Shown here one piece after another: positions 1 to 64,000 of a DNA stretch of 64,000 nucleotides. A model generated the notes under the pieces. It did no database searches and was not told the DNA's origin. It saw only the letters and a list, made by a program, of their open reading frames with translations. The stretch spans positions 1 through 64,000 of the forward strand of contig CANKBG010000001.1 of NCBI GenBank assembly GCA_947479935.1. Direction: 5' to 3'. The position numbers were made by a program, and so were the translations under genes. Source of the DNA: Comamonadaceae bacterium (GTDB taxonomy: Bacteria > Pseudomonadota > Gammaproteobacteria > Burkholderiales > Burkholderiaceae_C). Position 1 is the stretch's first letter. Every line of letters starts with the position of its first letter.

Positions 1-1404
1 GAGATTGCGCGGATTCATATTCCTGGCAGAAACACCCGACTGACTGATCATTCAGGGCCCGATGGCGATTGGCCAACGCCCGAGCCGCCACACAGATTGA
101 ATCAACGTTACATCGAACCCATCTTAAGAGAGCATGTTCAAAAACAAAGCTTGATTACTTCTTTGTACCAGCATCAGGTGATAGATTTTTCTTTTGATGC
201 CAATCAAGTTCATGTTGTCGTACAAGATTTGAGTGCACCTCATGCGCAGACTTTAATTTTGAGTGCTGCTTTTTTAGTAGGTTGCGACGGCGGCCGCTCC
301 ATGGTGCGAAAGGGGATCGGTGCCAAACTGGTGGGCGATGAGGTAGTGCAGAGAGTTCAAAGTACTTGTATCCGTGCCCCCAGTTTGATCGCTCAAATGA
401 AAGAGGCGCCTGCATGGGCCATGTTTACCGTCAATCCTCGCAGAAGCGGCAACATTTACGCTATTGATGGCAAAGAGGTTTGGCTCATTCACAATTACCT
501 TCGCGATCACGAAGTTGATTTTGATGCCGTAGATCGCGATTGGGCCATTCGAACCATATTGGGTGTAGGTGTTGATTTTGCTTATGAAGAAATGAGCAAA
601 GAAGATTGGATTGGTCGCCGACTGGTCAGTGACAAATTGAGGCAAGGTCGCGTTTTTCTGGCAGGTGATGCCGCACATTTATGGGTGCCGTATGCTGGCT
701 ATGGCATGAATGCAGGCCTGGCCGATGCTTCAAACTTGGCTTGGCATCTGGCGGCACAACTTGAGTCTTGGGCATCGCCAGAAGCTTTGTCAGCATATGA
801 AAAAGAAAGACTGCCCATTACGGAGCAAGTCTCTCGGTTTGCAATGAACCATGCCCATGCCATGAGCAAAAGACGAAAAGAAATTCCACTGAATTTGGAA
901 GAAGACAGTCCAGAGGGTCAAGGGGCCAGAGTTCAATTTGGCCAAGATCTTTACGATCTCAATGTGCAGCAGTATTGCTGTGCAGGACTAAATTTTGGTT
1001 ATTACTATGACGATTCGCCCGTGATGGTTTATGACGACGAACGCGCACCAGACTACAGCATGGGCAGTTTTACCTCATCAACAGTTCCAGGCTGCCGTGC
1101 CCCTCACTTTTGGCTGACAACTGGCCGCTCTTTGTACGATGCATTGGGTGCAGCTTACACCTTACTTTGTTTAAAACCGCCTGAAGAACAGAGTGTGAAA
1201 GCATTGCAAGATGCGGCTCGTTCAGACAATATGCCCTTAGAAATACTGGATGTTTCGTCGGTGCCTCATTTGCCCGATGAATACAAACATGCGTTTTTAA
1301 TCGTGCGGGCCGATGCGCACACGGTTTGGCGCGGAAACTTCATAACGCCAGAAATTGCCATAAGCGTGGTTGCAAAACTTTGCGGTCATGCTGCCATTCA
1401 TTAA
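1..1404 (+). CDS. FAD-dependent aromatic-type monooxygenase, 5' end cut by the window edge
   Basis: The reading frame is open from base 1 to the TAA at 1402-1404, with no stop upstream of the TTG at 97, so the true start lies outside the window. The protein belongs to the PHBH/PheA/TfdB-like flavoprotein hydroxylases, which use NAD(P)H and O2 to hydroxylate aromatic or related substrates. Visible marks are the GCDGGRS FAD/NAD(P)H motif (around bases 280-300) and the GDAAH...GYGMNAG flavin-ribityl motif (around 664-717). The last ~130 residues resemble the thioredoxin-like tail of this family. The N-terminal GxGxxG dinucleotide fold is missing because of the window edge. The SDR gene starts 9 bases downstream and a solute importer follows, which suggests a catabolic cluster. 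The substrate cannot be told from the sequence. Confidence 0.85.
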   Translation, partial: EIARIHIPGRNTRLTDHSGPDGDWPTPEPPHRLNQRYIEPILREHVQKQSLITSLYQHQVIDFSFDANQVHVVVQDLSAPHAQTLILSAAFLVGCDGGRSMVRKGIGAKLVGDEVVQRVQSTCIRAPSLIAQMKEAPAWAMFTVNPRRSGNIYAIDGKEVWLIHNYLRDHEVDFDAVDRDWAIRTILGVGVDFAYEEMSKEDWIGRRLVSDKLRQGRVFLAGDAAHLWVPYAGYGMNAGLADASNLAWHLAAQLESWASPEALSAYEKERLPITEQVSRFAMNHAHAMSKRRKEIPLNLEEDSPEGQGARVQFGQDLYDLNVQQYCCAGLNFGYYYDDSPVMVYDDERAPDYSMGSFTSSTVPGCRAPHFWLTTGRSLYDALGAAYTLLCLKPPEEQSVKALQDAARSDNMPLEILDVSSVPHLPDEYKHAFLIVRADAHTVWRGNFITPEIAISVVAKLCGHAAIH

Positions 1405-1413
1405 AGGATCCGC

Positions 1414-2196
1414 ATGTCCCACCGTCTAGAACAACAAGTTGCCATCATCACGGGCGCAAGCCGCGGTATTGGCCGAGCCATTGCAGAGGCCTATGCGGCA
1501 GAAGGCGCTATTCTCTGCCTCATTGCCACTGACTTAGAACGATTGGCCGAAGTGAAAAACAGCTTAGGCTTGCCCGACGACAAAATCATGACCTTGGGTG
1601 TCAATGTGACCGATCGCGATGCTTGCTTTCATGCTGTCGATGAGGTCACCAAACGTTTTGGGCATGTTGATGTCTTGGTGAACAACGCAGGTGTTTATCG
1701 TTCCAAATCGTTTCTCGAATATTCGCCCCAAGACTTTCAAGACATGCTTGATGTCAATTTGTTTGGTGTTTTGAATTTCATGCAAGCCTGCTTGCCGGGT
1801 ATGCAAAACCGCAAAAAGGGTCGCATCATCAACATGGCTTCTACGGCGGGCAAGTGGGGATCCCGAAATCAAAGTGCTTACAACGTCAGCAAACATGCGG
1901 TGGTTGGCATCACCCGGTGCGTCGCGTTAGAAGCCAGTCCCTATGCCGTCACAGTCAATGCCATTTGCCCTGGTTTTATTCAAACCGATATGGTGGAAGA
2001 ACTCAAAACTCAGGTGGCTAAAACCTCTGGCGTGAGCCCTGAGGACATGGTGAAAGCCGCCTTAACTCGTGTCCCCTTGGGCCGCGTTCTAAACCCTTCA
2101 GAAATTGCGGGATTGGCCGTTTATTTGGGTTCGGCAGAATCTAGCGGCATGACAGGCCAGTCTATTCACGTCGATGGCGGCATGGTTTTAAGTTAG
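1414..2196 (+). CDS. SDR family NAD(P)-dependent oxidoreductase
   Basis: A classical short-chain dehydrogenase/reductase of 260 residues, normal length for the family. The cofactor motif TGASRGIG is at residues 13-20 and NNAG at 90-93. The catalytic set is Ser143, Tyr156 and Lys160 (YNVSK), and the C-terminal IHVDGG motif is present. It resembles 3-hydroxybutyrate or 3-oxoacyl-ACP reductase-like dehydrogenases, but the substrate is not decided by sequence. ATG at 1414 follows the upstream monooxygenase stop by 9 bases with an AAGGA-like ribosome site, so the two are probably one operon, with the SDR oxidising or reducing an intermediate of the same pathway. Confidence 0.88.
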   Translation: MSHRLEQQVAIITGASRGIGRAIAEAYAAEGAILCLIATDLERLAEVKNSLGLPDDKIMTLGVNVTDRDACFHAVDEVTKRFGHVDVLVNNAGVYRSKSFLEYSPQDFQDMLDVNLFGVLNFMQACLPGMQNRKKGRIINMASTAGKWGSRNQSAYNVSKHAVVGITRCVALEASPYAVTVNAICPGFIQTDMVEELKTQVAKTSGVSPEDMVKAALTRVPLGRVLNPSEIAGLAVYLGSAESSGMTGQSIHVDGGMVLS

Positions 2197-2334
2197 CGGT
2201 CTTCCCCAGACATTTGGCAGGCAGAATTCGGGATAACCATAGCCTTGAGCGGGCTTTTCTGGCCTCACAATAGTCAGCGTTATAGCCACAGCCATCTTGC
2301 TGTGTGTGTTCTTTAGAATTCGGTGCCTAGCTTC

Positions 2335-3111
2335 ATGTCTGATGATTTCATTTTGAAAACCAATGAACTTGTAAAAGAGTTCAAGGGCTTTGTTGCCGTC
2401 AGTGGCGTTAACCTCAGTGTCAAGCGGGGGCAGATCCATGCCTTGATTGGCCCCAATGGCGCTGGCAAAACCACTGTTTTCAATTTGTTGACCAAATTTC
2501 ATATCCCTACCAGCGGTCAAATTTTATTCAATGGCAAGGACATCACCCAAAGCAAGCCAGCGCAAATTGCGCGTGAAGGCATTGTTCGGTCTTTCCAAAT
2601 CTCTGCCACGTTTCCCAATCTCACGGTGATGGAAAACGTTCGCATTGCATTGCAGCGCTCTACGGGTACGGCCATGCATTTCTGGCGCTCCGAGCGCATT
2701 TTGAATCAGTTAAACGACCGGGCCATGACTTTGTTAGACGAGGTGGACCTTTCAAGCATGGCCAATTTAACCGCTGTGGAATTGCCTTATGGCAGAAAAC
2801 GCGCCTTGGAAATTGCAACCACTTTGGCCATGAACCCCGAACTCATGTTGCTGGACGAACCCACACAAGGCATGGGCCATGAAGATGTAGACCGCGTCAC
2901 TCAGTTGATTAAAAAAGTAAGCGCCAATCGCACCATTCTGATGGTGGAACACAATATGAATGTGGTGGCCAGCATTGCCGACACCATCAGTGTGTTGCAA
3001 CGCGGCCAAATCATTGCCGAAGGCCCTTACGAAACAGTTTCCAAAAACCCCCAAGTCTTGGAAGCCTACATGGGCACAGCAGACAACCAGTTGGAGGGAG
3101 CCCATGGCTAA
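2335..3111 (+). CDS. livG: Branched-chain amino acid-type ABC transporter ATP-binding protein (LivG)
   Basis: Cytoplasmic ATPase subunit of a HAAT-family (branched-chain amino acid/amide) importer. Walker A GPNGAGKTT is at residues 39-47, a Walker B LLLDEPTQG segment follows, and the switch His is in VEHN. The C-terminal EAYMG tail is typical of LivG. An in-frame GTG at 2323 would add four residues; I chose the ATG at 2335 because family members start close to this point, though neither has a clear Shine-Dalgarno. It opens a livG-livF-binding protein-livH-livM operon. The 126-base gap from the SDR gene shows no strong terminator, so co-transcription with the oxidoreductases is possible. Substrate unknown; this family also carries aromatic acids, amides and urea. 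Confidence 0.9.
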   Translation: MSDDFILKTNELVKEFKGFVAVSGVNLSVKRGQIHALIGPNGAGKTTVFNLLTKFHIPTSGQILFNGKDITQSKPAQIAREGIVRSFQISATFPNLTVMENVRIALQRSTGTAMHFWRSERILNQLNDRAMTLLDEVDLSSMANLTAVELPYGRKRALEIATTLAMNPELMLLDEPTQGMGHEDVDRVTQLIKKVSANRTILMVEHNMNVVASIADTISVLQRGQIIAEGPYETVSKNPQVLEAYMGTADNQLEGAHG

Positions 3112-3814
3112 TTCCACAGAGTTCTTGCGCATCAGCCAACTGCATGCTTACTACGGTGAGTCGCATATCTTGCATGGTGTTAACTTAACGGTGAACCATG
3201 GTGAGGTTGTGACCCTGCTAGGCCGCAATGGTGCTGGGCGCACAACCACCGTTAAATCCATCTTGGGCTTGGTAGGTCGCAGAACCGGGTCTGTCATGAT
3301 TGACAACCAAGAAACAGTCAATTGGCCCACACACGAAATTGCCAAGTTGGGTTTGGGTTACTGTCCTGAAGAGCGCGGTATATTTTCTGCGCTCACCTGC
3401 GAAGAAAACCTCATGCTCCCGCCTGTCATTGCCCCTGGCGGCATGACTGTTGAAGAAATTTACGACATGTTTCCCAACCTGTACGAGAGGCGCAGCAGTC
3501 CTGGTACGAGGCTATCGGGCGGCGAACAACAAATGCTGGCTGTGGGCAGAATTTTGCGCACAGGTGCCAAGTGCCTTTTGTTAGATGAAATTTCTGAAGG
3601 CCTTGCCCCTGTCATTGTTCAAGCATTGGCCAAAATGATCACGGCTTTAAAAGCTAAGGGCTTCACCATCATCATGGTGGAACAAAACTTTCGATTTGCC
3701 GCACCGCTGGCAGATCGTTTTTATGTCATGGAACATGGTCAGATTGTGGAAGGTTTCTCCTCGCAGGAACTGACTATCAAGATGGGCATGTTGCATGAGT
3801 ATTTGGGTGTCTGA
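3104..3814 (+). CDS. livF: Branched-chain amino acid-type ABC transporter ATP-binding protein (LivF) with Arg in Walker A
   Basis: Second ATPase of the importer, 236 residues. I placed the start at ATG 3104, which has a GGAGG site at 3093-3097 and overlaps the livG stop by 8 bases, so the two are translationally coupled. The family marks are there: LSGGEQQM signature, LLLDEISEGLAP Walker B region, and VEQN switch His. The unusual point is Walker A: it reads GRNGAGRTT (residues 40-48), with Arg46 where the nucleotide-binding Lys normally sits. Signature and Walker B are intact, so the heterodimeric transporter may still work, with LivG supplying the standard P-loop. Confidence 0.9.
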   Translation: MANSTEFLRISQLHAYYGESHILHGVNLTVNHGEVVTLLGRNGAGRTTTVKSILGLVGRRTGSVMIDNQETVNWPTHEIAKLGLGYCPEERGIFSALTCEENLMLPPVIAPGGMTVEEIYDMFPNLYERRSSPGTRLSGGEQQMLAVGRILRTGAKCLLLDEISEGLAPVIVQALAKMITALKAKGFTIIMVEQNFRFAAPLADRFYVMEHGQIVEGFSSQELTIKMGMLHEYLGV

Positions 3815-3843
3815 CTTATCTTAATTCAACTGGAGTGATCACG

Positions 3844-5061
3844 ATGAAACGCAATCTTATTTCTTTGGCCGTTGCGGCCGCATGTGCTTTTGCCGGATCG
3901 GCTCAAGCGCAAATTTCCGATGGCATTGTCAAAATTGGTGTTCTCAATGACATGTCCGGTTTGTACTCTGACATCACAGGTCAGGGCTCTGTCGTTGCAG
4001 CCAAAATGGCCGTTGAAGATTACATCAAGGCTTCAAGAAGCGCCTTGAAAGTTGAAGTGGTTGGTGCGGATCACCAAAACAAGCCTGATGTGGGCTCTAA
4101 TGTTGCGCGTCAGTGGTACGACACAGAAAAAGTCGACATGATTGCCGACGTGCCCACCTCATCTGTGGGTTTGGCCATTGCCAAAATTTCGGCTGACAAA
4201 GGCAAACTGCATGTCAACTCTGGTTCTGCCACGGCTGACTTGTCGGGCAAAGCTTGCAATGCCAATACCATTCACTGGGCCTACGACACGTGGATGTTGG
4301 CCAACGGTACAGGCAAAGCCATTGTTAAAAGTGGCGGTGACACCTGGTTCTTCTTAACTGCCGATTACGCTTTCGGTCATGCCTTGGAGCGTGACACCGA
4401 AGCCGTTGTTCTTAAAAACGGTGGCAAAGTGGTGGGCAAAGTTCGCACGCCTTTCCCAACGCAAGATTTCTCTTCATTCTTGTTGCAAGCTCAAGCCTCT
4501 AAGGCCAAGATCATTGGCTTGGCCAATGCGGGTGGCGACACCACCAACTCCATCAAACAAGCCTTTGAGTTTGGCATTACCAAAGGCGGTCAGAACTTGG
4601 CCGGCTTGTTGGTCTTCTTGCCTGACGTTCATTCGCTCAGTTTGGAAAAAGCCCAGGGCTTGATGCTCACAGAAACTTTCTACTGGGACCTGAATGATCA
4701 AACCCGTGAATTTACCAAGCGGTTTTCTGCTGCCAATGGCGGTAAATACCCCTCGATGGTTCATGCTGGCGTTTACTCCAGCGTCATTCATTACCTGAAA
4801 GCCGTTGACGCAGCCAAAACCGATGATGGCACCAAAGTGGCCGCCAAGATGAAGGAGTTGCCAACCGATGACGCCTTGTTTGGCAAGGGCACGGTTCGCG
4901 CAGATGGCCGCAAAATCCATCCTGCCTATTTGTTCCAAGTTAAAAAGCCTTCGGAATCCAAAGGCCCTTATGACTATTACAAATTGGTGTCCACCATCCC
5001 CGCAAACGAAGCCTTCCGTCCATTGTCGGAAAGCGATTGCCCACTGGTCGCCAAAAAATAA
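3844..5061 (+). CDS. ABC transporter periplasmic substrate-binding protein (Peripla_BP_6 / LivJ-like)
   Basis: Periplasmic receptor of the importer, 405 residues. I chose ATG 3844, preceded by TGGAG at 3831-3835, over an upstream GTG at 3835. The N-terminus is a classic signal peptide with positive MKRN, a hydrophobic core and cleavage after AQA near residue 22. The mature part begins with the KIGVLNDMSG strand typical of type I periplasmic binding folds. The neighbours encode both ATPases and both permeases of the same system. Binding-protein sequence alone does not give the ligand. Proteins of this subgroup in Burkholderiales are often next to aromatic or organic-acid catabolic genes, which fits the monooxygenase and SDR upstream, but this is inference. 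Confidence 0.88.
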   Translation: MKRNLISLAVAAACAFAGSAQAQISDGIVKIGVLNDMSGLYSDITGQGSVVAAKMAVEDYIKASRSALKVEVVGADHQNKPDVGSNVARQWYDTEKVDMIADVPTSSVGLAIAKISADKGKLHVNSGSATADLSGKACNANTIHWAYDTWMLANGTGKAIVKSGGDTWFFLTADYAFGHALERDTEAVVLKNGGKVVGKVRTPFPTQDFSSFLLQAQASKAKIIGLANAGGDTTNSIKQAFEFGITKGGQNLAGLLVFLPDVHSLSLEKAQGLMLTETFYWDLNDQTREFTKRFSAANGGKYPSMVHAGVYSSVIHYLKAVDAAKTDDGTKVAAKMKELPTDDALFGKGTVRADGRKIHPAYLFQVKKPSESKGPYDYYKLVSTIPANEAFRPLSESDCPLVAKK

Positions 5062-5091
5062 TCCACTCCTGAAGCAAGCTGATTTATCACC

Positions 5092-5976
5092 ATGGAAATT
5101 TTTGGTATTCCTTCCCAAGCTCTTTTCGGGCAACTCCTAATTGGTCTCATCAATGGGTCCTTTTATGCGCTGCTTTCTTTAGGCTTGGCGGTGATTTTCG
5201 GCTTGCTGAACATCATTAACTTTAGTCACGGCGCCCAGTACATGCTGGGTGCGTTTGTGGCGTATCTTTCTCTGAATAAACTCGGGATCAATTATTGGGT
5301 CTCACTCTTACTCACCCCTTTGTTGGTGGGCGCTACCGGCGTACTGATTGAAAAGACCATGCTCAAGCGTTTGTACAAGCTTGACCATTTGTATGGCCTG
5401 CTTCTCACCTTTGGACTGGCCTTGATCATTCAAGGCGTCTTCCGTCATGAATTTGGTTCTTCGGGCATGCCATACCCGTCACCTGAAGTGTTTCAAGGTG
5501 TCTTCAATTTAGGTTTTATGTTCTTACCCAAGTACCGTGCTTGGGTCATCGTGGTTTCTCTTGTTGTCTGCCTAAGCACATGGTTTGTTATAGAGCGCAC
5601 CAAACTGGGTGCCTATTTGCGAGCTGCCACAGAGAATCCCAGTTTGGTTCAAGCGTTTGGCATCAATGTGCCCCGCATGGTCACATTGACCTACGGTTTT
5701 GGCGTGGCGCTTGCAGCCTTGGCAGGTGTCATGGCTGCACCCATTTATCAAGTCAGCCCCTTGATGGGCGCTGACATCATCATTGTGGTGTTTGCTGTGG
5801 TGGTTGTGGGCGGCATGGGTTCCATCTTGGGTGCCATCGTGACCGGATTTGGCCTAGGCCTGGTTGAGGGGCTTACCAAGGTTTTTTACCCAGAGGCTTC
5901 CAACACCGTCATCTTTGTGATCATGACCATTGTCCTCTTGCTTAAACCCGCCGGACTGTTCGGTACTCAAAAGTAA
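5092..5976 (+). CDS. livH: Branched-chain amino acid-type ABC transporter permease (LivH)
   Basis: Inner-membrane permease of 294 residues with about eight hydrophobic segments. The N-terminal LINGSFYALLSLGLAVIFG segment and INFSHGAQYMLGAF motif are hallmarks of LivH, and the late GGMGSILGAIVTGFGLG loop is the family's ATPase-coupling region. ATG 5092 follows the receptor stop by 30 bases. Its TAA at 5974-5976 shares a base with the ATG of livM (TAATG), which indicates coupled translation. Together with LivM it forms the translocation pore for the ligand delivered by the receptor at 3844-5061. Confidence 0.92.
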   Translation: MEIFGIPSQALFGQLLIGLINGSFYALLSLGLAVIFGLLNIINFSHGAQYMLGAFVAYLSLNKLGINYWVSLLLTPLLVGATGVLIEKTMLKRLYKLDHLYGLLLTFGLALIIQGVFRHEFGSSGMPYPSPEVFQGVFNLGFMFLPKYRAWVIVVSLVVCLSTWFVIERTKLGAYLRAATENPSLVQAFGINVPRMVTLTYGFGVALAALAGVMAAPIYQVSPLMGADIIIVVFAVVVVGGMGSILGAIVTGFGLGLVEGLTKVFYPEASNTVIFVIMTIVLLLKPAGLFGTQK

Positions 5977-6941
5977 TGCCCATGTCCAACGCCTCGCCTA
6001 TCGTTTTCAAGACTCAGTCGTTCACGCAGCAGTGGGTGGCATTTGCCATCATGGTGTTGTTCTTTGCAATCGCACCCATTTGGGTTTATCCGATCTTCCT
6101 CATGAAGGTCATGTGCTTTGCATTGTTTGCCTGTGCATTCAATTTGTTGTTGGGTTTTGGGGGCTTGCTGTCATTTGGACATGCCATGTTCTTGGGCACT
6201 GCGGGTTACGCAGCAGCGCATGCTGCCAAGGTGTGGGGCTGGAACCCTGAGGTGGCCGTGCTTTTTGCAACGGCTTGCTCTGCAGCCCTGGCCCTTGTCG
6301 CAGGCATGTTGGCTATTAGACGGCAGGGCATTTATTTTGCAATGATCACCTTGGCGCTTTCGCAAATGGTGTACTTCTTCTACTTGCAAACACCTTTTAC
6401 AGGCGGCGAAGATGGCATTCAAAGTGTGCCACGGGGCAAATTGTTTGGCATCTTTGACCTCTCAGAAAATACAGCCATGTACATGTTCGTGCTGGCCATC
6501 TTCTTGGGCGGGTTTACCTTAATTTGGCGAATTGTCCACTCACCATTCGGACAAATTCTGAAAGCCATTCGTGAAAACCAAGACCGTGCCGTTTCGCTCG
6601 GTTATGACACCGATCATTTCAAGCTGCTGGCCTTCGTCATCTCTGGCGCGTTGGCCGGCACTGCAGGTGCCACCAAGGCCTTGGTATTCCAACTCGCTTC
6701 GCTCACCGACGTGCATTGGTCCATGTCGGGCGAGGTCGTGCTCATGACTTTGTTGGGCGGCTTAGGGACTTTGTTTGGACCAGTGGTGGGGGCGGCCATC
6801 ATAGTCTCGATGCAAAACTATTTGGCGCAATTTGGCGCCTGGGTCACCATCATTCAGGGCCTTATCTTTGTCATTTGCGTCTTGGCATTTCGCCGAGGTG
6901 TCATTGGAGAAATTGCCAACTGGCTTAAAAAGCCGCTTTGA
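5976..6941 (+). CDS. livM: Branched-chain amino acid-type ABC transporter permease (LivM)
   Basis: Second permease, 321 residues, with multiple membrane segments. Family marks include the LLLGFGGLLSFGHAMFLG segment, the RRQGIYFAMITLALSQM segment, the cytoplasmic coupling stretch AIRENQDRAVSLGYD, and a GGLGTLFGPVVGA stretch near the C-terminus. The ATG at 5976 overlaps the livH stop by one base; an in-frame ATG at 5982 is an alternative start. It is the last gene of the importer operon; a perfect 19-bp inverted repeat begins 11 bases after its stop. Confidence 0.92.
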   Translation: MPMSNASPIVFKTQSFTQQWVAFAIMVLFFAIAPIWVYPIFLMKVMCFALFACAFNLLLGFGGLLSFGHAMFLGTAGYAAAHAAKVWGWNPEVAVLFATACSAALALVAGMLAIRRQGIYFAMITLALSQMVYFFYLQTPFTGGEDGIQSVPRGKLFGIFDLSENTAMYMFVLAIFLGGFTLIWRIVHSPFGQILKAIRENQDRAVSLGYDTDHFKLLAFVISGALAGTAGATKALVFQLASLTDVHWSMSGEVVLMTLLGGLGTLFGPVVGAAIIVSMQNYLAQFGAWVTIIQGLIFVICVLAFRRGVIGEIANWLKKPL

Positions 6942-6951
6942 TTTTCTGACC

Positions 6952-6992
6952 CCCCAACAAAAAAGCCTGCTTAGCAGGCTTTTTTGTTGGGG
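6952..6992. terminator. Strong bidirectional rho-independent terminator
   Basis: Perfect 19-bp inverted repeat (arms 6952-6970 and 6974-6992) with a 3-base TTA loop. The arms contain a GCCTGC core flanked by six A's on the left and six T's on the right, so the hairpin can act in both directions. On the plus strand it ends the liv operon. On the minus strand it sits directly beyond the remnant at 6994-7151. Confidence 0.93.
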
Positions 6993-6993
6993 C

Positions 6994-7151
6994 TTAGCGC
7001 ATTAAATTTTTCACATAGTCGACACCCAGTCCGAAGCTTTCAAAGTGTGCATGGTAATTTCAATGCGAGTAAACACATCGTCGTAGCCGGTGGCATTGCC
7101 TAGAGGGTCTACATACATCTGAGAGCCGTGCACTGTGTAACGAGACCTGCG
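6994..7151 (-). pseudogene. Decayed 3' fragment of an unidentified minus-strand gene
   Basis: Between the terminator and the Bug receptor gene, the minus strand reads as protein-like sequence that begins with no start codon (RYTVHGSQMYVDPLGNATGY...), continues through DDVFTRIEITMHTLKA, then hits a TGA at 7013-7011. A shift of one base at about 7040-7046 restores a frame reading FGLGVDYVKNLMR and ending at TAA 6996-6994, right against the shared terminator. That fits the tail of a once longer gene with a 1-base deletion and a lost 5' part. I do not recognise the family. An alternative is a real 35-residue ORF from ATG 7118, but the restored tail makes a remnant more likely. Confidence 0.4.
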
Positions 7152-8141
7152 TCATTCTAGTTTGATGCGTGCTTCGTCTATTATTTTGCTGTATCGCAAA
7201 TACTCATTTTGAATGTGCGCGCTTAGCGCATCAGGCCCCATGTAGGAGGGGTAAAGTCCTGCAGTATTCAGTTTTTGGCGTACCTCAGGGTCTTTCAGTG
7301 CGGCCTGCAAATCATCTGCAATTTTTTGAGTCACATCCTTGGGCGTGCCGGCAGGTGTGGCCACTGCAAACCAAGCCACCGCTTCGTAGTCTTTAATGCC
7401 AAGTTCCATGGCTGTGGGAACTTGCTTCAGTGCATCGAGGCGTTCGCGAGTGGTCACCGCCAGAGGCCTTAACTTGCCAGACTCCAACATGGGTGCCACC
7501 TCATTCAAATTGGTCAAGACCATGGTGACATGATTGCCCATGACCGCATTGGCGGCCAAGGCGCCTCCTGTGAAAGCCGCATAGGTGAAGTCTGTGCCCG
7601 TGATGCGCTTAAACGATTCACCCGCAATGTGTTGCGTGGTGGCAGGCCCCACTGTTGAATAAGACAAACCGCCAGGGTTGGCCTTGGCTGCTTGAATCAG
7701 TTCACCAAGGGTTTTGTAGGGACTGGCACTGTTGACCGCAATGACTTGAGGTGATTGAACCAATTGGGCAATGGGATCGAAGGCCTTCAAGCCATCGTAG
7801 GGTAGATTGGCCCTCAGCTTGGCGTTGATGGTCAGGCTGTTGGCAATGATGATCAATGTGTAGCCATCGGCAGGTGCTTTAGCAACCAATGCGCCTGCAA
7901 TGACGGTGCCGCCACCAGGGCGGTTGTCTACAAGCACAGACTGTCCCCAGCGTTTGGCTAAAAATTGACCCACTACACGCGTCATGCTGTCGGCAGAGCC
8001 GCCTGCAGGGAAGGGCACCACTATGCGAACAGGCTTAGAGGGGAATGGCGCAGTTTGGGCGGTTGCAAACAAACTGGTCAATGCCAGGCCGCTCGCAATG
8101 AGTAACTTCAGCGCCCCAAGATTTAAAAAATTTTTTGTCAT
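7152..8141 (-). CDS. Bug-family tripartite tricarboxylate transporter substrate-binding protein
   Basis: Periplasmic solute receptor of 329 residues. The N-terminus is a signal peptide (positive MTKNFLNLGALK, hydrophobic core, cleavage near ATA-Q around residue 28). The mature part starts with FPSKPVRIVVPFPAGGSAD, the first ligand-loop signature of the Bug/TctC family, and has the DNRPGGGTVIAG and GLSYSTVGPAT motifs. These proteins bind carboxylated small molecules, and most Bug genes in Burkholderiales, like this one, have no TctAB permease nearby. It starts 13 bases after the stop of the dienelactone hydrolase gene, so both are likely one transcript, suggesting uptake of a carboxylate linked to that enzyme. 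Ligand unknown. Confidence 0.92.
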   Translation of the reverse strand: MTKNFLNLGALKLLIASGLALTSLFATAQTAPFPSKPVRIVVPFPAGGSADSMTRVVGQFLAKRWGQSVLVDNRPGGGTVIAGALVAKAPADGYTLIIIANSLTINAKLRANLPYDGLKAFDPIAQLVQSPQVIAVNSASPYKTLGELIQAAKANPGGLSYSTVGPATTQHIAGESFKRITGTDFTYAAFTGGALAANAVMGNHVTMVLTNLNEVAPMLESGKLRPLAVTTRERLDALKQVPTAMELGIKDYEAVAWFAVATPAGTPKDVTQKIADDLQAALKDPEVRQKLNTAGLYPSYMGPDALSAHIQNEYLRYSKIIDEARIKLE

Positions 8142-8154
8142 GATGGAGATGTGC

Positions 8155-8892
8155 CTACTTCGTTTTTAAAGTTCGTTCAAACAAGCTGAACAAGCGTTCC
8201 CAATGCCGCTCTGCGGCTTTGGCGTTGTACATGCCCGCTCGCTGCGGAAAGACAAAGCCATGCTCAACTTTGGGATACCACTCAATTCGATAGTTTGACT
8301 TGGCCATGATCAGTGAGGCCTCCAATTTTTGGATGTCTTCAGGCGGTGCCCACTTGTCTATTTCGGCGCATGCATAGTAGCTTTCACATTTAATTTGCGG
8401 CGCCATGAGGTGTGGCGAGTCGGGCTCGTCTGTGGCCATGTTGGCACCATGAATCGACGCAATGCTTTGGAATCGATCGGGAAATTGGGCGGCAATCCAC
8501 ATCACAATTGGGCCGCTCATGCAGTAGCCCACGGCACCAATGCGGGTTTGATCTGCCATGGCATGCGTGTCTACAAACTTCAGCATGGCCTGAGTGTCGA
8601 TTTGACTCGTTTGAGCGTTCAATGTGGCCATGTGTCCGAACATCACTTCCATGGCTTCAGGTGTTCGCTCTTTCAAATAAAAATCGCGGCTACGTCGGTA
8701 ATAAAGGTTTGGCAACACCACAAAATAACCCACACTGGCCAGCCTGCGCGCCATGTCATGCAGCTCTTCTCGCTTGCCAGGTGCATCCATCAAAAAGAAT
8801 ATGACAGGGTGAGGGCCGTCCTCCTCGGGAAAGACGACAAAGGTGTTCATAGAACCGTTAGCGGTTTGAATATCAATGTTCTCTTCGATCAT
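8155..8892 (-). CDS. Dienelactone hydrolase family protein
   Basis: Cytoplasmic alpha/beta hydrolase of 245 residues, family-typical length. The nucleophile elbow GYCMSG carries Cys124 in place of the more common Ser, as in true dienelactone hydrolases. The likely acid is Asp179 (AEIDKW) and the base His211 (VEHGFVF). The family opens strained lactones such as carboxymethylenebutenolide in chlorocatechol and aromatic degradation, but many members act on other esters, so the substrate is open. It is the first gene of a two-gene minus-strand unit with the Bug receptor downstream. Confidence 0.88.
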   Translation of the reverse strand: MIEENIDIQTANGSMNTFVVFPEEDGPHPVIFFLMDAPGKREELHDMARRLASVGYFVVLPNLYYRRSRDFYLKERTPEAMEVMFGHMATLNAQTSQIDTQAMLKFVDTHAMADQTRIGAVGYCMSGPIVMWIAAQFPDRFQSIASIHGANMATDEPDSPHLMAPQIKCESYYACAEIDKWAPPEDIQKLEASLIMAKSNYRIEWYPKVEHGFVFPQRAGMYNAKAAERHWERLFSLFERTLKTK

Positions 8893-9037
8893 TTCATTCC
8901 TTCAGATGGCTGTTGATGCAGGGGTCTGATATTTTTACCTTAAATCTAAGCTGCATGAATCAAGGTAAACCATTGAATAAGGTCTTATTGACGCATTCAA
9001 GAAAATGAAAATGTCTCCGCCATGGCGCTATTTGTAA

Positions 9038-9316
9038 TCAGGTCATCCGGCCAATGGCGCAACTCACAAAAGACTTGGCATTCGTCAGGCCTGCTTCCAG
9101 CCCAGCCACTGTTCCTTTTTCGGGATAGCCCATGGACTTTAATTTATCAATCACCAACTGCTTGATAGACTCTTCGCCAGAAAAACTCACCAATTGCTTG
9201 TCTCGGTCGATGACCAAGTTTGACACTTGCGCTACGGCATTGATGCCTTTCACAATGGAGTTTTCACAGCCACCACATTTGATGTTTTCTACTTCGACTT
9301 GGAATGTTTGTGTCAT
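9038..9316 (-). CDS. Heavy-metal-associated (HMA) domain protein
   Basis: Small 92-residue protein, one ferredoxin-like HMA domain as in copper chaperones (CopZ) or the N-termini of metal ATPases. The metal site is CGGC at residues 14-17 in the loop after the first strand. Unlike CopZ (about 68 residues) it has an extra ~20-residue tail containing one Cys (SCAIG). The start at 9316 is supported by AAGGAA about 9 bases upstream. No metal ATPase or regulator is nearby, so the partner and the metal are unknown; soft monovalent or divalent metals are likely for the family. Confidence 0.75.
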   Translation of the reverse strand: MTQTFQVEVENIKCGGCENSIVKGINAVAQVSNLVIDRDKQLVSFSGEESIKQLVIDKLKSMGYPEKGTVAGLEAGLTNAKSFVSCAIGRMT

Positions 9317-9470
9317 TTGGAAGTTCCTTTCTGGCGTTTCCGCTAACCAAATGGTCTGCGGTCAACATGAATTGTCTACTTCTTTAGATGGTTATGATAT
9401 GACTAAAATCAAGTCTCTCCCTTAGAATTTCTCTGTCCAGCAGTTTTTGACGAACTTTAAACATCCGCCC

Positions 9471-9713
9471 ATGAGCCACAAAATCGTTGTTTATTCCAAG
9501 TCCGCATGCCCACAGTGCGAGTCGGCCAAAATGCTACTCAAATCCAGGGCCTTGGCCTATGAAGAGATCAAAATTGACGACGAAGCCGAGCGAATTGATT
9601 TCTATGAAAAATGCGGCCCTTCTGTTCGCCAAATGCCCCAGATTTTCATCAACGACCAACGGGTGGGTGGACTGGCCGGCTTGCAAGCGGCCTTGGCGCA
9701 ACTGAACCCTTAA
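9471..9713 (+). CDS. Glutaredoxin
   Basis: An 80-residue single-domain glutaredoxin from ATG 9471; an in-frame TTG at 9447 would add eight residues but is less likely. It has the dithiol active site CPQC (residues 13-16) after the YSKS strand, the cis-Pro region RQMPQIFIND, and the glutathione-binding GG of VGGLAGL. The usual dithiol motif is CPYC; Gln at the third position is a variant. Role: glutathione-dependent reduction of protein disulfides or mixed disulfides in the cytoplasm. It diverges from the HMA gene and converges on the YghU-type GST gene, which also uses glutathione, though the strands differ. Confidence 0.88.
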   Translation: MSHKIVVYSKSACPQCESAKMLLKSRALAYEEIKIDDEAERIDFYEKCGPSVRQMPQIFINDQRVGGLAGLQAALAQLNP

Positions 9714-9718
9714 GTTCG

Positions 9719-10618
9719 TCACGCACTTTTGGGCTGAAGTTTGTCTTGCGTTCGGTTTAAAAAATCGCTCGCATCATGGCGCTCATGCAATTGAGTGTCT
9801 AGCGGCCCCATGACCCTGTTAACCATGCGGCCTCGCTTCACAGCGGGGCGTTCTTCAATTTCGTTGGCCCAACGTATCACGTGGGTGTATTCATGAACTT
9901 GCAAGAACTCGCCTGAGTCGTATCGTTCGCCCTTGGCAAGGCTGCCGTACCAAGGCCAAATAGACATATCGGCAATGGTGTAATCGTCACCACCTATAAA
10001 TCGGTTGTTGGCCAATCTTTGGTTGAGTACGTCTAGCTCTCGTTTGGCTTCCATGGCAAAGCGATCAATGGCATATTCAATTTTGACGGGCGCATAGGCA
10101 TAAAAATGGCCAAAGCCCCCCCCTAAATAGGGCGCACTGCCCATCTGCCAAAACAACCATGACATGCACTCGGTGCGCTTTGCCAGATCGGTCGGCAAAA
10201 AGGCTTTGAACTTTTCAGCCAGGTAAAAAAGAATGGAACCCGATTCAAAAACGCGCTGTGGCTCTGGGCCGCTGTAATCTAAAAGCGCAGGAATTTTGGA
10301 GTTGGGATTGACGCCTACAAAACCACTGCCAAATTGCATACCTTCGCTTATGCGTATGAGCCAAGCATCGTATTCAGCGCCGGAGTGGCCCAGTTCCAAC
10401 AGTTCCTCAAGCATGACTGTGACTTTAATGCCGTTGGGCGTGCCCAAAGAGTAAAGCTGAAGAGGGTGCTTGCCTTTGGGCAATTCTTGCTCGTGGGTGG
10501 CGCCTGCAACGGGGCGATTGATATTGGCAAATCGCCCGCCACTTGGTTTGTTCCAAGTCCACACTTTTGGGGGGGCGTAAGGCGACAAAACTTGTGCTGT
10601 GTCTGAGGTGTCTGACAT
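9719..10618 (-). CDS. yghU: Glutathione-dependent disulfide-bond oxidoreductase, YghU-type GST
   Basis: A 299-residue member of the Nu-class GSTs (YghU/YfcG). The long N-terminal extension with the PPKVWTWNKPSGGRFANIN stretch is characteristic of YghU, followed by the thioredoxin-like domain (QLYSLGTPNGIKVTVMLEE) with the NPNSKIPAL cis-Pro loop and FESGSILFYLAEKF, then an all-helical C-terminal domain with DYTIADMSIWPW. Known members reduce disulfides and peroxides using two glutathione molecules. It ends 5 bases beyond the stop of the convergent glutaredoxin gene. Confidence 0.92.
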   Translation of the reverse strand: MSDTSDTAQVLSPYAPPKVWTWNKPSGGRFANINRPVAGATHEQELPKGKHPLQLYSLGTPNGIKVTVMLEELLELGHSGAEYDAWLIRISEGMQFGSGFVGVNPNSKIPALLDYSGPEPQRVFESGSILFYLAEKFKAFLPTDLAKRTECMSWLFWQMGSAPYLGGGFGHFYAYAPVKIEYAIDRFAMEAKRELDVLNQRLANNRFIGGDDYTIADMSIWPWYGSLAKGERYDSGEFLQVHEYTHVIRWANEIEERPAVKRGRMVNRVMGPLDTQLHERHDASDFLNRTQDKLQPKSA

Positions 10619-10755
10619 TAGAGAACCTTTTAATCAATTTCAATGAGCCTACACGAGATTAGGCGCCTCTCCAACAAGGAAAACACGGTTTTCCTGCTTG
10701 GGAAGACCACCTACACTGAGGCTAATTTTAGAATGAGCTTAACTGAGAGACATCC

Positions 10756-12180
10756 ATGGAACAGCAAACCCCTACAGTTCATATGCAACAAATCTTTGCC
10801 GCGCAGGCTGCTACTGCTTTGCGCCTTAGAAGTTCAACGGCCAATGAGCGAATTGAAAAAATCCGCAAGCTCCGAGATGCTGTGATTGCGCACACTGAAG
10901 AATGGTACCGTGCCGCCTACGCTGATTTTAAAAAACCGCCAGGTGAAGTTGATTTAGCAGAAATTTTGCCTATCTGCTTGGAAGCCAATGACGCCATTCG
11001 CAATCTCAAAAAGTGGATGAAGCCTCAGAGTGTTTGGCCTACTCTTTTAACGCTAGGTACCACAAGCTATGTGCAGTCCATGCCGCGCGGACGTTGCTTA
11101 ATCATTGGCCCCTTTAATTACCCTCTTAACCTGACCTTGGGCCCGCTCATTTCAGCAGTTGCAGCTGGCAATACGGCCATTGTGAAACCCTCTGAACTCA
11201 CGCCGCACTTGTCAGGACTTATTGCCAAGGTCGTCAGAGAAGTATTCCCAGAAGCAGAAGTTGCTGTCATAGAAGGCGAAGCCGATGTGGCGCAAGGCCT
11301 TCAAGCCTTGCCGTTTGACCATGTGTTTTTCACGGGTAGCCCAGCCATTGGCAAACATGTGATGGCTGCTGCTGCCAAAAACTTGGCCAGTGTCACTTTA
11401 GAGTTGGGCGGTAAAAGCCCTACTATTGTGGATGCCAGTGCCAATTTGAAACTGGCCGCACGCAACATCATTTGGTCTAAGTTTGCCAACTCTGGCCAGA
11501 CTTGCATCGCACCCGATCATGTGTTCGTTCACGAGAGTGTAAAAGATCAGTGGCTAGAGCTTTGCAAGAAAGAAATTCGCAAAGCCTATGGCGCTAACTT
11601 GAAAGACCAAGCCAGCAGCCCGCATTTGGCGCACATGGTGAACGCCAGGCACACGGCTCGCATAAAGCACCTGTTGGACGATGCCCAAGCACGCGGTGCA
11701 CGAACAATAGAAGGCGGCGGTGTCGAAGAATCGACTTGCTTTGTTCAGCCTACTTTGCTGGATCAAATTCCGGCAGATGCCAAGATCATGGAGGAAGAAA
11801 TTTTTGGCCCCTTGTTGCCCATCATTGGCTATACCGATTTAGACGAAGTGATTGCCAAAGTAAATGCAGGCCCCAAACCGCTGGCTTTCTACATTTACAG
11901 CAAAACCCAAAGCAACATCGACAAAACCTTGACCTACATCACTTCGGGCGGTGCATGCGTGAATCACTCGCTCTTGCAGTTTTTGCAAGGCAATCTGCCC
12001 TTTGGTGGCGTGAACAATTCTGGTATTGGCCGTGCGCATGGTCATTACGGCTTTAAAGAATTTAGTCATGAGCGGGGTGTGGTGAGAACTCAATTTGACT
12101 TTGCCGCCATGCTCATGATGCCTGGCCAAGTGTTGCCCATCATGCGTCGTGCATTAAAAGCGGGCTTCAAGTTTCTTTAA
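10756..12180 (+). CDS. Aldehyde dehydrogenase family protein (class 3/coniferyl aldehyde type)
   Basis: NAD(P)-dependent aldehyde dehydrogenase, 474 residues, shorter than the ~500-residue class 1/2 enzymes and in the range of class 3 and coniferyl aldehyde dehydrogenases. The general base Glu216 lies in LELGGKSP and the nucleophile Cys250 in NSGQTCIAPD. The PWNYP-type motif appears as GPFNYPLNL, and the GGVNNSGIGRAHG region is typical of the class 3 group. The C-terminal ~20 residues are hydrophobic and basic, which could be a weak membrane contact as in fatty aldehyde dehydrogenases. It stands alone on the plus strand; the actual aldehyde is unknown. Confidence 0.88.
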   Translation: MEQQTPTVHMQQIFAAQAATALRLRSSTANERIEKIRKLRDAVIAHTEEWYRAAYADFKKPPGEVDLAEILPICLEANDAIRNLKKWMKPQSVWPTLLTLGTTSYVQSMPRGRCLIIGPFNYPLNLTLGPLISAVAAGNTAIVKPSELTPHLSGLIAKVVREVFPEAEVAVIEGEADVAQGLQALPFDHVFFTGSPAIGKHVMAAAAKNLASVTLELGGKSPTIVDASANLKLAARNIIWSKFANSGQTCIAPDHVFVHESVKDQWLELCKKEIRKAYGANLKDQASSPHLAHMVNARHTARIKHLLDDAQARGARTIEGGGVEESTCFVQPTLLDQIPADAKIMEEEIFGPLLPIIGYTDLDEVIAKVNAGPKPLAFYIYSKTQSNIDKTLTYITSGGACVNHSLLQFLQGNLPFGGVNNSGIGRAHGHYGFKEFSHERGVVRTQFDFAAMLMMPGQVLPIMRRALKAGFKFL

Positions 12181-12196
12181 TAAGTTCTTGACATAT

Positions 12197-12221
12197 CGCA
12201 TAGCGAGCGGAGCGCTATGCG
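12197..12221. repeat. Short hairpin-forming inverted repeat downstream of the aldehyde dehydrogenase gene
   Basis: Perfect 9-bp arms (12197-12205 and 12213-12221) around a 7-base AGCGGAG loop. There is no T-run after it, so it is not a standard intrinsic terminator. It could be a REP-like or mRNA-end-stabilising element. A single copy is seen in this window. Confidence 0.4.
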
Positions 12222-12270
12222 GCGCACATTAGCGGGCTAAGCAACCCACTCTTGTGTAAAGAACATCGAT

Positions 12271-13494
12271 ATGCTCATCAACGATTTGCCCGCATTGGAG
12301 ACCCTTCAGCAAAGCTGCCTTGAATCGGGGCTCAGAATGTTGAAACTCAATGGAATCACTTTGCTGCCTGTGGTTCAGGGTGGCATGGGCGTTGGCGTTT
12401 CTGCGGGCGGCTTGGCGGGCACTGTGGCCGAGCTTGGCGCCGTGGGCACAGTGTCTTCAGTCGATTTACGCCGACGCCATCCAGACCTCATGGCACTCAC
12501 GGGCAAACTAGACAAAGAACCCGATGCCAGACAGCAAATTGAAACGGCCAATTTGATTGCTTTAGACCGTGAAATTAAGCGGGCCCAAAAACTCTCCCAA
12601 GGAAGAGGCCTGATTGCAGTCAACATCATGAAAGCTTTGAACCAATATGCAGGGTATGTGCAGCAATCACTAGAATCTGGCGCTGATGCCATTGTGGTGG
12701 GCGCTGGTTTGCCATTGGATTTGCCAGATCTGGCCAAAGACTTTCCAAACACAGCGCTCATTCCCATTCTTTCAGATGCACGGGGTGTTCAGTTGGTGGT
12801 TCGCAAATGGGAAAAGAAAGGCAGGCTGCCTTCAGCCATTGTCATTGAGCATCCCAAGCTGGCAGGTGGACATTTGGGCGCGGCCAACATTCACGATTTG
12901 AATGACCCTCGCTTTGATTTTGAAATTGCCATTCCAGCCATTCTTGAGTATTTCAAAACAGCGGGCCTAGAAGGCAAAATTCCGCTGATTGCGGCTGGCG
13001 GTATTTCATGCCACGCCGACATACTGCGCTTGCAAGCCTTGGGCGCTTCTGCGGTGCAACTGGGTACCGCGTTTGCCGTGACGCAAGAGTGCGATGCACC
13101 GCTGTCTTTTAAACAAGTTTTGGCACACGCCAAGCCAGAAGATTTGCAAGAATTTATCAGTGTGGCAGGCTTGCCAGCCAGAGCAGTGAAAACACCTTGG
13201 CTTGAAAAATACATTCGCATTGAGTCCAAATTGCAAGAGCGTGCGCATGTGAAAAAGAAATGCAACATGTCTTTTGACTGCCTGCAGCATTGCGGTCTGC
13301 GAGATGGCTTGCCCAAAATGGGGCAATTTTGCATTGATCAACAATTAGGCCATGCCTTATCAGGCGATGTGCAAAAGGGACTCTACTTTCGAGGTGCGGG
13401 TCTCTTGCCTTTTGGTGAGAACATTCGGTCTGTGAAGGAGCTGATGACTTGGCTTATGAGCGGCGTTGCCCCTATTTTTTCAAAGCTTAAATAA
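12271..13494 (+). CDS. Nitronate monooxygenase family flavoprotein
   Basis: FMN-dependent TIM-barrel enzyme of 407 residues. The N-terminal PVVQGGMGVGVSAGGLAG segment, the central IVVGAGLPLDLP loop and the phosphate-binding AAGGISCHADILR...GASAVQLGTAF region are signatures of the 2-nitropropane dioxygenase/nitronate monooxygenase superfamily. The C-terminal ~70 residues are Cys-rich (CNMSFDCLQHCG) and are found in the longer bacterial subgroup. Family enzymes oxidise alkyl nitronates such as propionate 3-nitronate, but some are flavin-dependent isomerases or reductases, so function is assigned at family level only. It converges on the extradiol-dioxygenase pseudogene, overlapping its end by 8 bases. 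Confidence 0.85.
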   Translation: MLINDLPALETLQQSCLESGLRMLKLNGITLLPVVQGGMGVGVSAGGLAGTVAELGAVGTVSSVDLRRRHPDLMALTGKLDKEPDARQQIETANLIALDREIKRAQKLSQGRGLIAVNIMKALNQYAGYVQQSLESGADAIVVGAGLPLDLPDLAKDFPNTALIPILSDARGVQLVVRKWEKKGRLPSAIVIEHPKLAGGHLGAANIHDLNDPRFDFEIAIPAILEYFKTAGLEGKIPLIAAGGISCHADILRLQALGASAVQLGTAFAVTQECDAPLSFKQVLAHAKPEDLQEFISVAGLPARAVKTPWLEKYIRIESKLQERAHVKKKCNMSFDCLQHCGLRDGLPKMGQFCIDQQLGHALSGDVQKGLYFRGAGLLPFGENIRSVKELMTWLMSGVAPIFSKLK

Positions 13495-13981
13495 ACGTAT
13501 AGCCATCCATGGCAATGACATAACTGCCAATGCCGCGATAGAACGCTTGAGGCATGGCATCTTTGCCGGCAGCGCCTATGGCTACAAACAAAGGCAGCAA
13601 GTGATCTTCTGTGGGGTGTGATTGCACACCCTCTGGGGAGTGCTTACGATAGTCGATCAGCATTTGCAAATTCTTTGCGTTCATTTGAACTTCTACCCAG
13701 TCTGCAAAACTTTGCACATAGTCGGGTGTCTGCCCACCCTGCATGGCCGCCTTTTGATAGTCGCTCAAGTTGTGCGTGATGTTGCCTGAACCTAGCACCA
13801 AGTAGCCTTGGTGTGTGAGTGCCTCTAATGCCGCGGCCAGGATCGGTTGCAACTTGTGGAAAACGTTTTTGAAGCGCGGCTACCACCTCTTGCGCTCCCT
13901 CGGGGTAGCCCAAGGCTGGGTACTTGATGGCGTAGAGCTCTTGCGCAAAACCAACAAAGTCGTAAATGGTTTCACCCCTTG
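13487..13981 (-). pseudogene. Broken DODA-type extradiol ring-cleavage dioxygenase (LigB superfamily)
   Basis: Two minus-strand frames together give pieces of one dioxygenase. The first piece (about 13975-13865) reads GETIYDFVGFAQELYAIKYPA, the family's mid-N region. The second (13855-13487) reads LVLGSGNITHNL and later SHPTEDHLLPLFVA, the C-terminal metal and substrate segments. Between them the family normally has roughly 40-60 more residues, and the frame changes near 13850-13860. The first ~40-50 residues with the N-terminal metal-ligand His residues are also absent, the sequence abutting the stop of the next gene. So it has a 5' truncation, a probable internal deletion and a frameshift, and is very unlikely to be active. 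Intact relatives open dihydroxyaromatic rings (4,5-DOPA dioxygenase-like). Confidence 0.75.
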
Positions 13982-15490
13982 TTAAACATCAAATTGAATG
14001 CCTTGAGCCAAAGGCAAGCTATTTCCATAATTGACTGTGTTGGTGGCTCTGCGCATGTAGGCTTTCCAGGCATCTGAACCAGACTCACGACCGCCGCCTG
14101 TTTCTTTTTCACCGCCAAAGGCCCCGCCAATTTCTGCGCCGCTGGTGCCAATGTTGACATTGGCGATACCGCAATCAGATCCAAGTGATGATGTGAATAT
14201 TTCTGCTTCACGTAAATCTTGCGTGAACACGGCAGAAGACAACCCATGCGAAGCAGCATTGTTCATTTCAATGGCATCTTCAAAATTGTCATAAGGAACG
14301 ACATACAAGATAGGCGCAAAGGTTTCACGAAGCATGGGGCCTGTTTGTTTTTCGAATTCGACGAGGGCGGGGCGAACGTAATAGGCTTGCGGTTCACCCA
14401 CATCACATCGATTGCCAAAATGAATTTTGCCACCTAATTTTTGAGACTCTGTGAGGGATGCTTGCATATTGTCAAATGCTGCTTGATCAATCAGTGGCCC
14501 TACCAAAGTACCTGTTGCCAGTGGATTGCCAATAGGCAATTTTTCAAATACTTTTTGCAGCGATGCGATCAGTTGAGGATAGATCGAGCGATGAACAATG
14601 AGTCGACGTAGCGTGGTGCAGCGTTGACCGGCTGTGCCAGCCGCTGCAAATACAACGCCCCGCGTCACCAGTTCTAAGTTGGCGCTAGGGCAAACAATAG
14701 CAGCATTGTTTCCGCCCAATTCAAGCAATGACTTCTTGAAGGTGGCTGCGCATGCCAGAGCAACTTGGTGGCCCATGGCAGTAGAGCCAGTGGCACTCAC
14801 CAGTTTGATGTGTGGGCTCTCCACCATGGCTTTGCCCACTGTGCTGTTGCCATGCAGAAGACTCACCAAACCAGCCAGTGCCGTGCCTGATTGCTCGGCT
14901 GCTTTTATCAGGAGTCCTGCAAGCGCCATTGCGCTTAGCGGGGCTTTTTCGGAGGGTTTCCAAACCAGCGTGTTGCCACAAACCAAAGCCAAAGCGGCAT
15001 TCCAAGCAAAAACGGCCATAGGAAAATTGAACGCAGAAATAATGCCCACCACCCCAAGAGGATGCCAAGTTTCCAGCAGTTTGTGATCGGGACGCTCGCT
15101 GGCGATGCTCAATCCGTAAAGCTGCCTTGACAGGCCAACTGCAAATTCGCAGATGTCTACGACTTCCTGAACTTCACCCCAGCCTTCTTGCAAGATCTTG
15201 CCAGTTTCAAGTGAAATGAGCCTGCCAAGCGGTTCTTTGTGTTGTCTAACCAGTTCGCCAAACACACGCACCAATTCGCCTCGTTTTGGCGCAGGTACTT
15301 TTCGCCAAGCCAAAGAGGCTTGGTGTGCACTCGAGAGTGTGGAACTGATTTCAGCATCTGTTTGAGCAGATACTTTCGCAAGCAATCTGCCGTCAACTGG
15401 AGAGTGCACATCGAATCCCTGCGCATGGATGGGAGGCAATGCGAGGCCCAATGATTTAAAAATACTTTGAATATCAGTGCAGTAACTCAT
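13982..15490 (-). CDS. amaB: ALDH7-type aldehyde dehydrogenase, probable L-piperidine-6-carboxylate (alpha-aminoadipate semialdehyde) dehydrogenase
   Basis: A 502-residue NAD-dependent aldehyde dehydrogenase. Its best fit is the ALDH7/antiquitin group (AmaB), seen in FDVHSPVDGRLLAKV, the SAFNFPMAVFAWNAALAL region, LLELGGNNAAIV (general base Glu), AGQRCTTLRR (nucleophile Cys) and GEKETGGGRESGSDAWK near the end. Members oxidise alpha-aminoadipic semialdehyde, in equilibrium with piperidine-6-carboxylate, in lysine catabolism. No other lysine-degradation genes are in the window, so the pathway role rests on family similarity. It starts at ATG 15490; 115 bases without evident features separate it from the next gene upstream. 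Confidence 0.82.
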   Translation of the reverse strand: MSYCTDIQSIFKSLGLALPPIHAQGFDVHSPVDGRLLAKVSAQTDAEISSTLSSAHQASLAWRKVPAPKRGELVRVFGELVRQHKEPLGRLISLETGKILQEGWGEVQEVVDICEFAVGLSRQLYGLSIASERPDHKLLETWHPLGVVGIISAFNFPMAVFAWNAALALVCGNTLVWKPSEKAPLSAMALAGLLIKAAEQSGTALAGLVSLLHGNSTVGKAMVESPHIKLVSATGSTAMGHQVALACAATFKKSLLELGGNNAAIVCPSANLELVTRGVVFAAAGTAGQRCTTLRRLIVHRSIYPQLIASLQKVFEKLPIGNPLATGTLVGPLIDQAAFDNMQASLTESQKLGGKIHFGNRCDVGEPQAYYVRPALVEFEKQTGPMLRETFAPILYVVPYDNFEDAIEMNNAASHGLSSAVFTQDLREAEIFTSSLGSDCGIANVNIGTSGAEIGGAFGGEKETGGGRESGSDAWKAYMRRATNTVNYGNSLPLAQGIQFDV

Positions 15491-15605
15491 GGTGATCTCT
15501 TAACGTTCAATGCAACGGTTCCAGCAAGAACTCCAAGCTGGACGATTTTCGTTGAGGACATTTTAGACCTAGACCGTGTTGGTATCTAGGTTTGACGGTA
15601 ACGGT

Positions 15606-16421
15606 TTAAATTTGTCCCGCACACCAAACAATGGCAGGAAAAGTGGCCAGCCAAGCCCAGAAAAAACGATTGAGACCAAAATACCAAAACACCAAGAAAT
15701 GAAACAGTGCAGCAATCTTGCAAAAAATCAAGGCAAGTCTTGCATCCAGCAAAGCCAATGGCGCCGCACACTCCCACAAAATGAAGGCCCATGCGCCTAA
15801 TGCTGCCAGCCATGGCTTGCGCAACCAATGACCTGCACTTAAAGGCCCGTGAATGGCAGAATTTAAAAAAATGGTCATGGCGCTACCATTGCGCCACTCG
15901 GGTCTTAGCAACTTGACAGAACCCGACAAAAAATAAGAACTGATGGACTGAAGTGTGATGTACCAAAACCCAGCACGCCAACCCAATTCAGGGTCTGAAA
16001 AATAACTGACAATTTGAGCCATGAAGAGACCCGTTAGAACAACCAAGGTCATGAAATCGCTGCCACCGTTAAAGGCGCCACGCCATCGAATCAGAATGGC
16101 GATGTTGCTCGCAAACAAAAAGCCAATGCTTAACAGGTTGCTGCCATGAGTGACTAGGCTGATCAGGGCTAATAAACGCGCCGAAAGCAATATGCTGAAC
16201 AACTTGGGTGTGAACAAGGTATCCAATAATTGACGCATCCAAGGGCTAGGTATATCTTGCCGTTGAATGGACCAAATCCACATGCCATCTTTTTGCATGG
16301 CAGGTTGCATGCGTAAATATTCCAATGTCTGAATACCAGCGCTCAATGCAAAAAGGAGTTCCATGGCCCGAATGGCCATTTCCATATTCAGAATGTAAGG
16401 GGTGCTCCAGTCCAGCATCAT
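15606..16421 (-). CDS. Multi-pass membrane protein, HTTM/DoxX-like
   Basis: A 271-residue protein with about six to seven hydrophobic segments and conserved-looking loops such as RWRGAFNGGSDFMT and SGSVKLLRPEWRNGSAM. That loop pattern recalls the HTTM (vitamin K-dependent carboxylase-like) and related DoxX-type membrane families, but I cannot assign it firmly. Its ATG shares one base with the stop of the upstream gene (TAATG at 16421), so the two are translationally coupled and likely partners. Function unknown. Confidence 0.6.
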   Translation of the reverse strand: MMLDWSTPYILNMEMAIRAMELLFALSAGIQTLEYLRMQPAMQKDGMWIWSIQRQDIPSPWMRQLLDTLFTPKLFSILLSARLLALISLVTHGSNLLSIGFLFASNIAILIRWRGAFNGGSDFMTLVVLTGLFMAQIVSYFSDPELGWRAGFWYITLQSISSYFLSGSVKLLRPEWRNGSAMTIFLNSAIHGPLSAGHWLRKPWLAALGAWAFILWECAAPLALLDARLALIFCKIAALFHFLVFWYFGLNRFFWAWLATFPAIVWCAGQI

Positions 16422-16933
16422 TAACGCGGCTCCACTGGTGAGGTCATCATGACGTGGGTGTGAACAGTTTCAGTGGTGCTGTCTAGTAACATTCGCAATT
16501 CAAATTGCTTGTGCGTATGCTCCGGATATCTATCTTTCAACACACCGTCCACAAAGTGAGCCACCATTTTGAAAGAGACTAAGTTTCTAGGATCTGAGCC
16601 TTCTGGCAAGTCATTCAAGTCAGCCCAAAAATGATCAATCAAATTTTGCTGCGCTAAGCCCAAATTGGTTTCAGTGTTGTGAAAAATTTGCCACAAGTTT
16701 TGCTGTGTACGTGGGTACAGATGCGCCCATTCGATCCAAACCAGTTCGCCATTAGCCTGAGTTGTGGCTGATCTTGCATACAGATGTGGGACATATCCCA
16801 CAGCGTGAAAAAACTTCCAATTGGGGAAAAAGGAGCGAAGCAAAAAAAGCCAAGGCCCTCGAACAACGGGGGTTTTGTAAATCAAGGTGAGAGCTAGCAC
16901 CAAGAAGTAGGCAATGACCCAATAAATTGTCAT
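16421..16933 (-). CDS. Hypothetical membrane-anchored protein coupled to the HTTM-like gene
   Basis: A 170-residue protein with one N-terminal hydrophobic segment (YWVIAYFLVLALTLIY) followed by a soluble domain rich in aromatic residues, with the sequence HKQFELRMLLDSTTETVHTHVM near the C-terminus. I do not recognise a family. The one-base overlap with the membrane protein downstream and a shared minus-strand direction suggest a two-protein membrane complex. The upstream 272-base gap is shared with the divergent OlsB-like operon, which carries a PhoB-box-like site there; whether that site affects this gene is unknown. Confidence 0.55.
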   Translation of the reverse strand: MTIYWVIAYFLVLALTLIYKTPVVRGPWLFLLRSFFPNWKFFHAVGYVPHLYARSATTQANGELVWIEWAHLYPRTQQNLWQIFHNTETNLGLAQQNLIDHFWADLNDLPEGSDPRNLVSFKMVAHFVDGVLKDRYPEHTHKQFELRMLLDSTTETVHTHVMMTSPVEPR

Positions 16934-17114
16934 TTCGCGCTAAGGCAGTTTGCTAAAACATGGAAATAATAAATCACGCTATTTTAAAGAGATTTTGATT
17001 GAATTCAAAATTGAAAATTCGGAAATCGGGGCATTCCTCTACCTCTCTTAGGGCTTTTGGATAATTTCAGTGCTAGATTTATTGCGCGTATTGAGAATAT
17101 TCACGTATTTTGCA

Positions 17115-17132
17115 ACGTCATAAATAGTTCAT
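17115..17132 (+). promoter_or_regulatory. PhoB-box-like direct repeat upstream of the OlsB-like operon
   Basis: Two 7-base half-sites, ACGTCAT (17115-17121) and AGTTCAT (17126-17132), are separated by AAAT, giving the 11-base period of the E. coli Pho box (consensus half-site CTGTCAT with an A/T-rich 4-base spacer). It lies 73 bases before the GTG at 17206. I see no clear -10 at the expected ~10-base spacing. The rest of the 272-base gap is AT-rich with no other recognisable element. Confidence 0.6.
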
Positions 17133-17205
17133 AAAAAAGAAACACCACTGAAACCCAGAATGCAGATGATCAGTATCCAAGTTAACCATTACTTGGGAGT
17201 TAATC

Positions 17206-18045
17206 GTGAAAGAATTGCCAAGCCCTACTTTCCCGTTGTCGCCAATTTCCTTGCCTCGGGGGTCGCTTCATCGGGTTGATCCTACGCAAAGTAATCAAAC
17301 TTCAAACTCGGTCAATAAATCAGCCATACAAGTTAGCTGGGCAAAACATCAAGACGAAGTGAGAGAGGCGCAACGGCTTCGCTTTCAAGTATTCGCCAAT
17401 GAAATGGGAGCTATGCTTCCGGTTACTTTGCCCGCACACGACATTGATTTGTTTGATGATTATTGTGAACATCTCTTGGTGCGCGACATTGAGTCACAAA
17501 ATATCATTGGTACTTATCGGGTATTGACGCCAGTTCAGGCAAAGCGAGTTGGTGGAACCTATACAGATACTGAGTTTGATTTAACTCGCCTTCGCAGCGT
17601 TCGCGATCGCATGGTGGAGTTGGGTAGAAGTTGTGTTCATAAGAACCATCGCCATGGTGGTGTTATTTTGTCGCTGTGGAGTGCTTTGTTTGAGTTTATG
17701 TCTCGAAATCAACTTGACACCATGATAGGTTGTGCAAGTATTCCCATGCTTCACAACGGCATGATCAGTGGCGATGTAGCTGCAAGCGTTTGGCAGCAAC
17801 TGAAGATGAAATCATTGGCTTCCATCGAATTTCATGTTCGACCTAGATTGCCACTTCCGGTCGAAGATCTCAATGGACATTTGAATACAGAGCCTCCCGC
17901 TTTAATCAAAGGCTACATTCGATTAGGTGCCAAGGTGCTCGGTGCGCCTGCTTGGGATCCCGATTTCAATACTGCTGATTTACCCATGATGATGCGCGTT
18001 GAAGATTTGCCACGTCGCTATCGTAAACATTTTGAGAGCGCCTAA
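17206..18045 (+). CDS. GNAT-fold acyltransferase, OlsB/hemolysin-like (ornithine-lipid type N-acyltransferase)
   Basis: A 279-residue cytoplasmic acyltransferase of the COG3176 OlsB-like group. The fold marks are EVREAQRLRFQVFANEMGA near the N-terminus, FDDYCEHLLVRD, IIGTYRVLTP, MVELGRSCVH (core beta-strand and acyl-CoA/ACP loop), IGCASIPM, and LIKGYIRLGAKVLGAPAWD. OlsB adds 3-hydroxyacyl groups to ornithine, the first step to phosphorus-free ornithine lipids. The amino acceptor here is not shown by sequence, and no OlsA acyltransferase is in the window. Start: GTG 17206 with GGGAG at 17195-17199. Its TAA shares a base with the next ATG. A PhoB-box-like repeat lies upstream. Confidence 0.75.
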   Translation: MKELPSPTFPLSPISLPRGSLHRVDPTQSNQTSNSVNKSAIQVSWAKHQDEVREAQRLRFQVFANEMGAMLPVTLPAHDIDLFDDYCEHLLVRDIESQNIIGTYRVLTPVQAKRVGGTYTDTEFDLTRLRSVRDRMVELGRSCVHKNHRHGGVILSLWSALFEFMSRNQLDTMIGCASIPMLHNGMISGDVAASVWQQLKMKSLASIEFHVRPRLPLPVEDLNGHLNTEPPALIKGYIRLGAKVLGAPAWDPDFNTADLPMMMRVEDLPRRYRKHFESA

Positions 18046-18926
18046 TGCGATACGCTAAATATGATTCACAACAGGAGCAACCTTTTGAAGCTAATGTTTG
18101 GGTGACTCGATCAAGCACACATTTCAGATCCATTTTTATATCTGACTTACATCTGGGAACCCCTGGCTGCCAGGCTGAAGCTTTACTTAAGTTTTTGAAA
18201 ATATATACCTGCGACAACTTGTATTTGGTTGGTGATATTGTTGATGGTTGGCAGCTACGCCGGAAGTGGTATTGGCCGCAAAGCCATAACGATGTGATTC
18301 AGAAGTTGTTGCGTAAATCCAGAAAAGGTTGTCGAGTGATTTTTGTACCAGGAAATCACGATGAGTTTGGCAGGCATTTTTTGAATCATTCATTTGGGGG
18401 CATTGAAATTTGCGAAGAGGCAGTGCATGTCACAGCAGATGGCCGCAAGTTGTGGGTGATTCATGGTGATTACTTTGACGGTGTGATTCAATGTGCAAAG
18501 TGGCTTGCGTATGTAGGCGATAGTTTGTATGAATTCACATTGAAGTTAAACCGATACTTAAATCAACTCAGAGCTAGATTGGGTATGCCCTACTGGTCTT
18601 TGTCCGCATATTTAAAATTAAAAGTAAAAAAAGCTGTTAATTTCATTTCTGATTTTGAAGTGGCCGTTGCTAACGAAGCAAGAAATTTAGGCTATCAAGG
18701 CGTTGTTTGTGGGCATATTCACCATGCAGAAATTAGAAACATTGACGGTATTGTCTATTGCAACGATGGCGATTGGGTCGAAAGCTGCAGCGCACTTGTA
18801 GAGCATGCAGACGGCAGACTTGAAATCTTGAAATTCAATCCAAATGAAAATTCGAATGTTGTCCGTTCTAACAATTCCCTAGATGTTTCAGTAGAAAATC
18901 AATCTGATAAGTGGGTGTCGGTATGA
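18045..18926 (+). CDS. Metallophosphoesterase of the COG2908 group, probable PlcP-like phospholipase C
   Basis: A 293-residue calcineurin-fold phosphoesterase with metal motifs SDLHLG, GDIVDG, PGNHDE, VIHGDYFDG and CGHIHHAE. Automatic tools would call it UDP-2,3-diacylglucosamine pyrophosphatase. It differs from LpxH: it has GNHD where E. coli LpxH has GNRD, it is longer, and it is coupled to an acyltransferase and a glycosyltransferase under a Pho-type site. Relatives with this context are PlcP enzymes, which remove the head group of phospholipids under phosphate limitation to give diacylglycerol. It shares a base with the upstream stop and 4 bases (ATGA) with the downstream start. The PlcP role is inference from family plus neighbours. 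Confidence 0.7.
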   Translation: MRYAKYDSQQEQPFEANVWVTRSSTHFRSIFISDLHLGTPGCQAEALLKFLKIYTCDNLYLVGDIVDGWQLRRKWYWPQSHNDVIQKLLRKSRKGCRVIFVPGNHDEFGRHFLNHSFGGIEICEEAVHVTADGRKLWVIHGDYFDGVIQCAKWLAYVGDSLYEFTLKLNRYLNQLRARLGMPYWSLSAYLKLKVKKAVNFISDFEVAVANEARNLGYQGVVCGHIHHAEIRNIDGIVYCNDGDWVESCSALVEHADGRLEILKFNPNENSNVVRSNNSLDVSVENQSDKWVSV

Positions 18927-19948
18927 AGTTACTACTGATTACCGACGCTTGGATGCCACAAGTGAATGGTGTCGTCACAACCTTGGTTGAGTTGGTTCGG
19001 GAGTTGCACGGTGTTGGCTATGAAGTAGAAGTGGTTCACCCCAGCCTTTTTAAAACTCGACCCTGTCCAGGATATTCGGGGATTGATTTGGCGATTAACC
19101 CAAAAAGTAAATTAACTACTCTTTTTTCGACACAAAAATTTGATGTCATTCATATTGCAACAGAAGGTCCCTTGGGATGGGCGGCACGCGATATCTGCAT
19201 TCGGCGCCAATTGCCTTTCACAACTGCATTTCATACACGCTTTCCTGAAGTGCTGAAGGCTGCTTTGCATATTCCACTTTGGATGGGTTATGCACTTTTT
19301 CGTTATTTCCACAAGCCTTCCAGTGGCGTGCTGGTCCCGACTCAAGGTGTTTTGAATTTACTCAAAAAGCGTGGCTTTCAAAATTTGAAGCTATGGACTC
19401 ACGGCGTTGATACCAACTTGTTTAAATATGCGAGCGTCAGTTCGCTGGTTCCACAGTTGGCGCATTTGAAAAGACCCATCAGTGTCTTTGTTGGGCGTGT
19501 TTCATATGAAAAAAACATTGAAACTTTTTTGCAAATGCCCTTTGAAGGCAGCAAAGTCGTTTGTGGGGTTGGTCCTTTAGAAGAAAATTTGCAATTTAAA
19601 TATTCCGACATCACTTGGTTGGGGTTATTGCCTCGTACTGAATTGGCCAAAATATACGCTGCTGCTGATGTTTTTGTATTTCCTAGTCGAAATGAAACGT
19701 TCGGACTGGTGATGTTGGAAGCGATGGCCTGTGGGACCCCTGTTGCAGCATTTCCGGTGGATGGCCCACTGGAGGTCTTAACTGAAACATCAGGGCGGGT
19801 AAAAGGGGGTGTTTTGAACGAGGACCTTGCAGAGGCCGCTCGACAGGCACTTGCCGTACCTCGAGAATCTGCAAGGTCTAGGGCGTATGATTTCAGCTGG
19901 GCCAATGCAACGCAACTATTTATCAGCTACCTGAAGCCAATCGGCTAG
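18923..19948 (+). CDS. GT4-type glycosyltransferase, probable Agt-like glycolipid synthase
   Basis: A 341-residue GT-B fold enzyme of CAZy family 4 type. The N-terminal domain has DAWMPQVNGVVTTL, and the C-terminal nucleotide-sugar domain has FVGRVSYEKNIE and PSRNETFGLVMLEAMACG, the EX7E motif. I chose ATG 18923, which overlaps the phosphoesterase stop in ATGA, over a GTG at 18911. In the PlcP-Agt pairs described in Pi-limited bacteria, this enzyme glycosylates diacylglycerol to make phosphorus-free glycolipids; the coupling here fits that. It also resembles alpha-mannosyl/glucosyl transferases in general, so the donor sugar and acceptor are inferred. Confidence 0.75.
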   Translation: MKLLLITDAWMPQVNGVVTTLVELVRELHGVGYEVEVVHPSLFKTRPCPGYSGIDLAINPKSKLTTLFSTQKFDVIHIATEGPLGWAARDICIRRQLPFTTAFHTRFPEVLKAALHIPLWMGYALFRYFHKPSSGVLVPTQGVLNLLKKRGFQNLKLWTHGVDTNLFKYASVSSLVPQLAHLKRPISVFVGRVSYEKNIETFLQMPFEGSKVVCGVGPLEENLQFKYSDITWLGLLPRTELAKIYAAADVFVFPSRNETFGLVMLEAMACGTPVAAFPVDGPLEVLTETSGRVKGGVLNEDLAEAARQALAVPRESARSRAYDFSWANATQLFISYLKPIG

Positions 19949-19990
19949 TGATAGCACCATTAAAGGGCATTTCTGTACCTCTTCATCTTT

Positions 19991-20008
19991 TTGTCACAGA
20001 ATTGACAT
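19991..20008 (+). promoter_or_regulatory. PhoB-box-like direct repeat upstream of ppk
   Basis: Half-sites TTGTCAC (19991-19997) and TTGACAT (20002-20008) with an AGAA spacer, period 11. The site is 79 bases before the ppk ATG, in the 139-base gap after the glycosyltransferase, and would allow Pho-controlled ppk-sixA transcription separate from the upstream trio. Confidence 0.65.
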
Positions 20009-20087
20009 CAATATTCGGAAGAATGGCTTGACCCAAAGCCCTCACTATCAAAGAGGTTCAAGAAATTGACTGTAAAGGAGGTCTTCG

Positions 20088-22181
20088 ATGAGTAGGCCAA
20101 GTTCCTTACCCCAAAAAACCAACGAAGCATCTGAAATAGCCTTGCTAGACAGAGACCAAAGCATTTTGGCTTTCAATGAGCGCGTGCTTGATTGGGCAAA
20201 GCGTCCTGAGGTACCTCTGTTAGAACGGCTTCGCTATTTGTGCATTGTTTCGTCAAATTTGGATGAGTTTTTTGAAGTTCGAGCTGACCTCCACATGTCT
20301 GCCTTTAGGGCTAATGACAAAAAAGGGCTTTACAACACACACACGTTTGAAAATATTTATGAGTACGCACGGAGACTTGTGAATGAACAATATCGTTTGT
20401 ACAACGATGTCTTGCTACCAAAATTAGAAAAAGAAGGAATCAGAATTCTTTCTCATGGCGAGCGCAATCTAGTGCAACGCAAATGGGTGAGTGATTATTT
20501 TCATCGGGAAGTCAGACCTTTGCTGGTGCCAGTAGGCTTAGATCCTGCCCACCCGTTTCCTCAAGTCGCCAATAAATCACTGAATTTCATCGTCCAGTTA
20601 TCTGGCAAAGATGCTTTTGGTAAAACAAATGATATTGCCATTGTGAAAGTGCCGCGAGTATTGCCACGTGTCATTCCATTGCCCGGCAAGATTGCTAGCA
20701 AAGGTGTTTCTTTTGTGTTGCTGTCAAGTGTGATCAGAGCGCATCTTTCTGCTTTATTTCCGGGTAGACATGTTGGGCAATTTTCTCAGTTTCGAGTCAC
20801 CAGAAATTCAGATTTATCAGTTGATGAAGAGGACGTTGAAAATCTCAGAACAGCATTGCGTCGTGGTCTTCAGCATCGTCAATTCGGTCTAGCACTCCGC
20901 CTAGAGGTATCCGACAGTTGTGCAGGGCATTTGTCTGATTTTCTGCTGAAGCAATTTGGCTTGCCTGACAGGTCTTTGTTTCGAGTTGCGGGCCCCGTCA
21001 ATTTGGTTCGATTGGGCCAATTAATTGATCTTGCAGAGCACCCTAAATTGCTTTTTTCCCCTTACAAAGCAAGCTATCCAAAGCAGTTGACCAAAGGCGC
21101 CTCCGTGATGGCTCGAATGCGCCAAGGTGATATTTTGATTCACCAGCCTTTTGAAAGTTTTGATGGGGTGTTAGCTTTTTTAAAAGAGGCAGTTGACGAC
21201 CCACAGGTTCTTGCTATTAAACAAACCATCTATCGAACAGGCAGTGATCCAGCCATGATGAACCTGCTAAGGGAGGGCGTGCGCAGAGGTAAAGAGGTGA
21301 CAGTCGTCGTTGAGCTTAAAGCGAGATTTGATGAGGAGGCCAATATCAATTGGGCCGAACAATTGGAGTCTGTAGGCGCACAGGTGGTTTACGGCGTTGT
21401 TGGATTAAAAACCCATGCCAAGATGCTCTTGGTGACCCGAAAAGAGGGGCGAACATTAAAGCGCTATGGGCACCTTTCTACGGGCAACTACAACCCTCGA
21501 ACAGCCAAGCTTTATACAGATCTAAGCTACCTAACCTGCGATGTTGCCATGACGTCTGATATGGATCGTTTGTTTGTTCATCTGGCAAGTCCTTCGCGCT
21601 TAAGTCGCATGAGAAAATTGATCACAGCACCGTTTCATATGCAGCGAAAACTCATTGAGAAAATTGATGTGGTTGGAGCTGCTGCGTTGAAGGGATTGCC
21701 TGCACGTGTTGTTGTTAAGATGAATGCATTAACTGACCCAACCTTAATTCACGCTTTGATTCGAGCCGGTCAAAAAGGGGCTCAAATTGATCTGATTGTT
21801 CGCGGCGCTTGTATGCTGCCTGCTGGTGTTACCGGTCAAACTGACAACATTCGAGTGCGGTCTATTATTGGCCGATTTCTTGAGCATTCTCGAGTTTTCT
21901 ATTTCGAAGCAGGTGATGCTCAAGAGCTATTTTTGGCAAGTGCAGATTGGATGAGTCGAAATATGACGCGTCGAATTGAGCTGGGATGGCCAGTTAATGA
22001 CCCTATTTTGCGCAGACGGATTATTGATGAGTGCTTGCTTGCTTATTTGTACGACACCCGCAATGCCTGGACGTTAGAAGCTGACGGTCAATATCATCGC
22101 GTTGAGAAGAATGGCCAAAAGGTGCAAAGCGCGCAGGCTTTACTGATGGGTCAATATGTTGAGACACATCGTCATAAATAA
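20088..22181 (+). CDS. ppk: Polyphosphate kinase 1
   Basis: A 697-residue PPK1, which reversibly polymerises the gamma-phosphate of ATP into polyphosphate at the inner membrane. The N-terminal SILAFNERVLDWA and SSNLDEFFEVR segments are family signatures. The phosphorylated active-site His corresponds to His443 in KTHAK, with the second His462 in GHLSTGNYNPRTA, 19 residues apart as in E. coli PPK1; the other conserved His lies in FLEHSRVFYF. The start at 20088 has a very strong AAAGGAGGT site (20074-20082). A PhoB-box-like repeat precedes it and sixA follows 24 bases later, so it is probably made under phosphate stress. Confidence 0.96.
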   Translation: MSRPSSLPQKTNEASEIALLDRDQSILAFNERVLDWAKRPEVPLLERLRYLCIVSSNLDEFFEVRADLHMSAFRANDKKGLYNTHTFENIYEYARRLVNEQYRLYNDVLLPKLEKEGIRILSHGERNLVQRKWVSDYFHREVRPLLVPVGLDPAHPFPQVANKSLNFIVQLSGKDAFGKTNDIAIVKVPRVLPRVIPLPGKIASKGVSFVLLSSVIRAHLSALFPGRHVGQFSQFRVTRNSDLSVDEEDVENLRTALRRGLQHRQFGLALRLEVSDSCAGHLSDFLLKQFGLPDRSLFRVAGPVNLVRLGQLIDLAEHPKLLFSPYKASYPKQLTKGASVMARMRQGDILIHQPFESFDGVLAFLKEAVDDPQVLAIKQTIYRTGSDPAMMNLLREGVRRGKEVTVVVELKARFDEEANINWAEQLESVGAQVVYGVVGLKTHAKMLLVTRKEGRTLKRYGHLSTGNYNPRTAKLYTDLSYLTCDVAMTSDMDRLFVHLASPSRLSRMRKLITAPFHMQRKLIEKIDVVGAAALKGLPARVVVKMNALTDPTLIHALIRAGQKGAQIDLIVRGACMLPAGVTGQTDNIRVRSIIGRFLEHSRVFYFEAGDAQELFLASADWMSRNMTRRIELGWPVNDPILRRRIIDECLLAYLYDTRNAWTLEADGQYHRVEKNGQKVQSAQALLMGQYVETHRHK

Positions 22182-22205
22182 ATTTTAATATTTGAGTTAT
22201 TTGAA

Positions 22206-22667
22206 ATGGATTTAATTTTTTGGCGTCATGCGGAAGCACATGAGGCGACAGATGGCCAGGAAGACCTGTCGCGAGAATTAACGCATCGAGGTGAAAAGCA
22301 AGCTGCAAAACTAGGGCAGTGGTTAGACCGTCAATTGCCAGAGGGTGTTAGAGTCATTAGCAGTCCAGCCTTAAGAGCAGAACAAACTGCGAAGGCACTA
22401 GGAAGGAAGTACAAACTCAAAACGGAGTTGCTCCCCGATGCATTGCCTTCTGATTTGCTGGATGCCATAGGTTGGCCAAATTCAAAGATGTCGGTTGTTG
22501 TTGTGGGACATCAACCCGTGATGGGACAATGCATATCTTTTTTACTAGGCTTTTCCCGCGGAGAGTGTGCAGTTCGCAAGGGCTCTGTTTGGTGGCTTCG
22601 TAGCCGTATTCGTGATGGCATTCCGCAAACTGTGGTGGTCAGTGTTCAAACGCCAGAACTTATCTGA
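22206..22667 (+). CDS. sixA: Phosphohistidine phosphatase SixA-like
   Basis: A 153-residue histidine-phosphatase-fold protein. The RHA motif places the phospho-acceptor His at residue 8 (FWRHAEAHE). The second conserved segment ISSPALRAEQTAKAL supplies the phosphate-binding Arg, and VVGHQPVMG the late catalytic His. SixA enzymes remove phosphate from His of HPt or PTS-type proteins. It follows ppk by 24 bases in the same direction. Its 3' end overlaps the convergent ppx gene by 22 bases, so the two transcripts would be complementary at their ends. SixA next to ppk is common in betaproteobacteria; its target here is unknown. Confidence 0.85.
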   Translation: MDLIFWRHAEAHEATDGQEDLSRELTHRGEKQAAKLGQWLDRQLPEGVRVISSPALRAEQTAKALGRKYKLKTELLPDALPSDLLDAIGWPNSKMSVVVVGHQPVMGQCISFLLGFSRGECAVRKGSVWWLRSRIRDGIPQTVVVSVQTPELI

Positions 22668-24163
22668 AACTGAAGTTGCCAGTTTGTTTTGAGCCATGCT
22701 TCACATTCTTCCTGTAGCAAGTGAGCTGATTGCGGCCACTGCTGAGCCCAATTCTTTTTACAACTGATTACAAACCCTGCATCAACTTCTGCACGTTTGA
22801 AAGTCAATCCTTTAAGATCAGGTTCTCGTCTTGCATGGCAGAGAATGGCAGCAAGCCTAAGGCTAATCAGTTGGCACACAAAGTCTTCGTCTCTCAATTC
22901 AGGATCAAGTTTTTTTAACTTGCCGCGATGACCCAAAATTAATTGACTCAGTCTGTGTAATTCCGTCATAGAAAAGCCAGTAAGGTCTGCGTTGTCCAAA
23001 ATGTAAGCGCCGTGCTTGTGAAAGTCGCTGTGCGAAATTCGAGTGCCAATTTCCAGCAGTTGCGCAGCCCAAGCCAACTTGTTTTCTAACCGAATAATGC
23101 GCCCACTTTTTTTTCCTTCTACGATATGCAAATTTTGGAAAAGATGCAATGCAGTTCGAGTCACACGGTCTGCTTGCGCCATGTCTACAGCAAAACGGTT
23201 GGCAAGAGCTGCCACCATGGAGCTTCTTAAGTCGGTGGTTTCGTCTCTCTCAAGTCGGTCCAACAAATCTTGCAAGACACCTTGTCTCAATGCGCCTTGA
23301 GCCGCTTCCATCTCCTCAATCCCTAGCAAGTCAAATAAAGCAAATAAGATTGACAAACCTCCCCCGATGACGGGTTTTCTGTCGTCTTTAACACCGTCTA
23401 ACTTGAGGGTATCAACATGCCCTATTTTGATCAGTTTTTCTTTTAACCAATCAAGCCCTTCGCGCGTAATTTTTCCGGCAGGCCAGCCCTCTGCAGTAAG
23501 AACATCAACGACGGCGCCCACTGTTCCTGAAGAACCGTAAGCAATGTCCCAAGAGTTTCTAGGATAGAGGTTGAGAGCTTCGTCTAAAACAGCTTTTGCG
23601 GCAATCTCAGCCTTCGTGAAAGCTGAGGAAGTGAATTGACCGCTGCCGAAATATTTCATGGACCATTTAACGCTGCCCACTCGGTACGACTCCATTACGC
23701 TGGATTTGTAGCCTCTTCCCAATACCATCTCTGTAGAGCGTCCGCCAATATCAATCACGAGTCTTTTTTCATTGGATTGGGGAAGTCCGTGAGCAACTCC
23801 TAAATAGATGAGCCGTGCTTCTTCTTTTCCAGAAATGACTTCAATGGGAAAGCCAAGAATGGTGGTAGCTTGAATCAGAAAAAAATCTCTATTTTTAGCC
23901 TCTCTCAGTGTTTGTGTGGCAACAGCCCGAACATGTTCTAAGCTGAATCCTGCTAGCCTCTCTGCAAATCTGGACAGGCAATCCCAGCCTCGTTGCATGG
24001 CCTCTTTGGAAAGCATGCGTTCTGCATCCAAGCCATTTCCTTGCCGAACGGTTTCTTTGAGATAGTCAACGCGCCTAATTTGGCCATCTTCAAAAACACC
24101 AATTTCGAGGCGAAAGCTGTTTGAGCCCAAATCGACTGCGGCGACAAGTTGACCGTTTTGCAT
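22646..24163 (-). CDS. ppx: Exopolyphosphatase, Ppx/GppA family
   Basis: A 505-residue ASKHA-fold phosphatase that releases phosphate from polyphosphate chain ends, and may also act on pppGpp. The phosphate-1 loop AAVDLGSNSFRLEIG begins near residue 9, EEARLIYLGVAHG and the IDIGGRSTEMVLG phosphate-2 loop follow, and the C-terminal HD-like helical domain holds ALHLF and HSDFHKHGAYI. It is on the minus strand between ppk-sixA and pstS. Facing ppk from the opposite strand, it is not part of the plus-strand Pho transcripts. Confidence 0.93.
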   Translation of the reverse strand: MQNGQLVAAVDLGSNSFRLEIGVFEDGQIRRVDYLKETVRQGNGLDAERMLSKEAMQRGWDCLSRFAERLAGFSLEHVRAVATQTLREAKNRDFFLIQATTILGFPIEVISGKEEARLIYLGVAHGLPQSNEKRLVIDIGGRSTEMVLGRGYKSSVMESYRVGSVKWSMKYFGSGQFTSSAFTKAEIAAKAVLDEALNLYPRNSWDIAYGSSGTVGAVVDVLTAEGWPAGKITREGLDWLKEKLIKIGHVDTLKLDGVKDDRKPVIGGGLSILFALFDLLGIEEMEAAQGALRQGVLQDLLDRLERDETTDLRSSMVAALANRFAVDMAQADRVTRTALHLFQNLHIVEGKKSGRIIRLENKLAWAAQLLEIGTRISHSDFHKHGAYILDNADLTGFSMTELHRLSQLILGHRGKLKKLDPELRDEDFVCQLISLRLAAILCHARREPDLKGLTFKRAEVDAGFVISCKKNWAQQWPQSAHLLQEECEAWLKTNWQLQFQISSGV

Positions 24164-24303
24164 TGAAAGTACTGCTGTTGGAGTGATACCGATATTCTGT
24201 GTCTATTTTTTGTCATTTTGATGACGTGCTGTAGCTTGATTTGTGACTCTGCCCTTACGATCTACAAGTTTATACAGGGGTGCAAAACCGTAAATTGGAA
24301 AAT

Positions 24304-24343
24304 TTGACATGAATTTGTCACAATCAGTGACTAAAGTTGACCT
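24304..24343 (+). promoter_or_regulatory. Tandem PhoB-box-like array upstream of pstS
   Basis: Four 7-base units at an 11-base period: TTGACAT (24304-24310), TTGTCAC (24315-24321), AGTGACT (24326-24332) and TTGACCT (24337-24343). The first pair is a good Pho-box match, the third is weak, the fourth is fair. Tandem boxes are typical of pstS promoters. The array ends 75 bases before the pstS ATG and sits in the 255-base gap shared with the divergent ppx gene; the rest of that gap shows no other clear element. Confidence 0.75.
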
Positions 24344-24418
24344 GTGACTAAAGACGGCTTAAGGGTCGTCAAAACGTCATTTAACGCTGAGTATTAACCT
24401 CCGAATCAAGGATTCAAC

Positions 24419-25441
24419 ATGCTAAAGATCAAAACTTGGATGGCCGCTTTGGGCTTATCCGTGCTCTCAGTGTCCGCAATTTCAGCCGAAATTACGGGCG
24501 CTGGCGCTACTTTCCCTTTCCCAATTTATGCCAAATGGGCCGAAGCCTACAAAGCTAAAACTGGCACCAGCATGAATTACCAATCCATTGGTTCTTCTGG
24601 TGGTATCAAGCAAATTAAAGCCAAAACTGTTGACTTTGGTGCTACAGATGCCCCTGTAAGTTTTGAAGATCTTGAAAAAGACGGAATGGTTCAATTCCCA
24701 GCCATTATTGGTGGTGTTGTACCCGTTGCCAATCTTGAAGGCATTAAGCCTGGTCAAATCAAATTGAGTGGCGAATTGTTGGCCGATGTCTTCGCAGGTG
24801 TCATTCCAAAATGGAACGACAAGCGCATTGCTGATATGAACCCAGGCTTAGCTTTACCTGATGCCCCCATCACGGTGGTGCACCGAGCAGACGGTTCTGG
24901 AACCACTGCTGTATTTACAGACTATTTGGCTAAAGTTAATGCAAACTGGAAGTCGACTGTAGGTGCGGGTGCCGCAGTGAAGTGGCCTGCCGCCTCCTCA
25001 GTGGGTGGCAAGGGTAATGAAGGTGTTGCAGCTAATGTGAGTCGCATTAAAAATGCGATTGGGTATGTCGAATTTGCGTATGCAAAGAAAAATAACATGA
25101 CGCATTTGAACTTGCGTAATCAGGCGGGTCAGTTTGTTGCCCCTGATGACGAAACTTTTGCGGCAGCTTCTGCCAGTACAGACTGGTCTAAAGTGCCAGG
25201 TATGGGGATCTATTTGACCAACGCGCCTGGTGCGAAATCGTGGCCCATTACTGGTGCTTCTTTCATCTTGATGTACAAAGATCCAGCCAATAAAGCGAAT
25301 TCTGTTGAGGTGATGAAATTCTTTGAATTTGCTTTCAAAGAAGGCAAAAAAATGGCCGCTGATTTGGAATATGTACCCATGCCTGACGCCACGACTGATT
25401 TCATTCGCAAAAACGTATGGAATAAAATCAACGTGAAATAA
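24419..25441 (+). CDS. pstS: Phosphate ABC transporter substrate-binding protein PstS
   Basis: Periplasmic phosphate receptor, 340 residues. Signal peptide of about 22 residues ending VSA-ISA-E, then the family start EITGAGATFPFPIYAKWAE. Phosphate-contacting segments are visible: GSSGGIKQIKAKTVDFGATDAP, and HRADGSGTTAVFTDYL. Length matches the family. It is the first gene of pstSCAB-phoU-phoB-phoR, with a PhoB-box-like array upstream and a 38-base gap to pstC. Confidence 0.96.
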   Translation: MLKIKTWMAALGLSVLSVSAISAEITGAGATFPFPIYAKWAEAYKAKTGTSMNYQSIGSSGGIKQIKAKTVDFGATDAPVSFEDLEKDGMVQFPAIIGGVVPVANLEGIKPGQIKLSGELLADVFAGVIPKWNDKRIADMNPGLALPDAPITVVHRADGSGTTAVFTDYLAKVNANWKSTVGAGAAVKWPAASSVGGKGNEGVAANVSRIKNAIGYVEFAYAKKNNMTHLNLRNQAGQFVAPDDETFAAASASTDWSKVPGMGIYLTNAPGAKSWPITGASFILMYKDPANKANSVEVMKFFEFAFKEGKKMAADLEYVPMPDATTDFIRKNVWNKINVK

Positions 25442-25479
25442 AGTGTGAACTAAATTTCAAATATTGATAGAAATTTGAC

Positions 25480-26460
25480 ATGAACAATGCAGACGAATTG
25501 ATGACCTCGCACCGGCAGAGCGTATTGCGATGGCAGCGTTGGCAAGATTTTTTCTTTGAAAAAACAACCTTGGTATTCGCTTTGTCAACTTTGGTGGCAC
25601 TAACGGGCATCATCGCCTCATTGTTTGTGAGCTCTTTGCCGGTTCTAGAGACTTTTGGTCTGAAGTTTTTTTACACCATTGAGTGGGATATCATCAATTC
25701 TGAATTTGGTGGGATGATTGCTATTTTTGGGACAGTGGTCACGGCCTCCATCGCCATTTTGATTGCTTTACCGCTTAGCTTTGGTATTGCAGTTTTCTTG
25801 ACCGAAACATGTCCTATGAGATTGCGGCGTCCGTTGGGGACTGCAATTGAATTGCTAGCGGCGGTTCCGTCAATTATTTATGGCATGTTTGGCTTGTTTA
25901 TTTTCGCGCCACTCTTTGCTGAGTTTGTTCAGCCAGCGTTGGCTTCTACTTTGGGTCAAATCCCTGTCGTTGGAATTTTGTTCACGGGTGCCTTCAACGG
26001 TATTGGTATCTTGGCAGCTGGACTCATTCTGGCCATGATGATCTTGCCGTTCATTGCCTCAGTCATGCGTGACGTGTTTGAGATTGTGCCACCCATATTG
26101 AAAGAGTCTGCCTACGGAATTGGTTGTACCACTTGGGAAGTGGTTACCAAAATTGTGTTGCCCTATACCAAAACGGGAGTTGTGGGTGGGGTCATGCTAG
26201 GCTTAGGTCGCGCCTTGGGTGAAACCATGGCTGTTACCTTTGTGATTGGTAACGCGCACAAATTATCGCCCTCTTTATTCTCACCCGGAAATTCTATTGC
26301 TTCTACTCTGGCCAATGAATTTGGCGAGGCGGAACCTGGCCTGCACTATTCATCTTTGTTTGCACTTGCTTTGGCATTATTTGTAATCACGCTCATCGTG
26401 TTATCACTAGCCAAATGGATGTTGATGCGCGCTGAGGCAAAAAAAGGGCTTAGAACATGA
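25480..26460 (+). CDS. pstC: Phosphate ABC transporter permease PstC
   Basis: Inner-membrane permease, 326 residues, about six membrane segments. Marks include the [25 protein letters not shown] segment start, [17 protein letters not shown], the coupling-loop region [15 protein letters not shown], and [18 protein letters not shown]. It ends in ATGA, overlapping the pstA start by 4 bases, so the two channel subunits are translated together. Confidence 0.96.
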
Positions 26461-27314
26461 GTAATATGGACCCTAGCATTTACGCTCGACGCAAACGTGC
26501 CAATTTAATTGGGCTTGTACTCTCAATGTCTGCGATGGCAATTGGCCTTGGTTTTCTTTTGTGGATATTGAGCATTCTGCTTTTAAAAGGATTTTCCGCG
26601 CTGCACTTGTCCATGTTCTTGGAAAGTACGCCTGCCCCCGGATCTGAAGGCGGTGGTTTAGCCAATGCTATTGTTGGTAGCCTGATGATCGTTTTTTCAT
26701 GTTCTTTGGTCAGTACACCCATTGGTGTTTTAGCTGGCGTCTACCTATCCGAGTACGGTGAAAAAAGTCGCTTGGCCTCCATCACTCGATTTGTGAATGA
26801 CATCATGTTATCAGCACCTTCCATAGTGATCGGATTGTTTGTGTATGCATTGGTGGTTGTACCCAGCAAACATTTTTCTGGTTGGGCAGGTACTGTGGCT
26901 TTAACTTTAATTGCCATACCCGTTGTAGTGCGAACAACAGAAAACATGCTGAAATTGGTGCCAGTGAGCTTGCGTGAGGCTGCTTTCGCCTTGGGCGCAC
27001 CAAAATGGAAAGTATCCACATCTGTTGTGTTGAAGGCGGCCCGCAGTGGCGTGATGACGGGCTTGTTGCTTGCCTTGGCCAGAGTAAGTGGTGAAACAGC
27101 ACCACTTTTATTTACAGCACTCAATAATCAATTTTTTAATGCTGACATGAACAAACCCATGGCAAATCTGCCAGTGGTTATTTTCCAATTTGCAATGAGT
27201 CCTTATGACAACTGGGTGAACTTGGCCTGGGGTGGCGCATTGCTAATTACTTTGACTGTTTTGGCTTTGAACATTATCGCTCGCGTTGTGTTCCGAGAAA
27301 AAGTAGCTGCTTAA
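26457..27314 (+). CDS. pstA: Phosphate ABC transporter permease PstA
   Basis: Second channel subunit, 285 residues. Recognised by [27 protein letters not shown], the coupling-loop region [15 protein letters not shown], and [15 protein letters not shown]. The ATG lies within the ATGA overlap with pstC and pstB follows after 16 bases. It forms the PstCA pore together with PstC. Confidence 0.96.
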
Positions 27315-27330
27315 AATTAATCTTCTACCT

Positions 27331-28107
27331 ATGAATTCAAATACTGAATCAAAAGAATCGATCTTGGAAGTTCGTGATCTGAACTTTTATTACGGCGCTT
27401 TCCAAGGCTTAAAACACATCAATCTAAATATTCTAAAAAACACAGTGACGGCATTCATTGGTCCATCAGGCTGTGGCAAGTCAACGCTTTTGCGAGCCCT
27501 CAACAGGATGTACGACCTCTACCCCGGCCAGCGTGCAGAGGGTGAAATATTTTTTGATGGCAAAAATATTCTTGATCCGAAACAAGATTTAAATTTGTTG
27601 CGCTCTCGAATTGGCATGGTGTTTCAAAAGCCTACGCCTTTTCCCATGTCAATCTACGACAACATTGCATTTGGCGTGCGCTTGTATGAAAAGCTCTCCC
27701 GAAGCGACATGGACGATCGCGTCGAATGGGCTTTGCAGAAGGCTGCTATTTGGGAAGAGGTAAAAAACAAACTGAACCAAAGTGGTTTGTCTTTGTCGGG
27801 TGGCCAGCAGCAGCGATTGTGCATTGCCCGTGGCATTGCTGTTAAACCTTCCATTTTGCTATTGGATGAACCCACTTCAGCGCTCGATCCAATATCAACT
27901 GGTAAAGTTGAAGAATTGGTGCACACTTTAAAGAGTGAATACACTGTTGTCATGGTGACTCACAACATGCAGCAAGCTGCGCGTGTATCTGATTTCACCG
28001 CTTATATGTATCTGGGGGAGCTTATGGAGTTCGGTGAAACTGATCAAATTTTCATGAAGCCAGCACGCCAAGAGACTGAAGACTACATCACTGGCCGATT
28101 CGGCTAA
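27331..28107 (+). CDS. pstB: Phosphate ABC transporter ATP-binding protein PstB
   Basis: Cytoplasmic ATPase of phosphate import, 258 residues. Walker A is GPSGCGKS, signature [14 protein letters not shown], Walker [14 protein letters not shown], and switch His in [13 protein letters not shown]. The N-terminal [14 protein letters not shown] and the [17 protein letters not shown] insert are typical of PstB. In known systems PstB also takes part in phosphate sensing through PhoU and PhoR, both encoded just downstream. Confidence 0.97.
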
Positions 28108-28123
28108 TTAGGAGCTCTAGAAA

Positions 28124-28822
28124 ATGGATAAACATATATCAAGTCAATTTGACAATGAATTAGGCAGTGTTTCAAGCCGTGTCCTTGAGCTAGGTGGCTT
28201 GGTTGAGTCTCAAATTAGGCATGCTGTGTTAGCACTATCTCAATTCAGCAATGAAGTGGCTGATAAAGTGATTGCTGCTGAAGCCCAAGTCAATTCAATG
28301 GAAGTTGAAATTGACCGTGATTTATCTTCCATTATTGCCAGACGTCAGCCAACAGCACGTGATTTGAGATTACTTATTGCAATCTCTAAAATTACGGCCA
28401 ATTTGGAACGAGCGGGTGATGAGGCTGAAAAAATTGCCCGCATGGTGAAAACCATTGGCGCCAGTGGTAACGCTCGATTCTTGCCTGCGTCTGAATTGAG
28501 AATTGCTTCTGACTTGGCTTCCGGACTGCTTCGTAAAGCTCTGGACTCATTTGCCCGACTGGATGTGACAGAGGCGGTGAACATTTTGAGAGAAGACGAT
28601 TTAATTGATGCAGAGTTTGATGGATTTGTTCGCAAGTTGGTAACTTACATGATGGAAGACCCTCGGACAATTTCTGCTAGTTTGGATTTACTTTTTATTG
28701 CCAAAGCCATTGAGCGTATTGGCGACCATTCAAAAAATATTGCTGAATTCATCATTTATGTGGTGAAGGGAGCTGATGTCCGACACATAGCTTTGGCCGA
28801 TGTGGAGTCAGCCGTTAAATGA
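28124..28822 (+). CDS. phoU: Phosphate signalling protein PhoU
   Basis: A 232-residue helical-bundle protein built of two PhoU repeats with metal-binding acidic motifs (ERAGDEAEKIA in the first half, ERIGDHSKNIAEF in the second). PhoU links PstSCAB occupancy to PhoR, holding the kinase in phosphatase mode when phosphate is plentiful. It starts 16 bases after pstB and overlaps phoB by 4 bases (ATGA). Confidence 0.95.
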   Translation: MDKHISSQFDNELGSVSSRVLELGGLVESQIRHAVLALSQFSNEVADKVIAAEAQVNSMEVEIDRDLSSIIARRQPTARDLRLLIAISKITANLERAGDEAEKIARMVKTIGASGNARFLPASELRIASDLASGLLRKALDSFARLDVTEAVNILREDDLIDAEFDGFVRKLVTYMMEDPRTISASLDLLFIAKAIERIGDHSKNIAEFIIYVVKGADVRHIALADVESAVK

Positions 28823-29535
28823 GAAATCTTCCCCGCATCTTGATTGTTGAGGATGAACCCGCCATTGCGGAATTAATTGCAGTTAACTTGCGACACAATG
28901 GATTTCAGCCTATTTGGGCCATGGATGGTGTCACAGCTCAAAAAGAACTCGACGATGTGCTACCAGACGTCATTTTGCTAGATTGGATGTTGCCTGGTGA
29001 AAGTGGCTTAATGCTTTCCAAAAAGTGGCGATCTAACCCACGAACAAAAGAGATCCCCATCATCATGTTGACCGCTAGAAGCGAGGAGTCTGACCGCGTT
29101 GCTGGACTTGATTCGGGCGCAGACGATTACATTGTTAAACCTTTTTCTACCAAAGAGTTGTTGGCACGTGTTAGAGCAGTTCTTCGAAGAAGAAAGCCTC
29201 AGCAATCAGGCGGCCGGATTCAGTTGAATGATTTAATTCTGGATGCAGATACTCACCGAGTGACTTTTCAGGAACAGCCTTTAAAGCTAGGACCTACTGA
29301 ATTTAAATTGCTTCAATATTTCATGACGCATAAAGAGAGGGTTCACAGTCGTGGACAACTCTTAGACAGAGTTTGGGGCGATCATGTGTTCATTGAAGAA
29401 CGGACTGTGGATGTTCATGTCAAACGCTTACGTGAGGCATTGGGCGCTGCGGGTGCCATGGTGGAAACTGTGCGAGGTGCAGGGTACAGGCTTACAGAAA
29501 TGGTTTCTGTTCAATCACCGCAGTCTGAACATTAA
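28819..29535 (+). CDS. phoB: Phosphate regulon response regulator PhoB
   Basis: A 238-residue OmpR/PhoB-type regulator. Receiver domain with the acidic pair near residues 11-12, phospho-acceptor Asp55 in LLDWMLPGESG, and KPF at the end of the domain. The C-terminal winged helix has LGPTEFKLLQYFM and the recognition-helix region ERTVDVHVKRLREAL. It would bind the 11-base-period repeats found upstream of the OlsB-like gene, ppk, pstS, phoX and the porin. Overlaps phoU by 4 bases; phoR follows by 12 bases. Confidence 0.96.
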   Translation: MRNLPRILIVEDEPAIAELIAVNLRHNGFQPIWAMDGVTAQKELDDVLPDVILLDWMLPGESGLMLSKKWRSNPRTKEIPIIMLTARSEESDRVAGLDSGADDYIVKPFSTKELLARVRAVLRRRKPQQSGGRIQLNDLILDADTHRVTFQEQPLKLGPTEFKLLQYFMTHKERVHSRGQLLDRVWGDHVFIEERTVDVHVKRLREALGAAGAMVETVRGAGYRLTEMVSVQSPQSEH

Positions 29536-29547
29536 GACTAAAAATTC

Positions 29548-30873
29548 ATGTTTTCACGGTTTTTAGTCCTGGTCTTTTGGATGGCTGTTTCGGCTGTGGT
29601 CGGTTATTGGTATGCTCAAATTTATGGCGCTCTGGTAGGTGCGCTTTTAATTACATTCATCGCAAACTTAAAGAATCTTTGGCGCGGCCAAAAAATCTCG
29701 GAATGGCTACGCCATAGCACCGTTCAAGATCCTCCTGTTTTAGGTGGCTTGTGGGGAGATCTTATAGATCGTTTAAGAAGAATTATGAATGATCAGATAA
29801 AACAAACTGAGTCGCATCAGCAGCGTTTGCAAGACTTTCTTTCAGCTATTCAAGCTTCGCCCAATGGGGTTGTATTGCTTGACCCTGAAGGACGAATTGA
29901 ATGGTGTAACCTAACAGCAGCGCAGCATTTGGGGTTCGATTCGAAACGCGATTTGATGCAGCACGTGGTTCATTTAGTTCGTGACCCTGTATTTAATAAA
30001 TATTTTTCTCAAGAAAATCACGAAGGTGAAGTCATCATCGAAGGTCGTTCTGCTTCTTTCTTAAAAAGTGTGAAGTTGTCAGTCCAACTGCATGCGTATG
30101 GTGAAAATAGACAATTACTCTTGACGCGCGATGTCACTGCATTGGCTCAAGCAGACGCCATGCGTCGAGATTTTGTGGCCAATGTTTCTCATGAAATTCG
30201 CACACCTTTGACTGTGCTGAGTGGATTCATAGAGACATTGCAAACTCTTAATTTGAATCAAGATGAACGTACCAAGTTTCTTGAACTCATGGAGACACAA
30301 GCTGGCCGGATGCAAGGATTGGTTAATGATCTCCTGATACTTTCGCAGCTTGAGGGTAGTCCCATGCCTCAGATGACTGAAACATTTTCATTGGTAGATC
30401 TCATGAGTCCTGTGGAGTCGGAAGCCAGAGGCTTATCTCAAACGCATTTTTCAATTCTTGAAGCTCCTCAAATTTTGAAGTTTGAAGCCCCTCCAACTTG
30501 GAGCCTAATTGGCTCGCGACAGGAAATTTACAGTGCGGCCTCTAACTTGGTCAATAACGCTGTTAGATATACACCAGCCGGTGGCCAAGTTGATTGTGTC
30601 TGGTCTCAATTGCCTGATCAGCGACTTCAATTTTCTGTGCAAGACACGGGCCCAGGTATATCGACCGAGCATTTGCCTCGTTTAACGGAGCGTTTTTACC
30701 GCGTTGACCGCTCTCGTTCGCGTGAGTCTGGTGGAACGGGTCTTGGCCTAGCAATTACAAAGCATGTGATGCAAAGACATGGCGGCGAGTTGAAAATTGA
30801 GAGTGAACTGGGCAAAGGATCTAAATTTATTTTAATATTCCCAGCTTCCAGGACAAGTTTGAATCACCAGTGA
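29548..30873 (+). CDS. phoR: Phosphate regulon sensor histidine kinase PhoR
   Basis: A 441-residue membrane-anchored kinase. Two N-terminal hydrophobic segments (residues ~3-45) without a large periplasmic domain, a PAS domain (about 95-190), a HisKA domain with phospho-acceptor His215 in NVSHEIRTPLT, and an HATPase domain with NLVNNAVRYTP (N box), DTGPGIS (G1) and GTGLGLAI (G2). The lack of a periplasmic sensor domain is normal for PhoR, which reads phosphate through PstSCAB-PhoU. Last gene of the pst-pho operon, followed by a terminator. Confidence 0.95.
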   Translation: MFSRFLVLVFWMAVSAVVGYWYAQIYGALVGALLITFIANLKNLWRGQKISEWLRHSTVQDPPVLGGLWGDLIDRLRRIMNDQIKQTESHQQRLQDFLSAIQASPNGVVLLDPEGRIEWCNLTAAQHLGFDSKRDLMQHVVHLVRDPVFNKYFSQENHEGEVIIEGRSASFLKSVKLSVQLHAYGENRQLLLTRDVTALAQADAMRRDFVANVSHEIRTPLTVLSGFIETLQTLNLNQDERTKFLELMETQAGRMQGLVNDLLILSQLEGSPMPQMTETFSLVDLMSPVESEARGLSQTHFSILEAPQILKFEAPPTWSLIGSRQEIYSAASNLVNNAVRYTPAGGQVDCVWSQLPDQRLQFSVQDTGPGISTEHLPRLTERFYRVDRSRSRESGGTGLGLAITKHVMQRHGGELKIESELGKGSKFILIFPASRTSLNHQ

Positions 30874-30881
30874 ACGCGAAA

Positions 30882-30908
30882 AAAAAGGGACCTAAAAGGT
30901 CCCTTTTT
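30882..30908. terminator. Bidirectional terminator between phoR and phoX
   Basis: Perfect 11-bp arms (30882-30892 and 30898-30908) with a TAAAA loop. The GGGACC core is flanked by A's on the left and T's on the right, so it can end both the phoR transcript and the convergent phoX transcript. Confidence 0.9.
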
Positions 30909-30921
30909 AAATTGTGGCTGC

Positions 30922-33075
30922 TTATGCGCCTAAGTTGTCACCGTCTTTGCGTGACACCACAACTGTGGCAGAGCGAGGACGTTTGATGGAGCTCGCAGAA
31001 GTCTGTGTTTCAGGCCATGCACTGGTTGGCTTGGCGAGGCTTCCATTTTCGCCTGGGTGCTGCACGTTAAAGAACATGGTCTTGCCATCGGGTGTGACGG
31101 CAATACCTGTAATTTCACAGTCTTTAGGCCCCACCAAAAAGCGACGCACTGTCTCTGGTGTGGCATTGGCTCCCTTGAGGGTGGATGTGCCGCCCGCTGC
31201 GGTTGCGGTGCCGCCATCGCCAACTTTGCCAGGCACTGCTGCCAGCATCATGCAATTGGTCACATCTGTGTAGGCGCTATCGTCTGTTTGAATCCAGAGC
31301 ATGCCACGTGGGTCAAAGTACAAGCCGTCTGGGCTTGCAAAATCATTCACGGCTGTGAGTCCCGATAAATTGACATCGGGCTTGTCTGTTGCCTCTGCGC
31401 CAAACAAATAAATATCCCAACTGAATTTAACAGCGGCTTGATTGGCGGCATCCTCTTTCCAGCGAATGATGTGACCAAATGGATTGCCTTTATTTACCTT
31501 TGTAGAACCATCCGAGTTGGTGTAAGTGTCTTCGTAGTAGCGAGGGTTGGCAGCGTCTGGCTTGAGCTGGCTGCCTGTAGGTGTTGCAGCGACAGATACG
31601 CGGTTGCTATTGTTTGTGAGGGTCATGTAGGCCTCGCCATTCAAGGGATTGACTGCGCCCCACTCAGGACGGTCCATCTTGGTAGCGCCCACAATGTCGC
31701 CGGCCAAGCGAATGTTGATCAGGACATCAGCTTGATCTTCAAAGGCGTAAGTGGCGTTCTTTGAATCAAGGCTATTTTTGCCATAAGCCAATTCAATCCA
31801 TTGGCCTGTGCCATCGGCGTTAAACTTGGCCACATACATGGTGCCTTCATCTAAATATTTGGCGCCAGCAGCCATGCCGCCAGCGACGTCTTTGGCATCC
31901 CACAAAGCCTTAGATACAAATTTGTAAATGTATTCATTGCGAGCGTCATCGCCTTGATAAATCACAATGGGCTGACCAACGACTGCGGGAGCTGGCCATG
32001 CACCTTCGTGATTGATGCGGGCAAGGGCCGTGCGTTTTGCGGGTATTGAAGTGGCATTGAAAGGATCAATTTCAACCACCCAGCCAAATGTATTGGCCGT
32101 GTTGCGATAGTCTTCTGTGGCATTGGCGCCTGTGGCTGTGGAAGACCAACGTGAATACAGGTCATCAGCGCCTGCTGTATCCCAAAGGTAAGGGCTTTTA
32201 CGGTTTTCTGGCAAACCATAACGATTCAAAGCGACGACTTCTTTGGCTGTGCGATTGGCATTGTCTGCCGCAGCCCGGCTCACAACGTTAAGCCAGTTTT
32301 CTTCGCAGGTGAGGTAAGTGCCCCAAGGTGTATAGCCATTAGCACAGTTGTTGTTGGTGCCGCGCGTTTTGGTGCCATCAGTTGAGAATTTGGTTTTGAG
32401 TTGGGCGCTGCCTTTTGCAGGACCCGTGAATGCCATCTCTGTTGCAGACGTAATGCGGCGGTTGAACTTGGAGCCACGAACCATGCTCATGTCAAAACCA
32501 ATGTTGCGTTTCACTTCAACCACACTCACGCCATGAGCGTAAATTTCTTTGTCTACTTCGGCGGCAACTCTGGTGGCACCTGCTGTAAGACCATTGGCAT
32601 GCAAACCATAAGGCTGAACCACATATTCATGATTTACGCAAAGCAAACCGCGATCTGAGCGCTCAGCTTGGTAGGTGCCAGCATCAGCCATTCCAAAATA
32701 ATACATGCCGTCGTGGCCATCACCAATGCGACGGTTATAAGACTCAGCAGTTTCACTCCCATTGTCTTTCCATGACTCATCGCCATACATCATAGGATCG
32801 CCCAGAGCATGCAAGATACTGACTTGATAACCTTCGGGCACAGTCACCACGTCTAATTTATTTTTCGCCACTGCGGCGAAACCCAATTTCAATCCGCTTG
32901 AACTATCGCCACCACATGCCGTCAAGCTCAGTCCGCCTAATAAGGCTGTGGCGGTTAGGCCAATACCGCCTTTGAGGGTTTGTCGGCGGCTTAAACGGAT
33001 GGCCAACAAGTCATCCATGTGCAAATTAGTTGATGAATTGACAATTTCATTGTCGTCGTAAATGTTGTGGCTCAT
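30922..33075 (-). CDS. phoX: PhoX-family alkaline phosphatase, Tat-exported, possibly a lipoprotein
   Basis: A 717-residue phosphatase of the PhoX (DUF839) family, which uses iron and calcium to release phosphate from organic esters outside the cytoplasm. The N-terminus has a Tat motif SRRQTLKGG (residues 29-37) followed by a hydrophobic stretch and LTAC at residues 51-54, which fits a lipobox, so it may be a Tat-exported lipoprotein. Family blocks are visible, including LCVNHEYVV, NNCANGYTPWGTYLTCEEN, INHEGAWPAP and ASPDGLYFDPRGMLWIQTD. Start ATG 33075 has AAGGA about 9 bases before it. A PhoB-box-like repeat with a well-spaced -10 lies upstream. Confidence 0.93.
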   Translation of the reverse strand: MSHNIYDDNEIVNSSTNLHMDDLLAIRLSRRQTLKGGIGLTATALLGGLSLTACGGDSSSGLKLGFAAVAKNKLDVVTVPEGYQVSILHALGDPMMYGDESWKDNGSETAESYNRRIGDGHDGMYYFGMADAGTYQAERSDRGLLCVNHEYVVQPYGLHANGLTAGATRVAAEVDKEIYAHGVSVVEVKRNIGFDMSMVRGSKFNRRITSATEMAFTGPAKGSAQLKTKFSTDGTKTRGTNNNCANGYTPWGTYLTCEENWLNVVSRAAADNANRTAKEVVALNRYGLPENRKSPYLWDTAGADDLYSRWSSTATGANATEDYRNTANTFGWVVEIDPFNATSIPAKRTALARINHEGAWPAPAVVGQPIVIYQGDDARNEYIYKFVSKALWDAKDVAGGMAAGAKYLDEGTMYVAKFNADGTGQWIELAYGKNSLDSKNATYAFEDQADVLINIRLAGDIVGATKMDRPEWGAVNPLNGEAYMTLTNNSNRVSVAATPTGSQLKPDAANPRYYEDTYTNSDGSTKVNKGNPFGHIIRWKEDAANQAAVKFSWDIYLFGAEATDKPDVNLSGLTAVNDFASPDGLYFDPRGMLWIQTDDSAYTDVTNCMMLAAVPGKVGDGGTATAAGGTSTLKGANATPETVRRFLVGPKDCEITGIAVTPDGKTMFFNVQHPGENGSLAKPTSAWPETQTSASSIKRPRSATVVVSRKDGDNLGA

Positions 33076-33105
33076 TGAAGAAGTCCTTTTGGGTTGAAAA
33101 GACTT

Positions 33106-33139
33106 AATCTAAAAAGAAAGGATGACAGTTGTATGAAAC
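33106..33139 (-). promoter_or_regulatory. PhoB-box-like promoter of phoX
   Basis: Read on the minus strand: half-sites GTTTCAT (33139-33133) and CTGTCAT (33128-33122), spacer ACAA, period 11; the second half-site equals the E. coli consensus. A -10-like TAGATT (33111-33106) begins 10 bases after the box, the spacing used by PhoB-activated promoters. The phoX ATG is 30 bases further on. Confidence 0.72.
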
Positions 33140-33150
33140 GGTCATCCTTT
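33111..33150 (-). terminator. Terminator-like hairpin that overlaps the phoX Pho box
   Basis: 10-bp arms at 33117-33126 and 33141-33150 with a 14-base loop. On the minus strand the hairpin is followed by CTTTTT, fitting an intrinsic terminator for the metallophosphatase gene upstream. The PhoB-box-like repeat of phoX (33122-33139) lies inside the same bases. Confidence 0.55.
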
Positions 33151-33156
33151 TGTGGG

Positions 33157-33180
33157 GATAAAAACTGGGTAGTTTTTATC
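33157..33180. repeat. AT-rich perfect hairpin just after the metallophosphatase gene
   Basis: Perfect 10-bp arms (33157-33166 and 33171-33180) with a 4-base loop, 10 bases beyond the metallophosphatase stop codon. No T-run follows on the minus strand, so alone it is a weak terminator; it may act with the hairpin at 33117-33150 or protect the mRNA end. Confidence 0.5.
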
Positions 33181-33190
33181 TTGCAAAAAA

Positions 33191-34198
33191 TTATTTAGCG
33201 TGTTGAACCATAACCGGCTCAATGTCAAAAACAGATTCGCGTTTGTCGTCTACAGTAACTTTAACCCAATGAATGTTGGGGCTGCCAAATGTTTGAAGGC
33301 GAGTGAGGTTGGGCAACACCTTGGTGGGGCTGTAAAGTGGCTTGTCAACTTTAAAAAAATGGGTGTCGCCGTGTACCAGTAAAACTTGCCCCTTGTAATT
33401 CTCTGTTTCTTTCACTACGGCTTGTAAAAATACTTGGTAGCCACTGACCAAGGGCGCTTTACTTTCGTCTAAGTCTTCAGTTTCTGGCAAATCAAAACCA
33501 GGATCGCCTTGGAAGGCCAACAAGATACCCCGAGCATTTTGTTCCTTGGCTTTCTGAAAACTAGATTTCATCCAGTTGATGTTGGCAACATCGCGAGCAG
33601 CATATTCAGCGTTGCCTTGCTCGCATTGAAGCGGTGTACGCGCACTTTTATTTTTGCAATCTTTTTCATCCAAAATTTTGTTGTTGTTGCTACCAGGAAT
33701 ATTGAGTGTGACAAACAAAACATTGTTTTTGCTGAAGCGCTTGTTTTCAATGTAGGTGCTGTCTTGATCTTTGGCGCTTTCCAGGCCGATTGCCCTGGGT
33801 CCAAAGCTAACGGGCTTGGTAAACATGACCTTGCGAATGTGAGCTAATCTTTCTTGAGAATCGTAGCCGCCATTGTTCAGTCGGTGGCAGTCGGTCCATT
33901 CGTTGTCGCCAGGAATGTAAACTACAGGATGGCTCATGCTGTCAAATAACTTGATGGCATCTGTGTATACATCGTCTGTGCACTTAGAACTGCCATCTTT
34001 GATATCACCCACAAAGATGCTGAAGTCAATTTTGGCACTGTTCAAACTACTTAAAAAGGCAGGCATTTTGGCGGCATCGCCTGCTTTCTGATACGGCATG
34101 TCGCCCCATAAGCCGAAAGAAAAGCTTGCTGCTTGGACAGACATTGTGAAAGTCAATGTCAATGTGCCAAGAAGGGTATGTAGTCTTATATTTTTCAT
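33191..34198 (-). CDS. Secreted calcineurin-like metallophosphatase
   Basis: A 335-residue exported phosphoesterase from ATG 34198; an in-frame TTG at 34228 is an alternative start. The first ~22 residues form a signal peptide ending VQA before ASFSFGLWGDMPY. Metal motifs follow the calcineurin order: WGDMPY, VGDIKDGSS, PGDNEWTDC and VHGDTHFF. It stands next to phoX in the same direction and would release phosphate from an organic compound in the periplasm or outside; the substrate is unknown. A single Pho half-site (TTGTCAC, minus strand, 34257-34251) lies upstream without a clear partner, so Pho control is suggested only. Confidence 0.8.
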   Translation of the reverse strand: MKNIRLHTLLGTLTLTFTMSVQAASFSFGLWGDMPYQKAGDAAKMPAFLSSLNSAKIDFSIFVGDIKDGSSKCTDDVYTDAIKLFDSMSHPVVYIPGDNEWTDCHRLNNGGYDSQERLAHIRKVMFTKPVSFGPRAIGLESAKDQDSTYIENKRFSKNNVLFVTLNIPGSNNNKILDEKDCKNKSARTPLQCEQGNAEYAARDVANINWMKSSFQKAKEQNARGILLAFQGDPGFDLPETEDLDESKAPLVSGYQVFLQAVVKETENYKGQVLLVHGDTHFFKVDKPLYSPTKVLPNLTRLQTFGSPNIHWVKVTVDDKRESVFDIEPVMVQHAK

Positions 34199-34299
34199 GT
34201 GGTACTTCAAAGTTAAAAAGAATTTCAAAATTTCAATCTAGCGGATGAATGTGACAATTTAAAGAAAGTGTGTGGCGAAGATCAGACGTCTATTTTTTG

Positions 34300-34334
34300 T
34301 CGTCACGATTTCGTCATGTGTTTTGTTTTAAATA
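34300..34334 (+). promoter_or_regulatory. PhoB-box-like promoter of the porin gene
   Basis: Half-sites TCGTCAC (34300-34306) and TCGTCAT (34311-34317) with a GATT spacer, period 11. A -10-like TAAATA at 34329-34334 begins 11 bases after the box. The porin ATG follows at 34385. The site lies in the gap between the divergent metallophosphatase and porin genes and could serve both. Confidence 0.7.
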
Positions 34335-34384
34335 CATACAGCTTCTATCTCAGAAAGCTTCTTCAACTTAATTTAAATTGAATC

Positions 34385-35443
34385 ATGAAAATCAAACACA
34401 CTCTTTTAGCCGCCTCTTTGCTGGCAGCCATGTCGGCTCAAGCGCAAACTGCTTTCACCGTTTATGGTAACGCAGACATTGCGCTCAACAATGATGTGAA
34501 AACCGCAATAACAGGCATCAAAACAGAAGAAACTTCTGTGGTCCCTGGTGGCTTGTCTACCAGCAATGTTGGATTTCGTGGCGAACGCGAAATTGCCCAA
34601 GGTTTGAAAGCAACATTCCAAATGGAATTTGAAGTGGACCAAACAACTGACTCTGGTATTGTGAAAACACGTGCTGGTTTGGTTGGTTTGACAGGTTATT
34701 TTGGTGCTGTAACATTCGGCCGCCGCACAACTTTGGCCAAAGCCGCCATTGACTTTTTGGATGCCAACGACGGTGCCAACACAGCAGGATTCATTGGCGA
34801 CAATGCCCGTGACTCACGTCGCAACGACATGATCACCTACTCTACTCCCAGCTTTGCAGGTTTTTCTGCAGACGTCCAATTGGGCTTGGGATCACCTACA
34901 CGCATCACCAGTGCTACTGGCGCTGTGACGCAAGACGGTAAAGCTGAAGACTCTAATTCAGTGGGCTTGAACTACATAAATGGCCCACTGGCTGTGAAGT
35001 GGGTCAATGACTCTATTAAGAATTACAGCAAGTCTGTGTCTGTTGCCGGTTATAGCGTTGCTGTTCCTACGGCCATTGCAACTCGCAAAAACGAAGCAGT
35101 GGGCGCAACTTATGATTTTGGCGTTGCCAAGTTGTATGTGGTTGACACCAAGATGAAGCAAGGTACAGATGCAACTTTGGTTTCCTTTGATACGCAAACC
35201 ATTGGTGTGCGTGCACCCATTGGCAACTACACATTGGTTGCTGAAGTTGGCACAGGCAAAGCAAAGCTGACCAACTCTGCTGAAAAAGCTAAAGTTGACG
35301 CGCTTCAGTTAGCCGTTTTGTACACACTGGCCAAAGACACCACATTGTTTGGTGTGTACGGTACAGAATCAATTGCCCATTCAACTTTCTTGAAGAAAGC
35401 TGAACAAAAGAATACGCAAATTGGTATTCGTTATAAGTTCTAA
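34385..35443 (+). CDS. General trimeric porin, probably phosphate-starvation induced
   Basis: A 352-residue Burkholderiales-type outer-membrane porin (Porin_4/Gram-negative porin group). Signal peptide of 20 residues ending AQA, mature start QTAFTVYGNADIAL, then alternating beta-strand pattern with GFRGEREIAQGLKATFQMEFE and GLTGYFGAVTFGRR, a constriction-loop region around residues 115-140, and the terminal Phe (IGIRYKF) needed for outer-membrane assembly. The PhoB-box-like promoter upstream suggests a role like PhoE or OprP in phosphate entry; anion preference is not proven by sequence. A terminator follows 27 bases after the stop. Confidence 0.9.
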   Translation: MKIKHTLLAASLLAAMSAQAQTAFTVYGNADIALNNDVKTAITGIKTEETSVVPGGLSTSNVGFRGEREIAQGLKATFQMEFEVDQTTDSGIVKTRAGLVGLTGYFGAVTFGRRTTLAKAAIDFLDANDGANTAGFIGDNARDSRRNDMITYSTPSFAGFSADVQLGLGSPTRITSATGAVTQDGKAEDSNSVGLNYINGPLAVKWVNDSIKNYSKSVSVAGYSVAVPTAIATRKNEAVGATYDFGVAKLYVVDTKMKQGTDATLVSFDTQTIGVRAPIGNYTLVAEVGTGKAKLTNSAEKAKVDALQLAVLYTLAKDTTLFGVYGTESIAHSTFLKKAEQKNTQIGIRYKF

Positions 35444-35470
35444 TTTTTTTGTTTTTCCAAGGTAACTTAC

Positions 35471-35495
35471 AGGCCCGCTTTGCGGGCCTTTTTTT
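35471..35495 (+). terminator. Rho-independent terminator after the porin gene
   Basis: 8-bp GC-rich arms (35471-35478 and 35482-35489) with a 3-base loop, followed by a run of T's to 35495. Confidence 0.92.
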
Positions 35496-35524
35496 GGCAC
35501 GCCGAAATCTGATAAATTACAACA

Positions 35525-35953
35525 ATGTCAGATAAAAAATTTGGGCTTCAGCCTTGGCACTTGTATTTAGCCTTGTTGCTCGTTGGGACAATGTCGTTTC
35601 CTAATGTTGCTTTGAGTTTTTTTGGAAAAGATGACGCGATTGAAGTGCCGTTAACTAAACCTGAACTACAAAAAATCAATGTGAATGCGGGCTGGGCTAA
35701 GGGCGAGGATCAAACCTTGATCTTTGAATTGCACAACGGCTTGAAAGGCCCAATTCAGTGCGGTGCTGCCAACGTTGAATTGAACGATGGCAAAAAGGTG
35801 GGGAAGGTTTTTGTGCCTAAGTTTGCAATTCCTGGCAATGCCACAAGAAATGCAAGTATGAGTGTGGTCAAAGGCACGATGAAATCTTATGCCTTGACCT
35901 GTTCATGCTTTAAGCTCAAAGGTTCTGATGAGTGTGTGAACCCGCTTAATTAA
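35525..35953 (+). CDS. Uncharacterised exported or membrane-anchored protein
   Basis: A 142-residue protein that I do not recognise. It starts with a short basic region and a hydrophobic segment (WHLYLALLLVGTM), so it is anchored or secreted. The remainder is a probable small beta-sandwich-like domain with four Cys residues (QCG, TCSCFK, DEC) that could form disulfides in the periplasm. It follows the porin terminator by 29 bases and ends shortly before a convergent gene, so it seems to be a single-gene unit. No function is assigned. Confidence 0.6.
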   Translation: MSDKKFGLQPWHLYLALLLVGTMSFPNVALSFFGKDDAIEVPLTKPELQKINVNAGWAKGEDQTLIFELHNGLKGPIQCGAANVELNDGKKVGKVFVPKFAIPGNATRNASMSVVKGTMKSYALTCSCFKLKGSDECVNPLN

Positions 35954-35976
35954 CGGGTCTTGCGCTAATGACTTGG

Positions 35977-36864
35977 TTAAAACTCGACGGTTTGGCCTTC
36001 GGTCATCACGATGATTTTGGTGCTGGAGCCTTTCATGGCTTCAATGAATTCAGCAGCAGTGCCCTTGGTTAAAGGGTTGGAGCCGTAGTGCATGGGGATC
36101 ACTGTCTTGGCTGGAATCCAGCTCTTCATACCGAAAGCTGCATCTTCAGGGTCCATGGTGAAATTGCCGCCGATGGGAATTAAAATCAAATCTGGTTTGT
36201 AGCGGTCATAAATGAACTTCATGTCACCAAACAAGCCGGTATCACCCATGTGCCAAATTTTGAAGCCGTTTTCCATTTGGATAATGTAGCCAACGGCCTC
36301 ACCAGCGGGGTGTGATTCATTTTTGCCTGTAGCAGGGTTGTTGTGAACCAAAAGTGAAGAGTGCTCAGCTTGTACGGCTGTTACCTTAATGCCTGGCAAG
36401 GGGGTCACGTGGCCAGTTTTGTTAAAGCGGTGGCCTAAGTTGGCTGGCAATACGCCCAAAGTGATCAAGGGTGTCACCATGTCGGCTGGCCCGTACAAAA
36501 TGGTATTTTGAGCTTTGGCAATGGCCGGTGCATCACCGATGTGATCGACGTGTGCGTGAGTGACCAACAATAAATCGACTTTGCCGATGGCTCCGATGTC
36601 TGTCTTGTAGGGCGCGGGTGTTTTGGGGCCACCGGTGAGCCAGGGATCGATAATGATGGTTTTGCCACCGGGAGTTTTGATTTTGAAGCCAGCTTGGCCA
36701 AACCAATACAGCTCGGTTTTGCCAGTGGTTCCTTGGGCTTGAACTGGTGCGTGTAGGCTAGCTGCACCCAGACCCAAGGTTAAAGTTAAAGCCAAGCTGA
36801 CACCTGCAGTCAGGCTGCGGCTAGCTTTTGCGGCTAAATTGAAAGATTGTTGAAAGGGAAACAT
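35977..36864 (-). CDS. Periplasmic metal-dependent hydrolase, metallo-beta-lactamase fold
   Basis: A 295-residue protein of the UPF0173/UlaG-like metallo-beta-lactamase group. A signal-peptide-like N-terminus of ~43 residues (ending VQAQ) precedes the domain, which begins ELYWFGQAGFKI. Zinc motifs are THAHVDH, the EHSS and GDTGLFGD segments, and PMHYGS. Most UPF0173 proteins are cytoplasmic, so the export signal is a notable difference. The substrate is unknown. Confidence 0.82.
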   Translation of the reverse strand: MFPFQQSFNLAAKASRSLTAGVSLALTLTLGLGAASLHAPVQAQGTTGKTELYWFGQAGFKIKTPGGKTIIIDPWLTGGPKTPAPYKTDIGAIGKVDLLLVTHAHVDHIGDAPAIAKAQNTILYGPADMVTPLITLGVLPANLGHRFNKTGHVTPLPGIKVTAVQAEHSSLLVHNNPATGKNESHPAGEAVGYIIQMENGFKIWHMGDTGLFGDMKFIYDRYKPDLILIPIGGNFTMDPEDAAFGMKSWIPAKTVIPMHYGSNPLTKGTAAEFIEAMKGSSTKIIVMTEGQTVEF

Positions 36865-37011
36865 GGATTCTCCAGAAATGGTGATTGCATGCTAATTGGG
36901 TTTTGAGAACTGAACACTAGGGTTTTTCATAAGGGGTTAGAAAAACTCTCAGGTGATTGCGGTGAATAATGGTTGCCCTATTAATTGTTAATTTACCTCT
37001 AGGAATGTTTC

Positions 37012-37827
37012 ATGAAAACCACTTGCCGCTTCATCTTGCTTTCCTTGACTGCCGTTTTAAACTTCACATTGCCTATGACTTCTTCTCACGCTCAAACACC
37101 TTCAGCGTTGGCTCAGGCATTTGCGCCTACGGGTACTTTGCGGGCTTCTATCAATTTTGGCAACCCTATTCTGGCCAACAAAGATGCCAACGGCCAGCCG
37201 GTGGGGGTGTCGATTGATTTGGCTACCGAACTGGCCAAGCGCTTAAATGTGCCGCTCAGTTTGGTGGTGTTTGATGCTGCGGGTAAATCGGTCGATGCAG
37301 TAACTCAAGAAAAAGCTGACTTTGGATTTTTTGCCATCGACCCCGTTCGCGGGCAAGGCATTTCTTTCACGGGGGCTTATGTGCTCATTGAAGGCAGCTA
37401 CTTGGTTCAAAACAATTCACCGCTGACAAGCAATGAGCAAGTGGACAAGAAGGGCATCCGAATTGCCGTGGGCAAGGGCAGTGCCTATGACTTGTTTCTG
37501 ACGCGTGAAATTAAAAATGCAGAACTTCAACGCGCACCCACATCGCCCACCACGGTTGACTTTTTCTTGACTGAAAAATTAGAAGTTGCGGCGGGCGTGA
37601 AACAGCAACTTGAAATGGATGCCAAGCGACTGCCAAATCTGCGTTTGTTGCCGGGGCGTTTCATGGTCATTGAGCAAGCCATGGGGTTGCCTAAAACGCG
37701 AAGCCCAGAAGCGCAGGCTTATTTGAAAAAGTTTGTCGAAGAAATGAAGTCATCTGGTTTTGTGGCGCAGTCCTTAATGCGACACAAAATTGAAGGCGCA
37801 GCCGTTGCACCTGCAACGCCTCTTTGA
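37012..37827 (+). CDS. Periplasmic solute-binding protein, family 3 type
   Basis: A 271-residue SBP_bac_3-like receptor with an N-terminal signal peptide (hydrophobic core, cleavage near SHA-Q around residue 27). Fold marks are LRASINFGNPILANKDANG, the GVSIDLATELAKRLNVPL helix, EKADFGFFAIDP and IAVGKGSAYDLFL. Family members bind amino acids or other small polar solutes for ABC importers, but no permease or ATPase gene is beside it, so it is an orphan receptor here. The ligand is unknown. Confidence 0.82.
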   Translation: MKTTCRFILLSLTAVLNFTLPMTSSHAQTPSALAQAFAPTGTLRASINFGNPILANKDANGQPVGVSIDLATELAKRLNVPLSLVVFDAAGKSVDAVTQEKADFGFFAIDPVRGQGISFTGAYVLIEGSYLVQNNSPLTSNEQVDKKGIRIAVGKGSAYDLFLTREIKNAELQRAPTSPTTVDFFLTEKLEVAAGVKQQLEMDAKRLPNLRLLPGRFMVIEQAMGLPKTRSPEAQAYLKKFVEEMKSSGFVAQSLMRHKIEGAAVAPATPL

Positions 37828-37845
37828 ATTTTCAATCTAGCAGTC

Positions 37846-38604
37846 TTAGTCCAAATAAAACGCACGTAGCTTATCCAAAGCAGCGGGTGTTAGTCCTAGC
37901 TTGTTTGTCATGTAGTTTTCAATGCTGCCGTGTTGAGTATGTATGACTTCCAGCGAGGCTTGCAAAAAGCTTTCTTGCACTTCCCAAACAATTTTCAACA
38001 CATCGGGTGACAAAGTGGTGACCCCTGTGCTGTTGCGCTTGTAAAGTTGGTTGGTGAGTAAATAATCTTTCCAGATGTCTTCTTCGGAAACACCTAAAGC
38101 ACTGAGTACCAAAGCTGCGGCCAGTCCGGTTCTGTCTTTTCCTGCGGTGCAATGAAAAAGTAGCGGCTCTGGTTTGTCAAGTAAGTGCTCAAAGAGTTGT
38201 GCAAACCGATGAGAGTCAGAGCGAACAAAATCGCGGTAGGTGGTTTGCATGGCGTCTAAAGCATCTGCCGCACTGAGAGGCCTGCCCGTGAGGTGCTGGG
38301 CTTGCAGTCTTTGAACCACAGTGGGTTCAATGCTCAGACTATGGCGTGAAATGGTCGGCCAATCATAAGACTGCGCCGCACTTTCTTGAACACCCCTAAA
38401 GTCGAAAGCTCTGTCAACTCCCAAGCTTTTCAGTTTGTCTAAGTCTTCAGGTTCTAAAAACGCCAAGTGATCCGACCGAAATATCTTGCGCCATTTCACG
38501 GCGCGCCCACCGTGCCCCTTGTAGCCACCCACATCTCGGAAATTGCTGGCCCCCTTAAGTGGAATGTGGCGTTGTGATAGGTCGATTGTGCTGTGCGTCA
38601 TCAT
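37846..38604 (-). CDS. Tyrosine/dual-specificity-type protein phosphatase
   Basis: A 252-residue phosphatase with the Cys-X5-Arg active site in HCTAGKDRTG and an early GASNFRDVGGY segment, marks of the PTP family related to bacterial SptP-like and Tyr_phosphatase3 (DUF442-like) enzymes. I placed the start at the ATG pair 38604/38601, which begins 4 bases after the stop of the vWA gene, so it is the last gene of the protease-MoxR-DUF58-vWA operon. Upstream in-frame codons read into the vWA gene and are not used. Its substrate is unknown: phosphoprotein or phosphoinositide-like compounds are both possible for the family. Confidence 0.8.
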   Translation of the reverse strand: MMTHSTIDLSQRHIPLKGASNFRDVGGYKGHGGRAVKWRKIFRSDHLAFLEPEDLDKLKSLGVDRAFDFRGVQESAAQSYDWPTISRHSLSIEPTVVQRLQAQHLTGRPLSAADALDAMQTTYRDFVRSDSHRFAQLFEHLLDKPEPLLFHCTAGKDRTGLAAALVLSALGVSEEDIWKDYLLTNQLYKRNSTGVTTLSPDVLKIVWEVQESFLQASLEVIHTQHGSIENYMTNKLGLTPAALDKLRAFYLD

Positions 38605-38608
38605 GTTG

Positions 38609-39610
38609 TTAAATAATTCGACCGACTTTGGCAAAACTCCGCGTGCAGGCCACCATAATGAGCAGCATGCCCAGCAGGGCAACATAGGAAGTGATCTCAC
38701 TCAAGGCTCGCTTTTCAAATTTCAAGCGATAGCCTAGCGTGTCGTAAATTTTGACCAAGCCCTCTGTGCTGTCGGCCCTGAAATACTCACCCTGAGTAAG
38801 GGCGGCCACTTTCTTTAAGGCTTCTTCTTCTAGTTTGACGCGCATGCTTCGACCTTGAATATGCACCACATCTCCCTCCGCTGTGCCTATGCCTACGGTG
38901 TAGACCTTTACTTCGTGTGAGGCTGCAAGCTCTGCCATTTTGAGTAGTTCTGGGCCCATGTTACTTTGGCCGTCACTCATGAGGACGATGGCCATGTTGC
39001 GGCCTCTGCTGGCGGACGCTTCAGATTCTTTGGCCTTGGCGTTTTTGTCATCTAGGGACTTGCCTAAGTTGGCTGGCTTTTTGGGTCCACTGCCATCCGC
39101 AGATTCATTGATGATTTTTTGAGCGTCAATGCCAGCGCCTGGCAATAAGGCTTCTAATGAAATAAGCAAACCTGAGCCAAGTGCTGACCCATATTGCAAG
39201 GGTAAGTTTTCCAGCGCTTTGCGAAGTGCTTCTTTTTCTTCGGTAGGAGATTGGGCCAATGCCGCAGTACCAGCCACCGTGACCAATCCCACACGCAAAC
39301 GCGGTGGTTTGTTGTCAATGAACTTTTGTGCTGCCTCTTGTGCCGCCTCAATGCGCGACGGCTTTAAATCTTTCGCGCGCATACTGCCTGAGGTGTCCAG
39401 TGCCAACATCACGGTGGCCTCTCTCAGGGGCGTCATCAAGACTGTTTGCGGTCTTGCCATCGCAATACAAAGCAAACACATACCGAGGCTTAAAACAATA
39501 GGTGGAAAGCGTCGAGTTTGGTAAGCATAAGCCATTCCGAAGACTGCAATGAGCAGACTTGTGTATAAAAGCAGAGGCCACAAAAAAGTAACAGAACTCA
39601 GGTCAGGCAC
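38609..39610 (-). CDS. vWA-domain membrane protein, BatA/BatB-like
   Basis: A 333-residue protein with two N-terminal membrane segments, a vWA domain with an intact metal site (LDTSGSMRAKD, DxSxS), VLMSDGQSNMG later in the domain, and a C-terminal membrane segment. This is the BatA layout. It overlaps the DUF58 gene by 8 bases. MoxR-DUF58-vWA sets are thought to act as chaperone-like systems at the membrane for folding or metal loading of client proteins; no client is identifiable here. Confidence 0.85.
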   Translation of the reverse strand: MPDLSSVTFLWPLLLYTSLLIAVFGMAYAYQTRRFPPIVLSLGMCLLCIAMARPQTVLMTPLREATVMLALDTSGSMRAKDLKPSRIEAAQEAAQKFIDNKPPRLRVGLVTVAGTAALAQSPTEEKEALRKALENLPLQYGSALGSGLLISLEALLPGAGIDAQKIINESADGSGPKKPANLGKSLDDKNAKAKESEASASRGRNMAIVLMSDGQSNMGPELLKMAELAASHEVKVYTVGIGTAEGDVVHIQGRSMRVKLEEEALKKVAALTQGEYFRADSTEGLVKIYDTLGYRLKFEKRALSEITSYVALLGMLLIMVACTRSFAKVGRII

Positions 39611-40505
39611 GCCAGAGCCTCCTTTTTCTTAACTCAGAAAATCTGAGTAAAGCAGCGGCAATATCTTCATTCGTAGACAGCTCAAATGCATCGACGCCAG
39701 CTTTGGCAAAAGTTGATTGCAGTTGTGCTTCTCTTTCTTCTACCAGTTTGGCATAGCGCTTTCTAAATTGAGGATGGGCCGTATCTAGCAGTAATTGCTC
39801 TGAAGTTTCAGAGTCTTGTAATAGCATGAGACCCGCTTTCGGTAAATTCATTTCGATGGGGTCGTACAACCTGACAGCCACCGCGTCGTGCCTTTTCCCT
39901 AATTGCGCCAACTCCTTGGCCCAATCAAAATCTCCCATAAAGTCAGAAACGACAAAGACGCAAGATCTTCTTTTCAGCAAGCCGTTAGCGCGCGTGAGCC
40001 ATTGGTTTAAGTCTGTTCTGTGAGGCGTTTTGGAGATGCTGGTATTCATGGCGGTGTGCAATACATGCAACAGGTGCCGACGCCCCATTCTTGCAGGAAT
40101 ATATTTAAAGCCTGCAATTTCAATGGGGCTTAAGATGAGCGCGCCAATGCGATTGCCACGTTGCATCAGTAATTTGGCCATGACACCTACAAAGGCCATC
40201 ATGACGTCGCGTTTGCTTTGACCTTCGCTGCCAAAATCCATCGAGCCACTCAGGTCTAACAAAAACCAAGCACTGATTTCCCGATCTTCTTGGTGCTCTC
40301 TCACGTAGGGGGTCTGCATCCGTGCAGTCACGTTCCAATCGATGTGCCGAACATCATCATGCGTTTGATATTCGCGCAAGTCGGCCAATTCCAAACCTGC
40401 ACCTCTGAACAAGGTTTGATGGTCTCCTTGAAGCAAGCCATCGAGTCGACGTAGTACCGTCCACTCAAGTTGCTGCAGCAAAGCTTCAGCGGACATGCGA
40501 CTCAA
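39603..40505 (-). CDS. DUF58 domain-containing protein
   Basis: A 300-residue soluble DUF58 protein. The signature is ADLREYQTHDDVRHIDWNVTAR followed by YVREHQEDREIS and a degenerate vWA-like core with LLDLSGSMDFGS. It overlaps the MoxR gene upstream by 20 bases and the vWA gene downstream by 8 bases, so the set is tightly coupled. It is a usual partner of MoxR AAA+ ATPases; its precise role is not established. Confidence 0.9.
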   Translation of the reverse strand: MSRMSAEALLQQLEWTVLRRLDGLLQGDHQTLFRGAGLELADLREYQTHDDVRHIDWNVTARMQTPYVREHQEDREISAWFLLDLSGSMDFGSEGQSKRDVMMAFVGVMAKLLMQRGNRIGALILSPIEIAGFKYIPARMGRRHLLHVLHTAMNTSISKTPHRTDLNQWLTRANGLLKRRSCVFVVSDFMGDFDWAKELAQLGKRHDAVAVRLYDPIEMNLPKAGLMLLQDSETSEQLLLDTAHPQFRKRYAKLVEEREAQLQSTFAKAGVDAFELSTNEDIAAALLRFSELRKRRLWRA

Positions 40506-41523
40506 GCGGTTTGTCTGGCATGGGCACGGCTTTCATCACTTCTTTGATGATGGCATCTGCTGTTTGTCCCTCTGCCAACGCTGTGTAGGAAAGTACAAGG
40601 CGATGCCTGAGAACATCGGGTACCAAATCGGCTACATCCTCGGGCAGTGCGTAATCTCTGCCGCGCATTAAGGCCAAGGCACGCGCACCTTCGATTAAGC
40701 CAATGCTGGCCCTGGGACTGGCACCAAAACTGATCAAACCTTGAAGTTTTTCAAGTCCATAACGTGCTGGAAAGCGAGTGGCCGATATCAATTTCACGGC
40801 GTAATGCACAAGGCTGGGATCGACATAGCAATGCCTGCATTGAGCTTGCAGTGTTTTTAGCTCATCGGGCGTGACAACGCCTGTTACTTGTGCACCGCCA
40901 GAAATGACACGTTGAACAATGACAAACTCGTCATCTTCAGTGGGGTAGTCGATGAGGACTTTCATCATGAAACGATCAACCTGTGCCTCAGGCAGTGGGT
41001 ACGTGCCTTCAGTTTCAATCGGGTTTTGAGTGGCCATGACCAAGAAAGGCGTGGGCACCCGATGTGTTTGCCCCGCAATGGTGACTTGCCGTTCCTGCAT
41101 CACTTCAAGGAGCGCACTTTGCACCTTAGCGGGTGCGCGATTAATTTCGTCTGCCAACAACAGATTGGTAAATACGGGTCCTAAAACAGTGCTGAATTCG
41201 CTGGTCTGTTGGTTGAATATGCGTGTGCCAACGAGATCTGCGGGAAGCAGATCGGGCGTGAATTGAATCCTGCTGAACTGACCAGTCAATGTTTTGGCGA
41301 GTGTGTTGACGGTCAAGGTTTTTGCAAGACCAGGGACGCCTTCAATGAGCAAGTGACCCTGCGCCAACAAAGCAATGAGTACACGTTCAAGAAAAATATC
41401 TTGACCCACTACCACGCGCTTCACTTCGTAAAGTATGCGTTGCATGAGCGCTGCTGCTTCGGCAGGATCTTTCAGATGCGTTGCGTTACTTTGACCTCGC
41501 CAAGCTTCATTCAACTGAGTCAT
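40486..41523 (-). CDS. MoxR-family AAA+ ATPase
   Basis: A 345-residue AAA+ protein of the MoxR class. Walker A GVPGLAKT, Walker B LLADEINRAPAK, sensor 1 ATQNPIETEGTYPLPEAQ, and a C-terminal helical lid with GASPRAS. Such ATPases work with DUF58 and vWA proteins, here encoded immediately downstream. The protease gene lies 18 bases upstream in the same direction. Confidence 0.93.
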   Translation of the reverse strand: MTQLNEAWRGQSNATHLKDPAEAAALMQRILYEVKRVVVGQDIFLERVLIALLAQGHLLIEGVPGLAKTLTVNTLAKTLTGQFSRIQFTPDLLPADLVGTRIFNQQTSEFSTVLGPVFTNLLLADEINRAPAKVQSALLEVMQERQVTIAGQTHRVPTPFLVMATQNPIETEGTYPLPEAQVDRFMMKVLIDYPTEDDEFVIVQRVISGGAQVTGVVTPDELKTLQAQCRHCYVDPSLVHYAVKLISATRFPARYGLEKLQGLISFGASPRASIGLIEGARALALMRGRDYALPEDVADLVPDVLRHRLVLSYTALAEGQTADAIIKEVMKAVPMPDKPLESHVR

Positions 41524-41541
41524 TTGTTTCCCTCCAAAAAT

Positions 41542-42441
41542 TTAAAAAGGCGGTAGCCCCACCGCACTGCCAGCACTTTCAATGGTGGTGGCAAAGCCAA
41601 TGCCTATGAATGTTCTGGCGGAGCTAGGGTTGAGAATGGCCGTGACAATGCCAATCACCTCTCCCGACATGTTGACCAAGGGGCCACCAGAGTTGCCAGG
41701 ATTTGCCGCGGCGTCAAATTGAATCAAACCTGTCAGCATCTGTTGGCCATCGGGCGATTTGAACTGTCGATTTAAGCCTGAGACGACGCCAGCGGAAACG
41801 GAGGGACCAATGCCAAATGGGAATCCCACCGCCACAACGTTGTCACCTGGCACAAGTTGCTGACTAGATCCTAAAACGGCGGGCTCAAGGTCGTCTGGAA
41901 TTTTTTGAGGTTTGATCACTGCCAAATCTTTGTCGGGCTGCACCGCAATGACCTGTGCTTCAGCTTCGGTGCCATCAAAAAATGTCACTGTTAGACGCTT
42001 GGCGCCAGCAATCACGTGAAAGTTGGTCAAGATGGTGCCGTCGTCTTTAATGACCACACCCGTTCCCACACCACTTTCTTTGTCTTTGTCCTTGTTCTTG
42101 GGGTCTTCGACATAGGACTGCACATGCACCACTGCGCCCTGAACTGAGGCTGCTGCTTTGGCAGTCTGTGAAGGAAGATCTTTGGTTTGCAAAGTGTGCA
42201 AGACAGCACCGTCAATGTCGCGCTGCGTGAGACTTTTGGGCAAAGGGTTGAGAAAAAGAAAAATGCCCACCAAGACCAAACTCAAGATGACGCCCAAAAG
42301 GAAGACAGCCGCAAAATCCCAACGAAGCAAGGAATTCAAAGTGGGGCGTATAGGGGGCAGGGTCGTGGTTTGTTCCGCAGCGTCGTGCGTACTCGAACCC
42401 TCGGTTCGCGGGCTTTTGCTAAAAACCGCTTCTCTTTTCAT
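41542..42441 (-). CDS. Membrane-anchored trypsin-like serine protease, HtrA-like without PDZ
   Basis: A 299-residue protein with a cytoplasmic N-terminus, one membrane segment (FAAVFLLGVILSLVLVGIF, about residues 45-65) and a periplasmic S1C-type protease domain. The catalytic triad is visible: His in LTNFHVIAG, Asp in PDKDLAVIK, Ser in NPGNSGGPLV. DegP/DegS proteins carry one or two PDZ domains after the protease; here the protein ends right after it, so there is none. A short acidic/lysine-rich insert (NKDKDKE) sits before the domain. It precedes moxR by 18 bases and diverges from the second vWA gene, suggesting quality control linked to that system. Confidence 0.85.
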   Translation of the reverse strand: MKREAVFSKSPRTEGSSTHDAAEQTTTLPPIRPTLNSLLRWDFAAVFLLGVILSLVLVGIFLFLNPLPKSLTQRDIDGAVLHTLQTKDLPSQTAKAAASVQGAVVHVQSYVEDPKNKDKDKESGVGTGVVIKDDGTILTNFHVIAGAKRLTVTFFDGTEAEAQVIAVQPDKDLAVIKPQKIPDDLEPAVLGSSQQLVPGDNVVAVGFPFGIGPSVSAGVVSGLNRQFKSPDGQQMLTGLIQFDAAANPGNSGGPLVNMSGEVIGIVTAILNPSSARTFIGIGFATTIESAGSAVGLPPF

Positions 42442-42503
42442 TAAATAACCTTAACATAGGCTTCAATGTTAAATTGGCGGGACTTGCGAAAACCCTATTG
42501 GCT

Positions 42504-43601
42504 ATGCAATTTTTACACCCCTCCATGTTGTGGTCGCTTTTGCTGCTTCCACTGTTGTTTGCCGGATACTTGTGGCTTTTAAGGCGAAAGCGCCAGCAGG
42601 TGCTGGCCTTTTCGGCCGTGTCCTGGATCTTGCGAAACATGGACATCCCCTCACCCTGGCGGCGCCATGTCCCACCCGCACTGATCGGTGCTGCTGTGGC
42701 CCTTTTGTTGTTTGCCAGTGCGCGGCCGATGGCCCGGGTGACTTTGCCAGCCGATTACATGACACTCATCATGGCCATGGATGTGTCGCGCAGTATGTTG
42801 GCCGAGGATGTGGAGCCTAGCCGGATCAAGGCGGCGCAGAAGGCTGCGAAGGAATTTTTACAAGATTTGCCTCGAAATATTCGGGTGGGTATCGTTTCTT
42901 TTGCGGGCAATGCGCAGGTAGTGCAGCATGTGTCGCAGGACAAAGAAGATTTGGTTTCTGCCATTGATCGATTTCAGTTGCAACGCGGTACGGCCACTGG
43001 CAGTGGTTTGTTATTGGCTTTGAGCGTCCTTCGCCCCGAAGCCGCAATTGATTTAGAGTCCGTACTTTACAACCCCAACCCCTTTGGCTACAGCGACTCG
43101 GGAAATCAAGCGCAGGCAGGGGGCGCCAAAAGTTTAGACACCAAGCCTGCGCCTCAAGCGCGTCCCCCTGAGCCGCCCGGTTCCTACAAAGGCGGTGCCA
43201 TCGTGTTGCTTTCGGATGGTCGTCGAACCACAGGCCCTGATCCATTGATAGCTGCCAAGAGGGCGGCCGATTTAGGGGTTCGGGTTTATACGGTGGGCTT
43301 CGGTACCCCCAATGGTTTTATTCCTGGATACGAAGGCTATTCCTTTTTCACACAAGTTGATGAGGAGGCCCTTAAAGGAATTGCCAAAATCACCGAGGCC
43401 GATTATTTCAAAGCAGGTTCAGCGGAAGATTTGAAGCAGGTGTACAAGCATCTGTCGACACAATTCACGATGGAGAAGCGCGACACAGAAATCACAGCTT
43501 TGTTGTCAGGGTTGGCATTGGTGTTTGTTTTTCTTGCGCTTTTGCTGTCGTCGCTTTGGTTCAAAATAGCCCCTCAGAATTCTTTTAAATCTTCACCCTA
43601 G
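42504..43601 (+). CDS. Second vWA-domain membrane protein, BatA-like
   Basis: A 365-residue protein from ATG 42504; an upstream in-frame TTG at 42474 is unlikely. It shows the BatA layout: N-terminal FLHPSMLWSLLLLP membrane segment, second segment, vWA domain with intact MIDAS (MDVSRSMLAED), LLSDGRRTTGPDP, and a C-terminal membrane segment. A low-complexity Ala/Gln/Pro-rich stretch (residues ~205-230) interrupts the vWA domain. It is a paralogue of the 38609-39610 gene but on the other strand, divergent from the protease-MoxR operon, with 62 bases between starts. Confidence 0.82.
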   Translation: MQFLHPSMLWSLLLLPLLFAGYLWLLRRKRQQVLAFSAVSWILRNMDIPSPWRRHVPPALIGAAVALLLFASARPMARVTLPADYMTLIMAMDVSRSMLAEDVEPSRIKAAQKAAKEFLQDLPRNIRVGIVSFAGNAQVVQHVSQDKEDLVSAIDRFQLQRGTATGSGLLLALSVLRPEAAIDLESVLYNPNPFGYSDSGNQAQAGGAKSLDTKPAPQARPPEPPGSYKGGAIVLLSDGRRTTGPDPLIAAKRAADLGVRVYTVGFGTPNGFIPGYEGYSFFTQVDEEALKGIAKITEADYFKAGSAEDLKQVYKHLSTQFTMEKRDTEITALLSGLALVFVFLALLLSSLWFKIAPQNSFKSSP

Positions 43602-43603
43602 GC

Positions 43604-44398
43604 ATGGCAATGACCGAAAACGGCATCTTGAAAATTGAGTCCATGAAAAACCGCTGTTCTGAAGAAGAATGGCAAGCTAGGGTCGACTTGGCGGCTTGCT
43701 ATCGATTGGTGAACATCTATGGCATGTCAGACATGATGGCCAATCATGTTTCGTGCAGTGTGCCTGGAGAAGAGAGCGCCTTTTTGATCAATGCATACGG
43801 CATGATGTATGAAGAAATCACGGCATCCAGCCTGATCAAAATTGACATTCATGGCAATATTTTGGACAAGCCAAATTTTGGTGAATTGAATTACGGTATC
43901 AACAAAGCGGGCTATGTCATTCACAGTGCCATTCATGAAGCGCGGCCTGAAGTTAGGTGTGTGATTCACACCCACAGTTGGGCCTCCATGGCGGTTTCAT
44001 CTTTGGAATGTGGACTCTTACCCTTAACGCAAACTGCCATGCGATTTTTAAAAATTGCCTATCACGACTACCAGGGTGTGGTGCTTGACAATGAAGAGAA
44101 GGCATCCTTGCTCAAAGATTTGGGACAGGGCGAGGCTTTGATTCTTCGCAACCACGGCGCCCTCACTGTTGGGAAAAGTGTGGGGGAGGCCTTTAATTGG
44201 ATGCACCGTTTAGAGTTGGCTTGCCACTCTCAGTTGGCCGCCATGGCGTGCAACTCGCCTTTTGTAAAGGTCGCGCCCGAAGTGTTGGAAGAAACTTGGA
44301 ATAACTATCAGCCCAGTACTCGCAGACCCTATGGCCTGATGGAGTGGCCTGCTTTGCTGCGCAAATTAGACCGATTAGATCCAAGCTACAAAACCTAA
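43604..44398 (+). CDS. Class II aldolase/adducin family protein
   Basis: A 264-residue zinc-dependent aldolase-fold protein. The metal His pair lies in VIHTHSWASM, a third His in NHGALTVG, and NHVSCSVPGEES and AYGMMYEEI are the substrate-side loops of the family. Members cleave or decarboxylate sugar phosphates and related compounds, but this subgroup has no settled substrate. It begins 3 bases after the vWA stop and is followed by a D-2-hydroxyacid dehydrogenase gene 14 bases later, so it may act with that enzyme. Confidence 0.8.
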   Translation: MAMTENGILKIESMKNRCSEEEWQARVDLAACYRLVNIYGMSDMMANHVSCSVPGEESAFLINAYGMMYEEITASSLIKIDIHGNILDKPNFGELNYGINKAGYVIHSAIHEARPEVRCVIHTHSWASMAVSSLECGLLPLTQTAMRFLKIAYHDYQGVVLDNEEKASLLKDLGQGEALILRNHGALTVGKSVGEAFNWMHRLELACHSQLAAMACNSPFVKVAPEVLEETWNNYQPSTRRPYGLMEWPALLRKLDRLDPSYKT

Positions 44399-44411
44399 GC
44401 CCTTTGTCCGC

Positions 44412-45392
44412 ATGAAAATTTTGCTGTCAGAAAAGTCGCTTCAAAGCCTGAGACAAAAGATAGAAAAGATGATGGCAGGCCAGCCATTTGAATGTGTCAC
44501 CTTCGAAAGTGCCATCGCATCAGGACGTCGTGATTTTGATGCCGCCTTTATTTCTCGCGACGTGACTGGGTTGTCAACCAAACATGAACTCGCACCAAGC
44601 TTGAAGGCCTGCTATCAAGTGCTAGATGAGACGCAGTCTTTGCGTTGGGTGCACATTCATTCTGCCGGTGCCGATCGCGATATTTATGTGCGCTTAAAAG
44701 CCAGGGGTGTACAAGTGGCCACATCATCAGGTGCCAACGCCGATGTGGTTGCGCAAACTGCATTGGCAGGATTGCTGGCCTTGTCGCGAAAATTTCCCCA
44801 GCTGGTTCATGCCATGCATGAGCGCAAATGGGCGCCACTGTTGGGATCTACATTACCCCCCGACTTGGAGGGTCAAACGGTTGTGATGGTGGGGTGGGGG
44901 CCCATTGGGCAGCGCTTGGCACAGTTTCTAACGGTGCTGGGACTTCATTTGGTTGTGGTGAGGCAAAGCCAACATGCCACCGCGCAGCCGGCCAAACAAT
45001 TGCCGGAGATGATTACATTTGAAATGCTGGAAGGTGTGCTGCCCAACACAGACTGGTTGGTATTGGTCTGTCCTCTGACTGAAAAAACGAGAGGATTGGT
45101 CAATGCCAAGCGCATGTCTCTGATGAAACCCACCGCCGGTTTGGTCAATGTGTCGCGAGGAGAAGTGGTGGTCGAAAAAGACCTGATTCAAGCCTTGCAA
45201 ACGGGTGTTTTGGGGAGTGCCTATTTGGATGTGTTTGAACACGAGCCGCTGCCCCAAGAATCAGCTCTGTGGCAAATGCCCAACGTGATTGTGACGCCGC
45301 ATTCAGCAGGTTTTTCGTCAGGTAATGAACCGAGGGTGAGTCAAATGTTCTTGTCGAATCTAAAGCAATGGTCTTTGGTTGGGCCTTCATGA
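44412..45392 (+). CDS. D-2-hydroxyacid dehydrogenase family protein
   Basis: A 326-residue NAD(P)-dependent dehydrogenase. The Rossmann motif is GWGPIGQRLA, the substrate Arg is in SRGEVV, the Glu in the EHEPLP region, and the catalytic His in TPHSAG. Family members interconvert 2-ketoacids and D-2-hydroxyacids; this group includes glyoxylate/hydroxypyruvate reductases. It lies 14 bases after the aldolase-like gene. The exact acid is not determined. Confidence 0.85.
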   Translation: MKILLSEKSLQSLRQKIEKMMAGQPFECVTFESAIASGRRDFDAAFISRDVTGLSTKHELAPSLKACYQVLDETQSLRWVHIHSAGADRDIYVRLKARGVQVATSSGANADVVAQTALAGLLALSRKFPQLVHAMHERKWAPLLGSTLPPDLEGQTVVMVGWGPIGQRLAQFLTVLGLHLVVVRQSQHATAQPAKQLPEMITFEMLEGVLPNTDWLVLVCPLTEKTRGLVNAKRMSLMKPTAGLVNVSRGEVVVEKDLIQALQTGVLGSAYLDVFEHEPLPQESALWQMPNVIVTPHSAGFSSGNEPRVSQMFLSNLKQWSLVGPS

Positions 45393-45453
45393 AGCAGGCC
45401 GCAAGCAAGTTAGTTCCAAAGTGCTAATTTATTCGGCAAAAAAAATCCCATGC

Positions 45454-45459
45454 TATAAT
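45454..45459 (+). promoter_or_regulatory. Consensus -10 element of the tRNA-Arg gene
   Basis: A perfect TATAAT lies 11 bases before the mature tRNA 5' end. The -35 region is poor (an TTCGGC-like hexamer about 16 bases upstream). Confidence 0.6.
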
Positions 45460-45469
45460 CTACAGCTTA

Positions 45470-45546
45470 GCGGCTGTAGCTCAGCTGGATAGAGTACTTG
45501 GCTACGAACCAAGGGGTCGTGGGTTCGATTCCTGCCAGCCGCACCA
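45470..45546 (+). tRNA. tRNA-Arg (anticodon ACG)
   Basis: A 77-base tRNA with encoded CCA. The acceptor arms GCGGCTG and CAGCCGC pair fully, the anticodon stem is CTTGG/CCAAG around the loop CTACGAA with anticodon ACG at 45504-45506, and the T-loop TTCGATT sits in a normal T-arm. ACG, edited to ICG, reads the common CGU/CGC/CGA arginine codons. Confidence 0.97.
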
Positions 45547-45548
45547 GA

Positions 45549-45570
45549 TTTCGATTCTATTTCGATTCTA
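45549..45570 (+). repeat. Tandem 11-base direct repeat beside the tRNA
   Basis: Two exact copies of TTTCGATTCTA (45549-45559 and 45560-45570) start 2 bases after the tRNA CCA end. The CGATTC part echoes the T-loop of the tRNA. Confidence 0.7.
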
Positions 45571-45574
45571 GAAC

Positions 45575-45609
45575 AACAGCTTAGAGGCGTATGCCCCTAG
45601 GCTGTTTTT
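45575..45609 (+). terminator. Terminator of the tRNA-Arg transcript
   Basis: Arms of 14 bases (45575-45588 and 45593-45606) with one mismatch and one G-T pair around a 4-base loop, followed by T's to 45609. Confidence 0.85.
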
Positions 45610-45633
45610 CTTTCCGACCCCATCCAAATCGCC

Positions 45634-45960
45634 ATGTCTGCACCTCACTACTTTGTTTACGTTGTGCTTCTAAGTTTTGAGGTGCTAAAGCACCCTAAAT
45701 TTATCAAAGCCAATGTCGGTTACAAAGCAGGTGAACCTTGTGTTTACGTTGGCATGACAGGGCTGGACCCAGACACACGCTTTGACAAGCACAAAGCCGG
45801 CATCCAATCCAATCGCTATGTTGAAAAGTATGGAATCAGACTCATGCCAGAACTCGTTGACGATTTGAAGCAGCCGATGACTTACAAAGATGCGCAATAT
45901 CTAGAAGTTGAGGTTGGAATTAAGTTGAAGGAGCTTGGCTATGGGGTGTGGCAAGCTTAA
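45634..45960 (+). CDS. Small GIY-YIG-like domain protein
   Basis: A 108-residue protein with the layout of a GIY-YIG nuclease domain: FVYVVLLS as the first strand, CVYVGMTGLDPDTRFDKHKAG as the second strand with the conserved Arg and His region, then KYGIRLMPEL. The usual GIY and YIG triads are changed to YVV and YVG. A C-terminal Glu (EVEVG) could supply the metal ligand. Such stand-alone domains range from DNA repair-type nucleases to inactive relatives. It lies between the tRNA-Arg terminator and greB; function not assigned. Confidence 0.55.
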   Translation: MSAPHYFVYVVLLSFEVLKHPKFIKANVGYKAGEPCVYVGMTGLDPDTRFDKHKAGIQSNRYVEKYGIRLMPELVDDLKQPMTYKDAQYLEVEVGIKLKELGYGVWQA

Positions 45961-45994
45961 TCAGCGCGCTAATTTGACCTAAGATGCGCCTATC

Positions 45995-46564
45995 GTGAGC
46001 AAAGCATTTACCCGTGAATCAGATGCCGAACCGGAAGACGACGGCGAAGACCCCAGTTTGCCGCCGTTACCGGCTGGTACGCGCAACTACATGACCCCCA
46101 AAGGCTACGCCAGTTTGCGTGCCGAGCTTTTTGAACTGATGGACGGAGAGCGTCCCAAAGTGGTCGAAATTGTTCACTGGGCTGCCAGCAATGGCGACCG
46201 ATCCGAAAACGGTGATTACCTGTACGGTAAAAAACGCCTTCGCGAAATTGACCGTCGCATTCGATTCATCACCAAGCGTTTAGAAATTGCAGAGGTGACA
46301 GACCCCAGTGCTCACCACGGCAAGGCACAAATTTTCTTTGGTGCAACCGTCAAATACGTTGAGGAAAGTGGTGATCAAAGAACAGTCACCATTTTGGGCA
46401 TTGACGAGGCAGACAGCTTGAAGGGAGAAGTGAGTTGGGTGTCGCCTATTGCCCGAACCTTGCTAAAGTCGAGCACAGGTGATGTGCTGAAATTGGTAAC
46501 GCCCCAGGGCTGGCGTGAAATTGAAGTGCTTGAAGTCTCTTATCCCAAACCAGTGATCAGTTAA
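45995..46564 (+). CDS. greB: Transcription elongation factor GreB
   Basis: A 189-residue Gre factor that rescues backtracked RNA polymerase by stimulating transcript cleavage. N-terminal coiled-coil domain (NYMTPKGYASLRAELFEL, then the DRSENGDYLYGKKRLREIDRRI tip region with the acidic pair), C-terminal FKBP-like domain ending VLEVSYP. It is ~30 residues longer than E. coli GreB owing to an acidic N-terminal extension (ESDAEPEDDGED). Start GTG at 45995. It converges on spoT with 10 bases between stops. Confidence 0.92.
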   Translation: MSKAFTRESDAEPEDDGEDPSLPPLPAGTRNYMTPKGYASLRAELFELMDGERPKVVEIVHWAASNGDRSENGDYLYGKKRLREIDRRIRFITKRLEIAEVTDPSAHHGKAQIFFGATVKYVEESGDQRTVTILGIDEADSLKGEVSWVSPIARTLLKSSTGDVLKLVTPQGWREIEVLEVSYPKPVIS

Positions 46565-46574
46565 CCTGATTTGA

Positions 46575-48845
46575 TCATTCAGATTTACTCTGACCTCTGA
46601 CGCGATGCGTTATCCGCTCTGCATTCAAAACTGCGGGTGTGCGCTTTAAATTGCGTAAAACGGTTTCCAAATGGTTAAGGTCGCGCACCGAAATAATGAA
46701 TGTGTTTTCTGCCGCATCTTGGGCACTGGCTTGTCCCATTTCAACGTGAATGATGTCAACTTCTGAGTTGGCCAAGGTGCCGGCCACTCGCGCCAAAACG
46801 CCTTTGGTGTTCACCACAGTCACGCTGATGGTGGCTTCAAAATTGCGCAGAGGTTCATCTGACCAATCCACGCCAATGAACCGCTCGCTGTCTTTCTGTT
46901 GAAGCTTCAGTCCCACGCCGCAATCTGCGGTGTGAACCGCCAAACCTTCGCCGCGGCCCAAGTAGCCTATAATTTTGTCACCAGGCAGTGGGTGGCAGCA
47001 CCTGGCATAAATCACCGACGCGTTTTCAGTGCCGTCTAGCATGATGGCGCCTTGTGATTCTCTGTCATGAGCCATAAAACGTTCGCGCGTCATGAGCAAG
47101 GGGTCTGGCTTCTCGCCAAGTTCGGACAGCAGGCCGGTCATTCGTTTGGCCACAATGCTGGCAATTCGTTTGCCTAAGCCAATATCGACCAACAAATCGC
47201 TTCGGTTCTTGTTGCCGGTAAAGCGCAATAATTTTTCCCACAAACCGTGGTAACGCGCTGGATCATCTGGCATGTTTTCAATGCCCTCAGAGCGCAAAGC
47301 TTGAGTGAGAAGTTTCAAACCTAATTCCATGGATTCACTGTGCGCCATGGTTTTAAGGTGATGCCTAATTCTGGAGCGAGCACGTCCAGTTCTGACAAAA
47401 CCTAGCCATGAGGGGTTAGGCGCAGACACAGGTTCTGTCATGACTTCAACGACATCGCCATTTTTTAACTCAGTGCGCAAAGGCACTTGCTGATTGTTAA
47501 TTTTGGCAGCTACCAAATGGTCGCCGATATTGCTGTGAATCATGTAGGCAAAATCAACCACCGTGGCGCCACGAGGCAAGGACATGATTTGGCTTTTGGG
47601 TGTGAACACATACACGGCGTCTGGGAATAAATCAACTTTGACATGATCCCAAAATTCAGAGGCATCGCGGGTTTCTTTTTGAATGTCTAAAAGTGATTGC
47701 AACCACTGTGTGCCTAAGCGTTCGGCTTCCATGCCAGCCGCAACATTGTCTTTGTAAAGCCAGTGCGCAGCCACACCCGATTCGGCCACCACATTCATGG
47801 CTTCAGTTCGCATTTGAAATTCAACGTTAACGCCTGAGGGGCCCACCAGCGTGGTGTGCAAAGACTGATATCCATTGACTTTACCAATGGCAATGTGATC
47901 TTTAAATCGGCCTGGCACAGGCTTGTACATTTGATGCAAGATGCCCAAGGCGGTGTAGCAGTCAATCACTGAGGGGACGATGAGTCTGAAGCCATAAATG
48001 TCGGTCACCTGAGCGAAGCTTAAGTGCTTACCATCCATTTTTTTATAGATCGAGAAAAGCGTTTTTTCGCGTCCCGAAATATGAACCTCAATGCCGGCTT
48101 TTGAAAAAGTAGATTCAAGTTCGCTCTGAACTTTTTGGATCAAATCACGGCGTCTATTGCGAGCCTTTGCAACTGCTTTGGAAAGCACGGCATAGCGCCA
48201 TGGTTTCAAATGCCTGAAAGACAAATCTTGTAATTCACGGTAGGTTTGATTCAAGCCCAGTCGATGTGCAATGGGCGCATATATTTCAAGTGTTTCAGAA
48301 GAAATACGGGCCCACTTTTCACGCGGCATATCGGACATGGTGCGCATGTTGTGTGTGCGGTCGGCCAGCTTGATCAAAATGACGCGCACATCGCGGGCCA
48401 TGGCCAACAGCATCTTGCGAAAAGACTCGGATTGATTTTCTTCTCGCGTGTTGAACTCTAGTTTGTCTAGCTTTGTGAGGCCATCGACCAACTCGGCCAC
48501 AGAGGAGCCAAACTTTTCAATCAGGTCGGCCTTGGTCACACCGCAGTCTTCCATCACGTCGTGCATCAAGGCGGCCATGAGGGCTTGTGCATCCAGCTTC
48601 CATTCAGTGCACTGGGTTGCTACTGTAATGGGGTGAGTGATGTAGGGCTGACCGTTCTTGCGCAGTTGGCCAAGGTGTGATTCATCCGCAAAGCGGTAGG
48701 CTTTGCGCACCAACTCAATGTCGGATTTGGACAGATAGTTCAGTTTTTCAACCAGCGCTGCAAAACTGGCGGCGGCGGCATTGGCAGCACTGGCAGTGGG
48801 TGTGCCCACTAGAATATTGTGTGCGTTGTCGCGCTTTCCGGCCAT
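46575..48845 (-). CDS. spoT: Bifunctional (p)ppGpp synthetase/hydrolase (SpoT/RelA family)
   Basis: A 756-residue RSH protein. Domains in order: HD hydrolase (~50-200; HPITVA, HDVMED and DGLTKLDKL intact, so hydrolysis is expected), synthetase (~245-360; SGREKTLFSIYKK, DIYGFRLIV), TGS (~400-465; VYVFTPKSQIMSLPRG), helical/zinc-finger-like part with CCHPLPGD, and ACT (~680-755). I chose ATG 48845 (GGAAG 7 bases upstream); ATG 48893 would add 16 residues but has a poorly spaced site. Controls the stringent response. Directly after the rpoZ terminator, as in many proteobacteria. Confidence 0.93.
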   Translation of the reverse strand: MAGKRDNAHNILVGTPTASAANAAAASFAALVEKLNYLSKSDIELVRKAYRFADESHLGQLRKNGQPYITHPITVATQCTEWKLDAQALMAALMHDVMEDCGVTKADLIEKFGSSVAELVDGLTKLDKLEFNTREENQSESFRKMLLAMARDVRVILIKLADRTHNMRTMSDMPREKWARISSETLEIYAPIAHRLGLNQTYRELQDLSFRHLKPWRYAVLSKAVAKARNRRRDLIQKVQSELESTFSKAGIEVHISGREKTLFSIYKKMDGKHLSFAQVTDIYGFRLIVPSVIDCYTALGILHQMYKPVPGRFKDHIAIGKVNGYQSLHTTLVGPSGVNVEFQMRTEAMNVVAESGVAAHWLYKDNVAAGMEAERLGTQWLQSLLDIQKETRDASEFWDHVKVDLFPDAVYVFTPKSQIMSLPRGATVVDFAYMIHSNIGDHLVAAKINNQQVPLRTELKNGDVVEVMTEPVSAPNPSWLGFVRTGRARSRIRHHLKTMAHSESMELGLKLLTQALRSEGIENMPDDPARYHGLWEKLLRFTGNKNRSDLLVDIGLGKRIASIVAKRMTGLLSELGEKPDPLLMTRERFMAHDRESQGAIMLDGTENASVIYARCCHPLPGDKIIGYLGRGEGLAVHTADCGVGLKLQQKDSERFIGVDWSDEPLRNFEATISVTVVNTKGVLARVAGTLANSEVDIIHVEMGQASAQDAAENTFIISVRDLNHLETVLRNLKRTPAVLNAERITHRVRGQSKSE

Positions 48846-48962
48846 GGAGGTACTTCCGGATTTGTGAAACATAGAAGAAAAAGCGGCGCGCATGCCTCAA
48901 ATGTACCGTGACTCAGAAATCTGCATCAAGTCTGTATCAAACCTCACCCTACAACAGACATG

Positions 48963-48997
48963 AAAAAGCCCCAGGCTTTGACGCGTTGGGGCTTTTT
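48963..48997. terminator. Terminator between rpoZ and spoT
   Basis: 11-bp arms (48963-48973 and 48987-48997) with a 13-base loop; GCCCC core flanked by A's and T's, so active in both directions. It would attenuate minus-strand readthrough from gmk-rpoZ into spoT. Confidence 0.85.
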
Positions 48998-49032
48998 GTT
49001 GCAGAACTTAACAGTTCTGCAAATTGAAAACG

Positions 49033-49233
49033 TTAGTTTACTTTTTTAAGCATTTCCAAACCCACTTTGCCAGCTGCAATTTCGCGCAGCGCGGTTACGC
49101 CAGGCTTGTTTTTGCTCTCGACGCGGGGTGTGTGGCCTTGGCTTAGCATGCGAGCACGGTAAGTGGCTGCTAACACCAACTGGAAACGGTTAGGAATCTG
49201 TTCCAAGCAATCTTCAACGGTAATGCGGGCCAT
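49033..49233 (-). CDS. rpoZ: RNA polymerase omega subunit
   Basis: A 66-residue omega subunit, normal betaproteobacterial length. The start [19 protein letters not shown] and the [11 protein letters not shown] segment are the family's signatures. Omega helps fold beta-prime and, together with DksA sites, binds ppGpp, which fits its place between gmk and spoT. Gmk ends 20 bases upstream; a terminator follows. Confidence 0.96.
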
Positions 49234-49253
49234 GACGGTCTCCGGTAAGTAAA

Positions 49254-49874
49254 TCAGGTGATATGAAGGGATTCGAAAGTTTCGGCACGGGCTCTGTGCT
49301 GAGCCATGTACTTCAGGCGCTGAGCGTGCACGATGGCCTTGAGATCAAACAAGGCGCGATCGAAAACTTCGTTGATTATAACGAAGTCAAATTGTTTAAC
49401 CTGAGCCAGCTCAATGGCCGCATTTTGCAGGCGCAATTCAATGGTTTCGGTGCTGTCCTCGCCGCGGCGCTCAAGGCGGCTTCGAAGTTCTTCCCAGCTG
49501 GGGGGAAGGATGAAGATCAGGATGGCGTTGGCATACATCTTTTGAATTTGGATGGCGCCCTGGTAGTCGATTTCCAAAATAACGTCAGAACCTTGCGCCA
49601 TGCGCTCTTCCAGCATTTTTTTGGAGGTGCCGTAGCGGTGGCCGTGCACATTGGCCCATTCCACAAACGCGTCGCCTCCCACCATGGCATCAAACTCGTG
49701 CTGAGACACAAAGAAGTACTCACGTCCATGCTTCTCTTGGCCGCGGGGCGCACGGGTGGTGTGCGACACGGAAGGCAGCACGCGGGCGTCAAGCTCCATG
49801 AGTGCTTTGACCAAGCTGGACTTGCCCGCTCCGCTAGGGGCGGCTACAACGTAGAGGTTTCCAGGATATTCCAT
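49254..49874 (-). CDS. gmk: Guanylate kinase
   Basis: A 206-residue enzyme converting GMP to GDP with ATP. P-loop [10 protein letters not shown] near residue 13, [24 protein letters not shown]-binding segment, [13 protein letters not shown], and ILEIDYQGA. Same operon as rpoZ; yicC is 50 bases upstream. This order places guanine nucleotide supply next to the ppGpp enzyme. Confidence 0.96.
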
Positions 49875-49924
49875 GGCAAGGAGTGTAATTCGGAGTCGGG
49901 CTTTTGAGGGGGTGAGTGATCAAC

Positions 49925-50842
49925 TTATTCGATGTTTTGCACCTGCTCGCGCATTTGCTCGATCAAGACCTTCATGTCGACAGAAATTTTGGTGAGTTCG
50001 AGAGCGGCCGATTTGGACCCCAAGGTGTTGGCTTCTCGGTGCAATTCTTGAATGAGGAAATCGAGTCTTTTGCCGACATCGCCGCCTTTTTTCACCAAAC
50101 GGCTAATTTCATCCAAATGAGAGGCTAAGCGAGTGAGTTCCTCGGCCACATCAATGCGAATGGCAAAGGCAGTGGCTTCGGTCAAGGCGCGATCTTTGGC
50201 CACATCTGAAGAAACATTGCCATCAGACAAAGCCATGGCCTCATTCCAACGGTCAATGAAGCGCTGGCGTTGCTGCTCCACCAACTGAGGGAGCAGGGGG
50301 GCAGCTTGCTCGGCCAAAGAGCGAAGTTGACCAATGCGGTCTATGAGCATTTCGGCCAAGCGTGCGCCTTCTCTAGCGCGTGCGTCTTTCAATGCCTTGA
50401 CAGCTTGGGTGGCCAAAGGCATGAGGTCGGCTTCGTTTAAACCGATGCCAGACTTTTCATGCGAAGCCAATTTGATGACATCTGAGACGCTTAAATCACG
50501 GGCCTCAGGCAGCCAACTTTGAATTTTGTTTTGAAGATTAAGCAATTTTTGCAATGTGGCCACATTGGGATCGGCCAGATCGTTGTCTTGGCTGCTGTGA
50601 TAAACCGCACGAACTTCTACTTTGCCGCGTTTAATGTGCTGCGTAATGTGCTCTCTAAGCGCAGGTTCGGTGTGGCGCAGTTCGTCGGGCAGGCGGAAGC
50701 TGAGGTCGAGAAAGCGGCTGTTGACGGATCGAATTTCCAAGCCGAATCGAACCGAGGGGGTGGCCGAAGACTCGGTGTTGCCCTCTGTGGCGGGCGTGCT
50801 GGATTGCACACTGGCATACCCGGTCATACTGTAAACTGGCAT
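49925..50842 (-). CDS. yicC: YicC-family endoribonuclease
   Basis: A 305-residue YicC protein. N-terminal SMTGYASV, RSVNSRFLDLSFRLP and the C-terminal KRLDFLIQELHREANTLGSK segment are the family's conserved blocks, the last carrying the metal-binding residues. E. coli YicC is an RNase that affects sRNA such as RyhB. The N-terminus has a ~12-residue insertion (SSTPATEGNTESSATP) relative to E. coli. Upstream is a 168-base divergent gap with rph, in which I see no clear element. Confidence 0.92.
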   Translation of the reverse strand: MPVYSMTGYASVQSSTPATEGNTESSATPSVRFGLEIRSVNSRFLDLSFRLPDELRHTEPALREHITQHIKRGKVEVRAVYHSSQDNDLADPNVATLQKLLNLQNKIQSWLPEARDLSVSDVIKLASHEKSGIGLNEADLMPLATQAVKALKDARAREGARLAEMLIDRIGQLRSLAEQAAPLLPQLVEQQRQRFIDRWNEAMALSDGNVSSDVAKDRALTEATAFAIRIDVAEELTRLASHLDEISRLVKKGGDVGKRLDFLIQELHREANTLGSKSAALELTKISVDMKVLIEQMREQVQNIE

Positions 50843-51010
50843 GGATTCTTTCTAGAGTGCGGCAGACAAAGTGCTGCCGATCAATGGGGACTTTGGCCTC
50901 AGCTTTAAATTTATTTTGAGGGGCCAAGGTTGACCAAGATTGGCTCAAGCCCATTCCCAATTATCTCAAACTTATTTCAAATCTAACTCAAACTGAAGTG
51001 ACTCCCCATT

Positions 51011-51778
51011 ATGACCAACGCTCAGCCCGCAACCTCAGTTTCAACACGTGCCCAAGGCCGCTCGCAAGATCAATTGCGAAATGTGCGCATCACCCGAGGC
51101 TACACAGTGCATGCGGAAGGGTCCGTTCTCATTGAATTTGGCGATACGCGTGTGTTGTGCACGGCCTCGGTTGAGGAAAAAGTGCCATCGCACAAAAAAG
51201 GCAGCGGTGAAGGGTGGGTTACCGCTGAATACGGCATGTTGCCCCGCGCCACGCACACTCGAGGTGACAGAGAAGCTGCGCGTGGCAAACAAAGCGGCCG
51301 CACACAAGAAATTCAACGGCTCATTGGCCGCTCTATGCGGGCTGTGTTCGATTTGAAAAAATTGGGAGAGCGCACCATTCATTTAGATTGCGATGTGCTT
51401 CAAGCTGATGGCGGCACGCGAACGGCCAGCATCACAGGCGCCTTTGTAGCCGCCCAAGATGCGGTCGATTGGCTCATTCATCAAGGCAAACTCAATGAGA
51501 GTCCTATTTTGGATTCTGTGGCTGCTATTTCTGTGGGTTTGAAAGAAGGTACGGCCTTGCTTGATTTGGATTACACAGAAGACTCGTCGTGCGATACCGA
51601 CATGAATGTGGTCATGACCGGTGCTGGCAATTTTGTCGAAGTGCAAGGTACAGCCGAAGGTGTGGCATTTACGCGCAAAGAGATGGACAGCTTGCTTGCG
51701 TTGGCCGAGAAAGGCATTGCCGAGTTGGTGCAATTGCAAAAAAAATCCCGTCAATCCCACGTGCATGCAGGGGCGTAA
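51011..51778 (+). CDS. rph: Ribonuclease PH
   Basis: A 255-residue phosphate-dependent 3'-exoribonuclease that trims tRNA precursor ends. Conserved blocks: [69 protein letters not shown] and [19 protein letters not shown] ~13-residue N-terminal extension precedes the usual start. rdgB follows 4 bases later. Confidence 0.96.
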
Positions 51779-51782
51779 ATTC

Positions 51783-52385
51783 ATGAGGATGGTTTTGGCG
51801 TCCAACAATGCAGGCAAGCTGGCCGAGTTGCAAAACATGTTCAGCTCGCTCCATGTGCAATTGGTGCGTCAGTCTGAATTAAATATTTCAGAAGCTCCAG
51901 AGCCTTACAAAACTTTTGTTGAAAACGCCTTGACCAAAGCCCGTCATGCTTCAGAGCAAAGTGGACTGGCTGCCGTGGCTGACGATGCAGGCCTTTGCAT
52001 TGATGCGTTTGGTGGTTTGCCAGGTGTTGACACGGCCTTCTATTGCACGCAATTTGGATATGAAAAATCGGATGCCAACAATGTGAAGGCGGTGCTTGAG
52101 CAAATGGCCTCACTTGAAAATCGACGTGCAGCCATGGTCAGCACCTTGGTGGCCGTGAGAAGTGCTTTCGATCCAGAACCTTTGATTGCAGTGGGGCGAG
52201 TGGTGGTTGAAATTGCCCGTACACCCATGGGTGAAAACGGATTTGGTTTCGATCCTATTTTGTACTTGCCTGCGTTTGGCAAAACGTTTGCCCAAATGCC
52301 AGAGGATGTGAAAAATGCCAACAGCCATCGCGGCCGATCTTCACAAGCCATGGTGGCCTTGATGCGCGAGCGTTGGGATCTTTGA
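51783..52385 (+). CDS. rdgB: dITP/XTP pyrophosphatase (RdgB/HAM1)
   Basis: A 200-residue non-canonical purine NTP pyrophosphatase that cleanses ITP/dITP/XTP from the nucleotide pool. The start MRMVLASNNAGKLAEL, ADDAGLCIDAFGGLPGV, the GENGFGFDPILYLP segment and SHRGRSSQAM are diagnostic. ATG 51783 is preferred; the frame is open into rph upstream but those codons are not used. hemW starts 3 bases after its stop, giving an rph-rdgB-hemW operon. Confidence 0.95.
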   Translation: MRMVLASNNAGKLAELQNMFSSLHVQLVRQSELNISEAPEPYKTFVENALTKARHASEQSGLAAVADDAGLCIDAFGGLPGVDTAFYCTQFGYEKSDANNVKAVLEQMASLENRRAAMVSTLVAVRSAFDPEPLIAVGRVVVEIARTPMGENGFGFDPILYLPAFGKTFAQMPEDVKNANSHRGRSSQAMVALMRERWDL

Positions 52386-52388
52386 AGC

Positions 52389-53600
52389 ATGAACAATCCG
52401 TTTGATGTGCTTCATGCCATGCGGCCGGGCTTGTTGCAGTTGCAATCCTTGCCGCCGCTGTCTTTGTATGTGCACTTGCCTTGGTGCATTCAAAAATGTC
52501 CCTATTGCGATTTCAATTCTCATGAGTGGCGCGGCACAGAGGGCGTCATGCCAGAATCGACCTACATTGATGCGCTACTTGCCGATTTAGAAACAAGTTT
52601 GCCTTTAGTTTGGGGGCGGCCAGTTCACAGTGTGTTTCTGGGTGGCGGTACCCCCAGTTTGTTTGAGCCCCAAAGCATCGACCGATTGATCAGTGGCATT
52701 CGCGCTCGATTGCCATTAGAGGCTGAGGCAGAAATCACGCTTGAAGCCAACCCCGGGACTTTTGAAAAAGACCGGTTCAAAGCCTTTCGAGCGGCAGGCG
52801 TGACGAGATTGTCAATTGGCGTGCAAAGCTTTAACGATGTGCATTTAAAAGCCTTGGGCCGAGTTCACAATCGCGATCAAGCCATGGCTGCTGTGGCAGA
52901 AGCACAGCAGGCTTTTGAGACCTTTAACTTGGACTTGATGTATGCCTTGCCTGGCCAAACGATGTCCAACCTGAGACAAGACGTTGAAATAGCGCTGAGC
53001 TTTAACCCGCCACACATCTCTATTTACCACCTGACCATTGAACCAAATACTTTTTTTGCAAAGCACCCCCCCGTTTTGCCTGAAGAGGATGACGCATACG
53101 CCATGATGGACCTGATCACCGAAATGACCGCTTCAGCAGGATTACAAAGGTATGAAGTTTCTGCCTATGCCAAGCCTGGGCACAGATGCTGGCACAACCT
53201 CAATTATTGGCAGTTTGGTGACTATTTGGGCATAGGGGCTGGCGCACACAGCAAATTGAGTTTTCCTCATCGGGTTACACGACAAGTTCGCTTTAGAGAA
53301 CCGCAGCGCTACATGGCGCAAGCTCTGAAAGGTGAACCCGCGACATTGTTTGAGGAAGTGTCTAGAGAAGCATTGCCGTTTGAGTACATGCTCAATGCCC
53401 TTCGCTTGAAGGAAGGCTTTGCATTGACCGACTACATGGCGCGCACGGGTTTGGCAATAACGTCCATTCAGAAAGGCTTGTCTGAAGCAGAAGCGAAGGG
53501 ATTGGTTGCCAGAGATTTGGCAAAGGTGTGGCCCACAGAGCGTGGCTTTGACTTTCTCAGTGATCTGCAGGAATTGTTTTTAGCAGATAACTCAAACTAA
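52389..53600 (+). CDS. hemW: Radical SAM heme chaperone HemW
   Basis: A 403-residue radical SAM protein. The 4Fe-4S motif CIQKCPYCDFNSH follows the YVHLPWC start, with FLGGGTPSLF, EANPGTFEKD, RLSIGVQSFND and DLMYALPGQT blocks. It is related to HemN but lacks HemN's longer N-terminus and C-terminal decarboxylase residues, so it is called HemW, which inserts heme into respiratory enzymes. Confidence 0.94.
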   Translation: MNNPFDVLHAMRPGLLQLQSLPPLSLYVHLPWCIQKCPYCDFNSHEWRGTEGVMPESTYIDALLADLETSLPLVWGRPVHSVFLGGGTPSLFEPQSIDRLISGIRARLPLEAEAEITLEANPGTFEKDRFKAFRAAGVTRLSIGVQSFNDVHLKALGRVHNRDQAMAAVAEAQQAFETFNLDLMYALPGQTMSNLRQDVEIALSFNPPHISIYHLTIEPNTFFAKHPPVLPEEDDAYAMMDLITEMTASAGLQRYEVSAYAKPGHRCWHNLNYWQFGDYLGIGAGAHSKLSFPHRVTRQVRFREPQRYMAQALKGEPATLFEEVSREALPFEYMLNALRLKEGFALTDYMARTGLAITSIQKGLSEAEAKGLVARDLAKVWPTERGFDFLSDLQELFLADNSN

Positions 53601-53607
53601 CAAGATG

Positions 53608-53979
53608 TCAGTGTGATACCACCGAGATGGCAGAGTTCATTTTTTTGCCGAAGTCGCCAAACAAGGAAATGGTTTTTTCGGTGGGAATTAAATATTTAGC
53701 GCGCTTGTCTTCAGGCTGATTGAAAGTCATTAGCATTTGTTTTTGACGCAGACGCGTAATTCGTTTGTGCAGCGTGGCCGGCGAGCCCAAATGTGCCAAA
53801 CCAATGGCTTCACGAACGGTCATGGGTTGGTTTTCAAACCAGCGCAAAGCAACCTCTTCAAGCAAAGCCTTTTCGTTGGCGTCTAAAAGTGGCGCATCAG
53901 GCATTTGCTGAATGCTCTTGGCCAATTGCAAAAAACGAAGATAGGCATTGGCTGTGGCAGTGGTACTCTTTTTGGTCAT
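53608..53979 (-). CDS. Small winged-helix (MarR-like) transcriptional regulator
   Basis: A 123-residue protein with a single winged-helix domain. The helix-turn-helix is in TVREAIGLAHLGSPATLHKRITRLRQ, and the wing in FNQPEDKRAKYLIPTEKT. It ends with a short tail. It lacks the long dimer helices of full MarR proteins, so it is shorter than that family. It stands between hemW (convergent) and the molybdenum hydroxylase gene (same direction, 82 bases upstream of it). Target genes unknown. Confidence 0.65.
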   Translation of the reverse strand: MTKKSTTATANAYLRFLQLAKSIQQMPDAPLLDANEKALLEEVALRWFENQPMTVREAIGLAHLGSPATLHKRITRLRQKQMLMTFNQPEDKRAKYLIPTEKTISLFGDFGKKMNSAISVVSH

Positions 53980-54061
53980 AAATTATTCTATGGCAATAAC
54001 CATGCAAATTTCAAGAGCCTCTGTGAAGATAGTTAACGTTGTTTGTGAATATTGCTCTAAT

Positions 54062-56401
54062 TTACTGCATGAGTTCCCATATACGGAACGGCGTCATGGG
54101 CATTTGAATGTGGGCTGACTTACGCCCCATGCCATTTCGGGCCAGCGCATCGGCAACGGCATTGACCACACTAGGCGTTGCACCAATGGTGCCTAATTCG
54201 CCCACACCCTTCACGCCCAAAACATTGTTGGTACTGGGCACAGTTTGGTTGGTGTAGGTGCGAAACATTTTGGGCATGATGTCTGCACGCGGCGCAGCAT
54301 AATCCATCAAACTGCCAGTCAGCAATTGACCACTTTCTGCGTCGTACACCAAGGCCTCTAGCAAAGCTTGCCCCATGCCTTGAACGGCGCCACCGTCAAG
54401 TTGACCATCCACAATCATGGGGTTCACAATCCGGCCCACATCGTTCATGGATGTGTAGGAGACCACTTGGGTTTCTCCTGTAGAGGGGTTCAGCTCAACT
54501 TCGCAAATGTGGCAGCCGTTGGGCCATGTGGGGCCGCTTGCTGTGGTGCTCGATTGCATTTCAATGCGTGCATCAGGTTGACGCTTGGCCAACTCAGCCA
54601 GAGAAATTTTTAAATCGGTGCCCTTGACACTGAAGGTGCCGCCTTGATAGGCTAAATCGGCTGGACTCGCTTCAAGCGCTTGACCCGCTAAATCACGCGC
54701 TTTGTCCAAGGTTTTTTCTGCGCCCACCCGCATGGCCGAGCCGCCCGTGAAAATAGAACGAGAGCCCGCACTGCCAAAACCATTGGCGCGGTCTGTGTCG
54801 CCCAAAATAACGCGCACTTGCGAAATGTCGACGCCAAAGACATCGACCACCAGTTGCGCCAAAGAGGTGGCGATGCCTTGGCCCATGGCATTGACCGCTG
54901 ATGCCACTTCAATCATGCCGTCTGACAAAATTTGCACTTGCACCGTTTCTTCTAAGGCGTTGCCGCCAGTCCATTCCAAGAAAGTGGCAATGCCTAAACC
55001 GCGCCATAGGCCATTGGCTTTGGAGGCTGCTTCGCGTTGCGTAAAACCTGCCCAATCGGCCTTCCCCATAGCCTCATCCATGATCATCTCGAACGCGCCT
55101 GTGTCGTAAACCTGGCCCATCGGATTTTTGTAGGGCATTTGTTCGGGCTTGATGAAATTTTTGCGCCTGAGTTCAATTCGGTCGATGCCACTCACCCTGG
55201 CGGCTTCGTCCATTAAGCGCTCAATGTTGAAGATAGCTTCAGGCCTGCCAGCGCCCCTGTAGGCGCCTGTACTGGATGTGTTTGTCATCACGCCTGTAAA
55301 GTGGTAGTCAACGGTTTGAATGTCGTAAACACTGCTTTGCACCCAGGGGCCAATCATCATTTGGATGGTTAAACCCGTCATGGTGGGGTAGGCGCCTACG
55401 TTGGCCAAGGTTTCAATTTTCAGGCCCAAAATTTTGCCATCTTTGGCCAAGGCCAAAGAAGCTTTGGTTTGAATGTCTCGGCCGTGAGAGCTGCTTAAAA
55501 ATTCTTCGCTGCGATCGGCGATCCACTTCACAGGTAGACCCAGAGTGTGTGCGCAAAATGCCGTGACCACATCTTCGGCGTAGGCACCTGTTTTCATGCC
55601 AAATCCACCGCCCACATCACCCACGATCACATGTACTTTTTCTTTGTCGAGGCCTAACAATTCGGACAACGTGGTTCGAATACCCGTAGGCATTTGACTG
55701 CTAAGCCGAATATGCAAACGCCCCTCGTCTGGGTAAGCCAAAACGCTGCGTGGTTCTATCGACAAAGCGGCCACACGCTGATTCACAATGTCCAAATGCA
55801 CCACATGGGCGGCTTGATCAAAAGCAGCTTGGGTGGCTTGGGCATCGCCATATCTTGTCTCTGCCACTCGGTTGTCGGGGGCCTCTGTGAACAAGGGTGC
55901 ATCTGGGGCTAATGCGTCAGCCAGGTGAGTGGCGCTGGGCAAAGCCTCAAAATCAATTTGAACGGCTTCGGCGGCATTGCGGGCTTGCTCCTCGGTATCC
56001 GCCACAACGGCGACGATGGGCTCGCCTACAAAACGAACCGTGCCATTGGCCAACGCGTGGCGCGTGGTGGATGAAAGAGGGGTTCCGTCTGCGCGCTTGT
56101 AATTCAGGGGTCTCGCCATGGGCTTGACGCCGGCGGCCGATAGGTCTTGGCCGCTGAACACGCCGCGAACGCCGGGCATGGCCTTGGCCGCCGCAGTGTC
56201 CAATTGGGTGATCTTGGCGTGGGGGTAGGGCGAACGCAAAAAGACCAAATGGGTTTGTTGGGGCCGGCTAATGTCGTTGGTGTACTGGCCGGCGCCCAGC
56301 AGAAGTTGTTGATCTTCAAGCCGCTTAACGGCATTCCCGCTTCCATAGCGGGACGTCTCTTGAGTTGGGGTGGCAGATGCACTGGCAGATGATGTGTTCA
56401 C
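54062..56401 (-). CDS. Xanthine dehydrogenase/CoxL-family molybdopterin-binding subunit
   Basis: A 779-residue large subunit of the molybdenum hydroxylases. N-terminal RLEDQQLLLGAGQYTNDI, GGGFGMKTG and the active-site loop AYRGAGRPEA (form II type, not the CO-dehydrogenase AYXCSFR loop), MGQGIATSLAQ, and the catalytic Glu in VKGVGELG near the C-terminus. It oxidises an aromatic or aldehyde-type carbon with water. The 2Fe-2S and FAD subunits normally encoded beside it are absent, so they must be elsewhere or this copy is orphaned. Confidence 0.9.
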   Translation of the reverse strand: MNTSSASASATPTQETSRYGSGNAVKRLEDQQLLLGAGQYTNDISRPQQTHLVFLRSPYPHAKITQLDTAAAKAMPGVRGVFSGQDLSAAGVKPMARPLNYKRADGTPLSSTTRHALANGTVRFVGEPIVAVVADTEEQARNAAEAVQIDFEALPSATHLADALAPDAPLFTEAPDNRVAETRYGDAQATQAAFDQAAHVVHLDIVNQRVAALSIEPRSVLAYPDEGRLHIRLSSQMPTGIRTTLSELLGLDKEKVHVIVGDVGGGFGMKTGAYAEDVVTAFCAHTLGLPVKWIADRSEEFLSSSHGRDIQTKASLALAKDGKILGLKIETLANVGAYPTMTGLTIQMMIGPWVQSSVYDIQTVDYHFTGVMTNTSSTGAYRGAGRPEAIFNIERLMDEAARVSGIDRIELRRKNFIKPEQMPYKNPMGQVYDTGAFEMIMDEAMGKADWAGFTQREAASKANGLWRGLGIATFLEWTGGNALEETVQVQILSDGMIEVASAVNAMGQGIATSLAQLVVDVFGVDISQVRVILGDTDRANGFGSAGSRSIFTGGSAMRVGAEKTLDKARDLAGQALEASPADLAYQGGTFSVKGTDLKISLAELAKRQPDARIEMQSSTTASGPTWPNGCHICEVELNPSTGETQVVSYTSMNDVGRIVNPMIVDGQLDGGAVQGMGQALLEALVYDAESGQLLTGSLMDYAAPRADIMPKMFRTYTNQTVPSTNNVLGVKGVGELGTIGATPSVVNAVADALARNGMGRKSAHIQMPMTPFRIWELMQ

Positions 56402-56537
56402 AGACTGTTTCTCCTAGTGGCGCAGTGTATCTTTGAAGCAGCGTTTTTGCAGAGAAGGGTATTTGGTAACAACGCGGAGTTGCCGCCTGGGTGACAGTTG
56501 AGTAACATCGGGGTTCATATCTGAAATGAGGTCCTGT

Positions 56538-57011
56538 ATGGACAATTTTTTCCTGTTGGTCATAGCGGTGCTTTTCATCCTTTTGGCTGGTTTTCTGATT
56601 TTTTATTTCCAAACCCAGCAAAATTTCCTTGAAATCAGCCAAAAGCTAGAGGAAATTCAGCATCCCCATGCCTCGATGCTTTCAACAGAAACCCTCAAAC
56701 GTGAGCTTGCTTTGAATCATGACAAGTTGGTGGTGCTTGAAGCCGATATTTCAAAAAACAACCGCGAATCTTTGATGGAGTCTGAACTCAAAATGTTTGA
56801 CGTCGCGCGGCATCAAATTAAAGCCTGTATTGCCGGCCTGAAAGCCAACGGTGATTGGATCGGCATGCCCTATGAGTTTGAATGGGCTGAAATGCTCGAA
56901 CGACTGCCCAATGTTTTAAAACTTTATCGAAAAGCTGAAGCCGACAAGCAAGCCATGGAAGTGGCTCAGGAAAAAGGCCTTCAGCCAACTAAACCGCCTT
57001 CATCCTCCTAA
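56538..57011 (+). CDS. Uncharacterised membrane-anchored protein upstream of ccm
   Basis: A 157-residue protein from ATG 56538 (GAGGT at 56529-56533). A single N-terminal membrane segment (NFFLLVIAVLFILLAGFLIFY begins near residue 2) is followed by a charged, mostly helical cytoplasmic or periplasmic part with SQKLEEIQHPHASM and LKRELALNHDKLVVLEADIS, possibly coiled coil. I recognise no family. It precedes the ccm operon by 166 bases in the same direction. Confidence 0.55.
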   Translation: MDNFFLLVIAVLFILLAGFLIFYFQTQQNFLEISQKLEEIQHPHASMLSTETLKRELALNHDKLVVLEADISKNNRESLMESELKMFDVARHQIKACIAGLKANGDWIGMPYEFEWAEMLERLPNVLKLYRKAEADKQAMEVAQEKGLQPTKPPSSS

Positions 57012-57127
57012 TCCTTGATGCTTGTCGCATGAAGGTGTTTACAAGCAAAATCGGCGCATACGCCTTCGGTTCAAAGCCTTTTCTAACAATCCCGATTTAG
57101 GTTTTACCCTTTTTTTACCCCTTTTTT

Positions 57128-57141
57128 TTGACTTCAATCAA
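57128..57141 (+). promoter_or_regulatory. FNR/ANR-box-like site upstream of ccmA
   Basis: TTGAC-TTCA-ATCAA matches the FNR consensus TTGAT-N4-ATCAA with one mismatch. It centres about 42 bases before the ccmA ATG at 57177. No confirmed -10 is visible. Oxygen-responsive control of cytochrome c maturation would make sense, but one mismatched box is weak evidence. Confidence 0.4.
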
Positions 57142-57176
57142 TTCTGAATGGGCATGTTCTGCGATGATCCTGCTAC

Positions 57177-57791
57177 ATGCTCAGCGTTACCCATCTTTCT
57201 TGTTCCCGCGGCGATAAGCGACTGTTTTCTGGCGTCACTTTAAGCCTTCAGCCTGGCCAATGGCTTCACCTAGAGGGTGACAACGGGGTGGGCAAAACCA
57301 GTTTGCTTCGTTTGGTTTGTGGACTGAGTGCCTTGGAAGAAGGTGAAATCAGTTGGAAAAACCAATCGGTAGTCAAAAATCCCGAAGAATTTCGTGCTGA
57401 TTTGGCCTATTTAGGTCATCAATTGGCACTCAAAGAAGACCTGAGCCCTCTCGAAAACCTGCTGGCGGATGCGGCTGTCGCCGGGCGTACATTGTCAGAA
57501 CCTGAGGCCTTGGCTGCGTTGGCGCAGTTGGGATTGAGGGGCAGGGAGCATTTGCCCGTCAGAGTTTTGTCCCAAGGGCAAAAAAGGCGCACGGCTTTGG
57601 CTCGCTTGGCAGTCAGCCAAGCCAAATTGTGGATTCTGGACGAACCCTATGTGGCGCTCGACCCCACAGCACAAAATGCACTTTCTGAGGTGATCAATGC
57701 GCACTTGGCCAATGGGGGCATGGTGCTGCTGACAAGTCATCAGTCGGTGGCCCTTCAAGGCCAAGGCAGCTCTTACAGGTTAACGGCATGA
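57177..57791 (+). CDS. ccmA: Heme exporter ATP-binding protein CcmA
   Basis: A 204-residue ABC ATPase. Walker A GDNGVGKTSL, signature LSQGQKRRTALARL, Walker B LWILDEPYVALD. CcmA with CcmB powers release of holo-CcmE from CcmC. First gene of ccmABCDEFGHI; it overlaps ccmB by 4 bases. Confidence 0.95.
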   Translation: MLSVTHLSCSRGDKRLFSGVTLSLQPGQWLHLEGDNGVGKTSLLRLVCGLSALEEGEISWKNQSVVKNPEEFRADLAYLGHQLALKEDLSPLENLLADAAVAGRTLSEPEALAALAQLGLRGREHLPVRVLSQGQKRRTALARLAVSQAKLWILDEPYVALDPTAQNALSEVINAHLANGGMVLLTSHQSVALQGQGSSYRLTA

Positions 57792-58456
57792 GTGCCTTTG
57801 TTGCCATTGTGAAGCGCGACTTGGTGTTGGCCATGCGCCGCAAGAACGAGGTCATTACCTCTGTCTTCTTCTTCGTGGTGGTGGCAGCCTTGTTTCCTTT
57901 GGGAATTGGCCCCGAAATGAACACTTTGCGCTTGGTAGCGCCGGGTATTTTGTGGGTGGGCGCTTTGTTGGCCAGCATGCTGTCATTGGGGCGCATGTTT
58001 GCAGCTGACTATGCCGACGGCACCTTGGAGCAAATGGCCTTATCACCCAACAGTCTTTCGATGTTAGTTGCCGCCAAGATTTTGGCGCACTGGCTACTCT
58101 CTGGTTTGCCATTGGTTTTGTTGGCCCCTATTTTGGGTTTGCAGTTCGATTTGTCGGCCAATGCCTTGTGGATATTGACCTTGAGTCTTTTGTTGGGAAC
58201 ACCTGTGTTGTCTTTGATTGGCGCCATCGGCGCTGCGCTCACATTGGGTGTGCGTGGCGGTGATGTCTTGTTGTCTTTGTTGGTGTTACCTTTGTATGTG
58301 CCTGCTTTGGTTTTTGGTGCTGGCGCAGTCCAAGCGGAGATCAGCGGTTTGGGTGCCTCTGCGCACTTGTCCATATTGGCCGCCATGGCTTTGGTGGCTG
58401 CCGTGTTCAGCCCATGGGCTAGCGCAGCGTCGCTTCGAATTGCACTTGAATCATGA
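57788..58456 (+). CDS. ccmB: Heme exporter membrane protein CcmB
   Basis: A 222-residue protein with six membrane segments. FVAIVKRDLVLAMRRKNEV at the N-terminus, FPLGIGPE, and SLLVLPLYVPALVFGAGA are the family's blocks. Membrane partner of CcmA; the start lies in the ATGA overlap with it. Confidence 0.95.
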   Translation: MSAFVAIVKRDLVLAMRRKNEVITSVFFFVVVAALFPLGIGPEMNTLRLVAPGILWVGALLASMLSLGRMFAADYADGTLEQMALSPNSLSMLVAAKILAHWLLSGLPLVLLAPILGLQFDLSANALWILTLSLLLGTPVLSLIGAIGAALTLGVRGGDVLLSLLVLPLYVPALVFGAGAVQAEISGLGASAHLSILAAMALVAAVFSPWASAASLRIALES

Positions 58457-58471
58457 GAGTTGTTTAAATCA

Positions 58472-59248
58472 ATGATGCAAAAATTATTTCATTTCGCTTC
58501 GCCGCAAAACTTTTATCAATTGGCTGGAAAGCTCTGGCCTTTGTTTGCGCTTTTGGCAACAGCACTCACGGTTTGGGGTTTGTGGTTGGGCATGTTTGTA
58601 GCGCCCACAGATTTTCAACAAGGCGAAGGATATCGCATTATTTTTGTGCACGTGCCTGCCTCATGGATGTCCATGGTCATTTACTTGGCCATGGCCTTTT
58701 GGGCGCTGTTGGGCCTCACTTTTAACACCCGCATTTCGGGCATGATGGGCCGCGCTTTGGCACCCACGGGCGCCATCTTTGCATTCCTCTCGCTGTGGAC
58801 GGGCGCACTCTGGGGCAAGCCCATGTGGGGCGCTTGGTGGGTATGGGATGCCCGACTCACTTCAGAACTCATTTTGTTTTTCTTGTACTTGGGATACATC
58901 GCCCTGACCAGTGCCATAGATGACCCGCGCCGTGCAGACAAAGCCGGCGGCATTTTGGCATTGGTGGGCGCACTCAATGTGCCCGTGATCTATTTTTCGG
59001 TGAAGTGGTGGAACACTTTGCACCAAGGGGCTTCTGTTTCTCTGACCAAGGGTTCAAGCATGGCGCAAACCATGTTGGAGGCCATGCTGATCATGGGTGT
59101 TGCCTTTTGGATGTACGCTATTGCCATGGCGCTTTACAGAGTAAGAAGCATTATTTTGATTCGCGAAAGACACACGCAGTGGGTCGCTGACTTGCCTGAA
59201 GTGAAAGCTAAAAATACACAAGTGCAGTTCATGGAGGCTCAATCATGA
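58472..59248 (+). CDS. ccmC: Heme exporter protein CcmC
   Basis: A 258-residue, six-segment membrane protein that loads heme onto CcmE. It carries the WWVWDARLTSE heme-handling (WWD) motif and the flanking His residues in FVHVPASW and WWNTLHQG. I chose the ATG pair at 58472/58475; an upstream TTG at 58460 is unlikely. Overlaps ccmD by 4 bases. Confidence 0.95.
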   Translation: MMQKLFHFASPQNFYQLAGKLWPLFALLATALTVWGLWLGMFVAPTDFQQGEGYRIIFVHVPASWMSMVIYLAMAFWALLGLTFNTRISGMMGRALAPTGAIFAFLSLWTGALWGKPMWGAWWVWDARLTSELILFFLYLGYIALTSAIDDPRRADKAGGILALVGALNVPVIYFSVKWWNTLHQGASVSLTKGSSMAQTMLEAMLIMGVAFWMYAIAMALYRVRSIILIRERHTQWVADLPEVKAKNTQVQFMEAQS

Positions 59249-59436
59249 TTTGGAACAGCTTTGCAGATTTTTGGGCCATGGGCGGTTATGGTCTTTATGT
59301 ATGGGGCAGTTTTGGCGCCACTGCTGCGCTCATGGGGTTTGAAATATTTTGGGTCAAACAGGCCCGAGCGCAAGCAATCACTCAAGTGGTCAATGAATTG
59401 GCTGCTGCCGAGACACACGGTAAGGATTGGCACTGA
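59245..59436 (+). CDS. ccmD: Heme exporter protein CcmD
   Basis: A 63-residue single-span protein that stabilises CcmC-CcmE-heme. [15 protein letters not shown] and the following basic cytoplasmic tail are typical of CcmD. It overlaps the stops and starts of both neighbours. Confidence 0.9.
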
Positions 59437-59888
59437 TGAAACCTAGACACCAACGATTTTTATTGATCTCTTTAGGCGTGACGGCTTTGGCCATTGCGGG
59501 CATGTTTGTTTTGAATGCGTTTCAAAGCAACTTGGTTTTCTTCTTTACCCCCACTCAAGTCTCGCAAGGTGAAGCACCCAAGGGCAAGGCCTTTAGAGTG
59601 GGCGGCATGGTCAAAGAGGGAAGTCTGAAAAAAGATGGCGAGAACGTGGCATTTGTGGTTACAGATTTCGCGCACGATGTGCCAGTGACTTACAAAGGTT
59701 TGTTGCCCGATTTGTTCAAAGAAGGTAAAGGTGTTGTTGCGCAAGGTAAGCTGTCGGCAGACAACCTTTTCGCCGCCTCAGAAGTACTGGCCAAGCACGA
59801 TGAAAACTACATGCCGCCAGAAGCCAAACACGCTCTGGACCAGGCCGAGGCCGCGAAAGCTGCCCAATCTTTGAAACCTTCTAACTAA
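59436..59888 (+). CDS. ccmE: Cytochrome c maturation heme chaperone CcmE
   Basis: A 150-residue periplasmic heme chaperone anchored by one N-terminal span. The heme-binding His121 and nearby Tyr125 are in [20 protein letters not shown] belongs to the beta-barrel. Start at ATG 59436, overlapping the ccmD stop by one base. It carries heme covalently to CcmF. Confidence 0.95.
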
Positions 59889-59914
59889 ACGGCACCGATA
59901 GAAATGAGTATGTC

Positions 59915-61840
59915 ATGATTGTTGAAATTGGTCACTTTGCTTTGATTCTGGCGGCTTGCGTGGCGCTGGTTCAAGGTGTTTTGCCGCTTGCTGGCACGGT
60001 CAACGATTACCAGCGTTGGCAAGCCTTGGCTAAGCCCACAGCCATTGTGCAGTTCTTGCTCATCGCTTTTTCATTTGGTGTGTTGGCCAATGGTGCATTG
60101 ACGGACGATTTCTCGATTAAGTACATTGCTGAGCATTCCAACTCATTGCTGCCTTCGCAATACAAGTTCGCCTCGGTTTGGGGTGGCCACGAAGGTTCGT
60201 TGCTGTTGTGGGTTCTGATGCTGTCGGGTTGGACCGTGGCGGTGGCACTTTTTTCTCGTTCCTTGCCCTTGGCCATGGTGGCGCGTGTGATTGGAATTCT
60301 GGGCTTGGTGTCCACCGGCTTCCTGATGTTCATTTTGACCACCTCAAGCCCCTTTGAACGTTTGTTGCCAGCGGCTGCTGATGGTCGCGATTTAAATCCT
60401 TTGTTGCAAGACCCAGGATTGGTCATTCACCCCCCTATGCTTTACATGGGCTATGTGGGGTTTTCTGTGGCGTTTGCTTTCTCTGTATCTGCCTTGCTCT
60501 CGGGTCGGATGGATGCCGCATGGGCCAGGTGGTCACGCCCTTGGACGGTGGTGGCTTGGATCTTCATGACGGCAGGCATTGCTTTGGGTTCTTGGTGGGC
60601 TTATTACGAACTCGGATGGGGCGGATGGTGGTTTTGGGATCCGGTAGAAAACGCATCGCTCATGCCTTGGTTGTTTGGCACCGCACTCATTCACGCGCTC
60701 ATGGTGACTGACAAACGCGGAGGCTTTAAAGCCTGGTCTGTGTTGCTGGCCATTGGTGCTTTCTCATTGTCACTTTTAGGAACTTTTTTGGTTCGTTCGG
60801 GTGTGCTCACGTCTGTTCATGCATTTGCGTCAGACCCCAAACGAGGCGTGTTCATTTTGATTTTTTTAGCCTTGGTGGTGGGTATTTCTCTCACGCTCTT
60901 TGCATGGCGAGCCCCCAAGGCGACATTGGGCGGCAAAATTGGTTTGGTATCCCGTGAGTCCATGTTGTTGGTCAACAGCGTGCTGTTGGTGGTTGCCACA
61001 GGCGCGGTTTTGTTGGGTACGGTTTACCCACTCATCGTCGATGCTTTAAATCTGGGTAAGTTGTCAGTGGGCGCGCCTTATTTCAATGCCGTGTTTGTGC
61101 CTCTGATGGTGCCTGTTGTTTTTCTGATGGTGCCGGGTGGTATTGCGCACTGGCGTGAAGCGCGTTGGAAGGAATTGGGTCATGAAATGCGTGTGCCCGC
61201 TTTGGCTGCCGTGTTGGCCGCTGTAGGTATTTGGACCTTGACAGAACGTGGCAATTGGTTGAACGCCATGGGCATGGCCTTGGCCACGTGGGTGGTGGTG
61301 GGTCTGATCATGCAAATTGTGCGTCGCTTCAAAAAACCGGGTCGAATTCCACCGTCTTTTTGGGGAATGCACTTTGCGCATTTGGGCATTGCGGTGGTGG
61401 TGGTGGGCGTTACCTTGGTCAAAGGTTATGAGGTCGAGCGTGACGTGCGCATGGGCTTGAACGACAGCGTGAGTATCAGCGATTACACCTTTGAACTCAT
61501 GGGCGTGTCAGATGTGATGGGGCCAAATTACAAAGCCGTACGTGCTGAAGTCAAGGTTTCCCAAAATGAGAAATTCTTAGAAACTTTGTATCCAGAAAAA
61601 CGCCGGTATTTTTCTTCAGCCATGCCCATGACGGAAGCCGCCATTGATTCTGGCCTGTTTCGTGATTTGTATGTTTCGTTGGGGGAGGCCATTGATGGCG
61701 AAAAACCACAGTGGACAGTTCGAGTTTTCTACAAGCCTTTTGTATCGTGGCTTTGGTATGGCGCTATTTTGATGGTCTTGGGGGGCTTGTTAGCGGTCAG
61801 CGATCGCCGATACCGCAAATCTGCCACCAGTGCGGCATAA
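59915..61840 (+). CDS. ccmF: Cytochrome c-type biogenesis protein CcmF
   Basis: A 641-residue multi-span membrane protein, the core of the heme lyase. The heme-handling WWD motif GWGGWWFWDPVENASLMPW is in the expected middle region, with His residues in IHPPMLYMGY and FGTALIHAL nearby. It joins heme from CcmE to apocytochrome c together with CcmHI. 26 bases after ccmE. Confidence 0.96.
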   Translation: MIVEIGHFALILAACVALVQGVLPLAGTVNDYQRWQALAKPTAIVQFLLIAFSFGVLANGALTDDFSIKYIAEHSNSLLPSQYKFASVWGGHEGSLLLWVLMLSGWTVAVALFSRSLPLAMVARVIGILGLVSTGFLMFILTTSSPFERLLPAAADGRDLNPLLQDPGLVIHPPMLYMGYVGFSVAFAFSVSALLSGRMDAAWARWSRPWTVVAWIFMTAGIALGSWWAYYELGWGGWWFWDPVENASLMPWLFGTALIHALMVTDKRGGFKAWSVLLAIGAFSLSLLGTFLVRSGVLTSVHAFASDPKRGVFILIFLALVVGISLTLFAWRAPKATLGGKIGLVSRESMLLVNSVLLVVATGAVLLGTVYPLIVDALNLGKLSVGAPYFNAVFVPLMVPVVFLMVPGGIAHWREARWKELGHEMRVPALAAVLAAVGIWTLTERGNWLNAMGMALATWVVVGLIMQIVRRFKKPGRIPPSFWGMHFAHLGIAVVVVGVTLVKGYEVERDVRMGLNDSVSISDYTFELMGVSDVMGPNYKAVRAEVKVSQNEKFLETLYPEKRRYFSSAMPMTEAAIDSGLFRDLYVSLGEAIDGEKPQWTVRVFYKPFVSWLWYGAILMVLGGLLAVSDRRYRKSATSAA

Positions 61841-61858
61841 GGTCAGAGAGGCGTACCT

Positions 61859-62446
61859 GTGAAAAAGTTTTTAATTCCATTGGCATTTTTCTTTGGACTG
61901 GTGGCTTTCCTGGCCGTGGGATTAAACCGTGACCCTAAAGAAATTCCATCGCCACTGGTCGGTAAACCAGCCCCTGCATTTTCCTTAAACACCTTAGATG
62001 GCAGTGGGCCAAAGTTTGGTCCGCAAGACATGAAGGGCAAAGTTTGGATGCTCAATGTGTGGGCCACTTGGTGCGTGGCTTGTCGTGAGGAACATCCCGT
62101 GTTGGTGGCATTTTCCAAAGCCAACCAACTTCCCATTGTGGGGCTCAGCTACAAAGAAGTTCAACCCCAAGACGAGCCTGCAGGCCGTAAATTCACGCCC
62201 GAAGAAAAACTCAAGTTAGCCCGTGAGCGAAGTGAACTTTGGCTCAAGCGCCATGGCAATCCTTACGTCTTGTCGGTGCTTGATTTGGATGGCCGTGTCG
62301 GCATTGACTATGGCGTTTATGGCGTTCCCGAAACCTATGTGATTGATAAAAATGGCGTGATTCAATACAAGCGTGTGGGTGTCGTCACCCCCGAACTGTT
62401 GCAGTCGACTATTTTGCCTTTGGTGCAAAAATTGAATGCCTCTTAA
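61859..62446 (+). CDS. ccmG: Thiol:disulfide interchange protein CcmG (DsbE)
   Basis: A 195-residue membrane-anchored periplasmic thioredoxin with the CxxC pair Cys72/Cys75 in WCVAC. It reduces the CXXCH thiols of apocytochromes. A charged insertion (KFTPEEKLKLARERSELWLK) lies between the active site and the cis-Pro segment YGVPETYVID. Start GTG 61859, GAGAGG 8 bases upstream. Confidence 0.93.
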   Translation: MKKFLIPLAFFFGLVAFLAVGLNRDPKEIPSPLVGKPAPAFSLNTLDGSGPKFGPQDMKGKVWMLNVWATWCVACREEHPVLVAFSKANQLPIVGLSYKEVQPQDEPAGRKFTPEEKLKLARERSELWLKRHGNPYVLSVLDLDGRVGIDYGVYGVPETYVIDKNGVIQYKRVGVVTPELLQSTILPLVQKLNAS

Positions 62447-62464
62447 GGCGCAGTGAAAGATTCC

Positions 62465-62956
62465 ATGAAATTGAATTCTCAAGGGTTGAAGTGGGCGGGC
62501 ATTGTGGCCCTTTCACTTCTCACATACTTAAGCATCGGGCATGCCAAAGAAGCAGCGCTCTTGGCTGAGGATCCAATCGTAGAAAAACGCTTGATCCATA
62601 TTTCGGAAGAATTGCGTTGCATGGTTTGCCAAAACGAATCCTTGGCATCCTCTCGTGCGGAATTGGCCAACGACCTTCGTGAAGAAGTTCGAAAACTCAT
62701 TCGTCAAGACAAGAGTGATTCGCAAATTAAAGAATATTTGGTCACACGCTATGGTGATTTTGTGTTGTATCGCCCCGAGGTCAAACCGCTGACGTGGGTG
62801 CTCTGGTTTGGCCCCTTTTTGTTGTTGGTTTTGGGTGTTGTTGGCATGTTTTTTTATTTACGGCAGCGACAATCCGTAAGCCCAGCTAAAGAGCAACTGA
62901 GCGAAGAGGATCGACGCAAAGTACAGGAAATTCTGAAATCTGGAGATGCATCATGA
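62465..62956 (+). CDS. ccmH: Cytochrome c-type biogenesis protein CcmH
   Basis: A 163-residue protein with a signal or anchor segment, the redox motif RCMVCQN (Cys52, Cys55), and a C-terminal membrane span (LWFGPFLLLVLGVVGMFFYL). It is the short CcmH/CycL form, with the TPR part made separately as CcmI. GTG 62453 is an alternative start. Overlaps ccmI by 4 bases (ATGA). Confidence 0.93.
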   Translation: MKLNSQGLKWAGIVALSLLTYLSIGHAKEAALLAEDPIVEKRLIHISEELRCMVCQNESLASSRAELANDLREEVRKLIRQDKSDSQIKEYLVTRYGDFVLYRPEVKPLTWVLWFGPFLLLVLGVVGMFFYLRQRQSVSPAKEQLSEEDRRKVQEILKSGDAS

Positions 62957-64000
62957 ATGCCAACATGTTGTTTGTTGTTGTCTCATTAAGCATCGTGCTG
63001 TGCGTGGCGGGCGTGTTAATTTGGGTGCTACTCCGTCAGCGGCAAATGGCGACTACTGCCAGTCAAGCCAAGGCCAATGCCAAGGTCTACCGTGAGCAAA
63101 TCCTTGATCTCGACCATGAACATGAGAGTGGTCACATTAGCGATGAAGAATGGCAGCAGTCTCGTGACGAATTGAGCATGCGTCTGCTAGAAGATACATC
63201 GGCAGTCGATGACCCTGCCGCGAAAAAAGAAAAGCCTGCAATGTGGACGGCTGTGATTCTGGCGATGGCTTTGCCTTTGTCCTCGATGGGGTTGTACATG
63301 TGGCTTGGTGAGCCTGATGGACTCAATCCGATGGCTGTCAAGGCGCCTGAAAAAGTCGACCAACCTGAGTTGTTAAAGATGGCAGAGAGCTTGGCTCTGA
63401 AGCTAGAGGCGAAGCCAGACAATCTTCAGGGGTGGGTGATGTTGGGCCGCACCTATCGAAGTTTGGAAAAATACGAAGCCTCTTTGAAAGCTTATGACCG
63501 TGCTTTGAAACTGACTGCAGACGATGATTTGAATATAGAACGCATTGAAGTCATGGCCATGCAAAGGCAGGGCAATTTTGATGGTGAGCCGTGGCGTGTC
63601 ATTCGCGATATTCTGCAAAGAGATCCGCAGCACTACGCCGCATTGTTGATGGCAGGCAGTGCATCCTATGCAAGTGGGCAATATCCTGATGCCTTGAAAT
63701 ATTGGCAACAAGCCCGTAAGCCACTCGCGGCAGACAACCCCGATGTGCCAGGCTTGGACAATGCCATTGCCACCGTTCAGGAAAAACTAGGTTTGCCAGT
63801 GAAGCAAGATTCGGCTTCCGCTGCCAAAGGTGCTGCTGGATCAGTGCTGAGCCTTACTGGGCAGGTGACTATTTCTGCTGCCTTCAAAGACAAAGTCAGT
63901 CCGAACGATGTGGTGTTTGTGTATGCCACGCCTGCCAATGGTGAGCGTATGCCGCTGGCTATTTTCAAAACCACTGTCGCGCAGTTGCCTCTGAACTTTA
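62953..64000 (+). CDS. ccmI: Cytochrome c-type biogenesis protein CcmI, 3' end cut by the window
   Basis: Starts at ATG 62953 in the ATGA overlap with ccmH and stays open to the window edge (349 codons), so it is partial. Two membrane spans (residues ~4-26 and ~97-117) frame a cytoplasmic loop (YREQILDLDHEHESG...), then TPR-like repeats (WVMLGRTYRSLEKYEASLKAY; ALLMAGSASYASGQYPDAL), and the beginning of the C-terminal periplasmic domain (SLTGQVTISAAFKDKVSP). CcmI chaperones apocytochrome c to CcmH/F. Confidence 0.92.
   Translation, partial: MNANMLFVVVSLSIVLCVAGVLIWVLLRQRQMATTASQAKANAKVYREQILDLDHEHESGHISDEEWQQSRDELSMRLLEDTSAVDDPAAKKEKPAMWTAVILAMALPLSSMGLYMWLGEPDGLNPMAVKAPEKVDQPELLKMAESLALKLEAKPDNLQGWVMLGRTYRSLEKYEASLKAYDRALKLTADDDLNIERIEVMAMQRQGNFDGEPWRVIRDILQRDPQHYAALLMAGSASYASGQYPDALKYWQQARKPLAADNPDVPGLDNAIATVQEKLGLPVKQDSASAAKGAAGSVLSLTGQVTISAAFKDKVSPNDVVFVYATPANGERMPLAIFKTTVAQLPLNF

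What the first reader, a model, noticed from the sequence alone, without database searches (positions are those of the whole stretch)
17115..22667. Pho-linked lipid-remodelling module: OlsB-like, PlcP-like and Agt-like genes coupled ahead of ppk
Three genes with one-base or ATGA overlaps encode an OlsB-like N-acyltransferase, a COG2908 metallophosphoesterase and a GT4 glycosyltransferase. A PhoB-box-like repeat precedes them and the ppk-sixA/pst-pho genes follow. PlcP (phospholipid to diacylglycerol) plus Agt (diacylglycerol to glycolipid) is a known phosphate-saving pair in several proteobacteria. Adding an OlsB-like enzyme in the same transcript would give two phosphorus-free lipid classes from one operon. 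The metallophosphoesterase would usually be misannotated as LpxH. Function is inferred from family, coupling and the upstream site.
Basis: partly seen in the sequence, partly recalled or inferred. Interest (0 to 1): 0.8.

Follow-up and report, generated by a model that had tools for sequence, protein, structure and literature searches.

The report
Phosphate-saving lipid operon, freshwater Limnohabitans
A freshwater bacterium carries, next to its phosphate-starvation genes, one operon that probably makes two kinds of phosphorus-free membrane lipid; the parts are known, but I found no earlier description of them joined in one operon, or of the altered active site of one enzyme.

Summary
olsB-like (17206-18045), plcP-like (18045-18926) and agt-like (18923-19948) genes overlap by 1 and 4 bases, upstream of ppk-sixA, ppx and pst-pho genes. 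The genome is an unnamed Limnohabitans MAG.

The phosphoesterase falls with PlcP, not LpxH, and a separate LpxH exists. An OlsA-like acyltransferase is present; its homologues sit beside OlsB in 8 of 14 OlsB-bearing other-family genomes.

olsB directly precedes plcP in 25 of 26 plcP-bearing Limnohabitans genomes and 23 of 56 family genomes with both genes. A glycosyltransferase hit is present in 26 of 26 plcP-bearing versus 2 of 9 plcP-lacking Limnohabitans genomes, so two branches seem to share one promoter. One relative has an in-frame olsB deletion that keeps the Pho-box region and plcP-agt.

Corrections: the window's Pho box is weak alone (9/14), credible only by comparison; ppk has its own Pho-like box; the glycosyltransferase carries Glu and His where characterised Agt (GTcp) has catalytic Asp256 and lipid-contacting Arg163.

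Products and regulation are inferred, not shown. This is a new variant of a known kind.

The parts
17115..17132 (+). Pho-box-like 11-base-period repeat ACGTCATAAATAGTTCAT, 91 bases before the olsB start
   Evidence: 9/14 to CTGTCATNNNNCTGTCAT, not significant alone (p 0.22); best site on the coding strand at -83 to -91 in 20 of the 56 upstream regions kept; conserved island in alignment A1
17177..17199 (+). leader inverted repeat CCAAGT-8-ACTTGG running into the GGGAG ribosome-binding site; candidate hairpin
   Evidence: 1 match in window, 0.10 expected; seen in the window's subclade and not in most other orthologous leaders; consensus fold; weak covariation only
17206..18045 (+). olsB-like GNAT N-acyltransferase, 279 aa
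   Evidence: PF13444 1e-32; best NCBIfam models are the two OlsB equivalogs (148 and 144 bits, below cut-offs 350 and 320); GNAT fold with acyl-homoserine-lactone synthases and FeeM among the best PDB matches
18045..18926 (+). plcP-like metallophosphoesterase, 293 aa, with GNHDE and GHIHHA motifs
   Evidence: tree and motifs; 54% to the S. meliloti and 58% to the P. aeruginosa homologue
18923..19948 (+). agt-like GT4 glycosyltransferase, 341 aa; Glu258 and His160 at the positions of GTcp Asp256 and Arg163
   Evidence: 46% to the P. aeruginosa Agt1 homologue
19980..20008 (+). Pho-box-like overlapping repeats before ppk
   Evidence: 10/14 at 19991 and 9/14 at 19980
20088..22181 (+). ppk, polyphosphate kinase
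   Evidence: ORF; homologue annotated polyphosphate kinase 1 after plcP in Mitsuaria
22206..22667 (+). sixA-like phosphohistidine phosphatase
   Evidence: ORF; name read from the translation, no family search; follows ppk in relatives
22646..24163 (-). ppx/gppA phosphatase, convergent
   Evidence: homologue annotated Ppx/GppA in Mitsuaria
24199..24227 (+). overlapping Pho-box-like repeats before pstS
   Evidence: two sites of 10/14
24419..30873 (+). pstS, pstC, pstA, pstB, phoU, phoB, phoR
   Evidence: ORFs; names read from the translations, no family search; matches in the same order in relatives

Best explanation
The three genes form a PhoB-controlled operon that lowers the cell's phosphorus quota along two parallel branches. 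Branch 1: PlcP strips the headgroup from phospholipids, leaving diacylglycerol, and the GT4 enzyme glycosylates it to a phosphorus-free glycolipid. Branch 2: the OlsB-like enzyme acylates the amino group of an amino acid, most likely ornithine, with a hydroxy-acyl chain, and an OlsA-like acyltransferase encoded elsewhere (G000:C5:33187-33918) adds the second chain to give an ornithine lipid. Shown by sequence: gene order and overlaps, PlcP rather than LpxH identity, a separate LpxH, presence of an OlsA candidate, conservation across genera, and co-occurrence of PlcP with glycosyltransferases of this kind. Inferred: PhoB control, substrates, products, and the phosphorus saving.
For: PlcP clade separate from LpxH at 100* with different motifs; own LpxH on another contig. 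olsB directly upstream of plcP in 25 of 26 plcP-bearing same-genus loci and in 23 of 56 family genomes having both genes, the window's genome excluded; in 18 of those 23 an Agt hit follows plcP within about 75 bases (coordinates). Same-genus genomes: a GT hit in 26 of 26 PlcP-bearing and 2 of 9 PlcP-lacking (Fisher 5e-6, relatedness not corrected). OlsB homologues sit beside OlsA-like homologues in 8 of 14 OlsB-bearing other-family genomes and in Kitasatospora, Streptomyces, Methylomagnum and Paracoccus records. Pho-box position conserved. G031 keeps the Pho-box region and an in-frame 37-codon remnant of olsB ending in the plcP start, with plcP-agt present. In Pseudomonas putida BIRD-1, PlcP, OlsA and OlsB rise under Pi stress in a PHO-dependent way from separate loci (PMC5082522, passages).
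Against: The window's own Pho box is weak. OlsB and OlsA candidates score far below the curated NCBIfam cut-offs, though so do betaproteobacterial homologues in OlsB-OlsA pairs. The OlsA-like gene also occurs in 13 of the searched genomes without an OlsB hit, and one genome with OlsB (G015, 84% complete) has no OlsA-like hit, so it may mainly be a PlsC. The GT4 has Glu and His where GTcp has Asp256 and Arg163; D256E cost GTcp over 90% of its activity (PMC8231724 section 9). In 33 of 56 family genomes with both genes, olsB and plcP are not adjacent. 6 of 26 same-genus plcP loci lack an adjacent agt. No expression or lipid data.
Confidence: 0.76

Rival explanations
1. The metallophosphoesterase is LpxH, a lipid A enzyme, and the cluster has nothing to do with phosphorus saving.
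For: Public records annotate homologues as UDP-2,3-diacylglucosamine diphosphatase (16 of 20 listed); weak LpxH model hits (48 and 42 bits).
Against: Scores are far below cut-offs 134 and 190; the genome has an LpxH at C7:74010-74660 with 224 bits (cut-off 134), though 182 of 190 on the stricter model; tree split at 100* and different motifs.
Confidence: 0.01
2. The OlsB-like enzyme acylates another amine (glutamine, lysine, glycine or similar), or makes a free N-acyl amino acid, so the second lipid is not ornithine lipid.
For: Only 32% identical to the S. meliloti OlsB homologue and below the OlsB cut-offs; its predicted fold also resembles FeeM, an N-acyl amino acid synthase, and acyl-homoserine-lactone synthases. 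Aminolipids with other headgroups are known in marine bacteria (PMC6298996 and PMC8319176, search listings with abstract starts only).
Against: The two OlsB models are its best hits by about 100 bits over the next model, and homologues are paired with OlsA-like genes.
Confidence: 0.17
3. The GT4 does not act on diacylglycerol but on a polysaccharide or LPS intermediate; it sits beside plcP by chance.
For: GT4 is a broad family; two residues important in GTcp differ.
Against: It groups with PlcP-linked Agts, including the P. aeruginosa Agt1 homologue at 46%; catalytic His and the Trp equivalent are kept; a GT hit is present in 26 of 26 PlcP-bearing and 2 of 9 PlcP-lacking same-genus genomes.
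Confidence: 0.1
4. The operon is expressed regardless of phosphate and serves general lipid turnover; its place beside pst-pho is coincidental.
For: Window Pho box is not significant alone.
Against: Conserved site position and footprint; linkage to ppk or pst genes recurs in relatives and in other families (L077, L078).
Confidence: 0.08

Closest known systems
plcP-agt lipid-remodelling operon (Pelagibacter, Erythrobacter, Methylosinus trichosporium OB3b, Pseudomonas aeruginosa PA3219-PA3218)
   Same: plcP directly followed by a GT4 gene, Pho box upstream, phospholipid to diacylglycerol to glycolipid logic (PMC4796936, PMC9239053, PMC8528852; sections and passages seen)
   Different: here an olsB-like gene precedes plcP with overlapping codons; the GT4 has Glu258 and His160 at GTcp Asp256 and Arg163; ppk and pst-pho genes follow
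OlsB/OlsA ornithine lipid synthesis
   Same: full-length GNAT homologue whose relatives are often paired with OlsA-like acyltransferases
   Different: OlsB and the OlsA candidate lie on different contigs; OlsB is coupled to plcP instead; 32% identity to the S. meliloti homologue
Pho-dependent co-induction of PlcP and OlsAB in Pseudomonas putida BIRD-1
   Same: both phosphorus-free branches switched on together (PMC5082522, passages)
   Different: there the genes are at separate loci (PPUBIRD1_0974/0975 and PPUBIRD1_1390); here one operon
LpxH (UDP-2,3-diacylglucosamine pyrophosphatase)
   Same: same calcineurin-like superfamily; usual annotation of this gene
   Different: separate clade and motifs; the genome has its own LpxH

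Membership tests
PlcP | falls with functionally studied PlcP and apart from LpxH in a tree | tested here: met
   100*; the S. meliloti and P. aeruginosa reference rows were identified by gene context (beside a LuxR regulator and an AHL synthase; before a GT), partly from recall
PlcP | metallophosphoesterase metal-site motifs (D-H, GD..D, GNHD, HGD, GHIH) | tested here: met
   DLHL34, GDIVDG63, GNHDE103, HGDYFD140, GHIHHA223 (motif list recalled)
PlcP | hydrolyses phospholipids to diacylglycerol | not testable with these tools
   needs enzyme assay
LpxH | score over curated cut-off and GNRDF motif | tested here: not met
   47.8 of 134 and 42.4 of 190 bits; GNHDE instead of GNRDF
OlsB | score over the curated NCBIfam OlsB cut-offs | tested here: not met
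   148.2 of 350 and 143.9 of 320; the S. meliloti homologue reaches 511 and the Paracoccus one 441, while the beta, gamma and actinobacterial homologues tested also fall short, so the models seem to fit alphaproteobacteria
OlsB | Acetyltransf_5 domain complete | tested here: met
   PF13444 positions 1-102 of 102, 113 bits over 22.4
OlsB | an OlsA partner exists | tested here: inconclusive
   candidate at C5:33187-33918, best NCBIfam hit OlsA 125.7 of 300 bits; homologue adjacent to OlsB in 8 of 14 OlsB-bearing other-family genomes but also present without OlsB
OlsB | acylates ornithine | not testable with these tools
   needs assay or lipidomics
Agt/GTcp diacylglycerol glycosyltransferase | UDP-sugar motifs GRVAXEKN and FPSXTDTFG | tested here: inconclusive
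   GRVSYEKN and FPSRNETFG: close, but Glu for Asp256
Agt/GTcp diacylglycerol glycosyltransferase | catalytic dyad His104-Asp256 | tested here: not met
   His104 kept, Glu258 for Asp256; D256E lost over 90% activity in GTcp, but the Agt2-type rows and MshA carry Glu
Agt/GTcp diacylglycerol glycosyltransferase | groups with PlcP-linked Agt in a tree | tested here: met
   48-row clade at 100* with the Agt1 and alphaproteobacterial rows, quick method; GTcp itself was not in the tree
Pho regulon | PhoB box upstream | tested here: inconclusive
   weak in the window, conserved in position in relatives
Pho regulon | PhoB-dependent induction at low phosphate | not testable with these tools
   needs expression data

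The most novel reading that the evidence does not exclude
The operon is a one-promoter, two-branch membrane-replacement switch of freshwater Comamonadaceae, and its glycosyltransferase is a new specificity class of diacylglycerol glycosyltransferase. A His at the lipid-contacting Arg163 position is found in the rows of this clade that I read, and an Asp-to-Glu change at the catalytic carboxylate, which cost the marine enzyme over 90% of its activity when made there, followed inside the clade. The enzyme then probably makes a glycolipid with a different sugar or geometry than known Agts.
Probability: 0.3. Interest if true: 0.6.

Novelty: new variant of a known kind. Interest (0 to 1): 0.43.

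Why it matters
Limnohabitans is an abundant, widely distributed freshwater lineage (PMC13101498, passage), while the bacterial PlcP studies in my search listings concern mainly marine bacteria, rhizobia, methanotrophs and pseudomonads. An operon that joins both phosphorus-free lipid branches gives a genetic marker for lake metagenomes, predicts which lipids lake bacteria should make when phosphate runs out, and warns that the key gene is filed as lipid A synthesis in public annotation. Natural losses (olsB cut in one genome; plcP and glycosyltransferase absent in others) offer ready-made comparisons.

Tried and rejected
LpxH identity: rejected. OlsF-type bifunctional enzyme: rejected, only one PF13444 gene is over the cut-off and its frame is only 291 aa. 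A weak second PF13444 hit (C66) looks like a thioesterase-GNAT fusion (my reading), not a second OlsB. The other PF00149 proteins of the genome (C2, C8) were not hit by the PlcP protein; only the C8 ORF was read, the C2 one not. PDB search by sequence found LpxH as nearest to PlcP (E 2e-4) and nothing useful for OlsB. The idea that the GT acts on the OlsB product was set aside, because same-genus genomes with OlsB but no PlcP hit (G002, G010, G018, G019; three of them incomplete, G018 99%) have no GT hit. A statistical case for the window's own Pho box failed. Literature searches for the three-gene arrangement: (one search listed 30 of 45 papers, two of three).

Rows dropped before counts: one search left out homologues under 55% identity, upstream regions under 200 bases and copies with the same last 60 bases; one search left out duplicate loci and two distant rows; and one search used chosen subsets (42 and 38 rows) of the loci held. 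A correction to my notes: the notebook entry says Agt adjacent in 21 of 26; recounting one search gives 20 of 26 (absent in L018, L022, L023, L028, L032, L038).
Full report
What is there. The window's genome (G000, 2.79 Mb, 79 contigs, 93.8% complete) is of the same genus as G001, whose olsB coordinates coincide with those of Limnohabitans sp. MMS-10A-178, so I take it as Limnohabitans, a freshwater betaproteobacterium. Three genes lie head to tail: an olsB-like GNAT acyltransferase (17206-18045), a metallophosphoesterase (18045-18926) and a GT4 glycosyltransferase (18923-19948), with TAATG and ATGA overlaps. ppk follows after 139 bases with its own Pho-like repeat, then sixA, convergent ppx, and pstSCAB-phoU-phoB-phoR (names of these read from the translations).

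PlcP, not LpxH. The phosphoesterase scores 48 and 42 bits on LpxH models with cut-offs of 134 and 190, while another gene of the genome (C7:74010-74660) scores 224 and 182. In a tree of 42 chosen rows (39 different, quick method) the 36 PlcP-type rows and 6 LpxH rows are two sides of one branch at 100*; three of the LpxH rows are copies of the genome's own gene, and the tool warned of long branches. The 36 PlcP rows have GNHDE and the 6 LpxH rows GNRDF. The reference rows for S. meliloti and P. aeruginosa were recognised by their gene neighbours (gene names partly recalled). Public plasmid records label homologues UDP-2,3-diacylglucosamine diphosphatase in 16 of the 20 listed (32 records matched in all).

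OlsB and OlsA. The first gene is the only PF13444 gene over the cut-off in the genome. Its best NCBIfam models are the two OlsB equivalogs, at 148 and 144 bits, below cut-offs. Five homologues from beta- and gammaproteobacteria and an actinobacterium, four of them paired with OlsA-like genes, score 128-185 bits, while the two alphaproteobacterial rows exceed a cut-off. Of three PF01553 acyltransferases, the one at C5:33187-33918 has OlsA models as best hits (126 and 108 bits, cut-off 300). In the 24 sampled genomes of other families, OlsB homologues occur in 14, and in 8 of these the homologue of the C5 gene is next to OlsB on the same strand within about 220 bases (G036, G039, G046, G048, G049, G055, G057, G059). 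Against this, the C5-type gene is found in 56 of 60 genomes (own included), 13 of them without an OlsB hit, and it is missing in one genome that has OlsB (G015), so it may double as PlsC. An AlphaFold2 model of OlsB (mean pLDDT 77.9, residues 1-38 below 50) matches a GNAT acetyltransferase first, with the acyl-homoserine-lactone synthases RpaI and LasI and the N-acyl amino acid synthase FeeM at ranks 5-8.

Conservation of the block. Of 35 other same-genus genomes, PlcP is found in 26 and OlsB in 29: both in 25, PlcP only in 1 (G031), OlsB only in 4 (G002, G010, G018, G019), neither in 5 (several are incomplete MAGs). In the 26 PlcP loci, OlsB is directly upstream in 25 and Agt directly downstream in 20. 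In the four OlsB-only genomes olsB is followed directly by ppk. Among 33 loci from named genome records, some of them the same genomes, plcP follows olsB directly in 27 and ppk does in 4 (L101, L114, L118, L123); the other two are L112 (no such neighbour found) and L122 (plcP about 4 kb away). They include Ramlibacter, Rhodoferax and Hydrogenophaga. In a sample of 79 other genomes of the family (78 further genera plus G013), PlcP occurs in 58 (E 1e-60) and OlsB in 67 (E 1e-40); both in 56, of which 23 have olsB directly before plcP with gaps of 6-249 bases. In 18 of these 23 an Agt hit follows within about 75 bases, in G071 after about 810, and in 4 (G068, G109, G113, G125) there is none at E 1e-70. 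In the other 33 of 56, the genes are apart. Outside the family the block occurs in G042 (L076), and looser clusters in G055 (L077), G037 (L078) and G047 (L079).

Two modules. A GT hit (the Agt, or a second GT at 35-40% identity that I take as Agt2-like; these same-genus copies were not placed in a tree) is present in 26 of 26 PlcP-bearing same-genus genomes and 2 of 9 PlcP-lacking ones (G005, G024); the six with no adjacent agt have the second type elsewhere (Fisher 5e-6, not corrected for relatedness). The four OlsB-only genomes have no GT hit. OlsB also co-occurs with PlcP, less strictly (25, 1, 4, 5; Fisher 0.002; in the family sample 56, 2, 11, 10, Fisher 1e-5). So the GT travels with PlcP rather than with OlsB, as expected if diacylglycerol is its acceptor, and the operon joins two separable pathways. 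G031 is a natural test: its olsB is cut to a 37-codon in-frame remnant (start and end of the protein), still ending at the plcP start codon, and the Pho-box region is kept, as if promoter and coupling are maintained for plcP-agt.

Regulation. The window site ACGTCATAAATAGTTCAT matches the consensus (as quoted in PMC8528852, passage) at 9 of 14 positions and is not significant alone. Among 56 upstream regions of OlsB orthologues kept for the test, the best site beat shuffles at p 0.05 in 23, and in 20 the best site was on the coding strand at -83 to -91; the regions are related, so these counts overstate independence, and 33 of 56 are not significant. An alignment of 14 upstream regions (some identical) shows a conserved island TTGTCACAAATATTTCAT. 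I hold PhoB control as likely, not shown.

The odd glycosyltransferase. [quoted passage not shown] D256E lost over 90% of activity (PMC8231724 section 9). By motif and alignment with other Agts (GTcp itself was not at hand) the window enzyme has His104 and Trp326 but Glu258 and His160. In a 53-row tree (quick method) the Comamonadaceae-type Agts are one clade (34 rows, 100*) in which 33 have Glu and the first branch, Ramlibacter, has Asp; the 14 other rows of the Agt1-type clade have Asp, and the 5 Agt2-type rows have Glu. In 29 further family loci, 18 have Glu, 5 Asp and 6 were not read by my motif. His at the Arg163 position is seen in the 7 clade rows shown and in 24 of the 29 loci; 2 of those (G085, G096) have Arg and 3 (G110, G094, G079) were not read. 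The position is not strictly fixed elsewhere: the P. aeruginosa Agt1 row has Lys and G048 (L084) has His. The simplest reading is a diacylglycerol glycosyltransferase with a reworked donor and acceptor site.

What is known. plcP-agt operons and their lipids are established (PMC4796936 section 13 and passages; PMC9239053 section 6 and passages; PMC8528852 passages). Section 13 of PMC4796936 describes six types of plcP neighbourhood and names no olsB. PHO-dependent abundance of PlcP, OlsA and OlsB from separate loci is reported for Pseudomonas putida BIRD-1 (PMC5082522 passages). I found no description of the olsB-plcP-agt operon in nine searches.

Verdict. It is a new variant of a known kind, more widespread than the finding suggested, with an unexpected active-site change in one enzyme. 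Products and regulation remain to be measured.

Noticed in passing
window 18923-19948: GT4 enzyme carries Glu258 and His160 where characterised GTcp has catalytic Asp256 and lipid-contacting Arg163; in the tree the Asp-to-Glu change lies inside the Comamonadaceae-type clade, after Ramlibacter.
   Followed up: yes
window 17167-17208: Leader inverted repeat before olsB that pairs with the ribosome-binding site and reaches the start codon; 95% of cells paired in 15 related sequences, but only one pair with changes on both sides. Possibly a translational control element.
   Followed up: partly
L075:5239-5352 (genome G031): Natural in-frame internal deletion of olsB leaving a 37-codon remnant, with the Pho-box region and plcP-agt present.
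   Followed up: yes
L057, L071, L072, L073, L101, L114, L118, L123: olsB followed directly by ppk with no plcP or agt between (L057 and L101 are from the same genome): plcP and agt can be absent together.
   Followed up: partly
L044 (Mitsuaria sp. 7 plasmid): plcP directly before ppk and ppx on a 263 kb plasmid, without olsB or agt beside it.
   Followed up: no
L126 and L130 (Pseudomonas aeruginosa plasmid records): Plasmid-labelled records carry a plcP-agt1 pair and, in another record, an agt2-like gene beside a phospholipase C locus.
   Followed up: no
L013:520-1380 (G000:C66): 286 aa protein joining a hot-dog thioesterase-like half to a GNAT half (domain reading is mine).
   Followed up: no
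L077 (genome G055): Two different glycosyltransferases flank plcP, with olsB-olsA divergent and phoR-phoB-phoU-pstB alongside: a fuller cluster of the same kind in another family.
   Followed up: no
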